A stretch of 64,000 nt of DNA from Caulobacter zeae (lineage in GTDB: Bacteria > Pseudomonadota > Alphaproteobacteria > Caulobacterales > Caulobacteraceae), in the NCBI RefSeq assembly GCF_002858925.1, contig NZ_PJRS01000044.1, positions 1 to 64,000 of the forward strand, given 5' to 3'. The notes under the pieces are model-generated. The model ran no database searches and was not told the origin of the DNA. It saw nothing but the letters and a program-made list of their open reading frames with translations. Shown here in pieces: positions 1 to 64,000 of this stretch. Each line of letters opens with the position of its first letter. Position 1 is the first letter of the stretch. A program made the position numbers and the translations under genes.

Positions 1-64
1 TCGCCTGGATGTAGGCACGCACCTTCGGCGTCGTCGTCGCATTGCCATGCAGCTTCACGAGCAT
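1..64 (-). CDS. IS481-type transposase, 5' end only
   Basis: The reverse strand opens with ATG at 64 and reads MLVKLHGNATTTPKVRAYIQ up to the window edge. This N-terminus resembles those I know from IS481-family DDE transposases, in which it precedes the helix-turn-helix region. Only about 21 codons are visible, so the catalytic DDE residues and the integrity of the gene cannot be judged. The gene is transcribed leftward, away from the GGDEF-EAL gene. A possible insertion-sequence end lies about 70 bases upstream of the start. Family assignment is from the N-terminal motif alone. Confidence 0.6.
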   Translation of the reverse strand, partial: MLVKLHGNATTTPKVRAYIQA

Positions 65-114
65 CGCTGTTCCTCCAGCCAGGCCAAACCGGAGGCTACA
101 CCCAAACCATCCCG

Positions 115-135
115 CCAAGCTCTCGGGACACAACA
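115..135 (-). mobile_element. Possible terminal end of the IS481-type element
   Basis: On the reverse strand the DNA starting at 135 reads TGTTGTGTCCCGAGAGCTTG. It begins with TGT and lies 71 bases upstream of the transposase start, the distance and character expected for an IS481-family terminal inverted repeat. The other end of the element is outside the window, so neither the inverted repeat nor a target duplication can be confirmed. Confidence 0.35.
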
Positions 136-281
136 CCTTCGCGGGGAAGCTCGGTGGAAGTGGCTGGGATTTCTGAATGTCGGTCCGCCGCGACATCGCG
201 CCACACCGGGCGCAAGTGGCTGATCACCAAGCCTTAAATATGCGGGGCGCACGACGGAGCGGCAATCAACGCGACCGCTCG

Positions 282-2243
282 ATGATCCGATTCCCCTGGC
301 CCAGACCCGTTCCGTCGACCCCCGAGCTGCTGAGGGGCCAGGTGCGCGCCTTCTCGCGCCAGGTGCCGATGATGTACGCCCTGGTGCTGGTCAACACGAT
401 CGCGCTGTCGGCCACCCACCTGCACAGCTCGCCGCCGGTGCTGACCCTGGGCTTTCCGGGACTGCTGGCGGTGGTCAGCCTGGCGCGGCTGGTGATCTGG
501 TGGCGGGCGCGCAAGACGGCGATCGACACGGCCGGGGCCGAGCGCCTGCTGCGCCAGACCATGGTGTTCGCGGGCATTCTGGGGGCCGGCTTCACGTTGT
601 GGGCGTTCAGCCTGTTTCCCTATGGCGACGCCTTCGCCCAGTCGCATGTCGTGTTCTACATGGCCATCACGGCCATCGGCTGCGTCTTCTGCCTGATGCA
701 CATGCGGGCGGCGGCCTTCCTGCTGACCGGGATCGTCGTGGGGCCGATCACCGTCTTCCTGATCGCCAGCGGCAAGCCGGTCCTGGCGGCCATCGGCTTC
801 AACATGGCCCTGGTGGCGGTGACCATGCTGGTCATCCTGCTGATCGCCTATCGCGACTTCTCCCGGCTGGTTGAATCTCGCCGGGGGCTCGAAGAGCGCC
901 AGGCCGAGATCCAGAGCCTCAGCGACGACTATCTGCGCCTGGCCAACCTGGACGTCCTGACCGGCCTGCCCAACCGCCGCCAGTTCTTCGCCCGGCTGCA
1001 ACGGGTTACCGACGCGGCCGCCGCGTCGGGGGCGCGCTTCGCCGTGGGGGTGATCGACCTGGACGGGTTCAAGCCGGTCAACGACGCCTATGGCCACGCG
1101 GTGGGCGACAAGGTTCTGGTCGAGGCCGGCGACCGCCTGAGCCGCGATCACGGCCAGCCGCTGTTCGTGGCCCGGCTGGGCGGCGACGAGTACGGCCTGA
1201 TCATCGAGGCCGACCTTGACGCCCAGGCCCTGCAAGCCCTGGGCGCGGACCTCTGCGCTGCCCTGCGCGAGCCGTACTGCTTCCCCGGCGTCACGGCGCA
1301 GGTCTCCGGCTCGGTGGGCTTTGCGGTCTATCCGCAGGCGGCGACCGCGCCCGAGGTGCTCTATGAGCGCGCCGACTACGCGCTCTATCACGCCAAGCAG
1401 AACGTGCGCGGCGCGGCGGTGGTGTTCTCGGCCGACCACGAGACGGCGATCAAGGCCTCGGGCCTGATCGAGCAGGCCCTGCGCCACGCCGACATGGACG
1501 CCGAGTTCCACCTGGCCTTCCAGCCGCTGGTCGACATCAAGAGCGAGCGTACCGTCGGTTTCGAGGCCCTGGCCCGCTGGACCAGCCCGACCCTGGGCGT
1601 GGTCTCGCCCGGCGACTTCGTGCCGGTGGCCGAGCGCTCGGGGCTGATCGCGGCCATGTCGCCCGTGCTGCTGTCCTGGGCGCTGAAGGCGGCGGCGACC
1701 TGGCCCGACGACGTGCGGCTGTCGTTCAACCTGTCTGTCCGCGACATCGCCTCGCCCCAGCAGATCGCCCGCATCGTGACCATCATCCAGGAGAGCGGCG
1801 TCGCGCCCGGGCGCATCGACCTGGAAATCACCGAGACGGCGGTGATGCGTGACTTCGACCAGGCCGCCCGCTCGCTGGCGACGCTGAAGGCGCTGGGCGT
1901 GCGCATCGCGCTGGACGACTTCGGGGCGGGCTATTCCAGCCTCAGCTACGTGCACCGCCTGCCGATCGACAAGCTGAAGATCGACGGCAGCTTCATGCGC
2001 GGCCTGCAGGCGGCCGACAAGCGCCGGGCCATCGTCAAGACCATCCTCGACCTGTGCCGCAACCTCGGCCTCGACTGCGTGGTCGAGGGCGTCGAGGCGC
2101 CCGAGCAGTTGGTGCTGCTCCAGCCCCTGGGCTGCCGCGTGGTGCAGGGCTTCCTGTTCGCCCGGCCGATGCCGCTGGAGGCGGTGGCGGCGTACCTGGC
2201 GGCCGAGCGCGGCGAGGGCGTCGCGCTGCGGTCGGCGGGGTAG
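282..2243 (+). CDS. Membrane GGDEF-EAL protein (c-di-GMP turnover)
   Basis: A 653-residue protein that would make and/or hydrolyse cyclic di-GMP at the inner membrane. Residues about 30-190 hold several hydrophobic helices. They are followed by a short linker helix, a GGDEF domain (LTGLPNR at about 226-232, active site GGDEY at 300-304) and an EAL domain. The EAL catalytic set looks complete: EAL at 428-430, Asn483, the LEITET segment, DDFGAG from 545, Lys566, VEGVE near 601 and the QGF segment. The GGDEF signature ends in Tyr instead of Phe, and I see no RxxD inhibitory site before it, so cyclase activity is uncertain while phosphodiesterase activity is likely. The reading frame is open from further upstream; ATG 282 was chosen because the protein-like sequence begins there (ATG 240 is the alternative). 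Confidence 0.85.
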   Translation: MIRFPWPRPVPSTPELLRGQVRAFSRQVPMMYALVLVNTIALSATHLHSSPPVLTLGFPGLLAVVSLARLVIWWRARKTAIDTAGAERLLRQTMVFAGILGAGFTLWAFSLFPYGDAFAQSHVVFYMAITAIGCVFCLMHMRAAAFLLTGIVVGPITVFLIASGKPVLAAIGFNMALVAVTMLVILLIAYRDFSRLVESRRGLEERQAEIQSLSDDYLRLANLDVLTGLPNRRQFFARLQRVTDAAAASGARFAVGVIDLDGFKPVNDAYGHAVGDKVLVEAGDRLSRDHGQPLFVARLGGDEYGLIIEADLDAQALQALGADLCAALREPYCFPGVTAQVSGSVGFAVYPQAATAPEVLYERADYALYHAKQNVRGAAVVFSADHETAIKASGLIEQALRHADMDAEFHLAFQPLVDIKSERTVGFEALARWTSPTLGVVSPGDFVPVAERSGLIAAMSPVLLSWALKAAATWPDDVRLSFNLSVRDIASPQQIARIVTIIQESGVAPGRIDLEITETAVMRDFDQAARSLATLKALGVRIALDDFGAGYSSLSYVHRLPIDKLKIDGSFMRGLQAADKRRAIVKTILDLCRNLGLDCVVEGVEAPEQLVLLQPLGCRVVQGFLFARPMPLEAVAAYLAAERGEGVALRSAG

Positions 2244-2252
2244 GGGGCTGAT

Positions 2253-2360
2253 AGATGCTCCCCCCTTGGGGGAGCTGTCGCGGAGCGACTGAGGGGGTGT
2301 TGGCGCGGCGCTTCCCCCTCCGGCCCTCCGGGCCACCTCCCCCAGAGGGGGGAGGATCTT
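2253..2360. repeat. Family B palindromic repeat doublet, copy 1
   Basis: Two GC-rich palindromic units follow the GGDEF-EAL gene. Unit one runs from GATGCTCCCCC through GGGGGAGC to CTGAGGGGG. Unit two contains CCTCCGGCCCTCCGGGCC and CTCCCCCAGAGGGGGGAG. The same pair recurs in swapped order at 13375-13479 and in variant form at 53087-53213. No gene lies in 2244-2462. Confidence 0.8.
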
Positions 2361-2462
2361 CGCGCGTAACGCTGATCCGTCAAATCGTACCCATTTTCCC
2401 AAACTGAGTAGCGCCGTCCGCGAACCTGTGATTGCATCGTCAAAAAACAGGGTGGAAACAAA

Positions 2463-2600
2463 ATGCAGATGGCTCAATGGCCGGCGCTGATCGTACTGGC
2501 GCTCAGCGTCATCGTGTGGGGCGGCATCATTCTCTATCGTGGAAGACGGGACGGCCCGCAGACGGGCGAGGAAGATCTCGACGCGCTTTCGGGCGACTGA
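2463..2600 (+). CDS. Small single-pass membrane protein, 45 aa
   Basis: A 45-codon frame, MQMAQWPALIVLALSVIVWG followed by GIILYRGRRDG and an acidic tail ending LSGD. It consists of one hydrophobic helix (about residues 7-25), a basic stop-transfer patch (RGRR) and a hydrophilic C-terminus. That order is what a real small membrane protein shows and is unlikely in a chance frame. The segment GGTGGAAAC just before the ATG could act as a weak ribosome binding site; Met3 is an alternative start. No function is known to me. It lies alone between a repeat doublet and the next hypothetical gene. Confidence 0.5.
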   Translation: MQMAQWPALIVLALSVIVWGGIILYRGRRDGPQTGEEDLDALSGD

Positions 2601-2739
2601 GACGTCCGTCGCTTCCGGCGAGCTGATCCGAAATCCAAGTCAGCGCGAGCCTTCGCCAAGGCGAGCTCGCGTCTCGGCGCGTGGGCGGCCACGCGCGCGA
2701 ATCCTGGCGTCGGCCGACGGCCTCGCCTAGCTTGCGGCC

Positions 2740-3096
2740 ATGACCACGACGCCGCTTTCCGCTCTCAAGCCCATCGTCCTGACCAACGAGGCCGGCGTCG
2801 CCTTCCTCAAGCGCCATCCGGCGACTCGCGAGGTGGCGACCAGCGACTCGGCGAGCGGGCTTTTGCAGGCGGCCCTGCATTTCGTCGACGCGGTGGAGCC
2901 TCCGCCCGCGGACGACTGGGTGATGCCAAACGCCGGCGTGCCGCAGGACCGGCCGCACGACCTGAGTTTCGAGAACGACGGCCACGCGCCGCCCTACGGC
3001 TTCTGGATCACCCATCCCGACGTCCTGGCCTGGACCACGGAGATGACCGAGGACGATCGGCCCGACTGGTGGGTCAGGGTCTGGCTGAAGGCCTAG
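2740..3096 (+). CDS. Hypothetical protein, 118 aa
   Basis: A 118-residue soluble protein starting MTTTPLSALKPIVLTNEAGV and ending in a Trp-rich stretch (RPDWWVRVWLKA). It has no signal peptide, membrane helix or motif that I recognise. The C-terminal half is rich in Asp, Pro and Trp. It stands alone on the + strand with a family A repeat doublet directly after its stop. Coding is supported by amino acid composition and by the absence of a better frame in the region. The function is unknown. Confidence 0.6.
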   Translation: MTTTPLSALKPIVLTNEAGVAFLKRHPATREVATSDSASGLLQAALHFVDAVEPPPADDWVMPNAGVPQDRPHDLSFENDGHAPPYGFWITHPDVLAWTTEMTEDDRPDWWVRVWLKA

Positions 3097-3124
3097 GTTG
3101 GATCGACATTCAAGATCTGAGACG

Positions 3125-3212
3125 AAAACCTCGTCCTTCGACAGGCTCAGGATGAGGTTTTTCTGAGCCTGTAGATGGTCCTCATCCTGAGCTTGTCGAA
3201 GGACGAGGGCCA
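3125..3212. repeat. Family A REP-like doublet, copy 1
   Basis: Two inverted copies of a roughly 35-base element with the core TCCTTCGACAGGCTCAGGA. The first copy is flanked by AAAACCTC and GAGGTTTT, the second by GGTCCTC and GAGGGCC. Each copy can fold into its own hairpin and the pair can fold together. It sits directly after the hypothetical gene at 2740-3096. The other doublets are at 6136, 37767 and 44081. Confidence 0.85.
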
Positions 3213-3295
3213 CGCTCGAACTTTGAATGTCCAGCGGCCTAGGGTTCGGACTTAATTGTCCGGAGTGAAAAGCCTTTAAAATCAATGCCCATCAA

Positions 3296-3338
3296 TCGTC
3301 ATCCCGAAAAGCGCGAAGCGTAGAGCCGGGATGACGAC
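3296..3338. repeat. Family C inverted repeat, copy 1
   Basis: CGTCATCCCG at the left and CGGGATGACG at the right enclose a short spacer, forming an imperfect hairpin. The same arms recur at 3577-3692 and 7768-7810. This copy lies just left of the tRNA-Leu gene. Confidence 0.75.
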
Positions 3339-3386
3339 CTATTGCGCCCCATCCAGAGTGCATCTTGACCATGTGTCAGGAAGAGT

Positions 3387-3471
3387 TGGTGCGGGCGGTC
3401 GGGGTCGAACCGACACTCCTTTCGGAACCGGATTTTGAGTCCGGCGCGTCTACCAGTTTCACCACGCCCGC
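3387..3471 (-). tRNA. tRNA-Leu(CAA)
   Basis: The reverse strand folds as an 85-nt tRNA that includes an encoded 3' CCA. The acceptor arm GCGGGCG pairs with CGCCCGC, followed by discriminator A and CCA. The anticodon stem CCGGA/TCCGG holds the loop CTCAAAA with anticodon CAA. There is a long variable arm (TTCCGAAAGGAG region), as in class II leucine tRNAs, and a T arm TCGGTTCGACCCCGA. It would read UUG leucine codons. It is flanked on both sides by family C palindromes; no integrase or other sign of an integrated element is seen next to it. Confidence 0.95.
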
Positions 3472-3576
3472 GCCTCGCCGGGCCGCAGCCCGAAGCGAAG
3501 AGGCGACTACCTAGCAGTGGTCGCGGGGAAGTTCCAGAGGCGGTTTGAAGTCTCCGATCGCTGACGTCTCTTTCAC

Positions 3577-3692
3577 TCGTCATCCCGGGCGAAGGGCCGC
3601 GAAGCGGGCCGCAGGCCCGGGACCCAGGGGGAGCCGCATTGCGCCGGCCCCTGGGTCCCGGCTCTCCGCTGCGCTGCGGCCGGGATGACGAA
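3577..3692. repeat. Family C inverted repeat, long copy
   Basis: A long composite palindrome. The outer arms are CGTCATCCCGG and CCGGGATGACG, and the inner arms are GGGACCCAGGGG and CCCCTGGGTCCC. It lies between the tRNA gene and the 3' end of the LysR gene, where it could form a strong stem in either transcript. There is no gene in 3472-3703. Confidence 0.8.
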
Positions 3693-3703
3693 TTGGGGAA
3701 GCC

Positions 3704-4612
3704 TCATCCCAGCCAAGGGGCCTTGGCCAGCCGTTCGGCCAGGAACTCCATCAGCACGCGCACGCGGGCGGGGCGGATCGGGTTGGGCGGGGTGACCAGG
3801 TGCATGGCGATGGCCGGCGGGGTCCAGTCGGCCAGGACCTGTTCCAGCCGGCCGGCGGCCACGTCGTCCCAGGCCATGAAGTCGGGCTGCATGGCGAGCG
3901 CCTGGCCGTCCAGCAGCAGGGCGCGGAAGACGTCTGCGTTGTTGGCCCGCAGCGGGGCGGGCACGCTGATGGCGTACTGGCCCTGGGTCTTGTGCTCGAA
4001 CCGCCAGGCGTCGCGCGAGCGGCCGCCGGTGTAGAAGAGGGCGCGATGGCGGGCCAGGTCCTTGGGGTGCTCGGGCCGGCCGTGCCTGTCGAAATAGGCC
4101 GGCGAGCCGACCAGCATCACCCGCACCGGACACAGCCGCCGGGCCAGCAGGCTCGAATCCTCCAGGGCCGAGATCCGCAGGGCCAGGTCGAAGCCGTCCT
4201 CGACGATGTCGATCAGCTGGTCCGACAGGGACAGCTCGACCGAGACCTCCGGATAGAGGGCGAAGAAGTCCGACAGGGCAGGGCCCAGGTGGGCGATCCC
4301 GAACGACATGGGCGCGGCCATCCGCACCAGGCCCTTGGGCGTCACCGACTGGGCCGAGGCTTCCAGCTCCAGGCTCTCGCCGTCGGCCAGCAGGCGGCTG
4401 GCGGCCTCCAGCGAGCTCTGGCCGCTGTCGGTCAGCGACAGCCGGCGCGAGGTGCGGTGGAAGAGGGTGGCGCCCAGCCGCTGCTCCAGCCGCGACACGG
4501 CCTTGGACACCGTGGCGTTCGACAGGCCCAGGTCCTTGGCGGCGCGGGCGAAGGAGCCGGTCTCGGCCACCTTGGCGAACACGGCCCAGGCCTCGAAGTC
4601 GGGAAGTTTCAT
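3704..4612 (-). CDS. LysR-family transcriptional regulator
   Basis: A 302-residue LysR-type regulator of usual length. The N-terminal winged helix-turn-helix (MKLPDFEAWAVFAKVAETGS, then FARAAKDLGLSNATVSKAVS) is followed by a LysR substrate-binding domain from about residue 90, with the usual PxxLPP-less 'VRMAAPMSFG' entry. Such proteins act as tetramers that bind T-N11-A type palindromes upstream of a divergent target. Here the divergent neighbour is the pirin gene 4736-5434, and a perfect 8-bp inverted repeat lies in the shared intergenic region, so control of pirin (and perhaps wrbA) is inferred. The inducer is unknown; quinones or electrophiles are plausible given the target genes. Confidence 0.9.
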   Translation of the reverse strand: MKLPDFEAWAVFAKVAETGSFARAAKDLGLSNATVSKAVSRLEQRLGATLFHRTSRRLSLTDSGQSSLEAASRLLADGESLELEASAQSVTPKGLVRMAAPMSFGIAHLGPALSDFFALYPEVSVELSLSDQLIDIVEDGFDLALRISALEDSSLLARRLCPVRVMLVGSPAYFDRHGRPEHPKDLARHRALFYTGGRSRDAWRFEHKTQGQYAISVPAPLRANNADVFRALLLDGQALAMQPDFMAWDDVAAGRLEQVLADWTPPAIAMHLVTPPNPIRPARVRVLMEFLAERLAKAPWLG

Positions 4613-4625
4613 GATGTCATTTTTG

Positions 4626-4649
4626 GAAATGGTTTCTTTCGACCATTTC
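4626..4649. promoter_or_regulatory. Inverted repeat between lysR and pirin genes
   Basis: GAAATGGT (4626-4633) and ACCATTTC (4642-4649) form a perfect 8-bp inverted repeat with an 8-base spacer. It starts 14 bases before the LysR start codon and 87 bases before the pirin start. The size and placement fit a LysR-type operator for divergent control. Confidence 0.6.
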
Positions 4650-4735
4650 TATTTCGGATCAAGCGATCTGTCTCCATCTTCCTCGTCAACGGAGAGGCCA
4701 ACACGGCCAGCCACAAGACACTCCAGGAGATCGAC

Positions 4736-5434
4736 ATGATCGAAGTTCGCAAGTTCGACAGCCTGGGCGGCGCCAATCACGGTTGGCTCGACGCCAAGCA
4801 CCACTTCTCGTTCGCCGGCTACCATGATCCCAAGCGCGTCCACTGGGGCGCCCTGCGGGTCTGGAACGACGACACCATCGCCGCCGGCACGGGCTTTCCG
4901 CCGCACCCGCACAACGACATGGAGATCATCACCTATGTCCGCGAGGGCGCGATCACCCACCAGGACAGCCTGGGCAACAAGGGCCGCACCGAAGCGGGCG
5001 ACGTGCAGGTGATGAGCGCCGGCACCGGCATCCGTCACTCGGAGTACAACCTCGAGCCGGGCGTGACCAAGATCTTCCAGATCTGGATCATTCCGGACCG
5101 CGGCGGCGAACCGCCCGCCTGGGGCGCCAAGCCTTTCCCGAAGGGCGACCGTTCCGGCAAGTTCGTGGCCCTGGCCAGCGGCTTCAAGGACGATAACGAC
5201 GCCCTGCCGATCCGCACCGACGCCCGCGTCCTGGGCGCGACGCTGAAGGCCGGCGAGGAGACCGAGTATGAGCTTGGCGCCGGTCGCCACGCCTACCTGG
5301 TGCCTTCGACGGGGTCGATCGAAGTCAACGGCGTCAAGGTCGACACCCGCGACGGCGCGGCGATCGCCAACGAGAACACCATTCGCGTCAAGGCCCTGGC
5401 CGACGCCGAGCTGGTGCTGGTCGACGCGGCGTAA
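4736..5434 (+). CDS. Pirin family protein (YhhW-type)
   Basis: A 232-residue bicupin of the pirin family; some members act as quercetin 2,3-dioxygenases or redox-sensing cofactors. The N-terminal cupin carries the metal ligands expected from human pirin at nearly the same numbers: His57 and His59 (GFPPHPHNDMEI), His101 and Glu103 (RHSEYN). Family segments such as THQDSLGNKG and QIWIIPD are also present. The start at 4736 has AGGAG seven bases upstream; the open frame runs much further 5' but only as antisense to lysR. The gene is divergent from lysR and is followed by a terminator and then wrbA. An intracellular role in oxidative or electrophile stress is inferred from this neighbourhood. Confidence 0.92.
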   Translation: MIEVRKFDSLGGANHGWLDAKHHFSFAGYHDPKRVHWGALRVWNDDTIAAGTGFPPHPHNDMEIITYVREGAITHQDSLGNKGRTEAGDVQVMSAGTGIRHSEYNLEPGVTKIFQIWIIPDRGGEPPAWGAKPFPKGDRSGKFVALASGFKDDNDALPIRTDARVLGATLKAGEETEYELGAGRHAYLVPSTGSIEVNGVKVDTRDGAAIANENTIRVKALADAELVLVDAA

Positions 5435-5457
5435 GCAAAGCGTCGCTGAATTCCTTC

Positions 5458-5486
5458 AAGACGCGGCTGTCGCAGCCGCGTCTTTT
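5458..5486 (+). terminator. Rho-independent terminator after pirin gene
   Basis: AAGACGCGGCT and AGCCGCGTCTT form a perfect 11-bp stem with a 5-base loop, ending in TCTTTT. It lies 24 bases after the pirin stop and 40 bases before wrbA. It either separates the two genes or lets through only part of the transcripts. Confidence 0.85.
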
Positions 5487-5525
5487 CCTCCCCAACCTCA
5501 AAGAAGACTTCTCTAGGAGACTCTC

Positions 5526-6125
5526 ATGGCCAAGGTTCTGGTCCTTTACTACTCGTCGTACGGCCACATCGAGACGATGGCCAAGGCTGTCGCTGAAGGG
5601 GCTCGCACCACCGGCGCGACCGTCGACATCAAGCGCGTTCCGGAAACCGTGCCGGAAGAGATCGCCAAGGGCGCTCACTTCAAGCTGGACCAGGAGGCTC
5701 CGATCGCCTCGATCGCCGACCTGGCCGAGTACGACGCCATCATCGTCGGCACCGGCACGCGTTTTGGCCGTATGAGCTCGCAGATGGCCGCGTTCCTCGA
5801 CCAGGGCGGCGGCCTGTGGGCCCGCGGCGCGCTGAACGGCAAGGTCGGCGGCGCCTTCACCTCGACCGCTTCGCAGCACGGCGGCCAGGAAACCACCCTG
5901 TTCTCGATCATCACCAACCTGCTGCACTTCGGCATGACGATCGTCGGCCTGCCCTATAGCCACCAGGGCCAGATGAACAACGACGAGATCGTCGGCGGCG
6001 CGCCCTACGGCGCCACCACGGTCGCCGGCGGCGACGGCAGCCGCCAGCCGACCCAGATCGACCTGGACGGCGCCCGCCACCAGGGCGAACTGATCGCCGC
6101 CGCGGCCATCAAGCTGCACGGCTAA
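5526..6125 (+). CDS. wrbA: NAD(P)H:quinone oxidoreductase WrbA
   Basis: A 199-residue flavodoxin-like protein, the normal WrbA length. WrbA reduces quinones by two electrons using NAD(P)H and FMN in the cytoplasm, which avoids semiquinone radicals. The FMN phosphate loop is seen as [12 protein letters not shown] (residues 9-20), and the family segments [30 protein letters not shown] and GLPYSHQGQ are intact. TAGGAGA precedes the ATG at normal spacing. It follows the pirin gene and a terminator and has its own strong terminator at 6278-6328. Pairing with pirin and a LysR regulator suggests a quinone or electrophile response (inference). Confidence 0.96.
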
Positions 6126-6135
6126 GTCTGGTGCG

Positions 6136-6231
6136 TGGTCCTCGTCCTTCGACAAGCTCAGGATGAGGACCATGGCCAAGGCCGAGCCTTCGAGATCCTC
6201 ACCCTGAGCTTGTCGAAGGGCGAGGGTCTCG
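6136..6231. repeat. Family A REP-like doublet, copy 2
   Basis: The first unit is GGTCCTCGTCCTTCGACAAG continuing to GGATGAGGACC. The second is inverted, AGATCCTCACCCTGAGCTTG continuing to GAAGGGCGAGGGTCT. In the second unit CCCT pairs with AGGG where the first has TCCT and AGGA, so both sides of the stem have changed together. It lies between the wrbA stop and its terminator. Confidence 0.85.
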
Positions 6232-6277
6232 CACACTACCCTCGGCCGGGTTCCTCCCCCCACGACCCGGCCCACCA

Positions 6278-6328
6278 GCCGCGTCGCGCTTCATCCTCCC
6301 CCAGGAAGCGCGGCGCGGCTTTTCTTTT
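6278..6328 (+). terminator. Terminator downstream of wrbA
   Basis: GCCGCGTCGCGCTTC pairs with GAAGCGCGGCGCGGC over 15 positions (one G-U pair) around an 12-base loop and is followed directly by TTTTCTTTT. It is a textbook intrinsic terminator, about 150 bases after wrbA and beyond the repeat doublet. Confidence 0.9.
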
Positions 6329-6454
6329 GGAAAACGGCCGCTTAACCGCGTTTGGAAGCATCCTCTTCAGCCTGCCGCGCGATAGTGGGGGCTCGCAGGG
6401 GACAGCGAGGCGGGCGTGGCCAAGAAGGAAAAGGTAGCGAAGCGGAGGTCGGGA

Positions 6455-6535
6455 ATGGCCGACTTCATGACGCTCCTGGTCTGCATCGGCTGCACCGTCT
6501 GGGCCTTCAGGACAATCGTCGGCCTTGGCGGCTGA
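6455..6535 (+). CDS. Possible 26-aa membrane miniprotein
   Basis: An ATG with GGAGG six bases upstream opens a 26-codon frame, MADFMTLLVCIGCTVWAFRT followed by IVGLGG. It is hydrophobic throughout, with two Cys and one Arg, and could form a single short transmembrane helix. An in-frame GTG at 6416 would add a basic N-terminus (KKEKVAKRRS) giving 39 residues. The Shine-Dalgarno sequence is the best evidence; there is no recognisable family. It lies 73 bases upstream of upp and could be co-transcribed with it or act as a leader. Confidence 0.4.
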   Translation: MADFMTLLVCIGCTVWAFRTIVGLGG

Positions 6536-6608
6536 TTAGCGCTTGGCCTGAAGGCCGGAAGGCGGCACTTGAACGGGAAAGCCGTTCAAGACCAGGATAC
6601 CGCCGCCC

Positions 6609-7253
6609 ATGACCACCCAATCCCTTCCGGGCGTGACCATCGTCGACCACCCGCTGGTGCAGCACAAGCTGACCCTGATGCGGGACAAGGAAACCTCCAC
6701 CAAGACCTTCCGCGCCCTGATGCGCGAGACCGCGACCCTGATCTGCTACGAGGTCACGCGGCAGCTCTCGATGGACGAGGTCGAGATCCAGACGCCCGTC
6801 GCGCCGACCAGGGCCAAGGTCATCGCCGGCAAGAAGCTGGTCTTCGCCCCGATCCTGCGCGCGGGCCTGGGGATGGCCGAGGGCATGCTCGACCTGGTGC
6901 CGGCCGCCCGCGTGGCCCACATCGGCCTCTATCGCGATCCCGAGACGCTGGAGGCGGTCGAATACTACTTCAAGACACCCGAAGACATCGCCGACCGCCT
7001 GGTCATCGTCGTCGACCCGATGCTGGCCACAGGCCACACGGCCGTGGCGGCCATCGACCTTCTGAAGAAGCGCGGCGTGCGCGACCTGCGCTTCGTCTGC
7101 CTGCTGGCCTCGGTTCCGGGCGTCGAGACCCTGCGCGCGGCCCACCCGGACGTCGAAATCTGGACGGCGGCGGTGGATCCGCAGCTCAATGACCACGGCT
7201 ACATCGTTCCGGGCCTGGGCGACGCCGGCGACCGCACTTTCGGCACGCGGTGA
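6609..7253 (+). CDS. upp: Uracil phosphoribosyltransferase
   Basis: A 214-residue pyrimidine salvage enzyme that converts uracil and PRPP to UMP and pyrophosphate in the cytosol. The PRPP-binding loop is [16 protein letters not shown] (about 133-148), and the uracil-binding C-terminal segment [16 protein letters not shown] is intact (about 196-211). The N-terminal [21 protein letters not shown] is the usual Upp opening. Length matches the family. No separate uracil permease lies next to it. A GC-rich hairpin (TGGCCCCG/CGGGGCCA at 7269-7287) follows the stop but lacks a T-run. Confidence 0.97.
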
Positions 7254-7358
7254 TCCGGCGGCGCGCGCTGGCCCCGGATCGGGGCCAAGTGTGCGCTTGA
7301 GCACTTGCGCGACTCCACGGGCGCGGTAAGCAGCGGCGTTAACCTTTTTCGAGTTCGC

Positions 7359-7742
7359 ATGCTGGTTACGCCGCCTCAGATCTATGTCGCCGACGACGAC
7401 GCCCTGACGCGCGAGCTGGTCGAGATCCAGCTCGGCCGCGGCGGCTATGGCGCGCGCACGTTCGAGACGGTCGAGGAGCTGCTGTCGGCGGTGGCCGAGG
7501 CTCCGCCGTCGCTGATTTTGCTCGACGTGCGCATGCCGGGCCTTTCGGGCCTGGACGCCCTGCGCAGCCTGAAGTCGGCGCAGGGCGCCGAGGACATCCC
7601 CGTGCTGATGCTGACGGGGGAGGGGCGGCTGGACCGCATCGTCCAGGCCCTGCAACTGGGCGCGGTGGGCTATGTGATGAAGCCCTTCACCGGCAAGGCC
7701 CTGGTCGACAAGATCGGCGAGGTGCTGGCGGCGGGGGGCTGA
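7359..7742 (+). CDS. Single-domain response regulator
   Basis: A 127-residue stand-alone receiver domain. The acidic pocket lies at Asp12-Asp14 (VADDDALT), the phospho-acceptor is Asp56 (LILLDVRMPG), the switch Thr is 86 (MLTGEG) and the conserved Lys is 108 (VMKPF). There is no output domain, so it probably works through protein contacts or as a phosphate shuttle, as several small receivers do in Caulobacter. The frame is open further upstream, but ATG 7359 gives the usual receiver start. No histidine kinase is adjacent, so its partner must be encoded elsewhere. Confidence 0.88.
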   Translation: MLVTPPQIYVADDDALTRELVEIQLGRGGYGARTFETVEELLSAVAEAPPSLILLDVRMPGLSGLDALRSLKSAQGAEDIPVLMLTGEGRLDRIVQALQLGAVGYVMKPFTGKALVDKIGEVLAAGG

Positions 7743-7767
7743 GGAGGGGGCTTTCCGTCGCCCGATA

Positions 7768-7810
7768 TCGTCATCCCGGATAAGCGCTGCGCGCTTTCCG
7801 GGATGACGAG
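7768..7810. repeat. Family C inverted repeat, short copy
   Basis: CGTCATCCCGGA and TCCGGGATGACG, separated by about 16 bases containing GCGCTGCGCGC, form a near-perfect hairpin between the converging receiver gene and phosphomannomutase gene. Confidence 0.8.
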
Positions 7811-7844
7811 CGGTGTTGGGTCGGCGAGCAGCGGGATCCCGTCA

Positions 7845-7877
7845 AACAAAAAGGCCGGGGATCGCTCCCCGGCCTTT
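7845..7877 (-). terminator. Terminator of the phosphomannomutase gene
   Basis: Read on the reverse strand, AAAGGCCGGGGA and TCCCCGGCCTTT form a perfect 12-bp stem with a 4-base loop followed by TTTTTGTTTG. It lies 25 bases after the stop codon at 7902. The + strand also ends in TTTCGTTCTT, so it may work for the receiver gene too. Confidence 0.9.
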
Positions 7878-7901
7878 CGTTCTTCAGGGGCGCAGGCCCG
7901 A

Positions 7902-9398
7902 TCAGATTTCCTGGTTGTACTTGCCGACCCGGTCGCCCAGGCGCGGCTTCACTTCCTGGCGGAAGAGGGCGCGCATGTCGTCTTCCGACTGGGTGCTTTC
8001 CACCACGACAACTACTTCGGGCTTGTTCGACGAAGCGCGGACCAGCACCCACGAGCCGTCTTCCAGGTGCACGCGCACGCCGTTGACGGTGATCACCTCG
8101 GTGATCTTGCGGCCCAGGATCGAGCCGCCGGCGGCGAACAGGTCTTCGTATTCCTTCACCACGTCGGCGACGACGCCGTACTTCACCTCGTCGGCGCAGT
8201 GCGGGCTCATGGTCAGCGAGGTGAAAGCCACCGGCAGGGCCTTGCGCAGGTCCGACAGCTTCTTGCCGGGGTTGCGGTCGAGCATGGCCAGCACGGCGGC
8301 GGCGGCGGTCAGGCCGCAGTCGTAGCCGTAGCCCAGCGGGTCGTTCATGAAGAAGTGGCCGCTCTTCTCGAAGCCGGCCAGGGCGCCCGTCTCGGCGCTC
8401 TTGCGCTTGATGTAGCTGTGGCCGGTCTTCCAGTAGATGACCTTGCAGCCATGCTCCTTGAGGATCGGGTCGGTGGCGTAGAGGCCGGTCGACTTGACGT
8501 CGACGACGAAGGTCGCGCCCGGGTGCAGCGGGGCCAGGTCGCGGGCCAGCATCAGGCCGATCTTGTCGGCGAAGATCTCCTCGCCCTCGTCGTCCACCAC
8601 GCCGCAGCGGTCGCCGTCGCCGTCGAAGCCGAAGGCCAGGTCAGCGCCGTGCTCACGGACGGCCTTGGCCATCTCGTGCAGCATCTCCAGGTCTTCCGGG
8701 TTCGGATTATACTTGGGGAAGGTGTAGTCGAGGTCGGTGTCCATGCCGATCACATCGGACACGCCCATGCGCTGCAGGGCGTCCACCGCGAAGGCGCCGG
8801 CGGTGCCGTTGCCGCAGGCGGCCAGCACCTTCAGCGGGCGAGTCACCTTGGCGCGGGTGGCGACGTTGGCGATGTAGCGCTCGGCCTGGCCCTCGACGCG
8901 GATCAGCTTGCCGCCGTCACGCTCGACGAACTTGGCGCCCAGCACGATGTCCTTCAGCTTGCCCATCTCGTCGGGGCCGAAGGTGAGGGGCTTCTGGGCG
9001 CCCATCTTCACGCCGGTCCAGCCGTTTTCGTTGTGGCTGGCGGTGACCATGGCGACGCACGGGATGTCGAGGTCGAACTGCGCGAAATAGGCGGTCGGCG
9101 ACAGGGCCAGGCCGATGTCGTGAACTTCGCAGCCGGCGCTCAGCAGGCCCAGGATCAGGGCGTTCTTGATCGACGAGGAGTAGGAGCGGAAGTCGTGGCC
9201 GACGACGATCTTCGACTGGCCCAGTTCGTGGATGTAGGTGCCCAGGCCCAGGCCCAGGGCTTGAACGCCCAGCAAGTTGATCTCGGGGCCGAACAGCCAA
9301 CGTGCATCGTATTCGCGGAAGCCCGTCGCCTTGACCAGCGGCTCGTTTTCGTAAGCGGCGGTATTCGGAACCAGATCGGCGCGGGGAATCGAGAACAT
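7902..9398 (-). CDS. Phosphomannomutase/phosphoglucomutase
   Basis: A 498-residue alpha-D-phosphohexomutase that interconverts mannose-6-P/mannose-1-P and glucose-6-P/glucose-1-P, supplying sugar nucleotides for capsule, LPS and exopolysaccharide. The phosphoserine loop is TASHNENGW (Ser121), the Mg loop is GFDGDGDR (Asp259, 261, 263), the sugar-specificity segment is GFEKSGHFF, and the C-terminal phosphate-binding segment is VRASSNKPE. All four domains are present. An in-frame TTG at 9413 would add five residues; ATG 9398 is preferred, with AAGCGAG upstream as a ribosome site. It is a single gene with its own terminator. The symbol manB or algC would fit but is not assigned. Confidence 0.93.
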   Translation of the reverse strand: MFSIPRADLVPNTAAYENEPLVKATGFREYDARWLFGPEINLLGVQALGLGLGTYIHELGQSKIVVGHDFRSYSSSIKNALILGLLSAGCEVHDIGLALSPTAYFAQFDLDIPCVAMVTASHNENGWTGVKMGAQKPLTFGPDEMGKLKDIVLGAKFVERDGGKLIRVEGQAERYIANVATRAKVTRPLKVLAACGNGTAGAFAVDALQRMGVSDVIGMDTDLDYTFPKYNPNPEDLEMLHEMAKAVREHGADLAFGFDGDGDRCGVVDDEGEEIFADKIGLMLARDLAPLHPGATFVVDVKSTGLYATDPILKEHGCKVIYWKTGHSYIKRKSAETGALAGFEKSGHFFMNDPLGYGYDCGLTAAAAVLAMLDRNPGKKLSDLRKALPVAFTSLTMSPHCADEVKYGVVADVVKEYEDLFAAGGSILGRKITEVITVNGVRVHLEDGSWVLVRASSNKPEVVVVVESTQSEDDMRALFRQEVKPRLGDRVGKYNQEI

Positions 9399-9521
9399 TG
9401 GAGCTCGCTTCAATGAGTGATGGGGTGCGTTTAGCTGTCGGGGTGGTTGTTTTCCACCCTCTTCGTACGACGATGATCGATCAATGTGACGATTGATCGA
9501 TAATGGCGCGTCGGAAAGCGA

Positions 9522-9767
9522 CTATTGCGCCGTGTCGCCGCTGGCCGCGGCCGCTGTGGCGGCTTCCTGCGCGCGACGTTGTTCGCTGCGGCGCGCGGCC
9601 GCCTTCTCTTTCTCGATCAGCGCCTTCATCTCGGGGGTCTGCTGGATCGGCGTGGAGCCGAACGGCTCCGGCGAACGGGCGCCGTATCCCTGCGGCCAGA
9701 CCATGGAGAAGGCGATCATCGCCAGGGCGACCAGCGCGCAAAGGGGCATGAAAATGCGATCGGGCAT
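9522..9767 (-). CDS. Small membrane-anchored hypothetical protein, 81 aa
   Basis: An 81-residue protein with one N-terminal hydrophobic segment (residues about 6-24, FMPLCALVALAMIAFSMVW). A charged, Ala/Glu/Arg-rich helical tail follows (EMKALIEKEKAAARRSEQRR). The pattern fits a bitopic inner-membrane protein with a coiled-coil-prone soluble part. No family is recognised. It is divergent from gpmA, whose start lies 100 bases away, so the two may share a regulatory region. Confidence 0.65.
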   Translation of the reverse strand: MPDRIFMPLCALVALAMIAFSMVWPQGYGARSPEPFGSTPIQQTPEMKALIEKEKAAARRSEQRRAQEAATAAAASGDTAQ

Positions 9768-9866
9768 GGTCCGCCTATACCACGCCCCTTGTGGCTGGAT
9801 AGGGGCGATGCTTGACGCGAGGTCCCGCGCGCCTTAGCCCGCCATGACCTAATCCAAGGAGCGCAG

Positions 9867-10580
9867 ATGCCCGTCCTCGTCCTGCTTCGCCACGGCCAGA
9901 GCCAGTGGAACCTCGAAAACCGCTTCACCGGCTGGGTCGACGTCGACCTGACGGCCGAAGGCGAGGCCCAGGCCCGCAAGGGCGGCGAGCTGATCAAGGC
10001 CGCGGGCCTCGACATCGACGAGGCCTTCACCTCGGTCCAGACCCGCGCCATCCGCACCTGCAACCTGGCCCTCGACGCGGCGGCCCAGAGCTTCGTGCCG
10101 GTGACCAAGGACTGGCGCCTGAACGAGCGCCACTATGGCGGCCTCACGGGCCTCAACAAGGCCGAAACCGCCGAGAAGCACGGCGAGGAACAGGTGATCA
10201 TCTGGCGCCGCTCCTACGATGTTCCGCCCCCGGAACTGGCCCCGGGCGGCGAGTACGACTTCGCCAGCGATCGCCGCTACAAGGGCGCGAGCCTGCCGTC
10301 GACCGAAAGCCTGGCCACCACCCTGGTGCGCGTGCTGCCCTACTGGGAAGAGGCCATCGCGCCCAAGCTGAAGTCCGGCGAGAACATCCTCGTCGCCGCC
10401 CACGGCAACTCGCTGCGCGCCATCGTCAAGCACCTGTTCGCCGTGCCCGACGACCAGATCGTCAAGGTCGAGATCCCCACCGGCAACCCGCTGGTCATCG
10501 AGCTGGACGCCGACCTCAAGCCGACCGGCGCCCGCTACCTCGACGAGGCCCGCGCCGAAAAACTGCCGGCGATCGGCTGA
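9867..10580 (+). CDS. gpmA: 2,3-bisphosphoglycerate-dependent phosphoglycerate mutase
   Basis: A 237-residue glycolytic/gluconeogenic enzyme that interconverts 3- and 2-phosphoglycerate through a phosphohistidine. The catalytic residues are seen: His9 in [10 protein letters not shown], Arg60 region, Glu87 in [13 protein letters not shown] and His179 in [11 protein letters not shown]. Length fits the cofactor-dependent class. AAGGAG lies seven bases before the ATG. It is monocistronic, with a 14-bp perfect hairpin 24 bases after the stop. Confidence 0.97.
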
Positions 10581-10603
10581 TCTCACTCCTCGGGTAAGAT
10601 CTT

Positions 10604-10641
10604 CTAGGGTTCCTTTCTTCCGAGGGCGAAAGGAACCCTAG
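10604..10641 (+). terminator. Hairpin after gpmA
   Basis: CTAGGGTTCCTTTC and GAAAGGAACCCTAG form a perfect 14-bp stem with a 10-base loop. No strong T-run follows (GTCGTTTC), so it is either a weak intrinsic terminator or an mRNA 3'-end stabiliser. Confidence 0.6.
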
Positions 10642-10747
10642 GTCGTTTCAGGCGTCCGCCACGCGCGGGAAGTGCCTGGAAACACGACGTTAATGCTGAT
10701 GGGCGCATCAAGCTGGTCTACCCTTCGGGGAAACGACGCGAGCTTGC

Positions 10748-12007
10748 ATGAACACCCCGGCAGCGGCGGGCCAGGAACACCGGCGCCTGACGCAACAAGA
10801 AGTCGACGTGATCTGCGCCAAGCACGACCGCCTGTGGTCGGCTAGGCTCGGCGGCGCGCGCGCGGTCTTCGCCTTCTGCGACCTTTCGGGCCTGGTGCTG
10901 CACGGCCGCAATCTGTGCGACGCCGACTTCACCGGCGCGCTGCTGGTCGGGACCGACCTGCGCCGCTGCAAGCTCGACAACGCCAACCTCTACGGCGCCG
11001 ACATGCAGGGCGCGGACCTTACTGATTCTTCGTTGCGCCGGGCCGACCTGCGCGGCTCCAGCCTGCGCGGCGCCAACCTGACCGGCGCCGACATGTTCGA
11101 GGCCGACCTGCGCGAGGGCCAGATCGCCGCCGCCGACCGCGAGAAGGGCTACCGCATCATCGAGCCGGTGCAGCGCGAGGCCTACGCCACGGGCGCCAAC
11201 CTCTCCGGCGCCAACCTCGAACGCTCGCGCCTGTCGGGCATCGTCGCCACCAAGGCCGACTTCAGCGACGCCATCCTCAAGGACGCCAAGCTGGTCCGCG
11301 CCAATCTCAAGCAGGCCAACTTCAACGGCGCCAACATGGCCGGGGCCGACCTGTCGGGCGCGAACCTCGCCGGGGCCGACCTGCGCAACACCGTGCTGGT
11401 CGGGGTCAAGACCATGTCCTGGAACGTCACCGGGGCCAGCATGGAGGGGGCCCTGACCGACAAGGCCTCGGGCGTCGACGTCTCCGACATGCCCTACGAG
11501 CAGATGATCGCCGACCACGCCCGCTGGTGCGAGACCGGCGGCGGCGAGGGCAAGCCGTCGGTGTTCGACAAGGCCGACCTGCGCAACCTGAAAAGCATCC
11601 GCGGCTTCAACCTGACGGCCCTGTCGGCCAAGGGCGCGGTGTTCTACGGCCTCGACATGGAGGGCGTGCAGATGCAGGGCGCCCAGCTCGAAGGCGCGGA
11701 CCTTCGGGCCTGCAACCTGCGCCGGGCCGACCTGCGCGGCGCGCGGCTCAAGGGCGCCAAGCTGTCGGGTTCCGACCTGCGCGACGCCCAGCTGGGGCCG
11801 CTGCTGATCGGCAAGGACCGGCTCTTGCCGGCCGACCTGACCGGCGTGCTGCTGACCAACGCCGACCTGGCCCGGGCCGACCTGCGCGGCGCATGCCTGG
11901 CGGGCGCGGATCTTTCGAGGGCGAACTTCACCAGCGCCAACCTCAAGGACGTCGACATCACCGGAACCATCCGGCTGGGCGCCCGAGGGCTCGAAGACCT
12001 CATCTGA
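10748..12007 (+). CDS. Pentapeptide-repeat protein, first paralogue
   Basis: A 419-residue protein built largely of A(D/N)LxG-type pentapeptides, which fold as a right-handed quadrilateral beta-helix. Repeats run from about residue 44 to 250 and again from about 285 to 415. A non-repeat linker carries HARWCETGGGEGKP, a motif also present in the next gene (QQWCQTGGKEGA). The N-terminal 40 residues are helical and contain no signal peptide, so the protein is cytoplasmic. The next gene encodes a paralogue of exactly the same length, indicating tandem duplication. Both genes converge on the ten-gene module operon at 13493-22497, with a family B doublet between them. The molecular role is unknown; a scaffold or decoy function is only a guess. 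Confidence 0.85.
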   Translation: MNTPAAAGQEHRRLTQQEVDVICAKHDRLWSARLGGARAVFAFCDLSGLVLHGRNLCDADFTGALLVGTDLRRCKLDNANLYGADMQGADLTDSSLRRADLRGSSLRGANLTGADMFEADLREGQIAAADREKGYRIIEPVQREAYATGANLSGANLERSRLSGIVATKADFSDAILKDAKLVRANLKQANFNGANMAGADLSGANLAGADLRNTVLVGVKTMSWNVTGASMEGALTDKASGVDVSDMPYEQMIADHARWCETGGGEGKPSVFDKADLRNLKSIRGFNLTALSAKGAVFYGLDMEGVQMQGAQLEGADLRACNLRRADLRGARLKGAKLSGSDLRDAQLGPLLIGKDRLLPADLTGVLLTNADLARADLRGACLAGADLSRANFTSANLKDVDITGTIRLGARGLEDLI

Positions 12008-12114
12008 GCTACCCAAATTGAGAAGTGTGCAGCGACCTTAACCGTTCGCTCGTCGATTCCTGTTATCCGATTGTCCGCCAGTGATTTTCCAGTAAGCCGG
12101 GAGGGGGTCCCGCA

Positions 12115-13374
12115 ATGAACGCCGCACAGAGCCTCGCGGGCCGCCGCAAGCTCAGTCAGGCCGAACTCGACATGATCGTCACGGCCCACGAGAAGTTCGT
12201 GACCGGCAAGCAGGGCGGCAAGCGCGCCTCGCTGCGGTTCATGAACCTGTCGGGGCTGGACCTGTCGTTCCGCAACCTGACCGACGCTGATCTGTCCGCC
12301 TCGATCCTCGACGGCTGTCGCATGGTGCGCTCCAAGCTGGATCGCGCCAGCCTGTTCGGCTGCGACCTGCGCAAGGCCGACCTGCGCCAGGCCAGTCTCC
12401 AGCGCGCCGACCTGCGCGGCGCCTGCCTGCGCGGGGCCAACCTCTCGCAGGCCGACCTGACCCAGGCCGACTTCCGCGAGGGCCAGATCGCCATTCCGCA
12501 TCCGCGCAAGGGCCTGGACACCGTCAAGCACGAGACCCGCAACGGCGAGGTCGACGAGGTCAACTTCTCGGGCGCCACCCTGGACGGCTCGCAGTTCACC
12601 GGCGTCTCGGCCTTCAAGGCCGACTTCTCCGACTGCTCCCTGCGCGGGGCCAAGCTGTCGGGCGCCAACCTCAAGGAAGCCAACCTGGTCGGGGCCATCC
12701 TCGACAACGCCGACGTCAAGGGGGCCAACCTCGAGGGGGCCAACCTGCAGGGCGCGGTGATGTCGGGCGTCGACACCTCGACCGCCCGCGTGCACGGCGC
12801 GCACATGACCGGCGCCCTGACCACCTCGACCCCCGAGGCGGTGAACAAGGCGCGCGAGCTCTACGCGCGGTGCCTGGCCAACCAGCAATGGTGCCAGACC
12901 GGCGGCAAGGAGGGCGCGGCCGCCCGCCTCGACGGCGAGGACCTGCGTCCCATCGGCGACCGCCTCAAGGGCCTGCGCCTGACGGCGATGAGCGCCAAGG
13001 GGGCCTGCTTCGTGGGCATGGACCTGTCCGGCGCCCAACTGCAGGGGGCCAACCTGCAGAACGCCGACCTGCGCGCGGCCAACCTGCGCGGCGCCGACCT
13101 GCGCGGGGCCAAGCTGACCGGCGCCAACCTGACCAAGGCCGACCTGCGCCAGGCCTTCCTGTCGCCGCTGCCGCTGGGCCCCGAGCGCAAGACCGTCGGC
13201 AACCTGGCCGCCGCCCGCCTGCGCTACGCCATGCTACAGACCGCCGATCTTTCCGAAGCCGTCCTCGACGGCGCCGACCTGCGCGGCGCCGACTTCACCG
13301 GCGCCCGCATCGCCAAGGCCAGCTTCCGCGACTGTGACGTAGGCCAGGCCCAGGGGCTGGAGTTCGGGGCTTAA
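12115..13374 (+). CDS. Pentapeptide-repeat protein, second paralogue
   Basis: A 419-residue paralogue of the preceding protein. It has the same layout: an N-terminal helix (RRKLSQAELDMIVTAHEKF), a first pentapeptide block, a central QQWCQTGGKEGAAARL linker near residue 260, and a second block ending at the C-terminus. No signal peptide or membrane segment is seen. GGGAGGGGG precedes the start. The 107-base gap after the first paralogue shows no terminator, so co-transcription is likely. The conserved linker between two repeat blocks distinguishes this pair from simple pentapeptide proteins and suggests a specific binding site there (inference). Confidence 0.85.
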   Translation: MNAAQSLAGRRKLSQAELDMIVTAHEKFVTGKQGGKRASLRFMNLSGLDLSFRNLTDADLSASILDGCRMVRSKLDRASLFGCDLRKADLRQASLQRADLRGACLRGANLSQADLTQADFREGQIAIPHPRKGLDTVKHETRNGEVDEVNFSGATLDGSQFTGVSAFKADFSDCSLRGAKLSGANLKEANLVGAILDNADVKGANLEGANLQGAVMSGVDTSTARVHGAHMTGALTTSTPEAVNKARELYARCLANQQWCQTGGKEGAAARLDGEDLRPIGDRLKGLRLTAMSAKGACFVGMDLSGAQLQGANLQNADLRAANLRGADLRGAKLTGANLTKADLRQAFLSPLPLGPERKTVGNLAAARLRYAMLQTADLSEAVLDGADLRGADFTGARIAKASFRDCDVGQAQGLEFGA

Positions 13375-13479
13375 ACCCCCTCAGTCGGCTTCGCCGACAG
13401 CTCCCCCAGAGGGGGAGCATCTTGGCGCTCTAGATCCTCACCCTCTGGGGGAGGTGGCCCGGAGGGCCGGAGGGGGTAG
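13375..13479. repeat. Family B palindromic repeat doublet, copy 2
   Basis: ACCCCCTCAGTCGGCTTCGC leads into CTCCCCCAGAGGGGGAGCAT. The second unit, CCCTCTGGGGGAGGTGGCCC to GGAGGGGGT, follows. The two units are the same as in the copy at 2253-2360 but in exchanged order. It lies exactly between the converging pentapeptide gene and the end of the - strand operon and probably serves as a bidirectional 3' end. Confidence 0.85.
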
Positions 13480-13492
13480 CCGCTGAGGCGGC

Positions 13493-14134
13493 CTATTTCA
13501 GCCCCAGCGTCACCGCGTTCGTCGTGCGCACCAGCGCCTTGGGCGCGGCGTCCTGCGAGGCGACGGTCTGGTCGGCGGCCTTGTCGGCGGGCACGGCCTC
13601 GCCCTTGGCGTCGACGAAAACGGCGGTGAAGCCGCGGGGCGAAAGCGCGGCCACGGCGGCGGTTCCGGTCAGGCCGCGCACGTCCGGCATCGGGGCGGCG
13701 TCGTCCAGCGCGGCGGGCGGCGGCACGGGCACGATCTTGAAGGTCAGCTTGGCTGCGCCGCTGGCCTGGAAGGCGTAGCGCTGCTGGAAGGCCGCGTCGA
13801 CCGGGGTGACATAGGTGCGGGCCTTGCCGATCGCGGCCGCTTGGCCCGACGTGCCGGCGCTGCCGTCGGCGCCGCCGGTGCCGCCGATGTGCATCGAGAC
13901 CTGCACCTCGCAGGTGGTCTCGGGCAGCACGTAGAAGGTGGGCTGGTAGCCGATCGAGCGCAGGGCCTCCAGGCCCTCGTCGCCCTCGCTCTCGTACATG
14001 GCCAGGGTGGCGGCCAGCGAGGCCTGGTCGAGGGCCGCCTGGGCCTCGGCCACGCCGCGCCCGACGGCGGCGATCACCTCGCCCAGCGGCGTGGCCAGGC
14101 TTTCGCTGAGCAGTTCTGAGGCGTCCTGCGACAT
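13493..14134 (-). CDS. Module protein with C-terminal PASTA-like domain (operon gene 10)
   Basis: A 213-residue protein, last gene of the operon. Residues about 14-46 match the shared N-terminal helix (PLGEVIAAVGRGVAEAQAAL). The central segment SIGYQPTFYVLPETTCEVQV corresponds to LGFTPTFYQFVDTVIEVK of its paralogues. The module closes with QQRYAFQASGAAKLTFKIVP and VPPP. A PASTA-like unit follows (about 148-213, MPDVRGLTGTAAVAAL). The long Gly/Ser-rich loop in the middle replaces the variable region of the paralogues. There is no signal peptide, which is odd for a PASTA domain since known ones bind peptidoglycan outside the cytoplasm. The gene begins three bases after its upstream neighbour. 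Confidence 0.7.
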   Translation of the reverse strand: MSQDASELLSESLATPLGEVIAAVGRGVAEAQAALDQASLAATLAMYESEGDEGLEALRSIGYQPTFYVLPETTCEVQVSMHIGGTGGADGSAGTSGQAAAIGKARTYVTPVDAAFQQRYAFQASGAAKLTFKIVPVPPPAALDDAAPMPDVRGLTGTAAVAALSPRGFTAVFVDAKGEAVPADKAADQTVASQDAAPKALVRTTNAVTLGLK

Positions 14135-14137
14135 CGG

Positions 14138-15430
14138 TCAGGCTCCCTGTTGGTCGGCGAAGATGACCATCACCTGCGCGCCGCGGGCGATGATGGTTCC
14201 GGCGCCCGGCGACTGGACCATGGCCTGGCCAGGGGCGACGGCGGGGTTCAGGCCGCGCGGACCGGTGCTGGCCTCCAGCACCAGGCCCACCGAGGTCAGC
14301 ACCCGGCGCACCGCGCTTTCGGTCAGTTGCAGCACGTCGGGCACGCGGGGGCCGTCGTCGCTGGTCGGCACCTTCTCGGGAATGAACTGGAACTTCAGGT
14401 CGCTCAGGGAGTCCTGCGGCAGGGCCTTCAGGGTTTCGGTGTCGGGAAACTCCATGCTGCCGGTGTCGCGCAGCACGCCCTTGGCGCTGATCTGGATCGT
14501 GCCCAGCGAGAAGCCCGTGGGTTTCAGGGTCTTCTGGGCGGTGTCGAGCTGGGTGGCCATGTCGGTGGCGAGGTCCGTGACGGCCACGGTCCGCAGCGTG
14601 GCGACGGCGGGATTGATCGTCGCGGTGGTCCCGGTCGTACCCGTGGTCGGTTGGGCCTTGATCTCGTCGATCTCCAGGTCCTTGGCGACCAGGGTGGCGC
14701 GCAGGCTGGAGATTTCCTTCGCCTGCTCGGCGGCCGTGCGGCTGCTTTCGACCAGTTGCGCGTCGCGGCTGGCCAGGTCCTGGTCGCGCTGGACCAGGCG
14801 GGCGTTGAGGCTCTTGGTCGTCTCGTCGGCGGCCTTGGCGGCGTCGGCCTTCTCGGCGCGGACGGCGGCGATCTGGGCGTCGCGCTCGGCCAACTGCTTT
14901 GTCTGCGCCGAGATCTGGGTGTCGCGCGCGGCCAGGTCCTGGTCGTTCTTGGCCAGGCGGGCGGTGAAGGTCCTGGTCGTGTCGTCCACGGCCTGGGCGC
15001 GGATGGCGGCGACGTCGACGCTGGGCGCGGCGACCGGGGCGTCGGTGGCCACCACCCCGCCGATCGGCGTCGCCGTGCGCAGGGTGCGGGCCGACAGGGT
15101 GCGGGCGATCGCCGTCTCGGCCGGCGCCAGGCGGCGGACCTGGCCGAAGTCTATGGTCAGGGCGCCGGTGCGGGCGTTGCGGGTGAACTCCGGCGCGGCC
15201 GAGATCACGCCCGCGCCCTCGACCAGCCGGAAGGCCGGGGCGAAGGGCAGGGTGTCGTCGGCGATGGCGCCGGCGCCCTTGGCCGTGCCGGTCGCGTCGG
15301 TCTTGGCGCTGGAGGCGCTGGCCCAGGCGCCGGTCTTGAGGTCGAACAGCTGGACGTCGAGCGCCGCGCCGACCGCCACATTGCCGTCGGCGTCGGTCAA
15401 TCGAGCGGTCCAGGAGAAGGCGGTGCTCAT
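14138..15430 (-). CDS. Coiled-coil protein with C-terminal PASTA domain (operon gene 9)
   Basis: A 430-residue protein in three parts. Residues about 1-100 form a beta-rich domain (FSWTARLTDADGNVAVGAAL) that resembles small carboxypeptidase-regulatory or Ig-like folds. Residues about 150-258 are a long coiled coil with an internal duplication (ARLAKNDQDLAARDTQ and ARLVQRDQDLASRDAQ, about 50 residues apart). Residues about 362-425 are a PASTA domain (VPDVLQLTESAVRRVL, GQAMVQSPGAGTIIARGAQV). No signal peptide or membrane helix is seen. Its start overlaps the stop of operon gene 8 by four bases, so translation is coupled. A rod with two end domains fits a spacer or linker role (inference). Confidence 0.72.
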   Translation of the reverse strand: MSTAFSWTARLTDADGNVAVGAALDVQLFDLKTGAWASASSAKTDATGTAKGAGAIADDTLPFAPAFRLVEGAGVISAAPEFTRNARTGALTIDFGQVRRLAPAETAIARTLSARTLRTATPIGGVVATDAPVAAPSVDVAAIRAQAVDDTTRTFTARLAKNDQDLAARDTQISAQTKQLAERDAQIAAVRAEKADAAKAADETTKSLNARLVQRDQDLASRDAQLVESSRTAAEQAKEISSLRATLVAKDLEIDEIKAQPTTGTTGTTATINPAVATLRTVAVTDLATDMATQLDTAQKTLKPTGFSLGTIQISAKGVLRDTGSMEFPDTETLKALPQDSLSDLKFQFIPEKVPTSDDGPRVPDVLQLTESAVRRVLTSVGLVLEASTGPRGLNPAVAPGQAMVQSPGAGTIIARGAQVMVIFADQQGA

Positions 15431-16080
15431 CCCACTTCCTCCATCCCGACCACGCCGCGGCCGCTATAGGCGCCGATCGAGGCGACGACCACGATCACGG
15501 CGCGGGGCGGTTCCTTGGCGATCGACAGGGTCGCCAGGGCGCGGCCGTCGGCGCCGGTGCGCAGCAGGGCCTGTTGCAGCCGTGTGCCGGGCTGGCGCAC
15601 GAAGCTGGCCACGCCGCGCGCCGCCGACAGGGTGGCGCTGGCCGCGTCGTCGATGTTCAGCTCCACCGGCTGGTCGGCCAGCACCTCGCCGGCGCTGTTG
15701 GTGACCACGACCGAGAGGTTGGCCACGCCGCCGATATTGCCGCCGCCCGAGACGGCGATGCGCGGCGTGGGCAGGCCCTCGCCCGGCGGGGTGGCCACCA
15801 GCCGCCCGCTGATCGTGCTTGAGACCTGCTGGTTGGTGCTGTTCTGGTCCTTGGCGGTGAACAGCAGGGCGATCGGCCGGCCGCCGCTGTCGGCCTTGGT
15901 CTGCATGTCGACCTTGATCGAGAAGTCGAGGAACGGCAGCTGGTAGCCGCCGATCGGCGCGCCGCTGGCGTCGACCTTGGGGCCGCTGTTCAGCGCCAGC
16001 TGCGCCTCGCGCACGCCTTCGGCGAGGGCCACCAGCAATTCCTCGATCGAATTGCCGACGAAGCGGCTTTCGGCCGGCAT
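15427..16080 (-). CDS. Module protein with Ig-like C-terminal domain (operon gene 8)
   Basis: A 217-residue protein. The N-terminus carries a shorter form of the shared helix (SIEELLVALAEGVREAQLAL). LPFLDFSIKVDMQTK replaces the LGFTPTFY strand, and ISGRLVATPPGE replaces the closing KLVPIPPP motif. Residues about 110-217 look like a bacterial Ig-like (Big/invasin-type) domain: PRIAVSGGGNIGGVANLSVV, then a C-terminal NSAGEVL and TGADGRALATLSI pattern. The start at 16080 overlaps the preceding stop in an ATGA. No export signal is present. Membership of the module family is inferred from aligned position and spacing rather than strong identity. Confidence 0.68.
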   Translation of the reverse strand: MPAESRFVGNSIEELLVALAEGVREAQLALNSGPKVDASGAPIGGYQLPFLDFSIKVDMQTKADSGGRPIALLFTAKDQNSTNQQVSSTISGRLVATPPGEGLPTPRIAVSGGGNIGGVANLSVVVTNSAGEVLADQPVELNIDDAASATLSAARGVASFVRQPGTRLQQALLRTGADGRALATLSIAKEPPRAVIVVVASIGAYSGRGVVGMEEVG

Positions 16081-17210
16081 CAGGCGTCTCCCTCGGACTC
16101 TTCGGAACGCTTGGCCTTCAGGCGCTCCAGGGCGCGGTCGCGGCGGGCGTCGTCGCGGGCCTCGTCGGCCTCTTTCAGCTCGCGCACGTCGCTGGCCATT
16201 TCGCGCAGGCGGTCGGCCTTCTCGGCGAAGTCGGCGGCCTCGCCTACATAGGATGACAGCTTGCGGGCCGTCTCGCGCACGTACGGATCGGCGCGGCCCA
16301 TGCCCGGGATCTTCTCGCGGGCCCGCTCGACCCAGTCGGCCGGGATGGCGTCGCGGGCGCTGTCGAGCGCGCGCTCGGCGGCGGCGTAGGCCTTGCGGCC
16401 CCGGCTGACCATGTCGCGGGCCTTGGCCAGGCGACGGTCCAGCGGATCGGTGGCGGTCGCCGCACGAGGACGCTCGGCCGGATCGCGCAGCGCCCGGCCG
16501 GCGTCGCGCAGGCCCCGACCGGCGTCGGCCAGGGACGACAGGCGGCGCGAGGGCTCGCTCAGCGGCTCGGCCTCGCGCCGGGCGGCCAGGCGTTCCCAAG
16601 GAGCTTCGCGCGACGTCGCGGCGGGGCGTTCCCAGGGCGTTTCGCGGGGCGAGGCCGCCGGGCGTTCCCACGGCCCCTCCCTGGGGGAGGCGGCTGGGCG
16701 CTCCCACGGCGCTTCACGCGGCGCGGCGGCGGGGCGCTCGAAGATTTCGGTCGGGCTGAAGCGGCGCAGATCGGGCGTCAGGCCGCCGGGCGTGGGGCGC
16801 ACCATCTCGCCCGGCGTGGCGCGCAGGCCTTCGCCGGGCGTGGCCCGCAGGGCGTCGGCGGCGGTGCCGCGCAGCGCCGGCGGCAGGGCGGTCGGATGCG
16901 GGTCCGGGCGCGGTCCGGCCTGGGCCCGGGCGACGTCGCGGCTCGCGCCCCAGCGCTCCAGTTCGGCGCGGCGCTGGTTCAGTGGCGTCACGGCGTAGCG
17001 CGGATCGCCGAGCGCGCCCTGACCCGTCAGCTGGGCCATCTTGCTCTCCAGCGCCTGGCGTTCGGCCAGCAGCCGCGCCAGGTTCGGCGACAGGGCGGCC
17101 GGATCGGCGCCCGGCGGCAGGCCGACGGCCGGGGAGGGGGCCGCGCGGGCCGGCGTCGGCGTCGGCGCCTTGGCGCGACGCAGCGCGTCCTTCCAGGGCG
17201 GATCGCTCAT
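16080..17210 (-). CDS. Proline-rich repeat protein (operon gene 7)
   Basis: A 376-residue, highly charged and probably largely disordered protein with no recognised domain. Residues about 158-205 hold four near-exact copies of a 12-residue unit, ERPAA(A/S/T)(P/S)RE(A/G/T)PW. Before that, about 121-144, there are three copies of an LRATPGEG-like unit. The C-terminal 130 residues are Arg/Glu/Ala-rich and helical. It lacks signal peptide and membrane segments. It overlaps both neighbours by four bases or one base (ATGA junctions). Repeats with regularly spaced Trp suggest a flexible tether with repeated docking sites (inference). Confidence 0.68.
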   Translation of the reverse strand: MSDPPWKDALRRAKAPTPTPARAAPSPAVGLPPGADPAALSPNLARLLAERQALESKMAQLTGQGALGDPRYAVTPLNQRRAELERWGASRDVARAQAGPRPDPHPTALPPALRGTAADALRATPGEGLRATPGEMVRPTPGGLTPDLRRFSPTEIFERPAAAPREAPWERPAASPREGPWERPAASPRETPWERPAATSREAPWERLAARREAEPLSEPSRRLSSLADAGRGLRDAGRALRDPAERPRAATATDPLDRRLAKARDMVSRGRKAYAAAERALDSARDAIPADWVERAREKIPGMGRADPYVRETARKLSSYVGEAADFAEKADRLREMASDVRELKEADEARDDARRDRALERLKAKRSEESEGDA

Positions 17211-17770
17211 CCGTTGTCGGGGTCCTTGGGCGGCGGCGCGCGTCGCTGTTCGATCAGCGCGCGGACCCTTTCCTCGAACAGGGCCGGCGGCGGTATGGGC
17301 ACCAGCTTGGTGCGCATCAGGCTCGAGCCCTCGGCGCTGTACTGGTACTTGGCCGCGTAGCTGGCGCTGACGCTGCTGGCGCTGACCGCCCCGCCGCCGC
17401 CGAACGGCGTCCAGAAGCCGCCGGCCTTGACCGTGGTGGCGCTGCTGCTGCGCTTGATCTCGGTCTCGGACTTGAACGAGATCGACATCTTCAGCTCGAT
17501 GACGGTGTCGACGAACTGATAGAAGGTCGGGGTGAAGCCCAGCTCCAGCAGGCTGTATTCCTGCCCGTCGCCGAACTTGACCATGTAGCTCTTGGACTTG
17601 GCCCCTTCGCCGTCCTTTTCCTCGTCGGCGTCCTCGTCATAGCCGGCCATCATCCGGGCGATGCGGAGCGACACGAGGTCGAGTTGAAGCTGGGCGGTGG
17701 CGATGCCCACCCCCAGGCGCTGCACCATCTCCGGGAAGGGGACGGCGAGCAGTTCTGTGCCCACGCTCAT
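17207..17770 (-). CDS. Module protein (operon gene 6)
   Basis: A 187-residue protein that is almost only the shared module. It has the N-terminal helix VPFPEMVQRLGVGIATAQLQ, the central LLELGFTPTFYQFVDTVIEL strand pair and a Ser/Gly-rich variable stretch. It ends with AKYQYSAEGSSLMRTKLVPI, PPPALFEERVRAL and a basic Pro-rich tail. It is clearly a close paralogue of operon gene 5, which differs mainly by a longer insertion after the first helix. No signal peptide. I know no function for this module; the DUF2589 group is one family worth comparing, but I cannot assign it from sequence reading alone. Confidence 0.72.
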   Translation of the reverse strand: MSVGTELLAVPFPEMVQRLGVGIATAQLQLDLVSLRIARMMAGYDEDADEEKDGEGAKSKSYMVKFGDGQEYSLLELGFTPTFYQFVDTVIELKMSISFKSETEIKRSSSATTVKAGGFWTPFGGGGAVSASSVSASYAAKYQYSAEGSSLMRTKLVPIPPPALFEERVRALIEQRRAPPPKDPDNG

Positions 17771-17791
17771 GGCGCGCCCTCCATCCTGGGA

Positions 17792-18553
17792 TTAGTCGTC
17801 CTTCTTCTCTTCCTTGCCCAGCTTGGCGTCGAGCAGGCGGCGACGACGCTCGACCTCCTCGTCCAGCTGGCGGCGGATGCGCTCTTCCAGGATGGCCGGC
17901 TGCGGTATGGGCACCAGCTTGGTGCGCAGCAGGCTCGAGCCCTCGGCCGAGTAGCTGTATTTCGACGAGTAGGTGGCGTCGACCTGGCTGGTCGAGACCT
18001 GGCTGGTGTTGCTGGTCCCGGCGCGGCCGCGGAACAGGCTCCAGCTGAAGCTCGAACCCTTGGTGGTCACCTGGTTGGTGTTGCGCGAGCTGTAGCCGGA
18101 CTCGCTGGTTCGGGTGATCTTGATGGCGATCTTCACCTCGATGATCGTGTCGACGAACTGGTAGAAGGTCGGCGAGAAGCCCAGCTCCAGCATCGACAGC
18201 CGCGTCGGCACGCGGATCAGGGTCTTGGGATCTTCCTTATTCTTGACCAGCTCGGCCTTCTGGGCCTCGACGACCTTGACCAGGGCCGCGGTGTCGCCGC
18301 CCGAGATCGCGTTGTCGGCCTCGATATAGGCCAGGGCGTCCGAGGGGGTCATCAGGTCGTAGCCGAAGAAGATCCGGCTGTCGTCGAAGGTGGTGTTGCC
18401 CTCGTCGTCGGTGACGGCCTGAAGGCCGCCCATCATCTCGGCGACCTCGATGCTGTTGGCGTCGAGCTTGATCTGGCCCTCGGCGATGGCGAAGGCCATC
18501 TGGCGGATCATGTCCCCCATGGGGACGTTCAGAAGTTCTCTGCCGATCGACAT
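17792..18553 (-). CDS. Module protein with extended insertion (operon gene 5)
   Basis: A 253-residue paralogue of operon gene 6. It has the same N-terminal helix (VPMGDMIRQMAFAIAEGQIK), the central LELGFSPTFYQFVDTIIEVK and the closing YSYSAEGSSLLRTKLVPIPQ followed by PAILEERIRRQLDEEVERRR. An acidic insertion of about 70 residues (around 45-120) lies between the helix and the central strands. The C-terminus is a charged helix ending KLGKEEKKDD. It contains no export signal. Gaps of 12 and 21 bases separate it from its neighbours, the largest within this operon. Confidence 0.72.
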   Translation of the reverse strand: MSIGRELLNVPMGDMIRQMAFAIAEGQIKLDANSIEVAEMMGGLQAVTDDEGNTTFDDSRIFFGYDLMTPSDALAYIEADNAISGGDTAALVKVVEAQKAELVKNKEDPKTLIRVPTRLSMLELGFSPTFYQFVDTIIEVKIAIKITRTSESGYSSRNTNQVTTKGSSFSWSLFRGRAGTSNTSQVSTSQVDATYSSKYSYSAEGSSLLRTKLVPIPQPAILEERIRRQLDEEVERRRRLLDAKLGKEEKKDD

Positions 18554-18565
18554 GTCTGGTCCTTC

Positions 18566-19054
18566 CTACGGTGGGGGGGCGGGCGTCGGCGCGGGGGCCG
18601 GCTCGCTGATCTTGCGAAGCAGGGTTTCGAGGTTCTCGGGCGGCGGCAGGCTGACCAGCCGGGCCGCGATCGAGCTCATGCCCTCGGCGCTGACCGAGAA
18701 CTTGCGCGCGTAGCTGACGTTGACCGAGGCGGCGACCATGACGAAGCCGGCCTGGACGCCGACCGTCGCGCCGGCCGACACGCCGAACTCGGTGCTCTCG
18801 GTCATGCTGAACGAGAGCTTGGCCTCCACCGTGGCCTCGGTGAAGCTGTAGAAGGTCGGCGTGAAGCCCAGCGAAATCAGGTTGTGGGTCTCGCCGCCCA
18901 ACTCGACCTCGGCCTCGGCCATGGCCTTGGCCGTCTCGATGCTGTTGCGGTCGAGCGCCGACTGGGCCTGGGCGATGGCGATGCCCAGGCGCTCGATGAT
19001 CTGCGGCAGCGGCGCGGACAGCAGCTGCCGGGTGACGGACGCGGTCTCGCTCAT
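18566..19054 (-). CDS. Minimal module protein (operon gene 4)
   Basis: A 162-residue protein that defines the minimal module. It begins with an N-terminal helix (APLPQIIERLGIAIAQAQSA, LDRNSIETAKAM). The segment SLGFTPTFYSFTEATVEAKL SFSMTE (written here in two parts) follows. Next is a Gly/Val/Ala-rich stretch FGVSAGATVGVQAGFVMVAA, then YARKFSVSAEGMSSIAARLV and SLPPPENLETLLRKI, and a tail of alternating Pro and Ala. The middle hydrophobic part is more likely amphipathic beta strand than a membrane helix. Its start overlaps the stop of gene 3 by four bases. No function is known. Confidence 0.7.
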   Translation of the reverse strand: MSETASVTRQLLSAPLPQIIERLGIAIAQAQSALDRNSIETAKAMAEAEVELGGETHNLISLGFTPTFYSFTEATVEAKLSFSMTESTEFGVSAGATVGVQAGFVMVAASVNVSYARKFSVSAEGMSSIAARLVSLPPPENLETLLRKISEPAPAPTPAPPP

Positions 19055-20841
19055 GGGGTGGGCGTCGGCGCGGCGTCTTTGGCTTGCGCCAGGAAGGTCT
19101 TGATCTCGTCGAGGAACTCGACCGGCGCGGGCACGGCGACGATGCGGGCCGAGATGCTGCTGTTGCCGTTGATCGACTGCTCGAACTGCCGGCTGGTGCG
19201 GTAGTCGACCGACAGGCCCACGGCGACCGAGACCTTGGGCTTGTCGCCGCTGGCGGTCGGGGCCGCGGCGATCTTGTCGAGGGCCTTGGTGACGCTGGCG
19301 CCGTCGGCGGCCGACAGGGCGATGTCGTTGGCCGACAGGGTGACCAGGTTGATGATCACCGCGTCCTTGGCGTCGGAGAAGCTGACCACGCCGCCCTTGC
19401 GCACGGCGCGCACGCCGTGGGCGGCGCTGCCGGCGTTGACGTCGCGCGCCAGGTTGAAGGCGTAGGCCTGGGGCGAGTTGGCGTCGAGCGTCGTTCCGCC
19501 GTCGCTGGCGGCCGTCCCGCTGATCGCCACCGAGGTCTCCGAGGCGCCGACCTTGACGGCCGTGCCGTCCACCGGAACCGCCGTGAAGTGGCGCACGATG
19601 ATGAAGCCGTTGCCGCCGCCGGAGCTGGTCTTGTCGGGCGTCGGGGTGGTTTGCAACTGCGTGCCGGCGGACTCGACCACGACCAGCAGGTCGTTGGAGT
19701 CGGCCAGCAGCACCTCGGCGCGGCGGAACTGCTGGTTGGCCACGTTGTCGACCGCGCCCTGGGCCTTCCAGCTGGCCTCGCCGCGGCTTTCGACCTTGCG
19801 GATCTGGCCGGGCGCGACGCCGTTGTCGCGCAGGAACTCGGCCACCTTGTTGGCGCGGTCCAGGCCCAGCTTCTGATTGTAGGGATCGGTGTCGACGCGG
19901 TCGGTGAAGCCGACGACGTCGACGGTGGCGCCGTTGGCCTTGAGGGCGCGGGCCACCAGGGTCAGTTCCTCGACGGCCGCCTGCTTGAGATCGGACTTGC
20001 CGCTGTCGAACAGCGCCAGGCCCAGGGTGCCGCCGCCGACCGGCAGGTCCGAGCCGACGGGGTCGCGCAGCAGCTTGGCCTTGAAGCCGCCCAGCGTGTT
20101 GATCTGGCTGGCCACGGCGCGGGCGTAGAGCAGGTTGTTGGCCTTGGCGTCGACCTTGGTGCTCTTGCCCGCGGCCAGCACGAACTCTTCGCTGGTGTTG
20201 TTGGTCGGGGTCTCGACGATGCGGATGACACCGAGGCTGGCCTCGGAGGCGGCGTAGAACGCCACGCTGGTGTCGGTCTTGATCGGGTTCTTGGCGGTGT
20301 CGGGCTCGAGCTTGAACGGCACCTTGGTGCGCTTGGCGCTGACATAGGCGCGCTCGAACTTGCCGGCGGGCGTGCCCAGTTTCTTGGCCAAGTCTTCGGC
20401 GGCGGCCTCGACGTCGGCGCCCGCGGCGTCGGTCTTGGTCCCGTCGACGGTGACGCTGGCCGGCAGGCTCTTGAGCGTGACCTGGGCCTCGCGGGCATTG
20501 GCGGGGGCCTGGGGGCCGCCCTGGCCGAAGCCGAAGTCCAGCTTGCCGCCGATGCCGAAGGCGCTGGCCTCGCCGACCTTCATGGTCAGCTGCATCGAGA
20601 CCGACAGGTCGGCGTGCTGGTAGTGATAGAACGGCGGCGACAGGCCCAGCTGAAGCAGGCTCTTGCCGCCGAGGCCGGGGCGCGGCTCGACGTATTCGCC
20701 GACCTGGGCCAGGCTGTTGAGGTCCAGCGCCTTCTGGGCGTCGGCGATCGACAGGCCCATGGCCTTGATGAACTCGGCGACGCTGGCGTCGGCCAGGATC
20801 TGGCCGGGCGTCATCTTCTCGATGGGGTTCTGGTCAGCCAT
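19051..20841 (-). CDS. Module protein with inserted OmpA-like domain (operon gene 3)
   Basis: A 596-residue protein, the largest of the operon. Residues about 20-100 carry the first half of the module (AMGLSIADAQKALDLNSLAQ, LQLGLSPPFYHYQHADLSVS). Residues about 535-585 carry the closing part (VGLSVDYRTSRQFEQSINGN, SSISARIVAVPAPVEFLDEI). Between them sits an OmpA C-terminal-like domain at about 272-382, with GFTDRVDTDPYNQKLGLDRA containing the Asp314 and Arg329 that in OmpA homologues bind diaminopimelate of peptidoglycan. Additional beta-rich segments flank it. The protein has no signal peptide, so either it stays inside or it is exported by a non-Sec route. Overlap of 8 bases with gene 2. 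Confidence 0.75.
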   Translation of the reverse strand: MADQNPIEKMTPGQILADASVAEFIKAMGLSIADAQKALDLNSLAQVGEYVEPRPGLGGKSLLQLGLSPPFYHYQHADLSVSMQLTMKVGEASAFGIGGKLDFGFGQGGPQAPANAREAQVTLKSLPASVTVDGTKTDAAGADVEAAAEDLAKKLGTPAGKFERAYVSAKRTKVPFKLEPDTAKNPIKTDTSVAFYAASEASLGVIRIVETPTNNTSEEFVLAAGKSTKVDAKANNLLYARAVASQINTLGGFKAKLLRDPVGSDLPVGGGTLGLALFDSGKSDLKQAAVEELTLVARALKANGATVDVVGFTDRVDTDPYNQKLGLDRANKVAEFLRDNGVAPGQIRKVESRGEASWKAQGAVDNVANQQFRRAEVLLADSNDLLVVVESAGTQLQTTPTPDKTSSGGGNGFIIVRHFTAVPVDGTAVKVGASETSVAISGTAASDGGTTLDANSPQAYAFNLARDVNAGSAAHGVRAVRKGGVVSFSDAKDAVIINLVTLSANDIALSAADGASVTKALDKIAAAPTASGDKPKVSVAVGLSVDYRTSRQFEQSINGNSSISARIVAVPAPVEFLDEIKTFLAQAKDAAPTPTP

Positions 20842-21418
20842 TCATCGGCTCCTTGATCCGCGGCGTCTGGGGGCTGGTTGGGGACTCGCAGGCGCGCGCC
20901 CTGTCGACGGTGTCGGGGCGGACGGTCCAATAGCCGTGGACCCGCTGGGCTTCGGACAGCCGGCCGGCGGGAACGCCAAGGCCGCGGGCGGTCCAGGCCA
21001 GGAGGCTGCGGGACAGGGGCAAAGCCTCGTCCAGGGCGACGGCGGCTGTCAGGCTTTCGCGGGCGGCGGTCACGTCGCCGGCCTTCAGCTCGTTGACGCC
21101 CTTGCGCTCCAGAAGGCAGGCGCGGTCGCGGCGCTGGAAGTCGCTGGGCGTTCCGTCGCCCAGTTCGGCGGCGGCGCTGCTGGCGGCCTCGCCGGCCAGG
21201 ACGGCGGCCTGCTCGTGGGCGCCGGTGCGCTCAAGGCTTTCCAGCACGCAGTGCAGGTAGTGGCGGGCGAAGATCTGCGGGGCGCGCACGCCGTGGGCCA
21301 GGCGCAGGGCCTCGCGGTACTTGGCCAGGGCCTGGTCGTGGCGGCCCTTCAGCGCCAGGACCTTGCCGGCCTCGGCGACGCCGGCGTGCAGGCGATGGAT
21401 GTCGAGGGGGGCGGTCAT
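20834..21418 (-). CDS. TPR-like helical protein (operon gene 2)
   Basis: A 194-residue, all-helical protein. Segments such as ALKGRHDQALAKYREALRLA and GDVTAARESLTAAVALDEAL have TPR spacing, suggesting two or three tetratricopeptide-like helix pairs used for protein binding. It has no signal peptide or membrane segment. The start at 21418 overlaps the stop of gene 1 in an ATGA, and its own end overlaps gene 3 by 8 bases. An assembly chaperone or adaptor role for the module proteins is inferred from position only. Confidence 0.65.
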   Translation of the reverse strand: MTAPLDIHRLHAGVAEAGKVLALKGRHDQALAKYREALRLAHGVRAPQIFARHYLHCVLESLERTGAHEQAAVLAGEAASSAAAELGDGTPSDFQRRDRACLLERKGVNELKAGDVTAARESLTAAVALDEALPLSRSLLAWTARGLGVPAGRLSEAQRVHGYWTVRPDTVDRARACESPTSPQTPRIKEPMNG

Positions 21419-22497
21419 GCGCGGATCTCGGAAAACAGCACCTCGGCCCCGGCGGCTTCCAGCCGGTGGCGCAGCAGGCGCGCGCGGGGCAGGGGCATCA
21501 GGCCGGTGGCGAGCGGGGCGACGCCGGACAGGCCGACCTCGGCCAGGACCGCGGCGGGGGCCGACAGGATGTCGAGCGCCTGGTGCGAGAAGGTCTCCAG
21601 TTCGGCGCGCACCGTCAGCCCGGCTTCGGCGTAGGCGGCCAGGCGGCCCTCCAGGTCGGCGAAGGCGACGCCGGCCTCGATGGGCACGGGCAGGGCCTGG
21701 CTCAGCAGGTCGAAGTCCTCGGCCGGAACGCCGGCCAGGGCCTCCAGCGCGGCGGCGGCCTGCGGCGGCGCGGCGACGAGGTCCAGGGTGAAGCGCAGGA
21801 AGGCCTGGTCGACGATGCGCACCTGCTCGGGCGCCTTCAGTCGCCGCCACAGGGCGTCGGCCTCGCCGCGGCTGAGGTCGAATACGGTGGCCGAGCCGCC
21901 GGCGCTGACGTCGGCGCCCGCCGGCAGCCTCTGGCGCAGGACGCTGGCCTGAAGGTGCGACAGGTCGCTGGCGAACAGGGCGAAGCGGGCCTCGTCCGGC
22001 CGGCTGGCGGTCAGGCGCACGGCGCCGCTTGGCAGGGCGGCTTCCAGTGCGCGCACCGTCGGCTCGGTGACGGCTCCCAGGATCACCCCCGGCGGGGTCA
22101 GCAGCAGGTCGAGGGCGGCGGCGGGCTCCATGCCCAGGAAGCGACCGAGGATCGCGGCGACGGCGTCGGCGGCGTCGAGGTCGAGCAGCTCGGCGGCCAG
22201 GTCCATGGTCGGGGCGCGGACCAGGGCGGCGCCGGCGGGGGCCACCGAGGCCTCGACGCCGAGCGTGCCGATCAGGGCGGCCAGGCGCGTCGCGTCGGCC
22301 GCCGGCAGGTTGGCCAGCAGCCGGGCAGGGGCGCGATAGAGGGCGTCGACCACCGTCTCGACCGGCAGTTCCAGGGCCTGGCTGAGCACCGAGGCCGCGC
22401 GGGGAGAAGCATTCCCGATGCTGATGATCAGCAGGTCGGCGGCCTCAGGTTCGACGCTTGGATACGCTACGCTGGGGGACACCGACGACTCGAGCAC
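21415..22497 (-). CDS. First operon protein, with ribosomal L7/L12-C-like repeats
   Basis: A 360-residue acidic, Ala/Leu-rich protein. It appears to contain several degenerate copies of a roughly 50-75 residue alpha/beta unit. In each, a helix ending in LL precedes a 'xxAPAxLLxxL' turn, and a second helix leads to a short strand such as LGVEASVAP or AAGAEVLFSEI. The pattern is reminiscent of the C-terminal domain of ribosomal protein L7/L12. Clear copies lie at about residues 40-88, 115-160 and 300-358. The start is GTG 22497, because GGGAGG lies seven bases upstream; GTG 22503 and TTG 22500 are in frame. It opens the operon and overlaps gene 2. Function unknown. Confidence 0.65.
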   Translation of the reverse strand: MLESSVSPSVAYPSVEPEAADLLIISIGNASPRAASVLSQALELPVETVVDALYRAPARLLANLPAADATRLAALIGTLGVEASVAPAGAALVRAPTMDLAAELLDLDAADAVAAILGRFLGMEPAAALDLLLTPPGVILGAVTEPTVRALEAALPSGAVRLTASRPDEARFALFASDLSHLQASVLRQRLPAGADVSAGGSATVFDLSRGEADALWRRLKAPEQVRIVDQAFLRFTLDLVAAPPQAAAALEALAGVPAEDFDLLSQALPVPIEAGVAFADLEGRLAAYAEAGLTVRAELETFSHQALDILSAPAAVLAEVGLSGVAPLATGLMPLPRARLLRHRLEAAGAEVLFSEIRA

Positions 22498-22602
22498 CAA
22501 CACCTCCCAAAAGGCTGGTTTCGACCGGGCTTATCCACGCTCTAGTTGGCGCGGCTGGAGACTCGTGTCAGAGTTGTATCTCTTTGTAAAGTTCGGAAAT
22601 AT

Positions 22603-22630
22603 TGCACGTGGTGAATTTGCGCCATGTGCA
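22603..22630. promoter_or_regulatory. Palindrome upstream of the ten-gene operon
   Basis: TGCACGTGG (22603-22611) and CCATGTGCA (22622-22630) form a 9-bp inverted repeat with one mismatch, separated by 10 bases. They lie in the 158-base AT-richer gap between the MFS gene's 3' end and the start of the operon. A role as an operator or promoter element of the operon is inferred; no obvious -35/-10 pair is assigned. Confidence 0.4.
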
Positions 22631-22655
22631 TTTGACCGCGTGCGGACGATCGACG

Positions 22656-23891
22656 CTAACGCCTTGCCAGCAAGGCCCCGGCGCCGGCCACGGCGGCCAG
22701 GGCGGCGGCTACGAAGACGCCGCGCAGGTCGCCGCCGGCCGACGCCACGGCGATGCCGAGCAGGGGGCCCAGCGCCTGCGACGCGGCTACGGCCACGTTC
22801 ATCAGGCCCAGGTCGCGGCCGTTGCGCGCGTTGTCGGGCAGGACCTCGGCCACGAGGGCGAGGTTGCTGGTCGAATAGACCCCGTGGCCGATCCCGAACA
22901 CGATCTGGGCGACCAGCGGGCCGGGCCATTGCGGCGCCAGCAGCAGCAGGGCGACGCCGGTCGCGATCAGCACGCCGCCCGCGATGACCACCGGCCGGCG
23001 TCCCAGCCGGTCCGACAGGAGGCCGCTCACCGCGCCGGCCGCCAGCATGCCCAGGGTCGAGGCGGTCAGCAGCAGGCCGAACGCGGCCTCGGGCGTCACG
23101 CCGGGCAGGCGGCTGGCCAGGTCGCCGCGGTCCTTGAGGTAGAAGAACAGGTAGAGGGTGTGCAGCGCCACGGCGGTCTCGACCAACAGGCGCGAGGCGA
23201 ACACCATCCGGAACCCACGATCGCCGAAGGCGGTCAGCCGCAGGCTGGGCCAGGCGATCGGGGCGCGAGCCTGAGCGGGCGGCTCGCGCAGGGTCAGGGC
23301 GAAGGGCAGGATGAGCACGGCCGTGGCGGCCACGACCGCGGCGTAGCGGCTGGTCGCCGAGACCAGCAGGGCGCCGACGACCAGGGCCGTGAACAGCTTG
23401 GAGGCCGGCAGGGCCAGGCCCGCCCAGGCCGCGGCCGCGCCCTTCTGGTGATCGGGCACCAGGTCGGGCAGCACGGCGGCCAGCGGCGCGTAGAGGGCGT
23501 TGACCGCCAGTTGCAGCACGACGACCGCGCCCAGCATCTGCCACGGGGTCTGGGCCAGGCCGACGAGAACCAGGCCCAGGGCCGTGGCCGCCCAGCCGCC
23601 GAGCATCCAGGGACGACGCCGGCCGAAGCGGCCGCGCGTGGCGTCGCTGAGCGCGCCGAAGGCGATGTGGGCGATCGCGGCGGTGATCGCCCCGACGATC
23701 GAGATCTGGCTGAGGGTCAGGTCGCGGGCGTGCGGCGCCACCTCGGCGGCCTTGAGCGGCGCCAGCAGGGTCAGGAACGGGATGAAGGAAACGAAGGCGC
23801 CGGCATTGGCCAGGCCATAGCCGGCAAGGAAGAGTCGCGAGCGTCCCGTGGTGGGCTCGGCTTCTGTAAATGGGCGGTCGCCTTGATCCAT
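22656..23891 (-). CDS. MFS sugar transporter (GPH/SLC45-like)
   Basis: A 411-residue inner-membrane protein with about twelve hydrophobic segments. The cytoplasmic loop ALSDATRGRFGRRRPWM after TM2 is typical of glycoside-cation symporters and SLC45-like MFS carriers. A second copy, GLLSDRLGRRPVVIAG, opens the C-terminal half. It is divergent from the LacI regulator, 97 bases away, and belongs by position to the beta-glucan utilisation locus. Transport of a released glucoside or glucose across the inner membrane is inferred. It is transcribed toward the ten-gene module operon but is separated from it by 158 bases. Confidence 0.85.
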   Translation of the reverse strand: MDQGDRPFTEAEPTTGRSRLFLAGYGLANAGAFVSFIPFLTLLAPLKAAEVAPHARDLTLSQISIVGAITAAIAHIAFGALSDATRGRFGRRRPWMLGGWAATALGLVLVGLAQTPWQMLGAVVVLQLAVNALYAPLAAVLPDLVPDHQKGAAAAWAGLALPASKLFTALVVGALLVSATSRYAAVVAATAVLILPFALTLREPPAQARAPIAWPSLRLTAFGDRGFRMVFASRLLVETAVALHTLYLFFYLKDRGDLASRLPGVTPEAAFGLLLTASTLGMLAAGAVSGLLSDRLGRRPVVIAGGVLIATGVALLLLAPQWPGPLVAQIVFGIGHGVYSTSNLALVAEVLPDNARNGRDLGLMNVAVAASQALGPLLGIAVASAGGDLRGVFVAAALAAVAGAGALLARR

Positions 23892-23988
23892 CCGTGGTTT
23901 ATGCGATCAGGACAGCTTGCGGTCGAGCTATTGTCAGCCTGGCCGTTCGTCACCATCGTGTCGCCCAGCGTTCGGTTCGGAGAGTTCA

Positions 23989-25032
23989 TTGACGGCAAGA
24001 CGGCCCACCATCGACGACGTCGCGCGCCTTTCGGGCGTCGCGCGGACGACGGTCTCGCGGGTGCTCAACGACGGCCCCAATGTTCGCGACGAGGTGCGGG
24101 CCCGGGTGATGGAGGCCGTCAAGGCGCTGGACTACAAGGTCAATCCGCAGGCCCGCTCGCTGGCCGGCGGCGGCAGCCGGCTGCTTGGCCTGGTGTTCGC
24201 CTCGGACCTCGAGAGCGAGCCGAACTCGTTCTACCATTCGGCCCTGGAGCTGGGCGCGCTGCGCGGCTGCCTGGAGCTGGGCTACCAGCTGGTCACCCGC
24301 CACATCCCGCTGCAGAGCGCCGATCGCGAGCAGCAGGTCTACGACCTGATCGCCACCCAGCGCTGCGAGGGGCTGATCTTCACGCCGCCCTATTCGGACG
24401 ACGCGGGCCTGATCGCCGAGGTGCTGCGGCGCGGCTGCAAGGTGGTGTCGATCTCGCCGGGCGGGGCGGGCAGGGACCTTGCCGACGGCGTGGGCATGGA
24501 CGACGAGGCCGGCGGCTACGACATCGCCCGCCGGCTGATCGAGCTGGGCCATCGCCGATTCGCCTTCATGGGCGGCATCCAGGGCCACTTGTCGGCCGAC
24601 CGGCGCCTGGACGGGCTGATGCGGGCCCTGTCCGAGGCGGGGCTCGGGGCGTCCGACCTGATCCAGGTGCGGGGCGACTTCACCTTCCGCTCGGGGGTGG
24701 AGCTGACGCCCCACCTGCTGGACGATCCGCTGCATCCGACGGCCCTGGTCTGCGCCAACGACGACATGGCCGCCGGGGCGCTTTCGGTGGTCCACGGACG
24801 CGGCGTGAAAGTGCCGCAGGACCTGTCCGTCACGGGCTTTGACGATACGCCGGTGTCGGCCATCGTCTGGCCGCCGCTGACCACCGTGCACCAGCCGCTG
24901 AAGGACATGGGCCGCCGTGCGGTGGCCCTGCTGGCCAGCCGCCTGACGGGCGGCCGGGCCGAGGCCGAACCGGAATTCGACTGCCTCGACCACGCGGTGG
25001 TCGAACGGGGCACCGCCGCCTCCGCGCCCTGA
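23989..25032 (+). CDS. LacI-family transcriptional regulator
   Basis: A 347-residue LacI/GalR-type repressor. The N-terminal helix-turn-helix (RPTIDDVARLSGVARTTVSR VLN, written in two parts) and the hinge helix NPQARSLAGG are followed by a periplasmic-binding-protein-like sensor domain. The sensor has GFDDTPVSAIVWPPLTTVHQ near the C-terminus. The start is taken as TTG 23989, because GGAGAG lies five bases upstream and the HTH begins immediately after; the ATG at 23917 has no supporting site. A perfect 16-bp LacI-type palindrome lies 46 bases after its stop, in front of the TonB receptor, so this receptor is the likely target. A beta-glucoside or its product is the likely inducer (inference). 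Confidence 0.9.
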   Translation: MTARRPTIDDVARLSGVARTTVSRVLNDGPNVRDEVRARVMEAVKALDYKVNPQARSLAGGGSRLLGLVFASDLESEPNSFYHSALELGALRGCLELGYQLVTRHIPLQSADREQQVYDLIATQRCEGLIFTPPYSDDAGLIAEVLRRGCKVVSISPGGAGRDLADGVGMDDEAGGYDIARRLIELGHRRFAFMGGIQGHLSADRRLDGLMRALSEAGLGASDLIQVRGDFTFRSGVELTPHLLDDPLHPTALVCANDDMAAGALSVVHGRGVKVPQDLSVTGFDDTPVSAIVWPPLTTVHQPLKDMGRRAVALLASRLTGGRAEAEPEFDCLDHAVVERGTAASAP

Positions 25033-25048
25033 TCGATCGCCGTTCCCC

Positions 25049-25093
25049 TTGACAAGGCCGACGCGTTGCGGCCTTTGTTGGAAGCGCTTCCAA
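25049..25093 (+). promoter_or_regulatory. Promoter with LacI-type operator
   Basis: TTGACA at 25049-25054 is a good -35 hexamer. The perfect palindrome TTGGAAGCGCTTCCAA (25078-25093) covers the expected -10/+1 region. The central CG and flanking GGAAGCGCTTCC match LacI/GalR-type operators. Binding there would block transcription of the TonB receptor gene starting at 25180. Confidence 0.75.
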
Positions 25094-25179
25094 TTCACGA
25101 AAGCGCGGCTTTTCGATGCCGAATCCGCAAGAGACGGGGCGAGGAGGGCCAGGGAAGAGACGCAGTAGGGGAGAGTACC

Positions 25180-27933
25180 TTGATCCATAACGCCCATTCG
25201 GCCGCCCGCGTTCGCGCCGGCGCCCAGCGCTTCAAGCAGCTGGCCTATGCCTCGGCCGGGGCCCTGTCGCTGCTGGCCTGCGCCGCCCACGCCCAGGACG
25301 CCGCCCCGACCGAGCAGGACACCGCCGTCGACGAGGTGGTGGTCACCGGCTATCGCCGCAGCCTGGAGCAGTCGGCCGAGATCAAGCGCCGCGAGGTCGG
25401 CGTGGTCGAGGCCGTGTCGGCCGAGGACATCGGCAAGCTGCCCGACGTGTCGATCGCCGAGTCCCTGGCGCGCCTGCCGGGCCTGACCGGCCAGCGCGTC
25501 AACGGCCGGGTGCAGGTGATCTCGATCCGCGGCCTTTCGCCCGACTTTTCGACCACCCTCCTGAACGGCCGCCAGCAGGTCAGCGCCGGCGACAACCGCG
25601 CCGCCGAGTTCGACCAGTATCCGTCGGAGCTGCTCAACAGCGTGGTGGTCTACAAGACCTCGAACGCCGCCCTGATCGGCCAGGGCCTGTCGGGCACGGT
25701 CGACATGCGCACCGTCCGCCCGCTGGACCAGAAGGGCCCGGTGATGACGCTGAACGCCCGCCGCGAGATCAGCGACCTCGACAAGGCCAATCCCGACGGC
25801 TCCAAGAGCGGCTACCGCTTCAGCGCCTCCTATATCGACCAGTTCGCCGGCGGTACGATCGGTGTCGCGCTCGGTTACGCCCACCTCGACAGCCCGACCC
25901 AGGTCCAGCAGTACAAGGCCTGGTACTGGGAGCAGCCGGCCCAGTTCACCGGCGCCAACGCCGGGGCCTACAGCCTGGGCGGCCAGGAGATTTTCGCCAC
26001 CAACCGCGACCAGGTGCGCGACGGCTACATGGGCGTCCTGGAATGGCGGCCCAACGACAAGCTGCACTCGACGCTGGACCTGTTCTATTCGACCTTCGAC
26101 CAGAAGGAGATCCGTCGCGGCATGCAGTGGTTCTCCAGCCCCAGCACGCCCGACGCCACGGTGTTCCTGAACCCGGGCTTCACCAAGGTCGGCAATTCGC
26201 TGATCAACACCTCGGGCACGGCGACCAACGTCACCCCGATCGTCCGCAACGACCTCAACACCCGCAAGGACGAGCAGTTCGCCCTGGGCTGGAACACCTC
26301 GTACGTCTCGGGCGCGACCACCTACACCGCCGACATCGGCTATTCGAAGGTCGAGCGCCGCGAGCAGATCCTCGAGACCTACGCCGGCTACGGCCCGATC
26401 CGCACCTTCGACAACATCGGCTACGACCTCACCTTCAACGGCGTGGGCAAGTACACGACGGGCCTGAACTACGCCGACGCCAGCCGCATGCAGCTGGGCG
26501 ATCCGGCGGCCTGGGGCGGTTGGGGCCATGACGGCGCCATCCGCTTCCCCGAGGTCGAGGACCGGATGTTCACCGGCGACTTCCGCATCGACCACGACGT
26601 TTCCAAGACCCGTCTCGGCGGGTTCCTGAGCAGCGTGCAGGCCGGGATCAACTACGCCGACCGCAAGAAGGACAAGACGGTCTCCGACAACGACCTCTTC
26701 CTGAAGAACGGCCGCGCCCCGACCACGGTGGCCTCGCAGTACCTGCTGTCGCCGGTCTCGCTGTCGTTCGCGGGCATCGACCAGGTGCTGGCCATCAACC
26801 TGCCCAAGGCCCTGCCGGTCTATTACGACATCGTGCCGATCGGGAACGCCGACGACTACAACAAGGACTGGAAGATCCAGGAGCGCCTTACCACGGCCTA
26901 CCTGATGGCCAAGATCGACACCCATGTCGGCGCGCTGCCGATCAAGGGCGACATCGGCCTGCAGTACATCTCCACCAAGCAGGAATCGACGGGCTACACC
27001 GTCAGCGGCGGCACGGCCCAGGCGCCCAGCCTGGTCACGGTCGAGGACACCTATGACGAGCTGCTGCCGAGCCTGAACCTGACGGCCGAGCCGGTCGAGA
27101 ACCTCTATGTCCGCTTCGGGGTGGCCAAGACCTCGGCCCGTCCGCGCCTGGACGACATGCGCGCCAGCATCACCGCCGGCGTCGACGCCCTGACCTTCCG
27201 CTGGAGCGGCTCGGGCGGCAATCCGTACCTCAAGCCGTGGAAGGCGACCGCCTTCGACCTGTCGGTCGAGAAGTACTTCGCGCCCGGGACCTACATCGCC
27301 GTCGCCGGCTATTACAAGGACCTGGAGACCTACATCTATAACAAGTCGGTGGACTACGACTTCTCCAACGTGCCCAACACCGGCACGGTCACGCCGATCA
27401 GCAACATCGGCCTCCTGACCCGTCCCGAGAACGGGGAGGGCGGCAAGCTCTACGGCTACGAGATCTCGGGCGCGGTCGACTTCGGCCTGATCACCCCGTG
27501 GCTGAAGGGCTTCGGCTTCGTCGGCAGCATGTCGCACACCAAGACCGACATCCAGCCGGACGGCCCCGGCTCGAGCAACGCCCTGCCGGGCCTGTCGGGC
27601 GACGTCTACAACGTCACCGGCTACTACGAGCGGGCGGGCTTCTCGGCCCGGATCAGCAAGCGCCACCGCTCGGCCTTCCGCGGCGAGGTGGTGCAGCTGT
27701 TCGCCTATCGCGGCTTCACCCAGGTGCTGGCCGACGAGCAGGTCGACGCCCAGATCGGCTACGAGTTCCAGGACGGGCCGCTCAAGGGCCTGTCGGCCGT
27801 GCTGCAGGTCAACAACCTCGACAACAGTCCCTACCGCACCCGCACCGGCGTGCTCTCGGACGGCACCATGCTGCCCGAGACCAACGACCAGTACGGCCGG
27901 CAGTACATCTTCGGTCTGAACTACAAGTTCTGA
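25180..27933 (+). CDS. TonB-dependent receptor (beta-glucoside locus)
   Basis: A 917-residue outer-membrane receptor. A signal sequence with a basic N-region and AYASAGALSLLACAAHA cleavage region is followed by a TonB box (DEVVVTG). The plug domain comes next (SAEDIGKLPDVSIAESLARL) and then a 22-strand beta-barrel ending in the aromatic-terminated FGLNYKF. The start is TTG 25180, with GGGGAG five bases upstream. Transcription is probably controlled by the adjacent LacI regulator through its operator. Downstream GH3 and GH30 enzymes suggest that it imports beta-glucan oligosaccharides into the periplasm. It ends with a strong terminator, so the glycosidase genes are at least partly transcribed separately. 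Confidence 0.9.
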   Translation: MIHNAHSAARVRAGAQRFKQLAYASAGALSLLACAAHAQDAAPTEQDTAVDEVVVTGYRRSLEQSAEIKRREVGVVEAVSAEDIGKLPDVSIAESLARLPGLTGQRVNGRVQVISIRGLSPDFSTTLLNGRQQVSAGDNRAAEFDQYPSELLNSVVVYKTSNAALIGQGLSGTVDMRTVRPLDQKGPVMTLNARREISDLDKANPDGSKSGYRFSASYIDQFAGGTIGVALGYAHLDSPTQVQQYKAWYWEQPAQFTGANAGAYSLGGQEIFATNRDQVRDGYMGVLEWRPNDKLHSTLDLFYSTFDQKEIRRGMQWFSSPSTPDATVFLNPGFTKVGNSLINTSGTATNVTPIVRNDLNTRKDEQFALGWNTSYVSGATTYTADIGYSKVERREQILETYAGYGPIRTFDNIGYDLTFNGVGKYTTGLNYADASRMQLGDPAAWGGWGHDGAIRFPEVEDRMFTGDFRIDHDVSKTRLGGFLSSVQAGINYADRKKDKTVSDNDLFLKNGRAPTTVASQYLLSPVSLSFAGIDQVLAINLPKALPVYYDIVPIGNADDYNKDWKIQERLTTAYLMAKIDTHVGALPIKGDIGLQYISTKQESTGYTVSGGTAQAPSLVTVEDTYDELLPSLNLTAEPVENLYVRFGVAKTSARPRLDDMRASITAGVDALTFRWSGSGGNPYLKPWKATAFDLSVEKYFAPGTYIAVAGYYKDLETYIYNKSVDYDFSNVPNTGTVTPISNIGLLTRPENGEGGKLYGYEISGAVDFGLITPWLKGFGFVGSMSHTKTDIQPDGPGSSNALPGLSGDVYNVTGYYERAGFSARISKRHRSAFRGEVVQLFAYRGFTQVLADEQVDAQIGYEFQDGPLKGLSAVLQVNNLDNSPYRTRTGVLSDGTMLPETNDQYGRQYIFGLNYKF

Positions 27934-27940
27934 CCCCTGC

Positions 27941-27984
27941 GCGCGGAGGGCCGATCCCTTCCCCTGGCCCTCCGCGCTTTTTTT
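27941..27984 (+). terminator. Terminator after the TonB receptor
   Basis: GCGCGGAGGGCC and GGCCCTCCGCGC form a perfect 12-bp stem, followed by TTTTTTT. It starts eight bases after the stop codon at 27933. Confidence 0.95.
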
Positions 27985-28069
27985 CGTTTCGACGCGGCCC
28001 GCCTTCGCAAGAGGCGCGGGCCCCCTCGCGCCCGGTTGCGGCGCCCCCGATCCCGACACGGAGTAGCCC

Positions 28070-30355
28070 ATGACGACCGCCGCCCAGCCTTCATCCGCCC
28101 TGCGGATCCTGCGCCGGACCTCCGCCGCCGTGGCGCTTCTGGCCCTGCTGCCGGCCGCGAGCCTGGCCCAGACCATGCCGACCAAGGACAGCGCGCCGCT
28201 GGCCGCGCGCGCCAATGATCCGGTCTGGGCGCGCGCCGACGCGCTGGTCAGGCAGATGACGCTGGACGAGAAGATCACGTACCTGCACGGCCTGTTCCCG
28301 CCCAACACCAAGCCGGCGCCCGCCGACATGATCCCCTCGGCCGGCTACGTGCCCGGCGTGCCGCGCCTGAAGATCCCGACCCTGCGCGAGAGCGACGCCA
28401 GCCTCGGCGTCGCCAACCAGGTCGAGCAGCGCAAGGGCGACACCGCCACGGCCCTGCCGTCGGGCCTGGCCCTGGCGGCCACCTTCGAGCCGAAGCTGGC
28501 CTACGAGTCCGGCGCGATGATTGGCGCTGAGGCCCGCGCCAAGACCTTCAACGTGCTGCTGGCCGGCGGCGTCAACCTGACCCGCGACCCGTGGGCGGGG
28601 CGTAACTTCGAATATCTGGGCGAGGATCCGCTGCTGGCCGGCGAGATGGCCGGTGCGTCGATCCAAGGCGTGCAGAGCAACCACATCGTCTCGACCATCA
28701 AGCACTTCGCCATCAACTCGCAGGAGACGGGCCGCCACGTGATGGACGCCCGCATCGGCGAGGCCGACCTGCGGGAGAGCGACCTCCTGGCCTTCCAGAT
28801 CGCCATCGAGAAGGGCCAGCCGGCCTCGGTGATGTGCGCCTACAACAAGATCAACGGCGACTGGGGCTGCGAGAACGACTTCCTGCTCAACAAGGTGCTC
28901 AAGCGCGACTGGAACTATCCGGGCTGGGTGATGTCGGACTGGGGCGCGGTGCACAGCACCACCAAGGCCGCTCTGGCGGGCCTGGACCAGCAATCGGGCC
29001 AGGAACTCGACAAGCAGATCTATTTCGGCGACGACCTGAAGGCCGCCGTGGCCAAGGGCGAGGTCAGCCAGGCGCGGGTCGACGACATGGTCCGCCGCAT
29101 CCTCTACGGCGTGATCGCCACCGGCCTGATCGACAACCCGACCCCGGTCGAGGCCCAGCCGATCGACTACGCCAGGAACGCCAAGGTGGCCCAGTCCCTG
29201 GCCGAGCGCGGCGCGGTGCTGCTGAAGAACGACCGCGACCTGCTGCCGCTGGCCAAGACGGCCAAGAAGATCGTGCTGGTCGGAGCCCATGCCGATGTCG
29301 GCGTGCTGTCGGGCGGTGGTTCCTCGCAGGTGCGCTCGGTCGGCGGCGCGCCGGTCGAGATCCCGCTGAACGGCGGCGAGGCGGCCTCGTTCGTCCGCGT
29401 CACCTGGCACGCCTCCTCGCCACTTAAGGCGATCAAGGCGGCCTATCCGAACGCCGAGGTCTCTTACGTCGACGGCAAGGATCCGGCGACCGCCGCGGCC
29501 GCCGTGAAGGGCGCGGATCTGGCCATCGTCTTCGCCTGGCACTGGCAGACCGAGGCGCAAGATGCGCCCTCCATCGCCCTGCCGGAGAACCAGGACGCCC
29601 TGATCGACGCCGTGGCGGGCGCCAACAAGAATTCCTTGGTGGTGCTGGAGACCGGCGGGCCGGTGCTGATGCCATGGCTGGATCGCGTGGGCGGCGTGTT
29701 GCAGGCCTGGTATCCGGGCCAGCGCGGCGGCGAGGCTGTCGCCGGCATCCTCAGCGGCGCGGTCAATCCGTCGGGCCGCCTGCCGATGACCTTCCCCAGG
29801 ACCGAGGACCAGGCCCCGCGCGCCTCCGCGCCGGGCTATGCCGAGCAGGCCGCCATCGACGACGCCCGCCGGGCCGGCAAGGAGGCCGGACCCATCAAGG
29901 GCTTCCCGGTCGAGTACGGGGAGGGCGCGGCCGTCGGCTATCGCTGGTTCGCCGAGCAGAAGCTTCAGCCGCTCTATCCGTTCGGCTACGGCCTTTCTTA
30001 CACGAGCTTCGGCTACAAGAACCTCAAGGTCGAGGACGGCGACGGGCTGAAGGTCAGCTTCGACGTCACCAACACCGGCAAGGTCGCCGGCGCCGATGCG
30101 CCGCAGCTCTATGTCACCGCTGGCAAGCGCAAGTCGATGGTGCGGTTGGCCGGCTTCCAGAAGGTCGACCTCAAGCCGGGCGAGACCAAGCGGTTGACCT
30201 TCAGCGTCGATCCGCGCGTGCTGGCCGACTACGACACCGCCAAGCCCGGCTGGACCCTGCCGGCCGGTTCGTATCCGCTCTATGTCGGCGCCCACGCAGG
30301 CGATCCGGCCCTGACCGGCTTTGCCAAGCTGAAGGCCTGGAGCCGCAAGCCGTGA
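28070..30355 (+). CDS. Glycoside hydrolase family 3 beta-glucosidase
   Basis: A 761-residue secreted enzyme (Sec signal about 1-34, ending in ASLAQ) that would release glucose from beta-glucosides in the periplasm. The GH3 features are present: the N-terminal barrel with RESDASLGV, the KHFAINSQETGRH segment (from 211) and the nucleophile Asp290 in WVMSDWGAVH. The second domain has LLKNDRDLLPL, and a C-terminal fibronectin III-like domain follows (FDVTNTGKVAGADAPQLYV). Length fits the family. GGAG lies upstream of the ATG. The gene overlaps the GH30 gene in a TGATG junction, so the two enzymes are made together. Confidence 0.94.
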   Translation: MTTAAQPSSALRILRRTSAAVALLALLPAASLAQTMPTKDSAPLAARANDPVWARADALVRQMTLDEKITYLHGLFPPNTKPAPADMIPSAGYVPGVPRLKIPTLRESDASLGVANQVEQRKGDTATALPSGLALAATFEPKLAYESGAMIGAEARAKTFNVLLAGGVNLTRDPWAGRNFEYLGEDPLLAGEMAGASIQGVQSNHIVSTIKHFAINSQETGRHVMDARIGEADLRESDLLAFQIAIEKGQPASVMCAYNKINGDWGCENDFLLNKVLKRDWNYPGWVMSDWGAVHSTTKAALAGLDQQSGQELDKQIYFGDDLKAAVAKGEVSQARVDDMVRRILYGVIATGLIDNPTPVEAQPIDYARNAKVAQSLAERGAVLLKNDRDLLPLAKTAKKIVLVGAHADVGVLSGGGSSQVRSVGGAPVEIPLNGGEAASFVRVTWHASSPLKAIKAAYPNAEVSYVDGKDPATAAAAVKGADLAIVFAWHWQTEAQDAPSIALPENQDALIDAVAGANKNSLVVLETGGPVLMPWLDRVGGVLQAWYPGQRGGEAVAGILSGAVNPSGRLPMTFPRTEDQAPRASAPGYAEQAAIDDARRAGKEAGPIKGFPVEYGEGAAVGYRWFAEQKLQPLYPFGYGLSYTSFGYKNLKVEDGDGLKVSFDVTNTGKVAGADAPQLYVTAGKRKSMVRLAGFQKVDLKPGETKRLTFSVDPRVLADYDTAKPGWTLPAGSYPLYVGAHAGDPALTGFAKLKAWSRKP

Positions 30356-31767
30356 TGCGTCTGGCCCTGATCTCGACGGCGGCGGTCCTGGCCCTGGGAG
30401 GCTGCGCCAGCGTCTCCCCGGCGCCCCAGCACGCCGCCCGCGCCTGGGTGACGACTGGCGACAGGACCCAGCTCCTGGCCGAGCAGCCGCCGTTGGCGAG
30501 CCTGGCGACGGGCGACGACCTGCCGGTCGTGACCGTCGACGTCGCCCAGCGCGACCAGTCGATCGTCGGCTTCGGCGCGTCGATCACCGACGCCTCGGCC
30601 TGGCTGATCCAGACCAGGATGTCGCCCGCCCAGCGCCAGGCGCTGCTGGCCGAGCTGTTCGGGCGCGGGGAGGGCGGTCTCGGCTTCAGCTTCACCCGCG
30701 TGACCATCGGCGCCTCGGACTTCTCGCTCGACCACTACAGCCTGGACGACGCGCCGGGCGGGGCGGCCGATACGGAACTGAAGCACTTCTCGACGGCGCG
30801 GCCCGAGCAGTACGTGTTCCCCACCGTGCGGGCGGCGCTGAAGATCAATCCGGACCTGAAGGTCATGGCTTCGCCGTGGAGCGCGCCGGCCTGGATGAAA
30901 ACCACCGGCTCGCTGGTGAAAGGCCAGTTGAAGCCCGACGCCTATCCGGCCTATGCCGAGTTCTTCGCCAGGTACGTCAAGGCGGCCAAGGCGAAGGGCG
31001 TGCCGACCGACTATCTCAGCATCCAGAACGAGCCGGACTTCGAGCCGGAGAACTATCCGGGCATGCGCTGGCCGGCGGCCGACCGGGCGCGGTTCTTCGG
31101 CGACAACCTGGGCCCCGTCTTCGCCCGTGAGCGGATCGCAACCAAGGTGCTGGACTGGGACCACAACTGGGACCAGCCGCAGCAGCCGATGACCGTGCTG
31201 TCCGATCCCAAGGCTCGGGCGTTCGTCGCGGGCGTGGGCTGGCACTGCTACGCCGGCGACGTCGCCGCGCAGGACGAGGTGCGCAAGGCCCATCCCGACA
31301 AGGACGTGTTCTTCACCGAATGCTCGGGCGGCCAATGGGCGGCCAGGTTCGACGAGAGCTTCCTGTGGATGATGGACAAGCTGATCGTCGGCTCCACCCG
31401 GGGCGGGGCGCGCGGCGTGCTGATGTGGAACCTGGCGCTCGATGAAAAATACGGCCCGCACGCTGGCGGCTGCGGCGACTGCCGGGGCGTGGTGACCATC
31501 GACCAGGCCACCGGCGCGGTCGAGCGGAACCAGGAATACTACGCCTTCGGCCACGCCAGCCGCTTTGTGAAGCCGGGCGCGGTGCGCGTCGGCTCGCCGG
31601 CCGAGGCCGCGGGCCTGAGAACCGTGGCCTTCGTCAATCCCGACGGCGGCCGCGCCCTGATCGTGCTGAACCAGACGGGCGAGGAGAAGGCCTTCGCCAT
31701 CGTCGACGGCGCCCGGCGCCTGAAAGCGAAGCTTCCCGCGAGGTCGGCAGGGACGTTCACCTGGTGA
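30355..31767 (+). CDS. Glycoside hydrolase family 30 lipoprotein
   Basis: A 470-residue lipoprotein (lipobox LALGGC, Cys17) of family GH30, whose members include glucosylceramidase and endo-beta-1,6-glucanase. The catalytic acid/base is Glu226 in SIQNEPDFE and the nucleophile is Glu322 in FFTECSGG. GFGASITDASAWL and SPWSAPAWMKT are typical family segments, and a beta-sandwich C-terminus follows the barrel. It is translated from an ATG that overlaps the GH3 stop. Together with GH3, endo- then exo-cleavage of a 1,6- or mixed-linkage beta-glucan is inferred; the exact linkage cannot be read from sequence. Confidence 0.92.
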   Translation: MRLALISTAAVLALGGCASVSPAPQHAARAWVTTGDRTQLLAEQPPLASLATGDDLPVVTVDVAQRDQSIVGFGASITDASAWLIQTRMSPAQRQALLAELFGRGEGGLGFSFTRVTIGASDFSLDHYSLDDAPGGAADTELKHFSTARPEQYVFPTVRAALKINPDLKVMASPWSAPAWMKTTGSLVKGQLKPDAYPAYAEFFARYVKAAKAKGVPTDYLSIQNEPDFEPENYPGMRWPAADRARFFGDNLGPVFARERIATKVLDWDHNWDQPQQPMTVLSDPKARAFVAGVGWHCYAGDVAAQDEVRKAHPDKDVFFTECSGGQWAARFDESFLWMMDKLIVGSTRGGARGVLMWNLALDEKYGPHAGGCGDCRGVVTIDQATGAVERNQEYYAFGHASRFVKPGAVRVGSPAEAAGLRTVAFVNPDGGRALIVLNQTGEEKAFAIVDGARRLKAKLPARSAGTFTW

Positions 31768-31773
31768 CGTAGA

Positions 31774-31818
31774 GGGGCGGCGGAAGAACTGTCACGAAGC
31801 CGTGGTAGCCGCCGCCCC
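31774..31818 (+). terminator. GC-rich hairpin between GH30 and sigma factor genes
   Basis: GGGGCGGCGG (31774-31783) and CCGCCGCCCC (31809-31818) are perfect 10-bp arms around 25 bases. There is no T-run after it, so it may be a weak terminator for the GH3-GH30 operon or a structured leader of the sigma factor transcript. Confidence 0.45.
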
Positions 31819-31877
31819 ATGCTCCCCAAGGCCGCTTCTTCCGCGCCGGCGCGCCGTGACGCGCCAGATCCTGCGTC

Positions 31878-32384
31878 ATGACCGACCTGGCGTCCCTGCG
31901 CGCCCAGCGCGACGAGCTCTATCACTTCATCGTCCGCCGCACCCGTGACCCGGCCGCCGCCGACGACCTGGTGCAGGAAACCTTCGCCCGCCTGCTGACC
32001 TACGAGAAGGCGCGCACCGTCGCCGACCGGGCGGCGCTCGGCTATCGCATCGCCCTGAACCTCGTCCGCGACCATTTCCGCAGCCGCAATCGCCGGCCGA
32101 CCGAGATGCTGGACGAGGAAATTCCCTGCCAAGCCCCGGCGCCGGAGCAGATCCTCATGCATCGCCAGAAGGTCGAGGTGTTCGGCAGGGTGCTGGACGC
32201 CATGCCGCCGCTGCGCCGCGACGTCTTCATCCGCCGGCGCCTGCACGGCCAGACGACGCGCGAGATCGCACACGCCCTGGCCATGAACGAGGCCGCCGTC
32301 GAGAAGCACGTGGTGCGGGCGCTGGAGCAGCTGCATCGCGAGATGACCAAGGCCGAGCGCCGCGCCGCCGGAGGCCGCCGATGA
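31878..32384 (+). CDS. ECF sigma factor (FecI type)
   Basis: A 168-residue extracytoplasmic-function sigma factor. Region 2 is seen at about 10-75 (AAADDLVQETFARLLTYEKA, LGYRIALNLVRDHFRSR) and region 4 at about 105-160 (LDAMPPLRRDVFIRRRLHGQ, TTREIAHALAMNEAAVEKHV). In FecI-type systems the sigma factor is held by FecR and released when a TonB receptor with an STN domain binds its ligand. Here fecR-like and receptor genes follow directly, and the fecR start overlaps this stop (ATGA). The likely target is the promoter of the receptor gene at 33430. Confidence 0.93.
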   Translation: MTDLASLRAQRDELYHFIVRRTRDPAAADDLVQETFARLLTYEKARTVADRAALGYRIALNLVRDHFRSRNRRPTEMLDEEIPCQAPAPEQILMHRQKVEVFGRVLDAMPPLRRDVFIRRRLHGQTTREIAHALAMNEAAVEKHVVRALEQLHREMTKAERRAAGGRR

Positions 32385-33319
32385 GCCGCGCCCGCCGCAC
32401 CGCCGCCCTGTGGGCCGCTCGCCGCATGGACCCGGCCTTCCACGACGAGGCCGGTTTCGAGGCCTGGAAGTCGGACGACCCGGCCAATGCGCAGGCCTTC
32501 GACCAGGTCTGGCGCACCAACCAGGACAGCGCCCTGACCGAGGCCATGAAGCTCAGCGAGCAGCGTCGCCTGGCCAGGCGACGCCAGGCCGGGCCGATCG
32601 CGGCCCTGGCCGGCGGCGTGCTGACCTGCGGCCTGGCCGTGGCTCTGGCCTGGCCGCAACTGCAACTGATGACCGTGACTCCGACGGCCTTCGAGACCGC
32701 GCGCGGCGAACACCGCGCCGTCGTGCTGGAGGACGGCACCAAGGTCATGCTCGACGGCGACACCCACCTGGAGGTGCGCCTGGGCGCGGGCCGTCGCGAG
32801 GTGGCGCTGAGCCGGGGCGAGGCCTTCTTCGACGTCGCCCATGACGAGGGCCGGCCGTTCACTGTGAGGACCGCCGCCGGCTCGGCCCGCGTGCTGGGCA
32901 CGGCCTTCGACCTGGAGATCAGCGACGAGCGCGGGCCCGAGCGGCTGGAGCTGTCGGTGCATCGCGGCCGGGTGCGCCTGGCGCCCGACGGCCTGATCCG
33001 CCGCACCGCCGAGCTGACCGTCGGCCAGCGGGCCTTCGCCACCGAAGGCAGGCTGTCGAAGGTGCGGTCCTTCGATCCCCTGGCCGACGACTGGCGCTCG
33101 GGCTGGCTGGAGACCGACGGGGTCACGCTGGGCCGGCTGGTCGAGCGGGTGAACCGCTCCTCCGAGCGCCGCATCGTCATCGCCGATCCGGAACTGGCCC
33201 GCCAGCGGGTGGCCGGACGCTTCCGCCTGGACGAGCCGACGACCCTGGTGCGCAACCTCGCCTTGGTCCACGGCTTCGAGGTGCGCGAGGGGCAGGGCGG
33301 CCTGGTGATCAGCCGGTGA
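32381..33319 (+). CDS. FecR-type anti-sigma regulator
   Basis: A 312-residue bitopic protein. The N-terminal cytoplasmic domain (DUF4880-like, AALWAARRMDPAFHDEAGFE) binds the sigma factor, one membrane helix lies at about 70-92 (IAALAGGVLTCGLAVALAW), and a periplasmic FecR domain follows (GEHRAVVLEDGTKVMLDGDT, LSRGEAFFDVAHDEGRPFTV). A C-terminal STN-interacting part follows (GRFRLDEPTTLVRNLALVHG). It would pass the signal from the TonB receptor at 33430 to the sigma factor. Order and overlap with the sigma gene are those of classical FecIR pairs. Confidence 0.92.
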   Translation: MSRARRTAALWAARRMDPAFHDEAGFEAWKSDDPANAQAFDQVWRTNQDSALTEAMKLSEQRRLARRRQAGPIAALAGGVLTCGLAVALAWPQLQLMTVTPTAFETARGEHRAVVLEDGTKVMLDGDTHLEVRLGAGRREVALSRGEAFFDVAHDEGRPFTVRTAAGSARVLGTAFDLEISDERGPERLELSVHRGRVRLAPDGLIRRTAELTVGQRAFATEGRLSKVRSFDPLADDWRSGWLETDGVTLGRLVERVNRSSERRIVIADPELARQRVAGRFRLDEPTTLVRNLALVHGFEVREGQGGLVISR

Positions 33320-33429
33320 GGTTCGCGGGCCGTCGCCGAAACTTCACAAAAATCCCTGTCCTGAATGGGGGCGCGGCGACGTCTTCCCCGCCGAAGCCGG
33401 CCTGACGCCGCGCATTCGGGGATAGTACG

Positions 33430-36333
33430 ATGACCTTCAAGACCTGGACCCTGTGGAGCACGGCCTCGGCCGCGGTCCTGATGTCGGCGACGACGGCGAT
33501 GGCCGCTCCGGCGCCCAAGCCCGCCCTGGCCATCCCGGCCGGCGACCTGGGCGCGGCCCTGCCGGCCTTTTCGCGCGCCACGGGCCTTCAGGTCCTGGCC
33601 GATCCGGCCCTGCTGGCCGGCAAGCGCACGTCGGGCGTGCGCGGCGAACTCGACGCCGAGACGGGCCTGGTCCAGCTGCTGCGCGGCACCGGCCTGACCT
33701 ATGTCCGCAACGGCGGCGCGGCCGTGCTGCGTCCGGCCGCCCAGAAGATCTCGACCGCCCCGGCCCCCGCCCGCCGCGCCGAGGCCGCCGCGCCCGTCGC
33801 CGCCGCCGAGCCGGCCGCCGACGATAGCGCCACGGTCGAGGAGATCGTCGTTACCGGCGGCTTCGCCAACTCGCTGGCGCGAGCCCTGGCCGACAAGCGA
33901 AAGGCCGCCAACGTCGTCGACGCCATCTCGGCCGAGGACATCGGCAAGTTCCCGTCCAACAACATCGCCGAGGCCCTGCAACGGGTGCCGGGCGTGGCCA
34001 TCACCCGTGACCGCGGCGAGGGCCTGTTCGTCCGCGTCCGGGGCCTGGGCCCCAACTTCCAGATCGTCACCCTGAACGGCCGCAGCGCCGCGGTGAACGA
34101 GAATATGCGCGACAGCGGCCAGAGCGGCCGCCAGTTCCGCTTCGACACCCTGCCGTCCGAACTGGTCGCCGGCGTCGAGGTCGGCAAGACCCCGCTGGCC
34201 TCGCTGGACGAAGGCGCGATCGGAGGCGTGGTCGACATCAAGACCTTTCGCCCCCTGACCCTGGGCAAGAACACCATCGCCGCCTCGGCCACCGCCAGCC
34301 ATCCGGAGCTGGCCGGCGCCACCGACCCGCGCGTGTCTGGCCTGCTCAGCTGGGTCAACGAAGACAAGAGCTTCGGCGCGCTGCTGGCCCTGGTCTATGA
34401 CCAGCGCACCCTGCGCCAGGACCGCGTCACCGGCGTCAGCTGGAGCTACGCCGATCCTTCGACCACCCTGGGCAGGAGCCTGGCGGCGCAGGGGATCAAC
34501 CTCTACCCGACCGCCATCCGTCCGACCCTCGAGCGCGAGGATCGCGAGCGCAAGGGCTTGGTGTTCTCGGCCCAGTACCGGCCGACCGACGCCACCGAGA
34601 TCACCTTCGACGCCAGCTACACCCACCTCGACGACCACTATGACGAGCTGACCTATTCGGTCGACCAGACGGTCTCGACCCTGGTTCCGGGCTCGGCGGT
34701 GGTGCGCGACGGCACGCTGGTCGGCGGCACGGTCACCTCGACCAGCCAGATCGGCCGCGAGGTCAGCGACCTGGCCCACGACAACCTGATGCTGGCCATC
34801 AACGGCAAGCAGCGGATCGGCGAGTGGACCTTCTCGGGCGACGCCGCCTACGCCCGCGCCTACAGCGAGACCTCCAAGCCGATCACCCGCACCCGCCTTC
34901 TGGGCGCGATCGGCCAGACGACCTTCAACATGACCAAGGTCGACGACGACGTCCTGCCCAGCGTCACCCTGGCCACCGCCAACCTGTCGAACCCCTCGCT
35001 GCTGCCGTTCCGCCGCATCGAGTGGCGCACCAACGACTCCCTCGACCTGGAAAAGGCCATCCAGGCGGACGCCGAGCGTCCGGTGCAGTGGGGGCCGTTC
35101 ACGCGCGTGGCCTTCGGCGTGAAGTTCCGCGAGCGTGAGCGCAGCTACAATCGCGCCGACATCAACTTCACCACCAACCTGGCCAACAAGTACTTCGACG
35201 CCAGCTATTTCGAGGCCTTCCCGGCCGGCGACTTCCTGGGCCAGGTGGGCGGCAACCTGCCGCGCACCTGGGTGATGCCCGATCCGGAAAAGTTCTGGGC
35301 CCTGGCCGACAAGACCCAGAAGGGCACGGCCCGCGCCGACCAGCGCAACTCCTACTTCGTGTCGGAAGAGATCCTGGCCGGCTACGGCCTGACCGACATG
35401 GACACCCAGCTGTTCGGCCGTCCTCTGCGCGGCCAACTGGGCGTTCGCGTCGCCCAGACCAAGCAGGTCTCGGCCGGCCACGCCGACACCGGCAGCGCCG
35501 CCATCCCGGTCCGCTACGAGAAGACCTATACCGACGTCCTGCCGACGCTGAACTTCGCCATGGACATCACCGACACCCTGCAGGCCCGTTTCGCCGCGGC
35601 CAAGGTGATCACCCGTCCGTCGCTGGCCGACCTGGCCCCGCGCCTGACGCTGAACTCGTCGGGCACGGTGCTGACGGCCGTCGGCGGCAATCCGCAGCTG
35701 CAGCCGTTCGAGGCCTGGCAGTACGACGCCACGCTGGAGTGGTACTTCGCCCCGGGCAGCGCCCTGGTGGCCGGCGCCTTCTACAAGGACATCACCACCT
35801 TCGCTTACAGCCAGAAGACCAACATCGTGGTCGACGGCCAGACCTACCAGCTGACCTCGCCGACCAACGGTGGTGAAGCCAGCATCAAGGGCGTCGAGCT
35901 GGCCTACCAGCACCTGTTCAAGAACCTGCCCGCGCCGTTCGACGGCCTCGGCTTCCTGGCCAACTACACCTACACCGACACCGAAGCGACCTACTCGCCG
36001 ACCCTGACGGACGCGATGGTCAACGTGGCCAAGAACAGCTTCAACATCACCGGCTTCTACGAGAAGGACCGCTTCGCCGCCCGCGCCGCCTACAGCTGGG
36101 TGGACGACGTGTTGCAGGACGTCGGTGGCGCCGGCCTCTCGGCCCTCAACGACAAGGCCTTCGGCTCGCTGGACGCCAGCGTCAGCTACAAGATCACCGA
36201 CAACATCACCGCGGCCCTCGAAGGCCAGAACCTGACCGATGCGGCCCAGTGGCAGTTCGTGAAGGGCGGCTGGTTCGGCGGCTACACCCACTACGGCCGC
36301 ACGGTGAGCTTCGGCCTGCGGGCCAAGTTCTAA
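33430..36333 (+). CDS. TonB-dependent receptor with STN signalling domain
   Basis: A 967-residue outer-membrane transducer. A signal peptide (about 1-25) precedes an STN domain at about 30-100 (IPAGDLGAALPAFSRATGLQ), which in FecA-type receptors contacts FecR in the periplasm. An Ala/Pro linker, a TonB box (EEIVVTG) and a plug (SAEDIGKFPSNNIAEALQRV) are followed by a barrel ending TVSFGLRAKF. It directly follows the sigma/anti-sigma pair. The phytase-like gene downstream suggests uptake of a phosphorylated substrate such as inositol phosphate, or of iron chelated by it (inference). GGGGATA precedes the ATG. Confidence 0.92.
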   Translation: MTFKTWTLWSTASAAVLMSATTAMAAPAPKPALAIPAGDLGAALPAFSRATGLQVLADPALLAGKRTSGVRGELDAETGLVQLLRGTGLTYVRNGGAAVLRPAAQKISTAPAPARRAEAAAPVAAAEPAADDSATVEEIVVTGGFANSLARALADKRKAANVVDAISAEDIGKFPSNNIAEALQRVPGVAITRDRGEGLFVRVRGLGPNFQIVTLNGRSAAVNENMRDSGQSGRQFRFDTLPSELVAGVEVGKTPLASLDEGAIGGVVDIKTFRPLTLGKNTIAASATASHPELAGATDPRVSGLLSWVNEDKSFGALLALVYDQRTLRQDRVTGVSWSYADPSTTLGRSLAAQGINLYPTAIRPTLEREDRERKGLVFSAQYRPTDATEITFDASYTHLDDHYDELTYSVDQTVSTLVPGSAVVRDGTLVGGTVTSTSQIGREVSDLAHDNLMLAINGKQRIGEWTFSGDAAYARAYSETSKPITRTRLLGAIGQTTFNMTKVDDDVLPSVTLATANLSNPSLLPFRRIEWRTNDSLDLEKAIQADAERPVQWGPFTRVAFGVKFRERERSYNRADINFTTNLANKYFDASYFEAFPAGDFLGQVGGNLPRTWVMPDPEKFWALADKTQKGTARADQRNSYFVSEEILAGYGLTDMDTQLFGRPLRGQLGVRVAQTKQVSAGHADTGSAAIPVRYEKTYTDVLPTLNFAMDITDTLQARFAAAKVITRPSLADLAPRLTLNSSGTVLTAVGGNPQLQPFEAWQYDATLEWYFAPGSALVAGAFYKDITTFAYSQKTNIVVDGQTYQLTSPTNGGEASIKGVELAYQHLFKNLPAPFDGLGFLANYTYTDTEATYSPTLTDAMVNVAKNSFNITGFYEKDRFAARAAYSWVDDVLQDVGGAGLSALNDKAFGSLDASVSYKITDNITAALEGQNLTDAAQWQFVKGGWFGGYTHYGRTVSFGLRAKF

Positions 36334-36361
36334 GGCTCTGATCGCTCCGTTTGCGGAGCAT

Positions 36362-36397
36362 CGTCGCGGCCGCCTGCACAGCTGGGCGGCCGCGACG
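36362..36397 (+). terminator. Hairpin after the STN receptor gene
   Basis: CGTCGCGGCCGCC and GGCGGCCGCGACG form a perfect 13-bp stem with a 10-base loop, 28 bases after the stop codon. It has no immediate T-run; ATCTCTTGTTCC follows. Confidence 0.6.
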
Positions 36398-36457
36398 GCG
36401 ATCTCTTGTTCCTGAGGGGGCCTCTGCTTGACCCCTCATGATCCGATCCCCTCGACT

Positions 36458-36495
36458 GGCCCGCGCGATTCCGCCGCGCGGGCCGCTTTTTCGTT
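36458..36495 (+). terminator. Terminator just upstream of the phosphatase gene
   Basis: GGCCCGCGCG and CGCGCGGGCC form a 10-bp stem followed by GCTTTTTCGTTTT. It ends about 14 bases before the phosphatase ATG and right at its ribosome site. It closes the receptor transcript, but because of its position it could also attenuate phosphatase expression. Confidence 0.8.
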
Positions 36496-36508
36496 TTCGG
36501 GAGTTTCG

Positions 36509-37762
36509 ATGCGTCTGCTTGCCCGCTTTTCAGCCTTCGCCCTGGCCGCGCTCGTCGCCGCGCCCGCCGCCGCCCAGGCGTCCGGCGAGACCCTGGAGAA
36601 GGTGGTGATCCTCAGCCGCCACGGCGTGCGCGCGGCGATGTCGAGTCCCGAGCGCCTGGAGACCGCCACGGCGCGCCCGTGGCCGCGCTTTTCCGTCCCT
36701 CCGGGCCATCTGACGGCCAATGGCGGGACGCTGTCGACCCTGTTCGGCGCCTATTACCGCGAGATCTACACCAGGCAGGGACTGCTGGCCGGCGCTGACT
36801 GCGGGCAGGTCTACTACTGGGCCAATGTCACCCAGCGCACGATCGCTACGGCCAAGGCGCTGGGCGAGGGGCTGTCGCCCGGCTGCGCCGTCGACGTCCA
36901 CACAGTGGGCGAGGGCAAGGCCGATCCGCTGTTCGAACCGGTGAAGGCGGGCGTGGCCAAGGCGGACCTGGCCCTGGCCCGCGCCTCGGTCGCCGGCCGG
37001 GTGGGCGGGAACCTGGCGGCCTGGAGCGCCGGTCATGGCGACGCCATCGCCAGCCTCGACGAACTGCTGATGCAATGCGGCGCCGCGCCGTGCCCGAAGG
37101 CGCCCGGCAAGCGCCGCGTCTATGACGAGCCGGCCTCCTTTCTTGACGACGCCGACGAGACGGTCGGGATCTCGGGTCCCGAAGCCTTCGCCTCGGGGAT
37201 CACCGAAAGCATGCTGATGGCCTGGGCCGACGGCCAGGACTTTGCGGGGCAGGGCTGGAAGGGTCTGGACGAGGCGGCCCTGCTCAGGGTCTTCCCGCTG
37301 CACCAAGCCGAGTTCGACCTGCGCCTGCGCTCCCGCGAAGTGGCCCGGACGGGGGCGGGGCATCTGGCCTCGAAGATCCTGGCCACGCTGGAGACCAAGC
37401 CCGGCAAGGAGGCCATCGGCGGTCCGGACGCCAAGATGGTGGTGATCGTCGGCCATGACGGCACCCTGGCCATGCTCGGCGGCCTTCTAGGCATGGAATG
37501 GGTCGCGCCGGGCTATCAGCCGAACCAGATCGCGCCGGGCGGCAACCTGGTCTTCGAACGCTGGAAGCGCGCCGACGGCGTCCGCGTCATCCGCGTGCGC
37601 TATGCGGTGCAGAGCCTGTCGCAGCTGCGCGAGAAGAAGCCCTTAACCCTGGCCGCGCCGCCCTCTGCCTCGCCGATCTTCGTGCCGGGGTGCAGCGAGG
37701 CGAGCTTCGACTGTCCGCTGGATCGGTTCGGCGCGGTGGTGAAGGGGGCGACGGCGCGGTAG
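36509..37762 (+). CDS. Histidine acid phosphatase, phytase-like
   Basis: A 417-residue exported enzyme (signal peptide about 1-24, ending APAAAQA). The catalytic motif RHGVR (37-41) holds the nucleophile His38, and the proton donor pair HD is at 316-317 (VIVGHDGTLA). The HD form is typical of AppA/phytase-like and glucose-1-phosphatase-like members, which cleave phosphate from inositol phosphates or sugar phosphates in the periplasm. GGGAG lies six bases before the ATG at 36509; the frame is open upstream but covers the terminator. Its place after a FecIR-coupled TonB receptor suggests a phosphate or phytate scavenging unit (inference). Confidence 0.9.
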   Translation: MRLLARFSAFALAALVAAPAAAQASGETLEKVVILSRHGVRAAMSSPERLETATARPWPRFSVPPGHLTANGGTLSTLFGAYYREIYTRQGLLAGADCGQVYYWANVTQRTIATAKALGEGLSPGCAVDVHTVGEGKADPLFEPVKAGVAKADLALARASVAGRVGGNLAAWSAGHGDAIASLDELLMQCGAAPCPKAPGKRRVYDEPASFLDDADETVGISGPEAFASGITESMLMAWADGQDFAGQGWKGLDEAALLRVFPLHQAEFDLRLRSREVARTGAGHLASKILATLETKPGKEAIGGPDAKMVVIVGHDGTLAMLGGLLGMEWVAPGYQPNQIAPGGNLVFERWKRADGVRVIRVRYAVQSLSQLREKKPLTLAAPPSASPIFVPGCSEASFDCPLDRFGAVVKGATAR

Positions 37763-37766
37763 GCGC

Positions 37767-37866
37767 TTGGTCCTCGCCCTTCGACAGGATCAGGGTGAGG
37801 ACCAATTCAAGCTCGGCGTAACAGCAGAAACCCTCACCCTGAGCGTGTCGAAGGGCGAGGGTTTCT
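37767..37866. repeat. Family A REP-like doublet, copy 3
   Basis: The first unit reads TTGGTCCTCGCCCTTCGACA to GGGTGAGGACCAA, and the inverted second AAACCCTCACCCTGAGCGTG to GAAGGGCGAGGGTTT. Arms GGTCC/GGACC and AACCC/GGGTT change together. It separates the converging phosphatase and emrB genes and leaves only a few bases on either side. Confidence 0.85.
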
Positions 37867-37869
37867 TTC

Positions 37870-39423
37870 TCAGTGCACCGCCGACGTGTCGGCGACGCGC
37901 GTCGGCTTGGGGGCCAGCCAGACCACCAGGGCGGCCACCACGAACAGGACGGCCATGGCCATGAACACCTGGTTGGTGGCCAGCATCACGCCCTGGCTCT
38001 GGACCATGTTGTCCAGCGTGCCGCGCGCCTGGTCGGCGCTCATCCCCAGGCCCTTCAGCTGGTCCATCGTGCCCTGCGCGCCGTTCAGCACGCCCGACAG
38101 TTCGTTGTGGTTGCGGCTGGCGCCGTCGGCCCACACCGTGGTCACCACCGAGGTCGCGAACGCCCCCGACAGCGTGCGGCAGAAGTTCATCAGGCCCGCG
38201 GCGCTGGCGGTCTCCTCGACCTTGACGCTCGCAAGGGCGAGAGCGGTCACGGGGACGAAGAAGAACGGCATGCCGAAGCCCTGGAACAGCAGCCAGTGGG
38301 CGATGTCGAAATAGCCCATCTGCTGGTTGGCCTGGGCCCGGAAGAAGGTCATGACCGCCATCCAGATCAGGCCCAGGAACACCAGCTTGCGGGCGTCGAA
38401 CTTGGCCGACATGCCGGCCGCCAGCGGCGCGACCATGACGGCAGTGACGCCCAGCAGGGCCGAGACGTAGCCCGCCCAGGTGGCCGTGTAGCCCATGTTC
38501 TGCTGTAGCCAGAGCGGGTTGAGCACATTGATGCCGAAGAACGCCCCGAAGGCCACGCTGAGGGTGATGACCGCCGCGGTGTAGCCCCGGTGTCGGAACA
38601 CCCTCAGGTCGACGATCGGGTTCTCCGCGGTCAGCTCCCAGATCAGGAAGGCCGCGAAGCCCACCGCCGCGACGATGGCCAGGCCGATGATCATCGGCGA
38701 GGCGAACCAGTCGTGCTCCTTGCCCAGGTCGAGCATGATCTGCAGCGCGCCGACCCAGACGACCAGCAGGCCAAGGCCCACTAGGTCGACCTTCGCGCGG
38801 GCCAGAGGGGTCTCGTGACCCTTCAGCAGGTTCCAGGCGAACCAGGCGCAGGCGATGGCGATCGGCACGTTGATCCAGAAGATGAAGGCCCAGCCGACGC
38901 TGTCGCACAGCGCCCCGCCCAGGATCGGCCCCAGGATCGGGGCGATCAGGGTGGTCATGGCCCACAGGCCCGTGGCCGCCGCGGCCTTCTCCTTGGGGAA
39001 GACGCGTAGCAAGAGGGTCTGGGACAGCGGCATCAGCGGGCCGCCGCAGGCGCCCTGCAGGATGCGGAACAGCACGAGGAAGCCTAGCGACGGCGCCAGG
39101 CCGCACAGGAACGAGAAAATCCCGAACCCGATCATGCCGAAGACGAACACCCGGACCGCGCCGAAGCGGGCCGAGAGCCAGCCGGTCAGCGGCACGACCA
39201 CGGCCTCGGCCACGGCGTAGGAGGTGATCACCCACGTGCCCTGGCTGGGCGAGACGCCCAGTGCGCCGGCGATGTTGGACACCGAGACGTTGGCGATGGT
39301 GGTGTCGAGCACCACCAGGAAGTTGGCGGCGGCCAGGATCAGGCCGGCGAAGATCATCGCCGGCCCGCTGAGCGGCGCGGGTTCGGACGCCGCCCTTGCG
39401 GGGGCGGCTTGAGCGCTGGCCAT
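37870..39423 (-). CDS. DHA2-type MFS multidrug exporter (EmrB-like)
   Basis: A 517-residue inner-membrane drug/proton antiporter with about 14 hydrophobic helices, the DHA2 number. Family motifs are visible: VLDTTIANVSVSNIAGALG (motif D1), GWLSARFGAVRVF (motif A) and GPILGGALCDSVGWAFIFWI (motif C, antiporter). It is the last gene of the nodT-emrA-emrB order and starts 24 bases after emrA. In tripartite pumps of this kind EmrB expels hydrophobic compounds through EmrA and an outer-membrane factor. Expression is probably controlled by the divergent TetR. Confidence 0.93.
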   Translation of the reverse strand: MASAQAAPARAASEPAPLSGPAMIFAGLILAAANFLVVLDTTIANVSVSNIAGALGVSPSQGTWVITSYAVAEAVVVPLTGWLSARFGAVRVFVFGMIGFGIFSFLCGLAPSLGFLVLFRILQGACGGPLMPLSQTLLLRVFPKEKAAAATGLWAMTTLIAPILGPILGGALCDSVGWAFIFWINVPIAIACAWFAWNLLKGHETPLARAKVDLVGLGLLVVWVGALQIMLDLGKEHDWFASPMIIGLAIVAAVGFAAFLIWELTAENPIVDLRVFRHRGYTAAVITLSVAFGAFFGINVLNPLWLQQNMGYTATWAGYVSALLGVTAVMVAPLAAGMSAKFDARKLVFLGLIWMAVMTFFRAQANQQMGYFDIAHWLLFQGFGMPFFFVPVTALALASVKVEETASAAGLMNFCRTLSGAFATSVVTTVWADGASRNHNELSGVLNGAQGTMDQLKGLGMSADQARGTLDNMVQSQGVMLATNQVFMAMAVLFVVAALVVWLAPKPTRVADTSAVH

Positions 39424-39447
39424 GACGGCGGTCCTTGCTGCTCGGGT

Positions 39448-40605
39448 TTAGTCGCGGGTGTCGATCGTGGCCTTCATCGAAAGGCCCACGCGCAGCGGAT
39501 GGGCCTTCAGGTCGGCCGGATCGATGGCCACGCGCACGGGCAGGCGCTGCACGACCTTGATCCAGTTGCCGGTGGCGTTCTGGGCCGGGATCAGCGCAAA
39601 GGCCGCGCCGGTGCCGCCCGACAGGCCGGCGACCTTGCCGTGGTAGGTCACCGCATTGCCGTAGAGGTCGGCGGTCAGCTCGACCGGCTGGCCGATCTTG
39701 ACTTTGCGCAGCTGGCCTTCCTTGAAGTTGGCGTCGACATAGGCCGCGGCGATCGGAACCACCTGCATGACCGGCGCGCCGGCGGCGACGCGCTGGCCGA
39801 CCTGCACGGCGCGCTTGGCCACGACGCCGTCGATCGGCGCGCGGATCACGGTGCGCGACAGGTCCAACTGGGCCTGTTCGAACTTGGCGCGGGCGGCGGC
39901 GACTTCCGGGTTGGTGTCGACGGTGGTCCCGTCGGTCAGCACGGCGTTGGCGGCCAGCGAGCCGGCGGCGGCGGCGCGGTTGGCCTGCGCTTGCGCCTGG
40001 GCGGCCTTGGCCGAGGCGAAGGCCGCCTGGGCGTTGGCGAAGGCGTTCTGGGCGCGGGTCAGCTCGTCGCCCGAGACGGCGCCGGTGGCGGCCAGGGCCT
40101 TGCGGCGGTCCAGGTCGATGCGGGCGCGCTCGAGATCGGCCTGGGCCGAGGTCAGGCTGGCGGCGGCGCGGGCCTGGTCGGCGTCGCGGGCGGCGATCTG
40201 GGCCGACAGGCTCTGGTCGGTGGCCAGATAGCCGCGCACCCGGCGCTCGGCGCGGGCCAGGTCGGCCTGGGCCGAGGCCAGGGCGATGCGGGCGTCGCTG
40301 TCGTCCAGCACGACCAGCACGTCGCCGGCCTTCACAACTTGCGTGTCATGGACGGCGACGCTGCGCACCGGGCCGCCGACCAGCGGGGTCACCTGGGCGA
40401 CGTCGGCGCCGACATAGGCGTTGTCGGTCTCGACGTGGTGCGAGCCCACGAGGGCGTAGTAGGCGCCATAGCCGGCGCCGGCGATCAGGACGACGGCGGC
40501 GAGGCCGAGGAACAGCTTTTTGCGCTTGGCGCCGGCCGCGGCCTTGGACTTGGCTTCGGCGGCGGCTTGGGCTGTGGCGTCGGCGGAGGCTTCGGAATCG
40601 TACAT
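39448..40605 (-). CDS. HlyD/EmrA-type membrane fusion protein
   Basis: A 385-residue periplasmic adaptor anchored by one N-terminal helix (about 30-50, KLFLGLAAVVLIAGAGYGAY). A lipoyl half-motif (ETDNAYVGADVAQVTPLVGG), a long Ala/Gln/Asp-rich alpha-hairpin (about 110-240), the second lipoyl half (VIRAPIDGVVAKRAVQVGQR) and a beta-barrel domain follow in the usual order. It links the EmrB-like exporter to the NodT-like outer-membrane channel. It lies 23 bases after nodT and 24 bases before emrB. Confidence 0.93.
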   Translation of the reverse strand: MYDSEASADATAQAAAEAKSKAAAGAKRKKLFLGLAAVVLIAGAGYGAYYALVGSHHVETDNAYVGADVAQVTPLVGGPVRSVAVHDTQVVKAGDVLVVLDDSDARIALASAQADLARAERRVRGYLATDQSLSAQIAARDADQARAAASLTSAQADLERARIDLDRRKALAATGAVSGDELTRAQNAFANAQAAFASAKAAQAQAQANRAAAAGSLAANAVLTDGTTVDTNPEVAAARAKFEQAQLDLSRTVIRAPIDGVVAKRAVQVGQRVAAGAPVMQVVPIAAAYVDANFKEGQLRKVKIGQPVELTADLYGNAVTYHGKVAGLSGGTGAAFALIPAQNATGNWIKVVQRLPVRVAIDPADLKAHPLRVGLSMKATIDTRD

Positions 40606-40628
40606 GGGGGAGGGCTCCGGGAAACGGG

Positions 40629-42068
40629 TCAGGCGGCGCGGTAGCCGCCGCCGAGGGCGCGCACGAGCGCCACGTCGAGGGTGAAGGCGCGGGTCTCGAG
40701 GTCGGCGAGCGTCCGCTGGTTGGCGATCAGGGCGTCCTCGGCGGAGAGGACTTCCAGGTAGGTGGCCAGGCCCCCGCGATAGCGCTGCAGGGCGATGTCG
40801 TGGGCGGCCGACGAGGCGGCGACGGCCTTGCGGGTTTCATCGAGCCGGGCGTCGAGGGCGCGGGCGCTGACGGCGGCGTCGGCGACGTCCTTCAGGGCCT
40901 GGGCGAGGGCCCCGTTGTAGCTGGCCACGGCGGCGTCGTAATCGGCCGCGGCGCCGCGATAGTTGGCCCGCAGCGCGCCGCCCTGGAAGATCGGCAGCCG
41001 CACGGCCGGACCGATCGAGCCGATGCGCGAGCCGCCCTTGGTCAGCATGTCGAGACCCAGCGACTGCTGGCCGAAATAGGCCGACAGGTCGACGTTGGGG
41101 TAGAACTCGGCCTTCGCTTGCTTGATCGACTGAGCGGCGGCCTCGGCCCTCAGGCGGGCGGCGACGACGTCGGGACGGCGACCGATCAGGTCGGCCGACA
41201 GGTTGGCCGGCAGGCCGAAGGCCTTCAGCGTCCCGACCTTCGGCCGCTGGAGGGCGAGACCCCGGTCGGGACCGGCGCCCAGCAAGGCGGCGATGCGGTT
41301 GCGGGTCAGGCCGACGGCCTCGTCTGCGGCGGCCAGCTGAGCGCGGGCCGAGGCCAGGCCCGCCTTGGACTGCTCGGCCGAGCCGCGGTTCTCCAGGCCG
41401 TTGGCGGCGCGGTCGGCGGTCAGCTGGGCCGTCTGCTCGCGGGTCTTGACCGCGTCGGCGGCCGCGTCGCGATCGGCGAACAGTTGGGCCAGATCCGCAT
41501 AGGCGGCCGCGACGCTGGTCGACAGCACCAGGCGCGCCTCGGCGGCGTCGGCCTTGGAGGCCTCCGCCTGCGAGGTCGCGGCGGCCAGGGCCGCGCGGTT
41601 CTTGCCGAAGAAGTCGAGCTCCCAGGCGAAGTCGAGCGTGGCGCGGCCGGTGTCGTTGTAGCCCTTCGGCACGAAGCCGGCCGGGACGCCGTTGTTGTAG
41701 CTCTGCTTGACCGAAGCGTAGGTCGCGCCGGCGCTGAGGCTGGGCAGGGTGGCCGAGCGGGCCTGGCCGGCCAGGGCTTCTGCCTTGCGGACGCGGGCCT
41801 CGGCGGCGGCCAGGTCGGGCGAGCCGGCCAGGGCTTCGTCGACCAGGGCGTCGAGCTGGGCGTCGCCATAGGCGGTCCACCAGCGGTCGGTCGGCCAGTC
41901 GGCGGCGGGCGCGGCCAGGCTCGCTTGCGAGGCGTAGGCGTCGGGCGCCTTGATCGCCTGGGCCGGCGGCAGCTTGGGCACGGCGGCGCAGCCCGCCAGG
42001 GCTGTCGTCGCAAGGAGGCCCGCGAGGGCCAGTTTAAGGGGGGAAGTCCGGGGGAGGGCGTTTGCCAT
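40629..42068 (-). CDS. NodT-family outer-membrane efflux lipoprotein
   Basis: A 479-residue TolC-like outer-membrane factor of the NodT group. The lipobox TALAGC (Cys26) marks it as a lipoprotein. Two OEP repeats follow: the first around 60-260 with WWTAYGDAQLDALVDEALAG, the second with IGRRPDVVAARLRAEAAAQS and VRLPIFQGGALRANYRGAAA. It is the first gene of the efflux operon and is divergent from the TetR gene, with palindromes in the shared promoter region. Confidence 0.93.
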   Translation of the reverse strand: MANALPRTSPLKLALAGLLATTALAGCAAVPKLPPAQAIKAPDAYASQASLAAPAADWPTDRWWTAYGDAQLDALVDEALAGSPDLAAAEARVRKAEALAGQARSATLPSLSAGATYASVKQSYNNGVPAGFVPKGYNDTGRATLDFAWELDFFGKNRAALAAATSQAEASKADAAEARLVLSTSVAAAYADLAQLFADRDAAADAVKTREQTAQLTADRAANGLENRGSAEQSKAGLASARAQLAAADEAVGLTRNRIAALLGAGPDRGLALQRPKVGTLKAFGLPANLSADLIGRRPDVVAARLRAEAAAQSIKQAKAEFYPNVDLSAYFGQQSLGLDMLTKGGSRIGSIGPAVRLPIFQGGALRANYRGAAADYDAAVASYNGALAQALKDVADAAVSARALDARLDETRKAVAASSAAHDIALQRYRGGLATYLEVLSAEDALIANQRTLADLETRAFTLDVALVRALGGGYRAA

Positions 42069-42087
42069 CGGATTTGCTCGATATCAA

Positions 42088-42147
42088 ACCGTACAGGACG
42101 GTCCAAATATAACTTGACGTGACGACGTCAAGTGAAAAGTGTACGGT
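42088..42147. promoter_or_regulatory. Palindromic control region between nodT and tetR
   Basis: ACTTGACGT (42112-42120) and ACGTCAAGT (42125-42133) form a perfect 9-bp inverted repeat with a 4-base spacer. It is bracketed symmetrically by ACCGTAC (42088-42094) and GTACGGT (42141-42147). Nested dyads between divergent efflux and TetR genes are typical operators for the TetR. Confidence 0.65.
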
Positions 42148-42206
42148 CTGGTCCAGAAAACGCCTGGGCCTGGTTAATCGGCCTATCGGAGACGGGAGGA
42201 GGGCGC

Positions 42207-42821
42207 GTGCGCGTCAAGACCGAGGAAAAGCGCAAGTGCATCCTGGAAGCGGCCAAGGCCGTGTTCCTGGAGCGCGGGTTCCTGGGGGCGAGCATGGCCG
42301 AGGTGTCGGCGCGCGCCGGCGGCTCCAAGCAGACGCTCTACAGCTACTTCGCCTCCAAGGACGACCTCTTCGTCGCCACCATGCTGGAGAAGGGCGCCCA
42401 GATCATCGATCCGGTGTTCTCGACCTTCGAGACAGAGGAAGACCTGCGCACGGCGCTCAGCCGCTTTGGCCGCGTCTTCCTGGCGTTCGTGGCGAGCGAC
42501 GAGGTGTTGGCCTTCCGGCGGATGATCATCGCCGAGGGCGCGCGCTCGAACCTCGGCAAGCTGTTCTTCGAGAATGGTCCCCGGCGCGGCTGGACGCGGA
42601 TGACCACTCGGTTCGAGTGGTTCATGGAACAGGGACAGATGCGGCGCGTCGACCCCTGGCAGGCGGCCATGCACTTCCAGGCGTTGTGCGAGTCCGGAGC
42701 CTTCTATCGCCTGCTCGAGGGCGTGCTGCCCGAACTGACGCCGGAGATGATCGACACGGCGGTCGACGCCGCGGTCGACGTCTTCATGCGCGCCTATGGG
42801 AACGAGGCGGCCGCCGGCTGA
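42207..42821 (+). CDS. TetR-family regulator of the efflux operon
   Basis: A 204-residue TetR-type repressor. The helix-turn-helix lies near the N-terminus (AKAVFLERGFLGASMAEVSA, GGSKQTLYSYFASKDDLF). The ligand domain is C-terminal, resembling the AcrR C-terminal type (FHFQ-like MHFQALCESGAFYRLL). The start is GTG 42207 with GGAGGAGGG upstream; an ATG at 42132 is in frame but falls inside the operator. It is divergent from nodT-emrA-emrB and probably represses them until a toxic ligand binds. The ligand is unknown. Confidence 0.9.
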   Translation: MRVKTEEKRKCILEAAKAVFLERGFLGASMAEVSARAGGSKQTLYSYFASKDDLFVATMLEKGAQIIDPVFSTFETEEDLRTALSRFGRVFLAFVASDEVLAFRRMIIAEGARSNLGKLFFENGPRRGWTRMTTRFEWFMEQGQMRRVDPWQAAMHFQALCESGAFYRLLEGVLPELTPEMIDTAVDAAVDVFMRAYGNEAAAG

Positions 42822-42888
42822 CCTCGACTGTTGCGCCTGGAGCGACCTGGCGTAATCATTCCCTCAATGGTTGATCGGTGGGGCGGGA

Positions 42889-43380
42889 ATGGCGCGGAGC
42901 GGACGGATCGCCGGATTGGCGGGCTTGATCGGCGCGGTTCTGCTGGCGGGTTGCGCCACCACGCCGGAGGCGCGCTTCGCCAGCCTGGGGCCCTTGCGTA
43001 CGGCGCTGAGCACGCCGCCTGAGACGCTGCTCCAACTGGCCGATCGCAACGACGCCAACGCCCAGATGGCGCTGTCGCTGCTCTATCAGTACGGCCGGGG
43101 CGGCGTCGCCAAGGACCCCGTCCGGGCCCTTGAGCTGCGCCAGCGCGCCACGGCCCAACGGGGCTCGACGCCGATCACCACCTACATCGCCGGGATCAAC
43201 GGCAAGCCCGGGCGGGTGTCGATGATCTTCGTGCCCCGCTACGACGTCTCGCCGGCCGACGCCCTGTTCAACGCCGCCTGCGCAAACGCCCTGGCCAGGG
43301 GTGATCGCTCGCCCAAGGCTGTCGAGCCCTGCGGCGGCGAGGAAAAATACGATCAGCTGGCCGCCGCCTGGCGGCGCTAG
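42889..43380 (+). CDS. Sel1-repeat-containing lipoprotein
   Basis: A 163-residue lipoprotein with a lipobox LLAGC at about residue 19-23 following a hydrophobic segment (IAGLAGLIGAVLLAGC). One Sel1-like unit is visible (ANAQMALSLLYQYGRGGVAK, DPVRALELRQRA), the type used for protein binding. The rest is not recognised. ATG 42889 follows GGGGCGGGA; an in-frame TTG at 42871 is less likely. It converges with, and overlaps by four bases, the isochorismatase-like gene. Function unknown. Confidence 0.75.
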   Translation: MARSGRIAGLAGLIGAVLLAGCATTPEARFASLGPLRTALSTPPETLLQLADRNDANAQMALSLLYQYGRGGVAKDPVRALELRQRATAQRGSTPITTYIAGINGKPGRVSMIFVPRYDVSPADALFNAACANALARGDRSPKAVEPCGGEEKYDQLAAAWRR

Positions 43381-44018
43381 GCGGCGGCAGCGCCGGCGAT
43401 CAGCTTCAGCGCCTCGTCCTCTGAAACCACCTCGGCGTACTTGGCCTGAAGGTCGAAGAGGTTGGCCTCCTGCACGCGCTCGTCGCGGTCGCCGGAGGCT
43501 TCGCGCACCACGAACGGGATGAAGCCGTGTTGCAGGGCGTCCAGCGCGCTGGCCCGCACGCAGCCGCTGGTCGAGAAGCCGCCCATGATCACCGTGTCGA
43601 CGCCCATGGCCCGCAGGGTCGAGGCCAGCGGCGTGCCGAAGAAGGCCGAGGCGTACTGCTTGGACAGCACGATCTCGCCCTCGATCGGCGTGATCTCCTT
43701 GGGGAACGCGCCCAACGGCGAGCCTTCCTGGAAGGCCTTGAGGGCCGGCACCTTGCGATAGAACACTCCGCCATCGCGGCCACCGACGCCGGCCTGGTAG
43801 ACGACGTTGGTGAGGATCACCGGAATGCCGGCCTTGCGGGCGGCTTGCAGGAGCCTGGCGTTGCTGGCCAGGGCCGCCTCGACGCCGGCATAGAGCGGCG
43901 AGTCCGGCAGCAGGTAGGCGTCGACCACGTCGATGATCAGCAGGGCCGGGCTCTTGCCGAAGGCCAGGCGGCCGCCGAAGCCGGCACGTTCGTAGTCGGA
44001 GTTCAGATCTTCGGCCAT
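43377..44018 (-). CDS. Isochorismatase-family amidohydrolase
   Basis: A 213-residue cysteine hydrolase. The triad is Asp30 (LLIIDVVDAY), Lys120 (LSKQYASAF) and Cys153 (GGFSTSGCVRASALDA). The opening RAGFGGRLAFGKSPALLIID resembles N-carbamoylsarcosine amidohydrolase and related N-carbamoyl amidases. That fits the hydantoinase-like HyuA/HyuB upstream, since carbamoylated amino acids are hydantoinase products. It is the last gene of the - strand cluster, 183 bases after the CoA-transferase gene with a repeat doublet in between. The substrate is inferred from context only. Confidence 0.88.
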   Translation of the reverse strand: MAEDLNSDYERAGFGGRLAFGKSPALLIIDVVDAYLLPDSPLYAGVEAALASNARLLQAARKAGIPVILTNVVYQAGVGGRDGGVFYRKVPALKAFQEGSPLGAFPKEITPIEGEIVLSKQYASAFFGTPLASTLRAMGVDTVIMGGFSTSGCVRASALDALQHGFIPFVVREASGDRDERVQEANLFDLQAKYAEVVSEDEALKLIAGAAAA

Positions 44019-44080
44019 TTCTACTCCGGTCGTCCTCGCGCAGGCGGGGATCCAAGCTGACTATCTTTGAGCGCGCGGTG

Positions 44081-44195
44081 CGTGGTCCTCGTCCTTCGAC
44101 AAGCTCAGGATGAGGACCAACTTGCAGGCCGCAGGATCGTAGGCGATTGCAGTAGAAAACCTCATCCTGAGCTTGTCGAAGGACGAGGTTTTCGC
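44081..44195. repeat. Family A REP-like doublet, copy 4
   Basis: The first unit is TGGTCCTCGTCCTTCGACAA to GGATGAGGACCA. The second, inverted, is AAAACCTCATCCTGAGCTTG to GAAGGACGAGGTTTT. It sits in the gap between the CoA transferase and isochorismatase-like genes, within an apparent operon. A separate short motif GTCCTCGCGCAGGCGGGGAT lies just before it (about 44032-44051). Confidence 0.85.
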
Positions 44196-44201
44196 GTGGT
44201 C

Positions 44202-45395
44202 CTAGACCACCCCCTGCTCGGCGAACGCCTTCAGCTCGCTTTCGCTCACCCCCAGCTCGCTCCACACCGCCGCATTGTCCTGGCCCACCGCCTGCGAGGC
44301 GATGGCGCGGACGACGCCGGGGGTCTTGGACAGCTTGGGCATGACGTTCTGCATCGGCAGTTCGCCCCAGCGCGGGTGGTCGAGCGTGATGATCGACTCC
44401 CGGGCCGCGAAGTGCGGGTCGGCCAGCATTTCGGGCGCGCGATAGATCTTCCCGGCCGGCACGCCGGCCTCGATCATCTTGGCCTCGACCTCGTCGACCG
44501 TGAGGGTCTTGGTCCAGGCCTCGATGAGGGCGTCCAGCGCCTTCATGTTGCGGCCGCGGTTGACGTGGTTGACGTAGTCGGGGTGCTGGGCCAGCTCGGG
44601 CTGGCCCATGGCCTTGCACAGGCGACCGAACACCGTGTCCTGGTTGGCGGCGATCAGATAGTCGCCGTCCTTGCAGTGATAGACGTTCGACGGCGCGATG
44701 CCGGGCAGCACCGAGCCCGAGCGCTCGCGGATGTAGCCCATGACCTTGTAGTCGGGGACCAGGCTTTCCATGACCTGCAGCACCGCCTCGTAGAGCGAGC
44801 TGTCGACCACCTGGCCTTGCCCCGTCTTGTCGCGGTGGCGCAGGGCGGCCAGAGCCCCCAGGCACCCGTAGGTGGCCGCCAGGGCGTCGCCGATCGAGAT
44901 GCCCATGCGCGAGGGCGCGCGGTCTGGGTCGCCGACGATGTGGCGCCAGCCGCCCATGGCCTCGCCGATGCCGCCAAAGCCCGCGCGGTCGGCATAGGGA
45001 CCGGTCTGGCCGTAGCCCGACACCCGCACGATGATCAGGCCCGGGTTCTCGGCGTGCAGGACCTCGGGCGACAGGCCCCAGCCCTCCAGCGTGCCCGGCC
45101 GGAAGTTCTCGATCAGGATGTCGGCGGTGGCGATCAGCTTGCGAGCTAGGGCCTGGCCCTCGGGCACGCGCAGATTGGCCGAGACCGTGCGCTTGTTGCG
45201 GGCCACGACTTCCCACCACAGCGGATAGTCGCCGCGGCCCCAGTCGCGCATCGGGTCGCCCTTGCCGGGCGGCTCGATCTTGATGACGTCGGCGCCCATG
45301 TCGCCCAGCAGCTGGCCGCAGAACGGACCAGCGATCAGCTGGCCCATCTCGACGACGCGCAGGCCCTTCAGGGGACCCGTGTTTTCAACCGTCAT
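44202..45395 (-). CDS. CaiB/BaiF family III CoA transferase
   Basis: A 397-residue family III CoA transferase, which moves CoA between carboxylic acids in the cytoplasm. The N-terminal Rossmann part (LKGLRVVEMGQLIAGPFCGQ, DMGADVIKIEPPGKGDPMRD) and the IENFRPGTLEGWGLSPEVLH segment are typical. Asp170 in MGISIGDALAATYG is at the position of the catalytic Asp. Length is normal. It begins 12 bases after hyuB, so it belongs to the hyuAB operon. A role in activating the carboxylate that HyuAB produces, before chain cleavage, is inferred. Confidence 0.9.
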   Translation of the reverse strand: MTVENTGPLKGLRVVEMGQLIAGPFCGQLLGDMGADVIKIEPPGKGDPMRDWGRGDYPLWWEVVARNKRTVSANLRVPEGQALARKLIATADILIENFRPGTLEGWGLSPEVLHAENPGLIIVRVSGYGQTGPYADRAGFGGIGEAMGGWRHIVGDPDRAPSRMGISIGDALAATYGCLGALAALRHRDKTGQGQVVDSSLYEAVLQVMESLVPDYKVMGYIRERSGSVLPGIAPSNVYHCKDGDYLIAANQDTVFGRLCKAMGQPELAQHPDYVNHVNRGRNMKALDALIEAWTKTLTVDEVEAKMIEAGVPAGKIYRAPEMLADPHFAARESIITLDHPRWGELPMQNVMPKLSKTPGVVRAIASQAVGQDNAAVWSELGVSESELKAFAEQGVV

Positions 45396-45407
45396 GACGC
45401 TTGCGAC

Positions 45408-47291
45408 CTATTCCGCGGCCAGGGCCAGGGGCGCGTTGCGCCACACCGGCGGACGCGGCGCCGGCAGGCCCGTTTCGGCCAGGCAGTTGGCGCGCAACTC
45501 GTCGAGCGACGGACCGCGGTCGAACACCTCCAGCGGGCCGCGCTCGGCGCGGATCTTGGCGCGCAGGGCCTCGGTGGCCGCCGCATCGACCTTGCCGGCG
45601 GCGTCCAGCACCACGCCGAAGCGCTTGGCGCCCTCGACGGTGACCAGACCGCGCAAGACTTCCAGCTCGACCAGCTCGACCTCGCGCTCCAGCGGGTCGC
45701 CCCAGCCGCCGCCGCCCCAGGTGACGAAGTGCAGGAGGTCGCCCTTGTCGACCTGGATTCCGTCGCACTTGGAGGGCAGGGCGATGCTCTCGCCATTGGC
45801 CTTGTCCAGGCGCTTCCACGAGCGGGCGCCGGGGGCGCCGCCGTTGACGCCCCACGGCGGCACGAACCAGCGGTCGTCATGGATGGCGATCGTGCCGGCT
45901 TCCGTGAACCGATAGGTCATGTGGATGCCGTTGCCGCCCCGGAAGCGCCCGGCGCCGCCGCTGTCGGCCACGCTCTCGTAGCGTTCGATGACCATCGGGA
46001 AGTAGCGTTCCAGGAACTCGTTGGGCACGTTGGTGAAGCCCGGCCACAGCGAGTGGCCGTCGGCGCCGTCGCCGAACGGACGGCCGGGAATGCCGCCGAA
46101 GCCGATCTGGAACAGCTGGAACCACTCGCCCTTGCCGTCGAAGCCCGAGAACATCAGGTGCGGCGAGCTCGAGAAGCCGGCGGCGCACAGGAATTCCGGG
46201 GTCTTTTGGCCCAGCAGCGCGCCCAGGACGTCGAAGATGCGGCCGAGAGCGTGGGTGCGGCAGGAGAGGGCGGCCGGGAACTTCGGCTTCAGCAGGCTGC
46301 CTTCCGGGATCCGCACGTCGACCAGGTCGTAGAACCCGTCGTTGAACAGGATCTGCGGGTCGAAGACCATGATCATGTAGATGCCGAAGAACATCTTGAA
46401 CATGTTCTCGTTCAGCAGGAAGTTGATCGAGCTGTCCGACTGCGGATCGGTGCCGTCGAAGTCGAGAACGACCTTGCCGCCCTCGCGCCACATGGTGCAC
46501 TTGATCTTGAACGGGCCCGCACCCTTGCCGTCGTCGCAGATGTAGTCCTCGAACGACACCGGCGCCTCGCCGATCGCCGTCGAGATCAGGTGGGCCATGG
46601 CGCGGTGATTGCGGGCCAGAAGCTCGTCCAGGGCGCTGGCGAAGACGTCGTCACCGAAGCGCTCGCAGATCTCGACCACCCGGCGGCCGGCCACGCGGCA
46701 CGAGGCGACGATGGCGTGCAGGTCGGCCTTGAACCATTCGGGCATGCGCGACTGGTGGGCCGCGATGCGCACGATGTCGCTTTGCAACTCGCCCTTGCGG
46801 TACAGCTTCACCGGCGGCAGGCGGAAGCCTTCCTCGAAGATCGAGGCCGCGTCGGTGGGCAGGGAGCCGGGCACCTTGCCGCCGACGTCGGTCATGTGGC
46901 CGAACATCGCCGACCAGGCCACCAGCCGCCCGTCGCGGTAGATCGGGGCGATGCACAGCTGGTCGGACGCATGGCTGATCGCGCCCTCGACCGAGTAGGG
47001 GTCGTTGACGAGGATGATGTCGCCTTCCTCGATCTCGCCGTCATAGCCCTTGAGGAAGCCGTCGATGAACGAGCCGAACTGGCCCACCACCATGCGGCCG
47101 TCGCGGTCGGCGATCAGCGGGAAGGCGTCGCCCTGCTCGCGGATGCCGGGCGACAGCGCGGTGCGGAACAGGGTGGCGTCCATTTCGACGCGGGCGTTGC
47201 GAAGGGCGTTCTCGATGATGTCGAGGGTCACCGGATCGACGGCGACCTTGCCGAACGGCGTGGAATTGGTTTCCAGGATGCGCGCGGGCAT
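45408..47291 (-). CDS. HyuB-type hydantoinase/oxoprolinase/carboxylase subunit B
   Basis: A 627-residue protein of the hydantoinase B/oxoprolinase family. Typical segments are VDPVTLDIIENALRNARVEM, IVLNDP-like ILVNDPYSVEGAISHASDQL, FGHMTDVGGKVPGSLPTDA and the C-terminal RYESVADSGGAGRFRGGNGI and TWGGGGWGDPLER. Such proteins work with HyuA in ATP-dependent opening of hydantoins or 5-oxoproline, or in acetone/acetophenone-type carboxylation. It starts three bases after hyuA. The substrate class cannot be decided from sequence; the neighbouring amidohydrolase supports a ring-opening role. Confidence 0.92.
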   Translation of the reverse strand: MPARILETNSTPFGKVAVDPVTLDIIENALRNARVEMDATLFRTALSPGIREQGDAFPLIADRDGRMVVGQFGSFIDGFLKGYDGEIEEGDIILVNDPYSVEGAISHASDQLCIAPIYRDGRLVAWSAMFGHMTDVGGKVPGSLPTDAASIFEEGFRLPPVKLYRKGELQSDIVRIAAHQSRMPEWFKADLHAIVASCRVAGRRVVEICERFGDDVFASALDELLARNHRAMAHLISTAIGEAPVSFEDYICDDGKGAGPFKIKCTMWREGGKVVLDFDGTDPQSDSSINFLLNENMFKMFFGIYMIMVFDPQILFNDGFYDLVDVRIPEGSLLKPKFPAALSCRTHALGRIFDVLGALLGQKTPEFLCAAGFSSSPHLMFSGFDGKGEWFQLFQIGFGGIPGRPFGDGADGHSLWPGFTNVPNEFLERYFPMVIERYESVADSGGAGRFRGGNGIHMTYRFTEAGTIAIHDDRWFVPPWGVNGGAPGARSWKRLDKANGESIALPSKCDGIQVDKGDLLHFVTWGGGGWGDPLEREVELVELEVLRGLVTVEGAKRFGVVLDAAGKVDAAATEALRAKIRAERGPLEVFDRGPSLDELRANCLAETGLPAPRPPVWRNAPLALAAE

Positions 47292-47294
47292 GGC

Positions 47295-49352
47295 TCAGGC
47301 CTCCGAAACGGGGTTGATCAGGATGACGCCGTAGGCGTCGACGAGCGCCTCGCAGTCGGGCAGCACCAGCGTGGTCGAGTCCATCTCGGTGATGATCGCC
47401 GGACCGGGGACGCGGTCGCCGGCGCGGAGCTTCGAACGGTCGTAGATGGCGGCCGGCTTCATGCCGCCCTCGGCCCAGACCTCGTGGTCGCGGATCTTGG
47501 CGCGCGACGGATCGCCGTCGCCCTTCTCGATCTCGAGCGAGGGGATCTCCTGCACCTTGCCCATGGCGACGGCGCGCAGGTTCACCAGCTCGTGCTCGGC
47601 GTCCATGTTGAAGGTGAAGAGGCGGCGGTGCTCTTCGTCGAAGGCGGCGGCCAGGCGTTGCAGCCCGCCGTCCTTCAGGCTGTCGAGCGTCACGTGCATC
47701 GGCACTTCGAAGGCCTGGCCGTGATAGCGGACGTCGATCTCGAAGCGGGTCTCGATCTCGGCGTCGGTGACGCCGTCGGCCTTCAGGGTGTCGCGGATCT
47801 GGGCGTCCATCTCGCCGAACAGGCCGAGCACCTCGGCCTCGGTCGCGGCCGATAGGCGCTTGGAATACGAGCGCGCCGTCTCGGTGCGCATGCGGGTGGT
47901 CGCATCGCCCAGGGCGCACAGCACGCCGGGCGAGACCGGCGACACGGCCGGCCACGAACCCATCAGCTTGGCCACGGCGTTGACGTGCAGCGGACCGGCG
48001 CCGCCGAAGCCCATCAGGGCGAAGTCGCGCGGGTCGTAACCCTGCTGCACCGAGATCATGCGCAGCGCGCCGAACATGTTCTCGTTGACGATGTCGATGA
48101 TGCCGCGGGCGGCCTCATAGAGGTCGATGCTCAGGGCGTCGGCGATGGTCTGCACCGCCGTGCGGGCCGCTTCGCGATCCAGCTTGAAGGCGCCGCCCAG
48201 CAGGTCTTCGGGCAGGTAGCCGAGCACGACGTTGGCGTCGGTGACGGTGGGGGCCGTGCCGCCCTTGCCGTAGGCGGCCGGACCCGGCGCGGCGCCGGCC
48301 GACTCGGGGCCGACGCGCAGGGCGCGGGTCAGTTCCGGCACCTTGGCGATCGAGCCGCCGCCGGCGCCGACCGTCTTCACGTCCAGCGACGATGCGCGGA
48401 CCGTGAGGTGGCCGACGTCGGTGGTGCGCACGCGGCGCGGCTCGCCGTTCTCGATCAGCGCCACATCGGTCGAGGTGCCGCCGACGTCGAGCGTCAAGAT
48501 GTTCTTCAGGCCCGAATTGCGGGCCACCCACAGGGCGCCGGTGACGCCGCCGGCCGGGCCGCTCATCAGCAGGCTGACGGGGTGCTCTTCGGACTTTTCC
48601 GACGACATCAGGCCGCCGTCCGAGCGCAGCAGGGCGATGCGGCCCTGCATGTCCAGGCCCCGCAGCTTGTCGCGCAGGTTCTTGACGTATTTGGAGACCA
48701 CCGGGCGGACCGAGGCGTTGGCGACGGTGGTCAGGGTGCGCTCGTATTCCTGCATCTCCGGCAGGACCTCGTGCGACAGCGACACCAGCACGCCCGGCAG
48801 GATCTCGGCTGCCAGTTCGGCCACGCGGCGCTCGTGCGAGCCGTTGAGATAGGCGTTCATCAGGGCGATGGTCACCGCCTCGACGCCTTGCTCCTTCAGC
48901 CTGGTCAGCTGGGCGCGGACATCGACCTCGTCGAGCGGGCGGATTTCCTTGCCCACGGCGTCGATGCGGCCCTTGATCTCGACGGTGTCTTCCAGCTTCG
49001 CGAGAGGTTCCGGCTTGGGCCAGATGATCCAGGCGGCCAGGCCCCCCGGCACCAGCGAGCGGGCGATCTGCATCACCTGATGGTAGCCCTCGGTGGTCAC
49101 CAGGCCGACGCGGGCGCCCTTGCCCTCGAGCACGGCGTTGGTGGCCACGGTGGTGCCGTGCAGGAAGACGTCGACGTCCGACGGCTTGACCCCGGCCTTC
49201 TCGCAGACCGCGTTGACGCCGGTCATCACGCCTACCGAGCTGTCATGCGGGGTCGACGGCGTCTTGTGTCGCCAGAAGTCGCCCGTCGCCTCGTTCAGCA
49301 ACAGCAGGTCGGTGAAAGTCCCGCCTACATCCACGCCCAATCGGTAAGCCAT
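47295..49352 (-). CDS. HyuA-type ATP-dependent hydantoinase/oxoprolinase/carboxylase subunit A
   Basis: A 685-residue protein of the hydantoinase A/oxoprolinase family with an ASKHA-type ATPase fold. The N-terminal phosphate loop is LGVDVGGTFTDLLLL, then HGTTVATNAVLEGKG, the second phosphate motif LTLDVGGTSTDVALIENGEP, and GAGGGSIAKVP in the middle. Residues after about 500 form the C-terminal domain. It would use ATP to phosphorylate the substrate carbonyl before ring opening or carboxylation with HyuB. The gene lies 145 bases after a TonB receptor gene on the same strand, with a hairpin between. Confidence 0.92.
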   Translation of the reverse strand: MAYRLGVDVGGTFTDLLLLNEATGDFWRHKTPSTPHDSSVGVMTGVNAVCEKAGVKPSDVDVFLHGTTVATNAVLEGKGARVGLVTTEGYHQVMQIARSLVPGGLAAWIIWPKPEPLAKLEDTVEIKGRIDAVGKEIRPLDEVDVRAQLTRLKEQGVEAVTIALMNAYLNGSHERRVAELAAEILPGVLVSLSHEVLPEMQEYERTLTTVANASVRPVVSKYVKNLRDKLRGLDMQGRIALLRSDGGLMSSEKSEEHPVSLLMSGPAGGVTGALWVARNSGLKNILTLDVGGTSTDVALIENGEPRRVRTTDVGHLTVRASSLDVKTVGAGGGSIAKVPELTRALRVGPESAGAAPGPAAYGKGGTAPTVTDANVVLGYLPEDLLGGAFKLDREAARTAVQTIADALSIDLYEAARGIIDIVNENMFGALRMISVQQGYDPRDFALMGFGGAGPLHVNAVAKLMGSWPAVSPVSPGVLCALGDATTRMRTETARSYSKRLSAATEAEVLGLFGEMDAQIRDTLKADGVTDAEIETRFEIDVRYHGQAFEVPMHVTLDSLKDGGLQRLAAAFDEEHRRLFTFNMDAEHELVNLRAVAMGKVQEIPSLEIEKGDGDPSRAKIRDHEVWAEGGMKPAAIYDRSKLRAGDRVPGPAIITEMDSTTLVLPDCEALVDAYGVILINPVSEA

Positions 49353-49436
49353 CGTCAGCCTCTATTGCGGGCGCGCCAACTCCCCCCCAGGGCGACTCCC
49401 CCCAAGTGCGACGGCGCGACGCCTGTGGGGCGACAT

Positions 49437-49471
49437 TCCCCCGATCGGGCGGCGCGCGCCGGATCGGGGGA
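49437..49471 (-). other. Intercistronic hairpin between TonB receptor and hyuA
   Basis: TCCCCCGATC (49437-49446) and GATCGGGGGA (49462-49471) form a perfect 10-bp stem with a 15-base GC-rich loop. On the - strand it is not followed by a T-run, so it looks more like an mRNA processing or stability element than a full terminator. It could set different levels for the receptor and the enzymes. Confidence 0.5.
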
Positions 49472-49497
49472 GGGGTTTCACCGCTGTGCGGGCGCCG

Positions 49498-51981
49498 TCA
49501 GAACTTCACGGCGAGCTCGACGCCGAAGGTCGCGCCGGCGGCGGGCGAGGCGAAGTTTCCCCCGAACTCCGGCGCCGGGATCACCTCGCTCAGGTACTTC
49601 TCGCCGGTCACGTTCTTGCCGAAGGCCGTGACGCTCCAGGTGTCGGCCTCCAAGCCGGCCCGCAGGTCCAGCGTGGCGTAGGCGTCGCGACGGCTCTTGG
49701 CGTAGTTGGCCCGGCCCAGTGCGCCGTAGCTCAGCTCGAAGACCGTGGGCGCGTCCTGGTCCTGCACGACGTGGAACCAGGTCGGTCCCGTACCGCGCAC
49801 GTCGGCCCGCAGGCGCAGGGCGAGGTTGTCGGGCAGCGGGTGGAGGTAGTCGGCCGCCAGGTTCCAAGTGTAGCGCGGCGTGTAGGGCGACTCGTTGCCG
49901 ATGGTGTCGGGCCGCACGCTGTTCTTGCGGATCTCGCTGTCGGTATAGGCGCCGGAGGCCTCCAGCGTCAGGCGCGAGCTTGCCTTGTAGCGCAGTCCCA
50001 GTTCCGCGCCCTTGATCCGAACCTCGTCAATGTTGGACACCACCCGCAGCAGGCCGAACGGACCGACGAAGAACTCGAAGAACTGCATGTCGTCGACGTC
50101 GGTGTGGTAGGCGGCCGCGTCGATGGTCAGCCGGCCGTCCAGCATCCGGCCCTTGGCCCCGATCTCGAAGCTGCTCGAGACCTCCTTGTCGAAGTCGTCG
50201 CGGATGCTCACCGGCTTGTAGCCGGCCGCCGTGCGCACCGGATTGACGAACAGGTTCACGGTGGCGGCGCTGCCCTGGCTGTTGAAGCCGCCCGACTTGA
50301 AGCCCACGCCCCAGTCGCCATAGAGCGTCCAGTCGTCGCTGGCCTTCCAGCGCAGGGCGATCTTGGGCTGGACCTGATCGTAGGTCTTCTTCTGGTCCTT
50401 GATGCCGCCCGGATTGATCGTGGCGTCCAGGCCAGGGTTCAGCGCCGCGCCGCCGGTATAGGGTGGGCCGTTGAAGTCGATGTACTTGGTGCGCGCGGCC
50501 GTCGGCACCAGGTTGTGCACCTTGCGCTCTTCACGGTCGTAGCGCAGGGCCAGCGAGCCTTCGAGGCCGGGCGTGAGGTCGTAGGCCAGCTGGCCGAACA
50601 CGGCGGCCACGTCGCTCCTGAAGTCGTCCCAATAGAGCTGCTCGGTCGAATAGGCCGAGGCGGCGGGCACGTAGAGCGCGCGCGGAACCTCGCCGCCGCC
50701 GTCCAGGCCCGTGGCCACGCCGACCTCGCGGTCGATGCGCAGGGCGTAGGCCCCGACCATCCAGCGCAGCGCCTGGTCCGAGCGCGAGGTCAGGCGCAGC
50801 TCGCCCGAGACGTCGCTCTGGTCGCGCTTCTGGTACTGGTAGCCGTCGCAGGCGGTCGGCGTGTAAGGCCCGAAGAACGAGCCCGCCGCCGTCGGCGCCA
50901 GGTACTGCGGCGCGGGCAGGGTGATCCCCTTGGCGGTGAGGTTGGCGATCGAGGCGGCGCAGGCGGCGCTGGCGTTGAAGAAGCCGAACGAGGCCGAGGT
51001 CCCGTCGGCGACCAGGTCGTTGTCGATGTCGGAATAGAGGGTCCAGGCCGTCAGGGTGGCGAAGCCGAGGTCCCATTCCAGCTTGGCCGAGACCTCCAGC
51101 GCCTGCTGCTCGTTGGTGTGCGGCACGTTGTTCTGGAAGGCGAAGCGGTGGTCGTTGACGTCCTCGTAGTAGGACGGCGTGGCCAGCACCGAGGCGAAGG
51201 CGGGCAGGGCGAAGACGGCGTTGTAGGCGATCGAGCCGGCGGTCAGTTCGCCGTAGCGGGCCTTGAGGTCGAGCTTGGTCTTCTCGTCCAGTCGCGCCAC
51301 GAGGCGACCGTTGAAGTTATAGCCCTCGAAGCGGTCGACCGCGCCGCCGCCGAAGTCGCTGCCCCAGAAGCCGTCGGTCTTGCGGAAGTCGGCCGACAGG
51401 CTGCCGGAGATCCGCTCGCTCAAGGGACCGGCCACGCGGAGGTCGCCGGAAAAGCTGTCGCGATTGCCGACGCTGATCTTGCCCTTTCCCTCGAAGGTCT
51501 CGCCCGGCTCGACGGTCGAGACGATGATCGCGCCGGCGGCGGCGTTGCGACCGTAGACCGCGCCCTGCGGGCCCTTCACCACCTCGATCTGGCGCAGGTC
51601 GGAGAATTCGCGGTTGAAGGCGGCGGGATTGGCCATCTGCACCCCGTCGACGACGAAGGCGAACGAGGCCTGGGCGTCGCGGGCGCCGTTGACGCCGCGG
51701 ATGTTGACCTGGGCGTCGCCCTGTTCGGCGGCCTGCACCAGGCTGACACCCGGCGTCAGGGCCACGAAGTCGGCGGCGCGGGCGACGCCGGCGGCTTCCA
51801 GCGTGCCCTGGCTCAGGGCCGAGACGGCGGCGGGCACGTCACGCAGGTTCTCGGCCCGCTGGCGGGCGGTGACCATCACCTCGTCGACGGCGGTGGGCGT
51901 CTCCTGCGCCGAGGCGGCGCCGCCCCAGGCCAGGGCCAGCAGCGAGACGCCCATGAGAGCGGCGGTTTTCTCAGGTTTCAT
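49498..51981 (-). CDS. TonB-dependent receptor (hyu cluster)
   Basis: An 827-residue outer-membrane receptor: signal peptide (about 1-25, LLALAWGGAASAQ), TonB box (VDEVMVTA), plug (DFVALTPGVSLVQAAEQGDA, VEVVKGPQGAVYGRNAAAGA-like IEVVKGPQGAVYGRNAAAGA) and a beta-barrel ending FGVELAVKF. The plug shares the Caulobacter/sphingomonad style seen in receptors for aromatic and terpenoid compounds. It heads the - strand cluster with hyuA, hyuB, the CoA transferase and the amidohydrolase, so it probably imports their substrate. It is divergent from the HMG-CoA-lyase-like gene 184 bases away. Confidence 0.9.
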   Translation of the reverse strand: MKPEKTAALMGVSLLALAWGGAASAQETPTAVDEVMVTARQRAENLRDVPAAVSALSQGTLEAAGVARAADFVALTPGVSLVQAAEQGDAQVNIRGVNGARDAQASFAFVVDGVQMANPAAFNREFSDLRQIEVVKGPQGAVYGRNAAAGAIIVSTVEPGETFEGKGKISVGNRDSFSGDLRVAGPLSERISGSLSADFRKTDGFWGSDFGGGAVDRFEGYNFNGRLVARLDEKTKLDLKARYGELTAGSIAYNAVFALPAFASVLATPSYYEDVNDHRFAFQNNVPHTNEQQALEVSAKLEWDLGFATLTAWTLYSDIDNDLVADGTSASFGFFNASAACAASIANLTAKGITLPAPQYLAPTAAGSFFGPYTPTACDGYQYQKRDQSDVSGELRLTSRSDQALRWMVGAYALRIDREVGVATGLDGGGEVPRALYVPAASAYSTEQLYWDDFRSDVAAVFGQLAYDLTPGLEGSLALRYDREERKVHNLVPTAARTKYIDFNGPPYTGGAALNPGLDATINPGGIKDQKKTYDQVQPKIALRWKASDDWTLYGDWGVGFKSGGFNSQGSAATVNLFVNPVRTAAGYKPVSIRDDFDKEVSSSFEIGAKGRMLDGRLTIDAAAYHTDVDDMQFFEFFVGPFGLLRVVSNIDEVRIKGAELGLRYKASSRLTLEASGAYTDSEIRKNSVRPDTIGNESPYTPRYTWNLAADYLHPLPDNLALRLRADVRGTGPTWFHVVQDQDAPTVFELSYGALGRANYAKSRRDAYATLDLRAGLEADTWSVTAFGKNVTGEKYLSEVIPAPEFGGNFASPAAGATFGVELAVKF

Positions 51982-52165
51982 CGATCAGGCTCCCCTCCAG
52001 TGATCGGGGGAGAGCTTGCGCCGCATACCGACGTTCGCCGCGCGGTCGCGCGCGCTCCCCGCCTGTCGGGCGCCGGGGGGCGGGGCGCTGGCTTCGCGGG
52101 CCTCGCTCCGCATCCTCGCGCGCCATGCCTGCCCGCCTCGCGGGCGTCCGCCAGGAGACCGCGCC

Positions 52166-53080
52166 ATGACCGCCCGCATCGAGATCGTCGAGGTGTCGCC
52201 CCGCGACGGCCTGCAGAACGAAAAGGCGATGGTCTCGGCCAGCGACAAGGCCGCCCTGGTGCTGAAAGCTGTCGAGGCCGGCGCCCGGCGGGTCGAGGCG
52301 GTCAGCTTCGTCAATCCGCGCGCCGTGCCGCAGATGGCCGACGCCGACGAGGTGATGGCCCGCCTGCGCGGCCAGCAGGACCTGCGCGCGCGCGGCGTGT
52401 CGCTGATCGGCCTGGTGCTCAATCGCCGGGGCCTGGACCGGGCCATCGCCGCCGACGTCGACGAGGTCAATTTCGTGGTCGTGGCCAGCGAGACCTTCAA
52501 CGCCCGCAACCAGGGCGTCCCGATCAGCGAGACCCTGCGCCAGATCTCCGAGGCGCCGCAGGTCGCGCGCCAGGCCGGCCTGAAGCTGGGCGTCACCATC
52601 GCCGCGGCCTTCGGCTGTCCGTTCGAGGGGGAGGTGGCGGTCGAGCACGTGGCGCGCATCGCCGCCGAACTGGCCGACTACGGCGTCGCCGAGATCACCC
52701 TGGCCGACACCATCGGCGTGGGCGATCCGCTGGCGGTCGAGACCCGCTTCACCGCCGTGCGCGCCGTCGCGCCGGAGGCTGTGCTGCGCGCCCACTTCCA
52801 CAACACCCGCAACACCGGCCTGGCCAACGCCTTCGCCGCCTGGCGATCGGGCGTTGCCAGCCTGGACGCCTCGATCGGCGGCATCGGCGGCTGCCCCTTC
52901 GCCCCGGCGGCGACCGGCAACGTGCCGACCGAGGACCTGGCCTACATGTTCGCGCGGATGGGCGTGTCGACCGGCCTGGACCTGCCGTCGCTGATCGACG
53001 CGGCCGGCTGGCTCAAGGGCGTGCTGGGCGCGCCGGCCCTGCCGGGCATGGTGTCGAAGGCGGGCGGGTTTCCGGCCTAG
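52166..53080 (+). CDS. Hydroxymethylglutaryl-CoA lyase-like enzyme
   Basis: A 304-residue TIM-barrel lyase of the HMG-CoA lyase/DRE family, which cleaves 3-hydroxy-3-methylglutaryl-CoA-like esters to acetyl-CoA and an oxo acid. The N-terminal VSPRDGLQNE carries the catalytic Arg/Asp. HFHNTRNTGLAN holds the metal-binding HxH, and IGGIGGCPFAPAATGNVPTE is the C-terminal signature with the active-site Cys. AGGAG lies eight bases before ATG 52166. It is divergent from the TonB receptor of the hyu cluster. Together with the CaiB-type CoA transferase it suggests that the end product is a branched hydroxyacyl-CoA (inference). Confidence 0.92.
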   Translation: MTARIEIVEVSPRDGLQNEKAMVSASDKAALVLKAVEAGARRVEAVSFVNPRAVPQMADADEVMARLRGQQDLRARGVSLIGLVLNRRGLDRAIAADVDEVNFVVVASETFNARNQGVPISETLRQISEAPQVARQAGLKLGVTIAAAFGCPFEGEVAVEHVARIAAELADYGVAEITLADTIGVGDPLAVETRFTAVRAVAPEAVLRAHFHNTRNTGLANAFAAWRSGVASLDASIGGIGGCPFAPAATGNVPTEDLAYMFARMGVSTGLDLPSLIDAAGWLKGVLGAPALPGMVSKAGGFPA

Positions 53081-53086
53081 CAGAAC

Positions 53087-53213
53087 CTCCCCCTCTGGGG
53101 GAGGCGGCCGAAGGCCGGTGGGGGGACGTTTTCAGCTGCCGCTGTGGTGGAAGTTCAGAAATCACGCCCCCCACCGATCGCTTCGCGATCACCTCCCCCA
53201 GAGGGGGAGGTTC
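53087..53213. repeat. Family B palindromic repeat doublet, copy 3
   Basis: AACCTCCCCCTCTGGGGGAG at the left and CTCCCCCAGAGGGGGAGGTT at the right are perfect inverted arms. They enclose GGCCGAAGGCCGGTGGGGGG and CCCCCCACCGATCGCTTCGC. It lies between the converging lyase and DUF2141 genes. Confidence 0.85.
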
Positions 53214-53233
53214 CTGTTTCGTCAGGCTTTCGC

Positions 53234-53647
53234 CTAGTACTTCAGCCCCACAGCCACACTGGCGCCGTCGGCGCCGACGTCCACGGCCGAGTCCTCGAAC
53301 TTCGGCGGGCCGAACCTCGCCTTGGGATCGCGCGACAGGCCGACGCCGTCGGCGGGCAGGCCAAGGGCGGTCTTCTTCATCACGCCGTCGCCGTCCTGGT
53401 CGTGGAAGGCCAGGAACGACCAACGGCCGGCCGGCAGGCTGGCGAACTTGGCGCTCACCCCGCCCGAGGCGGCCGGGACCTTCACGTTGTAGGGGCAGGT
53501 CTTCAGGAACGTGGCCTTGTCGCAGGCCGACACCACGACCTGGCCCTTGGTGTTCTGGAGCCCCGAAACCTTGACCTCCACGGAGGCTGCGTGGGCAGCC
53601 CCCGTGACGGCCAGCGCGGCGACGAGGACGAGGATGCTCGGTCTCAT
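53234..53647 (-). CDS. DUF2141-family exported protein
   Basis: A 137-residue secreted protein (signal peptide about 1-20, ending GAAHA). It has the DUF2141 pattern: SVEVKVSGLQNTKGQVVVSA in front, FASLPAGRWSFLAFHDQDGD in the middle, and the C-terminal DPKARFGPPKFEDSA. The fold is beta-sandwich-like and the function is unknown. It lies 14 bases downstream of the Rieske oxygenase gene on the same strand and is probably the last gene of that operon, although its role in the pathway is not evident. Confidence 0.82.
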   Translation of the reverse strand: MRPSILVLVAALAVTGAAHAASVEVKVSGLQNTKGQVVVSACDKATFLKTCPYNVKVPAASGGVSAKFASLPAGRWSFLAFHDQDGDGVMKKTALGLPADGVGLSRDPKARFGPPKFEDSAVDVGADGASVAVGLKY

Positions 53648-53661
53648 GCGCGTCGCTCCCG

Positions 53662-54837
53662 CTATTCGGCCGCGGCCGGCGCGGAGCCGCCGTGGCGCTG
53701 TTTCAGGGCCTCGGCCCGCACCCGCTCGCCGTCGACCAGCGGCACGGTCTTGAGCAGGAAGTCCTTGGCCTCCGCAGGGTTGGCGCGGTCGGGCGAGGGG
53801 ATCACCATCGCCCGCTTGCCCTGCACGTCGCGCTCCATGGCGTCGACGTCCAGCGCCCAGCCCTTCTCGATCAGCTCGCGGCGCTTGTTGCGCCAGGCCA
53901 CCATGATGCCGTCCGACTTCACGCTGACTTCCTCGTGCAGATAGACGGGCAGCAGCTCGGGGCAGACCTTCTCCATGATCACGCGGTCCTGCTCGAAGAT
54001 GCGCAGGGTGCGGCGGCGGCTGTCGCCGTCCCAGATCTTCTGGGTCAGGAAGTTACGGGCCATGATCCAGCGGGTGATCGTGGTGGTCTCGTCGATCGGC
54101 GTGTTGACGTCGAAGATCACCGTCGACCAGGTCGGCGTCGGGCGGATCTGGATGCGCACGTGGGCGCCCGACACGTGGAAGCCGTTGCGCACGGTGACCA
54201 TGCTGCGCTTGGCCTTGCGGAAGAACTTCCACATGCCCTTGTACTCGGGCGGCACGAACTTCAGCTCGGCATAGGCCGACCACTCGTCCTGCTCGAGCGT
54301 GAACTCGTGGACCTGCGGGGCTTCCTTGTCGCCGAAGCTGGGGTGGACGAAGGCCGCGTGCGAGGGGTCGATGCCGTTCTCGGTGATGCGGGCGTAGTTG
54401 GCCTTCCACTCGTAGGTGCCGCGGATGCAGCGCCAGGCCGGGTCCTCGAACTCGGGGAAGGGCGGCAGGGGCGGGCGCTCGGCCTCGGGCAGGTCGCCCA
54501 TGAACACCCAGATCATCCCGTACTTTTCCAGCACCGGATAGGCGTCGACCTTGGCGCGGGGCGGGATCTTCACGCCGGGCTCCTGCGACGGGATCTTCAC
54601 GCACTTGCCGCCGCCGTTGAAGCGCCAGCCGTGATAGGGGCACTCGATGGCGTCATCGACCACCATGCCGCTGCCCAGCGACGCGCCGCGGTGGATGCAG
54701 ACGTCCGACAGGCAGCTGACCTTGCCCTTGGAGTCGCGGAACACCACGAACTCCAGGCCCAGCATCTTCACGCGCTTATGGCCGCCATTGGGAATCTCGT
54801 CGCAGTACTCGGCGACGTACCACTGGTTCTTGATCAT
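53662..54837 (-). CDS. Rieske non-haem iron oxygenase, alpha subunit
   Basis: A 391-residue oxygenase component. The Rieske [2Fe-2S] ligands are Cys47, His49 (CIHRGAS), Cys66 and His69 (CPYHGW). The mononuclear iron site is in NGIDPSHAAFVHPSFG, with His160 and His165. Ring-hydroxylating and demethylating oxygenases (VanA/phthalate-type) have this length and layout. It needs a reductase, which is not encoded nearby. ATG 54837 overlaps the stop of the serine hydrolase gene by four bases. An attack on an aromatic or cyclic substrate after hydrolysis by its neighbour is inferred. Confidence 0.9.
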   Translation of the reverse strand: MIKNQWYVAEYCDEIPNGGHKRVKMLGLEFVVFRDSKGKVSCLSDVCIHRGASLGSGMVVDDAIECPYHGWRFNGGGKCVKIPSQEPGVKIPPRAKVDAYPVLEKYGMIWVFMGDLPEAERPPLPPFPEFEDPAWRCIRGTYEWKANYARITENGIDPSHAAFVHPSFGDKEAPQVHEFTLEQDEWSAYAELKFVPPEYKGMWKFFRKAKRSMVTVRNGFHVSGAHVRIQIRPTPTWSTVIFDVNTPIDETTTITRWIMARNFLTQKIWDGDSRRRTLRIFEQDRVIMEKVCPELLPVYLHEEVSVKSDGIMVAWRNKRRELIEKGWALDVDAMERDVQGKRAMVIPSPDRANPAEAKDFLLKTVPLVDGERVRAEALKQRHGGSAPAAAE

Positions 54838-56045
54838 GGCGCCTTCTCCGGCTGCGGGGCGGCGGGGGCCGCCAGACCGCGAAGAATGAGATTGGGTATC
54901 TTGGTGTCGTCCCAGTCGTCGAGATCGACGCCGTCGCGCAGGACGACCAGCTTCTGGGAGGGCACGATCCAGAGACGCCGCTTGCCCCAGCCGTCGAGGA
55001 AGATGGCGTCTTCTGCGGCGATCGGCTCGGCCGAGACGCTGGCCTTGTCGGGGCGCTCGGGCGAGTAGATGCGGTTCTTGACGAACGGGCGGCCGCGCCA
55101 GATCTGGAAGCCGTAGCCCGGATTGGCCTTGCCCGGCGCGCTCATGGCCGCGACGTAGTCGGCGCTCAGCACGTACTTGCCCTCGAACGAACCGCCGTTG
55201 GCCAGCATGATCCCGATGCGCATCCAGTCCTGGACCTGCGAGATCATGCAGCAGTCGCCGTGCGACAGGCCGCCTTCCTTGGCCAGCCAAAGCGAGCCGT
55301 CGTGCATGCCCAGCGGCTGGAACAGCTTTTCCGACATGTAGTCGGCGAAGGTCTCGCCGGTGGCCCGCTCGACGATGACGCTCAGCGCAACCGGGTCGGG
55401 ATTGTGGTGGCCGAACACCGTGCCCGGCGGATGCACGGCCTTGAGGGCCAGGTTGTCCTTGGCCAGGTCCGGCGACAGGAAGGTGCGGATGGTGCTGGAC
55501 CAGGGCGCGTAGGAATAGTCCGGCGGCTCCAGGCCCGACGACATCTGCAGGAGGTCGCGGATGGTGATCTTCGAGCGCTCGTCGTTCTTCCACTCGGTGA
55601 TGAAGTCGGCGGCCGGCTGGTCGACCGATTTGATCTTGCCGTCGGCGATGGCCGCGCCGACCAGCATGCCGGTCATGGTCTTGGTGAAGGAGTGGGCCTT
55701 CATCACCGTGGTCGGGCCGACGCCGTTCCAGTAGCGCTCGTAGACGATGGCCCCGTCCTTGACGACGATCAGGGCGTCGGACTTGCGCGCGCCGGCGTAT
55801 TCGGCGGCGGCCTCCAGCGCGGCGGGATCGATCCCCGCCGCTTCCGGCGTCGTCTGGGGCAGGGGCGCGGCGGGGGCGCCCTTCACCACGGCGACGGGCT
55901 TGTACCAGTCGATCGGCGGTTCCAGCGGATTGACGGTGAGGGCGCGGAAATAGCGGCCCCAGTAGAGCGGCGCGGTCGCATAGGTCGCCGCGCCCGCCAG
56001 GACGACGGCGCCGAGACCGATCAGCAGGATCTTGCGCTTCTTCAC
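54834..56045 (-). CDS. Serine hydrolase, beta-lactamase/NylB-like
   Basis: A 403-residue hydrolase of the class C beta-lactamase/esterase fold. An N-terminal helix (about 5-24) anchors or exports it. The catalytic SxxK is Ser119-Lys122 (HSFTKTMTGMLVG). The tyrosine-loop region PPDYSYAPWSSTIRTF and the HHNPDPVALSVIVERATGE part resemble 6-aminohexanoate-oligomer hydrolase (NylB-type). Such enzymes open amide or ester bonds in the periplasm. It is the middle gene of a three-gene unit, starting 2 bases after the propeller gene and overlapping the Rieske gene. The substrate is unknown. Confidence 0.88.
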   Translation of the reverse strand: MKKRKILLIGLGAVVLAGAATYATAPLYWGRYFRALTVNPLEPPIDWYKPVAVVKGAPAAPLPQTTPEAAGIDPAALEAAAEYAGARKSDALIVVKDGAIVYERYWNGVGPTTVMKAHSFTKTMTGMLVGAAIADGKIKSVDQPAADFITEWKNDERSKITIRDLLQMSSGLEPPDYSYAPWSSTIRTFLSPDLAKDNLALKAVHPPGTVFGHHNPDPVALSVIVERATGETFADYMSEKLFQPLGMHDGSLWLAKEGGLSHGDCCMISQVQDWMRIGIMLANGGSFEGKYVLSADYVAAMSAPGKANPGYGFQIWRGRPFVKNRIYSPERPDKASVSAEPIAAEDAIFLDGWGKRRLWIVPSQKLVVLRDGVDLDDWDDTKIPNLILRGLAAPAAPQPEKAP

Positions 56046-56047
56046 CT

Positions 56048-56941
56048 TCAGGCCGCCTTGGCTTCGACGATCGAGGTCACGCCGAACGGGATGTCGAGCT
56101 TGACGCTGGCGACCAGCTCGCCGCTGTCCAGCGCGATCTTGGCCAGCTGGCCCGAAAAGAAGTCGCCGGCCCAGAAGTGCGCGCCGTCGTCGGTGACGCG
56201 CAGGAACGACCAGCCGCGGCCTTCCGGCACGGCGTAGGTGCGCAGCACCGAACCGTCCTGGGCCACGCGGCGCACTTCGTTGCCGCAGCTGACCAGCACG
56301 TCGTCGTTTGGGACGGCGGCGATGCCGAACACCATGCCCGGCGGGTCGGTGCGCACATAGAGCGGCGACAGCTGGGCGTCGGCCTCGATGTCGTAGCGAT
56401 AGACGGTGTGGCCGGTCTCGGAGACATAGGCCACGGTCTTGCCGTCCGACAGCACGGTCAGGTGGGTGACGCCCAGGAAGCCCATGACGCCGCCATGATA
56501 CTCGGGGCGATAGAAGCGGGTCACGCGGCCGTCGGCGTCGAAGCGCACCAGGCGGCCCTCGCCGGTGAAGGGCGGGGCCAAGCCCGAGAGGTGCTCGCCG
56601 GCCAGGGCGCCGCCGTCGGGCAGGAACACCATCGAGCCGAGGCCGCGACCAGGCAGGAGGGAAGCCTGGCCCGGCACGCGCAGCCCTTCGGCGTCGATGC
56701 GGGTGACGTTGCGGGCGAAGGGGTCAAGGGCGTTGAGCTCGCCGGTGCGGGGATTCACCGCCAGGCCCGAAACCATGCCGAAGTCGCCCGTATGCAGGGC
56801 CGCCTTGATCTGGAGGTCGGGGCTCAGGAGGAGGATCCTGGACAGCCCGAGCTTCAACTTGTCGTCGGTGACCATCGTCGCGGCTACCCAGAGGTCGCCC
56901 GCCTGGGGTTTGACGGGGAGAGATAGGGGATCGCCGAACAT
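56048..56941 (-). CDS. SMP-30/gluconolactonase-like beta-propeller protein
   Basis: A 297-residue protein with propeller-type repeats: SGLAVNPRTGELNALDPFAR, GSMVFLPDGGALAGEHLSG, THLTVLSDGKTVAYVSETGH and VFGIAAVPNDDVLVSCGNEV. SMP-30-like enzymes hydrolyse lactones in a metal-dependent way. No signal peptide is seen, so it is probably cytoplasmic. An in-frame TTG lies one codon upstream; ATG 56941 is preferred because GGAG is six bases before it. It is the first gene of the unit with the serine hydrolase and the Rieske oxygenase. A palindromic TetR-type operator lies 62 bases upstream. Lactonase activity is inferred from fold only. Confidence 0.75.
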   Translation of the reverse strand: MFGDPLSLPVKPQAGDLWVAATMVTDDKLKLGLSRILLLSPDLQIKAALHTGDFGMVSGLAVNPRTGELNALDPFARNVTRIDAEGLRVPGQASLLPGRGLGSMVFLPDGGALAGEHLSGLAPPFTGEGRLVRFDADGRVTRFYRPEYHGGVMGFLGVTHLTVLSDGKTVAYVSETGHTVYRYDIEADAQLSPLYVRTDPPGMVFGIAAVPNDDVLVSCGNEVRRVAQDGSVLRTYAVPEGRGWSFLRVTDDGAHFWAGDFFSGQLAKIALDSGELVASVKLDIPFGVTSIVEAKAA

Positions 56942-57002
56942 CAAGGTCTCCGCTTGCGGTCAGGCCCGCGCTCGGCGGGATGCTCGGAGACTTTCAAAAA
57001 GG

Positions 57003-57015
57003 GACCGATCGGTCA
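57003..57015 (-). promoter_or_regulatory. TetR-type operator in front of the oxygenase operon
   Basis: GACCGATCGGTC (57003-57014) is a perfect 12-bp palindrome between the 3' end of the TetR gene and the propeller gene. On the - strand it reads TTGACCGATCGGTCCC, so it overlaps a possible -35 (TTGACC). The shape is a typical TetR-family operator, probably for the adjacent TetR. Confidence 0.75.
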
Positions 57016-57020
57016 ATTTT

Positions 57021-57695
57021 CTAGTCGGCGTTATCCGCCTGACGAGAAGTGGCGGCGTCGACGCCGGTCTGGTAACGGCCCATCACGTGATCCAGCATGC
57101 CCACGACACGCTCCCACGCCAAGTCGTCATGCAGGTCGAAACCGAAGAAATTCGGCTCGAACTTGGCTCGCATGCCGACATAGGACACGGCCGACAGCAT
57201 GGTCATGGCGATGGCCAGCAGTTCCTTGTCCTCGCTGCGCTGGCCGATGAACAGCCGCTCGTACTCTTCCCAGATGCGGATGCGCACGGCGGTGACGGCG
57301 TCGCGCAGTTCCGGCGGGCCCGCGAACTCGCCGGCCATGATCGTGGCCACGGCCGGATGGGCGCGCAGGGACGAGGCGTAGGTGCGCACCAGCATCCGCA
57401 GGCGCTCCATCGGCGGGCGCTGGTGGAAGGTCTCCAGCGGCTCGTCCAGCATGTCGGAAAGGCGCGGCCAGATGCCGGTGCGGCGCACCCAGGCGTCGGC
57501 GACGCCGCCCAGGCCGCCGAAGTAGTCATATATTTGTTTCTTGCCGACGCCGGCTTCCTTGATTAGGGCGTTCACACCCGCGTCGTGGACGCTTCCGCGC
57601 TCCATAAGACGCCCGAACGCCTCTACGATCGCTGCTTCGGTGGCGATCCGGCGCGATTGCCGAGGCTTTGTTGCGGGCGCTACGTCTGTCAGCAT
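57021..57695 (-). CDS. TetR-family regulator of the oxygenase cluster
   Basis: A 224-residue TetR-type regulator. The helix-turn-helix lies at about residues 30-60 (AIVEAFGRLMERGSVHDAGV, NALIKEAGVGKKQIYDYFGG). The remaining helical domain contains WPRLSDMLDEPLE and MLSAVSYVGMRAKFEPNFFG. The start is ATG 57695, with AGGAAAG upstream; the frame is open to 57734. It lies between the propeller-hydrolase-Rieske unit and the divergent TonB receptor, so it can control both. A perfect palindrome is present in front of the first, and a weaker TTGACCGTCGGGG (57776-57788) in front of the second. The inducer is probably the imported substrate (inference). Confidence 0.88.
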   Translation of the reverse strand: MLTDVAPATKPRQSRRIATEAAIVEAFGRLMERGSVHDAGVNALIKEAGVGKKQIYDYFGGLGGVADAWVRRTGIWPRLSDMLDEPLETFHQRPPMERLRMLVRTYASSLRAHPAVATIMAGEFAGPPELRDAVTAVRIRIWEEYERLFIGQRSEDKELLAIAMTMLSAVSYVGMRAKFEPNFFGFDLHDDLAWERVVGMLDHVMGRYQTGVDAATSRQADNAD

Positions 57696-57840
57696 GGCGG
57701 GACTTTCCTGAACTCCTATCCGATGGACGGACAAACGCTTTATCGCAAGACCTGTATTGGTCCGGCTCCATCATCTTGACCGTCGGGGAACAGTCGCGGG
57801 GAACGCGGCGGGGTGTGGTCAAGATTTGAAGAGGGGAGTC

Positions 57841-60489
57841 ATGACCAAGTCGGCAATGAGTATCTATGGCGCGAGCGCGAGCGCTCTTACGCTTCTGATT
57901 TGTTCGGGGCAAGCCCTCGCGCAAACGACGACTTCAGATGATATGACGGTGATTGGGGAAATCACCGTGACGGCGCGGAACAAGTCTGAATCTCTTCAGG
58001 ACGTTCCGATCACCATCAACGCCGTTTCGGCCGAGACGATCGAGCGGCGCAATATTTCCGACATCAGCCGCGTGGCTCAATCGACCGCCGGCCTGACTTT
58101 CGACCAGGGCCTGACGCCCAGCGACACGCGTCCGGCGATCCGCGGCGTGCAAGCCGTGCGCGGCCGTCCGAACGTGGCCATCCTGGTGGACGGGGTCGAC
58201 ACGTCGTCGGAAGCCTTCGCCACCGCCGGTGGCGGCGCGCTGGCGTCCTTGCGCTTCGTCGACGCCGAGCGCATCGAGATCGTGAAGGGGCCGCAGAGCG
58301 TGCTCTACGGCCGTTCGGCCTTCTCGGGCGCGATCAACTACATCTCCAAGCGTCCGAACCTTGGCGAGTTCGAGGGCAAGCTCAGCCTGGAAGCCGGCGA
58401 CTTCGGCCTGAAGGAGGGCAAGGTCTCGCTTTCGGTCCCGCTGGTGCAGGACAAGCTGGCGATCAACCTGAACGCCGGGGCCTGGGAAAACGACGGCCAG
58501 TACCTGAACAGCGTCAGCGGCAAGCGCGTCGGCGGCGGTGAAGCCAAGGGCGCGGCCTTCAGCGTGCTGATGAAGCCGACCGAGAAGCTGACCGTCTTCG
58601 CCCGGGTGCAGAGCTCGCACGAAGAATACGACCAGATGGCTCGCGCCTACATCACGGCGGTGAACCCGCTGACGGGCACGGCCAACACCGCCAATCTCGG
58701 CGTCGCGGTCACCGATCCCAGCAACAATCGCCCCGGCTTCACGGTCAAGGGCGACCTCAGCGACGCCGCGGTGGTCAAGAGCCAGACCATCGCCTACTCG
58801 CTGGATCCGCGCACGGGCAAGGACTTCAAGGGCACGGTCACCGATGCGACCCGCGCCTCGTTCGAGGTCAACTACGAAAGCGACTGGGGCACGTTCACCT
58901 CGCTGACCGGCATCACCCGCGGCGAGACCACCCAGGTCCAGGACTTCGACAACTCCAACAACAGCCTCAGCGGCAACGTGCTTCCGCTCTATGCGGGCAT
59001 GGCGCCGTTCTACGGCTCGCTCTACCAGTACCTGGGCTTCCTGCGCGCCTACGGCCTGAACTACTCGACCGTGGCGCCGACCGGCGGCCTGCCGGCCATC
59101 GGCTTCTCGGTGATGCTGGACGACGACTTCGACACCAAGCAGCAGAGCCAGACGCTGCGCTGGAGCAAGGACTTCGGCAAGCTGCGCACCTCGCTGGAAG
59201 GCCTGTACTTCCATGAGCAGGCCAGCCAGATCAACAAGGACCAGTTCTGGATGCGCGAGGGTTCCGACCCGCGCCTGACCATCCTGACGGCGCTCTTCAT
59301 GGGCGGCGGCGCGACGGCGAGCGGGGCCTTCCAGGCGCCGACCACGACCGCGAAGGCCACGGCGGACTATCCGCTGAAGATCTCGCGCGAGACGGACTCG
59401 CTGTCCTGGGCCGGCAGCGTCGAATACGACGTGACCGACGCCCTGACCCTGCGCTTCGACGGTCGCTACATCGAGGAACGCGTCGCCTATCGCGGCAGCC
59501 CGTACCAGCCGATGTACTACCGCCTGTTCGGCGTGCAGCTGGTCTGCCTGCAACAGCTGGGCTGCGCCGCCGGTCCGGCTGGCACCGTCGCAGCTCGCAA
59601 CGCCCAACTGGCCAAGACCACCCAGATCGACAAGAAGACCGTCCGCGCCGACGCCTTCACGCCGAACTTCGTGGCCAACTACAAGATCACCTCGCGCAAC
59701 TCGGTCTATGCGTCGTACGGCGAAGGCTTCAAGCCGGGCGGCGTCGACACCACCGGCACCAGCGGCAGCGTCGACTCGACCTTCAAGCCGGAGAAGCTGC
59801 AAAGCTTCGAAATCGGTTCGAAGAACGTGTTCCTCGGCGGCGACCTGGTCCTGAACGGGGCGATCTTCTTCAACCGCTACAAGAACCAGCAGATCGGCAC
59901 CACCAAGGTGCTCGGCGGCACCTCGGTGCCGTCGGTCGAGAACGCCGGTGAAAGCGAAAGCAAGGGCATCGACCTGACCAGCGACTGGCGGGCCACCCAC
60001 TGGCTGACGCTGAGCGGCAACTACACCTACACCGACGCCGAGTTCACCGACTACAAGGTCCCGACCCCCGGTTACTTCGACCGGATCGAGTCCACCGGCG
60101 GCGACTACACCGGCAAGACCGTTCCGCTGACGCCCAAGCACAGCTTGAACGTCTCGGCCCTGGTCACCGGCGAGCTGCCGAAGATGTCGAACTGGTCGTG
60201 GACCGCCGAACTGTCGGGCCGTTACCAGTCAAAGCGCTACATGACCCAGAACAACCTGACCTGGCTGCCGAGCTACTTCGTCTCGGATCTGCGGGCTGGG
60301 ATCACCGACGGGTCGTGGGGCATCGATCTGGCCGTCACCAACCTGTTCGACGACGACACCCCGAAGAACGCCATCGCGGCGACCGACTTCGGCTTCTTCG
60401 ATCTGAACAACAATACCCCGCCGCGCTCCTACGTGGTTTCTCTGCCCGAGAAGCGCGCCGCCTCGATCCGCATCAGCAAGACCTTCTGA
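57841..60489 (+). CDS. TonB-dependent receptor (oxygenase cluster)
   Basis: An 882-residue outer-membrane receptor: signal peptide (about 1-28, ending GQALAQ), TonB-box-like GEITVTAR, plug with RNISDISRVAQSTAGLTFDQ and IEIVKGPQSVLYGRSAFSGA, and a barrel ending AASIRISKTF. GGGGAG precedes ATG 57841. It is divergent from the TetR and followed by a terminator and an MFS gene. It probably imports the substrate of the Rieske/NylB-like enzymes. Codon use has somewhat more AT-rich codons in the first 60 residues than the rest. Confidence 0.9.
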   Translation: MTKSAMSIYGASASALTLLICSGQALAQTTTSDDMTVIGEITVTARNKSESLQDVPITINAVSAETIERRNISDISRVAQSTAGLTFDQGLTPSDTRPAIRGVQAVRGRPNVAILVDGVDTSSEAFATAGGGALASLRFVDAERIEIVKGPQSVLYGRSAFSGAINYISKRPNLGEFEGKLSLEAGDFGLKEGKVSLSVPLVQDKLAINLNAGAWENDGQYLNSVSGKRVGGGEAKGAAFSVLMKPTEKLTVFARVQSSHEEYDQMARAYITAVNPLTGTANTANLGVAVTDPSNNRPGFTVKGDLSDAAVVKSQTIAYSLDPRTGKDFKGTVTDATRASFEVNYESDWGTFTSLTGITRGETTQVQDFDNSNNSLSGNVLPLYAGMAPFYGSLYQYLGFLRAYGLNYSTVAPTGGLPAIGFSVMLDDDFDTKQQSQTLRWSKDFGKLRTSLEGLYFHEQASQINKDQFWMREGSDPRLTILTALFMGGGATASGAFQAPTTTAKATADYPLKISRETDSLSWAGSVEYDVTDALTLRFDGRYIEERVAYRGSPYQPMYYRLFGVQLVCLQQLGCAAGPAGTVAARNAQLAKTTQIDKKTVRADAFTPNFVANYKITSRNSVYASYGEGFKPGGVDTTGTSGSVDSTFKPEKLQSFEIGSKNVFLGGDLVLNGAIFFNRYKNQQIGTTKVLGGTSVPSVENAGESESKGIDLTSDWRATHWLTLSGNYTYTDAEFTDYKVPTPGYFDRIESTGGDYTGKTVPLTPKHSLNVSALVTGELPKMSNWSWTAELSGRYQSKRYMTQNNLTWLPSYFVSDLRAGITDGSWGIDLAVTNLFDDDTPKNAIAATDFGFFDLNNNTPPRSYVVSLPEKRAASIRISKTF

Positions 60490-60511
60490 TCTTCCTGAAC
60501 GCGTGACTTTC

Positions 60512-60547
60512 AAGGCCCGGCGCCCCTGCGCGCCGGGCCTTTTCCTT
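60512..60547 (+). terminator. Terminator after the fourth TonB receptor
   Basis: AAGGCCCGGCG and CGCCGGGCCTT form a perfect 11-bp stem with an 8-base loop, followed by TTTCCTT. It lies 22 bases after the stop and 26 bases before the MFS start. Confidence 0.9.
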
Positions 60548-60573
60548 GCCCCCAAAGTTTTCTGGAGTTCCCG

Positions 60574-61887
60574 ATGGCAGCGCCCAAGAACCCCGAGCGG
60601 TTCGGCATACTGGCGATAGAGCCTGGCGTGCGCGCCGGCCACATGTGGACCGCGCTCTACGCCGCCTTCGTCAATATCGGCCTGGCCACGACGGTCGCGG
60701 TGATGACGCCCTACGTGCTGAGCGCCAATCTCGGCGTGCCGCTGGATCGCCAGGGCTCGGTCCTGGGGATCCTCAACCTCGTCAACGAGGTGGCGCTGCT
60801 GTTCGTGTTCGGCCTGGCCGGCGCCCTGGCCGACCGGGTGGGCCGCCGCGCGGTCTACGCCATCGGCTTCCTGGCCACGGCGGCGGGCTACCTGCTGTTT
60901 CCGCTGGCCACCAACATCTGGGACCTGTCGCTCTACAAGGTGGTCTACGCCGTCGGCATCGGGGCCACGACCGGCATGCTGTCGACCATCCTGGCCGACT
61001 ACGTGAAGGCCCGCGACCGGGGCAAGATCGTCGCCTTGTCCGGCATCCTCAACGGCCTGGGCGTGGTGGTGCTGGCCCTGGCCATCGGCAAGCTGCCGGC
61101 CGTGTTCGTCGGCCAGGGCATGGACGAAAAGACCGCCGGCCAGGCCGCGCTGGCCATCGCCGCGGCCCTGTGCCTGGTCTCGGCCGCCGTCATGTGGCTG
61201 GGCCTCAAGCCCGGCGTTGCGACCCGCTCGGTGGAGCGGGTCAGGCTCTCGGCCCAGCTGGGCGTCGGCGTCGCCGCAGCCAAGGCCAATCCGCGCATCG
61301 TCCTGGCCTACGCCTCGGCCTTCGTCGCCCGGGGCGACCTGGCCATCGTCGGCGCCTACGCCATCGCCTGGGGCAAGAAGGCGGCGCTGGAGGACGGCGC
61401 GAGCCTCGCCGACGCCCTCGACCAGGGCCGCATTCCGTTCATCGTCGCCCAGTCGGCGGCGCTGCTGTGGCCGGTGGTCATCGCCCTGATGATCGACAAG
61501 GCCCACCGCCTGACGGCCCTGGCCGCCTGCATGCTGCTGGGCGCGGTCGGCTACCTGGCGACGATGTTCATCGACGACCCGCTGAGCAAGGCGGCCATGC
61601 CGCTGTTCGTGCTGCTGGGCGTGGGCCAGATCAGCGCCTTCATCGGCTCCCAGGCCCTGATCGGCAAGGAAGCGCCGGAAGAGGGGCGGGGCGCCGTCAT
61701 CGGCTTCTTCAACCTGTGCGGCGCGTTCGGCATCCTGGTGCTGGGCACCCTGGGCGGCGTGCTGTTCGACGTGATCGGCCCGGCCTCGCCGTTCGTGCTG
61801 GTCGGCATCCTCAACGCCGCGGTCGGCTTGGGCTGCATCTACCTGCGGCTCAAGGAAGCCAAAAGCCCGGTGGGGCAGGAGGCCTAA
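60574..61887 (+). CDS. MFS transporter (spinster/permease-like)
   Basis: A 437-residue inner-membrane carrier with about 12 hydrophobic segments. The MFS motif A GALADRVGRRAVYAIGF lies after TM2. The TM4-5 loop YVKARDRGKIVALSG and the C-terminal half (MPLFVLLGVGQISAFIGSQA) are typical. It follows the TonB receptor and probably completes uptake from periplasm to cytoplasm for the same compound. The stop overlaps the convergent ku stop by four bases. Confidence 0.85.
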   Translation: MAAPKNPERFGILAIEPGVRAGHMWTALYAAFVNIGLATTVAVMTPYVLSANLGVPLDRQGSVLGILNLVNEVALLFVFGLAGALADRVGRRAVYAIGFLATAAGYLLFPLATNIWDLSLYKVVYAVGIGATTGMLSTILADYVKARDRGKIVALSGILNGLGVVVLALAIGKLPAVFVGQGMDEKTAGQAALAIAAALCLVSAAVMWLGLKPGVATRSVERVRLSAQLGVGVAAAKANPRIVLAYASAFVARGDLAIVGAYAIAWGKKAALEDGASLADALDQGRIPFIVAQSAALLWPVVIALMIDKAHRLTALAACMLLGAVGYLATMFIDDPLSKAAMPLFVLLGVGQISAFIGSQALIGKEAPEEGRGAVIGFFNLCGAFGILVLGTLGGVLFDVIGPASPFVLVGILNAAVGLGCIYLRLKEAKSPVGQEA

Positions 61888-62735
61888 GAGGCCTTCGTCG
61901 TCCGGGAGGAGGCGGCTTTCTTCGGAGCCGCTTTCTTCGCCGGGGGCTTGGTGGCCGGGGCCTTGCCGCCCAGGCTCTTGCGCAGGGCCTCCATCAGGTC
62001 GACGACGTTGGTGTCCTCCGGCGGGGCGGCCGTGACCTTGGTCTTGCCGCCCTTTTCCTTGCGCTTGATCAGGTCGCGCAGGGCGTCCTCGTAGCGGTCC
62101 CTGAAGGCCTTCGGCTCGAACGAGCCGTCCTGCTGCTCGATGATCTTGCGGGCGATGGCGATCATCGACGCATCGGCCTTCTTGGCCGGGATGTCGTCGA
62201 ACAGGTCGGCCGGATCGCGCACCTCGTCGAACGAGCGCAGCGACCAGGCCACCAGCCCCTTGCCGCGCGGTTCTATGGCCAGCAGCCGCTCGCGGGTGTG
62301 CATGACCACTCGGCCGAGCGCGATGCGCTTGGCGCCGGCCATGGCGTCGCGGATCACGCTGTAGGCCTCGACCGCCAGCTTGCCGTCTGGGACCAGGAAA
62401 TAGGGATTGTCCCAGTAGAGCCGGTCGATGTCGGCCACGTCGACGAAGCGCTCGATGTCGATCGTGCGGGTGCTTTCCAGCCGCACGCTGTCGATCTCTT
62501 CCGGCGTGACGATGACGTAGCGGTCCTTCTCGACCTCGTAGCCCTTCACCAGATCCGAGCGCTCGACGGGCCCGAGGTCCGGGTCGGTGGCCACCATCTT
62601 GATGCGGTTGTGGGTCTTGGGGTGCAGCAGGTTGAAGCGCACCTCGCCGCCGGGGTTGGTGGCGGTGTAGAGCGCCACCGGGCAGGTGACGAGCGAGAGC
62701 CGCAAATGGCCCTGCCATGTGGGACGCGGGGCCAT
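61884..62735 (-). CDS. ku: Ku protein, non-homologous end joining
   Basis: A 283-residue bacterial Ku. It forms a homodimeric ring that threads onto DNA ends and recruits LigD. The core (WQGHLRLSLVTCPVALYTAT, THNRIKMVATDPDLG, VEKDRYVIVTPEEIDSVR, YFLVPDGKLAVEAYSVIRDA) matches known Ku proteins. The C-terminus carries the Lys/Ala-rich tail (APATKPPAKKAAPKKAASSR) that improves DNA binding. No ligD lies in the window. It is located 13 bases upstream of the otsA stop on the same strand, that is, after otsA in transcription order. Confidence 0.95.
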   Translation of the reverse strand: MAPRPTWQGHLRLSLVTCPVALYTATNPGGEVRFNLLHPKTHNRIKMVATDPDLGPVERSDLVKGYEVEKDRYVIVTPEEIDSVRLESTRTIDIERFVDVADIDRLYWDNPYFLVPDGKLAVEAYSVIRDAMAGAKRIALGRVVMHTRERLLAIEPRGKGLVAWSLRSFDEVRDPADLFDDIPAKKADASMIAIARKIIEQQDGSFEPKAFRDRYEDALRDLIKRKEKGGKTKVTAAPPEDTNVVDLMEALRKSLGGKAPATKPPAKKAAPKKAASSRTTKAS

Positions 62736-62748
62736 CTGCGTGTCGCTC

Positions 62749-64000
<1,252 letters not shown>

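What the first reader, a model, noticed from the sequence alone, without database searches (positions are those of the whole stretch)
13493..22497. Ten-gene operon with one shared module in six different domain contexts
Six of ten tightly packed genes (3, 4, 5, 6, 8, 10) carry the same three-part module: an N-terminal helix with IAxAQxALDxxS, a central LGFTPTFYxF-VEvK segment and a closing YSAEGSS-KLVPIPPP segment. It stands alone (4, 6), has an acidic insertion (5), is split around an OmpA-like domain (3), or is fused to PASTA-like (10) or Ig-like (8) domains. The others are a TPR-like protein, an L7/L12-C-like repeat protein, a Trp/Pro repeat protein and a coiled-coil PASTA protein. Most junctions are ATGA-type overlaps. 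This looks like a built-to-order multi-subunit assembly with interchangeable displayed domains. I know of no described system with this content.
Basis: partly seen in the sequence, partly recalled or inferred. Interest (0 to 1): 0.88.

Follow-up and report, generated by a model that had tools for sequence, protein, structure and literature searches.

The report
Undescribed ten-gene wall-binding assembly operon
A run of ten bacterial genes, kept in the same order in very different bacteria, makes six related building blocks that look made to fit together and grip the bacterial cell wall, and no described system was found to match it.

Summary
Ten minus-strand genes (13493-22497) form a tight operon; six carry one module, modelled as a helix plus a long beta-hairpin, alone or with OmpA, PASTA or Ig-like domains. 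The stand-alone module proteins match no Pfam, NCBIfam or PHROGs model above cut-off. One genome scan gave 121 relatives; 80 were kept, from Pseudomonadota, Bacteroidota, Myxococcota, Verrucomicrobiota and others. Gene order is kept in 47 (strict) or 61 (tolerant) of 65 complete loci. In a tree of five module positions the labels never mix, so subunits look position-locked, not interchangeable. What varies is the displayed domain: OmpA sits at the g3 hairpin tip, absent in eight deep loci; LamG domains fill the g9 slot in three. The module is a remote relative of DUF2589 (function unknown), clearest for g5. OmpA keeps its peptidoglycan-binding residues (D 64/68, R 68/68). Hydropathy shows few signal-like starts. 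In 16 of 70 loci a neighbouring gene is a peptidoglycan enzyme or binder (14 with a catalytic domain above cut-off, five families); none was found in Caulobacter. Best reading: a hetero-oligomeric hairpin ring or tube, made in the cytoplasm, that engages peptidoglycan with endolysin-type enzymes. Ring, route and purpose are inferred.

The parts
21415..22497 (-). g1: tandem repeats resembling the ribosomal protein bL12 C-terminal domain
   Evidence: ORF; start; family profile hits PDB 1ctf E 3.1e-6 at profile 8-78 and 3j9y E 8.5e-6 at 231-296
20834..21418 (-). g2: TPR-like protein
   Evidence: TPR_11 E 9.7e-6, below cut-off; its cluster is in 73 of 82 sequences
19051..20841 (-). g3: hairpin module whose tip carries an insert of about 400 aa with an OmpA-like domain
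18566..19054 (-). g4: stand-alone module (helix plus long beta-hairpin)
17792..18553 (-). g5: module with an acidic insert between helix and first strand; the position closest to DUF2589
17207..17770 (-). g6: stand-alone module
16080..17210 (-). g7: low-complexity W/P/R-rich protein with an ERQALE...LTG segment near its N-terminus; kept in position, its family splits into several clusters
   Evidence: no match above cut-off
15427..16080 (-). g8: divergent module with C-terminal Ig-like domain
14138..15430 (-). g9: beta-domain, coiled coil, C-terminal PASTA; a degenerate module is possible but not shown; LamG proteins hold this slot in L110, L114, L120
13493..14134 (-). g10: module plus C-terminal PASTA

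Best explanation
The operon makes a hetero-oligomeric, peptidoglycan-directed assembly. Six position-specific subunits (g3, g4, g5, g6, g8, g10) each give one helix and one long amphipathic beta-hairpin, and the hairpins probably pack side by side into a ring or tube. The OmpA domain at the g3 hairpin tip and the PASTA domains of g9 and g10 hold it to peptidoglycan. It is made in the cytoplasm without signal peptides and reaches or crosses the wall with the help of endolysin-type enzymes, encoded next door in some lineages and presumably elsewhere in others. g1, g2 and g7 are probably assembly or adaptor proteins. Shown: conserved operon, shared module, unmixed paralogue positions, OmpA residues, neighbouring enzymes in some loci. 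Inferred: the ring, the export route and the purpose.
For: Order kept in 47 of 65 complete loci strictly, 61 with tolerance for the crude gene caller; no flanking cluster in more than 9 of 82 sequences, the largest a response-regulator type. Unmixed paralogue positions. AF2: g4 helix 16-47 and strands 68-101/104-136; g3 helix, strand, folded insert 117-519, strand. First strand alternates polar and apolar in the five families tested (p 0.018-0.051). OmpA: Pal-like (1oap E 4.5e-7), D314 64/68, N322 68/68, R329 68/68. Few signal-like starts; the 20 of 68 hydrophobic g3 starts all lie in the module helix. A neighbouring peptidoglycan gene in 16 of 70 loci: Amidase_2 was the commonest family among 112 downstream neighbours (8 members, 7 loci), PG_binding_1 among 107 upstream ones (5). 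Holin beside a GH108 lysozyme in L116. DUF2589 lies within about 1 kb of a GH19, phage lysozyme, Amidase_3 or pesticin-type lysozyme gene in 4 of 8 loci.
Against: In 54 of 70 loci, Caulobacter included, no peptidoglycan gene was found next to the operon (searches list only the 25 commonest families, so single cases may be missed). Hairpin tips have pLDDT under 50 (90-102 and 104-117 in g4; 81-114 and 525-564 in g3). Foldseek found no PDB match to g4 at E 0.001 or better, and a long hairpin resembles ring proteins of many kinds. Second-strand alternation was below p 0.05 in 2 of 5 families, and for g4 only over the longer stretch. By crude hydropathy window g8 (1.62) passes the membrane threshold of 1.6 and g1 reaches the N-terminal threshold of 2.0; 11 of 60 g1, 9 of 68 g3 and 9 of 71 g8 family members pass the membrane threshold. 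No signal-peptide predictor was run. Oligomers were not modelled. DUF2589 neighbours were picked by eye for the Pfam test. No expression or localisation data.
Confidence: 0.42

Rival explanations
1. A lysis-released extracellular particle: assembled in the cytoplasm like a tailocin but without tail genes, set free by endolysin and holin, then binding the walls of other cells through OmpA, PASTA, LamG and Ig-like domains.
For: Few signal-like starts; endolysin-type genes next door in several lineages and a holin in one; LamG proteins in the g9 slot of L110, L114, L120.
Against: A holin was seen in 1 locus only; 54 of 70 loci show no adjacent peptidoglycan gene; no tail, sheath, ATPase or capsid match among the ten proteins.
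Confidence: 0.3
2. A holin-like or type 10 secretion-like device: the hairpin subunits form the pore that lets the neighbouring endolysin, or another cargo, pass to the wall of the same cell.
For: Endolysin-type neighbours of both the operon and DUF2589; amphipathic hairpin; Foldseek near-hits are ring pores and collars, all weak.
Against: Far more complex than a holin; by the models OmpA sits at the hairpin tip and PASTA at the other end; most loci show no linked enzyme.
Confidence: 0.15
3. A static envelope scaffold or stress structure that strengthens or senses peptidoglycan and has no release step.
For: OmpA residues conserved; PASTA; patchy distribution, 9 of 75 genomes of the genus, the window's own included.
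Against: Few signal-like starts by hydropathy; linked lytic enzymes in some lineages.
Confidence: 0.1
4. A domesticated phage tail or collar structure.
For: One unnamed viral protein matches the g4 model over its length (A0A516MP19, E 1.8e-5, TM 0.51), podovirus lower collar proteins at E 0.1-0.2; a Mor-type activator beside DUF2589 in L142, below cut-off in L141.
Against: No tblastn hits in phages for g4, g6 or g8, none in viral contigs by one pattern, none for the module in PHROGs.
Confidence: 0.08

Closest known systems
DUF2589 (Pfam PF11655)
   Same: Same helix-then-hairpin order; profile aligns full-length with g5 (95.9%), g6 (74.5%) and g4 (44.9%); endolysin-type genes nearby in 4 of 8 loci
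   Different: PF11655 does not match; g3short, g8 and g10 match the DUF2589 profile at 2.5-15% only; DUF2589 mostly comes as a pair, not a ten-gene operon; function unknown
OmpA/Pal peptidoglycan-binding domain (PF00691)
   Same: Fold and binding-residue positions in g3
   Different: Inserted in a hairpin tip of a protein without an evident signal peptide
Ribosomal protein bL12 C-terminal domain
   Same: g1 repeats match it
   Different: Several copies in tandem, no ribosomal context
Phage holin-endolysin cassettes and type 10 secretion (recalled; PMC10847046 seen only as a search listing with the start of its abstract)
   Same: Endolysin-type enzymes, one holin, large complex probably made in the cytoplasm
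   Different: Ten structural genes; enzyme linked in a minority of loci
Contractile injection systems and tailocins (recalled)
   Same: Conserved cluster, possible lysis release
   Different: No sheath, tube, baseplate or AAA+ match in the ten proteins

Membership tests
DUF2589 (PF11655) | match to the curated Pfam model | tested here: not met
   no match in the ten proteins or in the genome at E 10
DUF2589 (PF11655) | colinear profile similarity (superfamily level) | tested here: met
   g5 95.9% E 6.1e-9 over 189 columns, g6 74.5%, g4 44.9%; but g10 15.2%, g3short 9.2%, g8 2.5%; controls g1, g2, g7 0.1-0.3%; pairwise E-values, profile of 7 sequences
OmpA/Pal peptidoglycan-binding domain | fold and Pfam match | tested here: met
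OmpA/Pal peptidoglycan-binding domain | Asp and Arg that hold diaminopimelate (roles recalled) | tested here: met
   D314 in 64 of 68, R329 in 68 of 68
OmpA/Pal peptidoglycan-binding domain | export to the periplasm | tested here: inconclusive
   hydropathy only; 20 of 68 g3 proteins show an N-terminal hydrophobic stretch, in all 20 within the module helix
Contractile injection system or tailocin | sheath, tube, baseplate, AAA+ ATPase | tested here: not met
   no such match in the ten proteins
Type 10 secretion or lysis cassette | holin plus endolysin in the cluster | tested here: not met
   none seen beside the window operon; catalytic enzyme above cut-off in 14 of 70 loci, holin seen in 1
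Beta-barrel pore | membrane insertion as an oligomer | not testable with these tools
   single chains modelled only

The most novel reading that the evidence does not exclude
A new class of envelope-crossing machine: an obligate ring of at least six different hairpin subunits forming one beta-barrel, bearing wall-binding domains at its tip and rim, which works with endolysins to open or cross peptidoglycan, of which the two-gene DUF2589 systems are the simple form.
Probability: 0.25. Interest if true: 0.92.

Novelty: categorically new. Interest (0 to 1): 0.74.

Why it matters
A ten-gene unit kept in order across many phyla is under strong selection as one machine, yet its main protein family has no Pfam model and no paper on it was found in the searches made. 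It also gives DUF2589, a family of unknown function, a testable role in wall breaching or release of large complexes. If the ring is real, it would be a hetero-oligomeric barrel built from one ancestral hairpin.

Tried and rejected
Phage origin: tblastn of g4, g6 and g8 against phage records, one viral-contig scan and PHROGs gave nothing for the module (PHROGs matched the OmpA part of g3); the structural near-hits do not carry a claim. A seventh module in g9: suggested by eye, but profiles give at most 39.5% (g3short, E 3e-4) and 0.4-14% elsewhere, so it is left open. DUF2589 with a first 5-sequence profile was inconclusive (17%, helix only); a 7-sequence profile of one subfamily changed that. 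The other subfamily alone reaches at most 25% (g8) and the two pooled 69% (g6) and 61% (g5). Plasmid spread: one record only, a Sphaerotilus plasmid with a reduced set. PMC7159879 was read in three passages only: its OmpA/PASTA systems are vWA-MoxR systems, not this operon. Pentapeptide-repeat genes beside the window operon recur only in Caulobacter loci.

Rows dropped: one search left out L040, L110, L111, L114 and L120 from family sets; sequences with X and L061 g3 were dropped; nine near-duplicates were left out; L130 was left out of the DUF2589 profile; the tree used 25 loci. Searches took 107 of 128 upstream and 112 of 124 downstream neighbours (up to two genes a side by a simple caller; 61 and 59 loci, 70 in all). 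In one search the neighbour state counted was the downstream set only, with L105. L078 was found on recounting, which raised 15 to 16 loci.
Full report
What is there. Ten genes lie head to tail on the minus strand. Nine junctions: four 4-base ATGA overlaps, one 8-base and one 1-base overlap, gaps of 3, 12 and 21 bases. g1 is best started at GTG 22497, after GGGAGG at 22508-22503. The genome is 5.39 Mb, and the nearest named loci are Caulobacter.

The shared module. The g4 protein, searched in its own genome, finds g6, g10, both ends of g3, and g5, not g8. Family profiles (up to 71 members) confirm the module in g3, g4, g5, g6 and g10 and, less strongly but well above controls, in g8; g1, g2 and g7 do not match. 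The three segments are in the same order in g4 and g8. The stand-alone module proteins match no model above cut-off in Pfam, and nothing at E 0.1 in NCBIfam or PHROGs.

Spread and order. One genome scan with a single conserved peptide pattern found 121 encoding stretches; the best 80 were kept. They come from Alpha-, Beta- and Gammaproteobacteria, Bacteroidota, Myxococcota, Verrucomicrobiota, Balneolota, Gemmatimonadota, Acidobacteriota, Anaerolineales and candidate groups; many are MAGs, where binning errors are possible. Even sampling is sparse: in 397 genomes of the phylum only the window's own and one weak, stop-containing match (no module ORF seen there); 7 of 61 relatives; 9 of 75 genomes of the genus, the window's own included. 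Gene order g1 to g10 is kept in 47 of 65 complete loci by a strict reading, in which g7 and g9 may be unclassified ORFs, and in 61 if genes missed by my simple ORF caller are allowed for; L042, L110, L111 and L120 fall outside. Near relatives count separately. No flanking cluster is in more than 9 of 82 sequences; that one is of response-regulator type.

Paralogue history. In a tree of 122 modules from 25 loci, g5 and g10 are single groups with full support and g3 is one at 84/98 (83% of bootstrap trees). g4 and g6 are grades: the others arise within them, and g6 of some deep loci sits nearer g5. The five labels together need four changes, the least possible. So positions do not mix, and the duplications look older than the spread over phyla; g8 was not included. 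The operon tree (55 loci, midpoint root) separates nine deep loci from a larger group of Bacteroidota and Pseudomonadota. In six deep loci g3 is a short module without OmpA; in L115 and L116 another insert sits there, without Pfam match. The Myxococcus locus L080, in the deep group by a long branch, does have OmpA.

Structure. The AF2 model of g4 (49 sequences, mean pLDDT 76.9, pTM 0.59) is a helix (16-47), then two long strands (68-101, 104-136) with a low-confidence tip. The g3 model (26 sequences, mean 76.1) has the same frame with a well-folded insert, 117-519, holding OmpA between two mixed domains, at the hairpin tip. Foldseek against the PDB gives no match for g4 at E 0.001 or better; its near-hits are hairpins of rings such as pore stems, phage P68 tail and FliF. 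Against viral models one unnamed protein matches over the whole length (E 1.8e-5, TM 0.51), and podovirus lower collar proteins come at E 0.1-0.2. I take this as a hint at ring-forming hairpins, no more. First strands alternate polar and apolar residues (p 0.018 to 0.051 in five families); second strands do so at p under 0.05 in g4 (longer stretch only; 0.099 over the shorter) and g10.

Relation to DUF2589. PF11655 does not match. A profile of seven DUF2589 sequences from other genomes aligns with g5 at 95.9% (pairwise E 6.1e-9, 189 columns, colinear), g6 74.5%, g4 44.9%, but g10 15.2%, g3short 9.2% and g8 2.5%; g1, g2 and g7 give 0.1-0.3%. These are values for single comparisons, not database searches. 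One paper names DUF2589 in the library (listing only).

Link to the wall. The OmpA domain of g3 is Pal-like and keeps Asp in 64 of 68, and Asn and Arg in 68 of 68 sequences; that these Asp and Arg bind diaminopimelate is recalled. PASTA domains end g9 and g10. Neighbours: Pfam on 112 downstream genes puts Amidase_2 first with 8 members from 7 loci; on 107 upstream genes PG_binding_1 comes first with 5, and Peptidase_M15_4 has 2. These tables show the 25 commonest families only. Locus by locus: Amidase_2 in L064, L070, L077, L079, L081 (the last three fused to CobU), L112, L113, L090; CHAP in L055, L107; M15_4 in L058, L109 (290 and 414 bases from g1); GH108 with a GTA-type holin in L116; M74 in L118; PG_binding_1 with CHAP below cut-off in L078, on the other strand; PG_binding_1 in L105, below cut-off in the nearest gene and above it in the next. 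That is 16 of 70 loci with a scored neighbour, 14 with a catalytic domain above cut-off, in five families. Thirteen of the sixteen neighbours were checked and have no strongly hydrophobic N-terminus (10-residue mean at most 1.79). On the other side, none was found in 54 of 70 loci, Caulobacter included. The downstream association needs at least 3 changes on the operon tree. DUF2589 loci: 4 of 8 have a lysozyme- or amidase-type gene within about 1 kb, in L142 on the other strand, but I chose by eye which neighbours to test; one M15-like guess had no Pfam match.

Export. A crude hydropathy test shows few signal-like or membrane stretches. The 20 of 68 g3 proteins that pass the N-terminal test do so within the module helix. 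Window g1 reaches the N-terminal threshold and g8 just passes the membrane one. No dedicated predictor was run.

How it most likely works. Shown: a conserved gene set kept in order across phyla; one module in six fixed positions; a wall-binding domain grafted on a hairpin tip; recurrent wall-enzyme neighbours in a minority of loci. Inferred: the six hairpins form one ring or tube; the assembly is made in the cytoplasm and meets peptidoglycan when the wall is opened by an endolysin-type enzyme, either to cross the envelope or to be released.

Known or new. Literature searches for DUF2589, for PASTA/OmpA/holin/operon combinations, for conserved unknown clusters and for lysis-cassette terms found no such system, judged from listings and, for PMC7159879, three passages; only openly licensed papers are held, so absence there is weak evidence.

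Noticed in passing
L137:140-5041: A 1633-aa protein with an eCIS core domain and a weak Fic match lies beside a DUF2589 pair and a GH19 gene.
   Followed up: no
L138:5997-6263, L139:6458-6712, L137:7317-7583: A small conserved protein of 84-88 aa sits next to or between DUF2589 pairs in three genomes; the L138 and L139 copies have no Pfam match.
   Followed up: partly
L040:14643-17422: A Sphaerotilus plasmid carries a reduced set: two modules, a divergent module-like protein (by eye) and a coiled-coil protein.
   Followed up: partly
window 10748-13374: Two pentapeptide-repeat proteins of 419 aa lie downstream, convergent with the operon; their cluster recurs only in Caulobacter loci.
   Followed up: partly
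L077:15414-16451: Amidase_2 fused to CobU in three related loci, an odd pairing of wall enzyme and cobalamin enzyme.
   Followed up: no
L114:2807-7447: The g9 slot holds a 1546-aa protein with six LamG stretches and a C-terminal PASTA.
   Followed up: no
L054:15551-16147: A 198-aa protein with a bacterial SH3 domain follows g10 directly; not counted among the wall enzymes.
   Followed up: no
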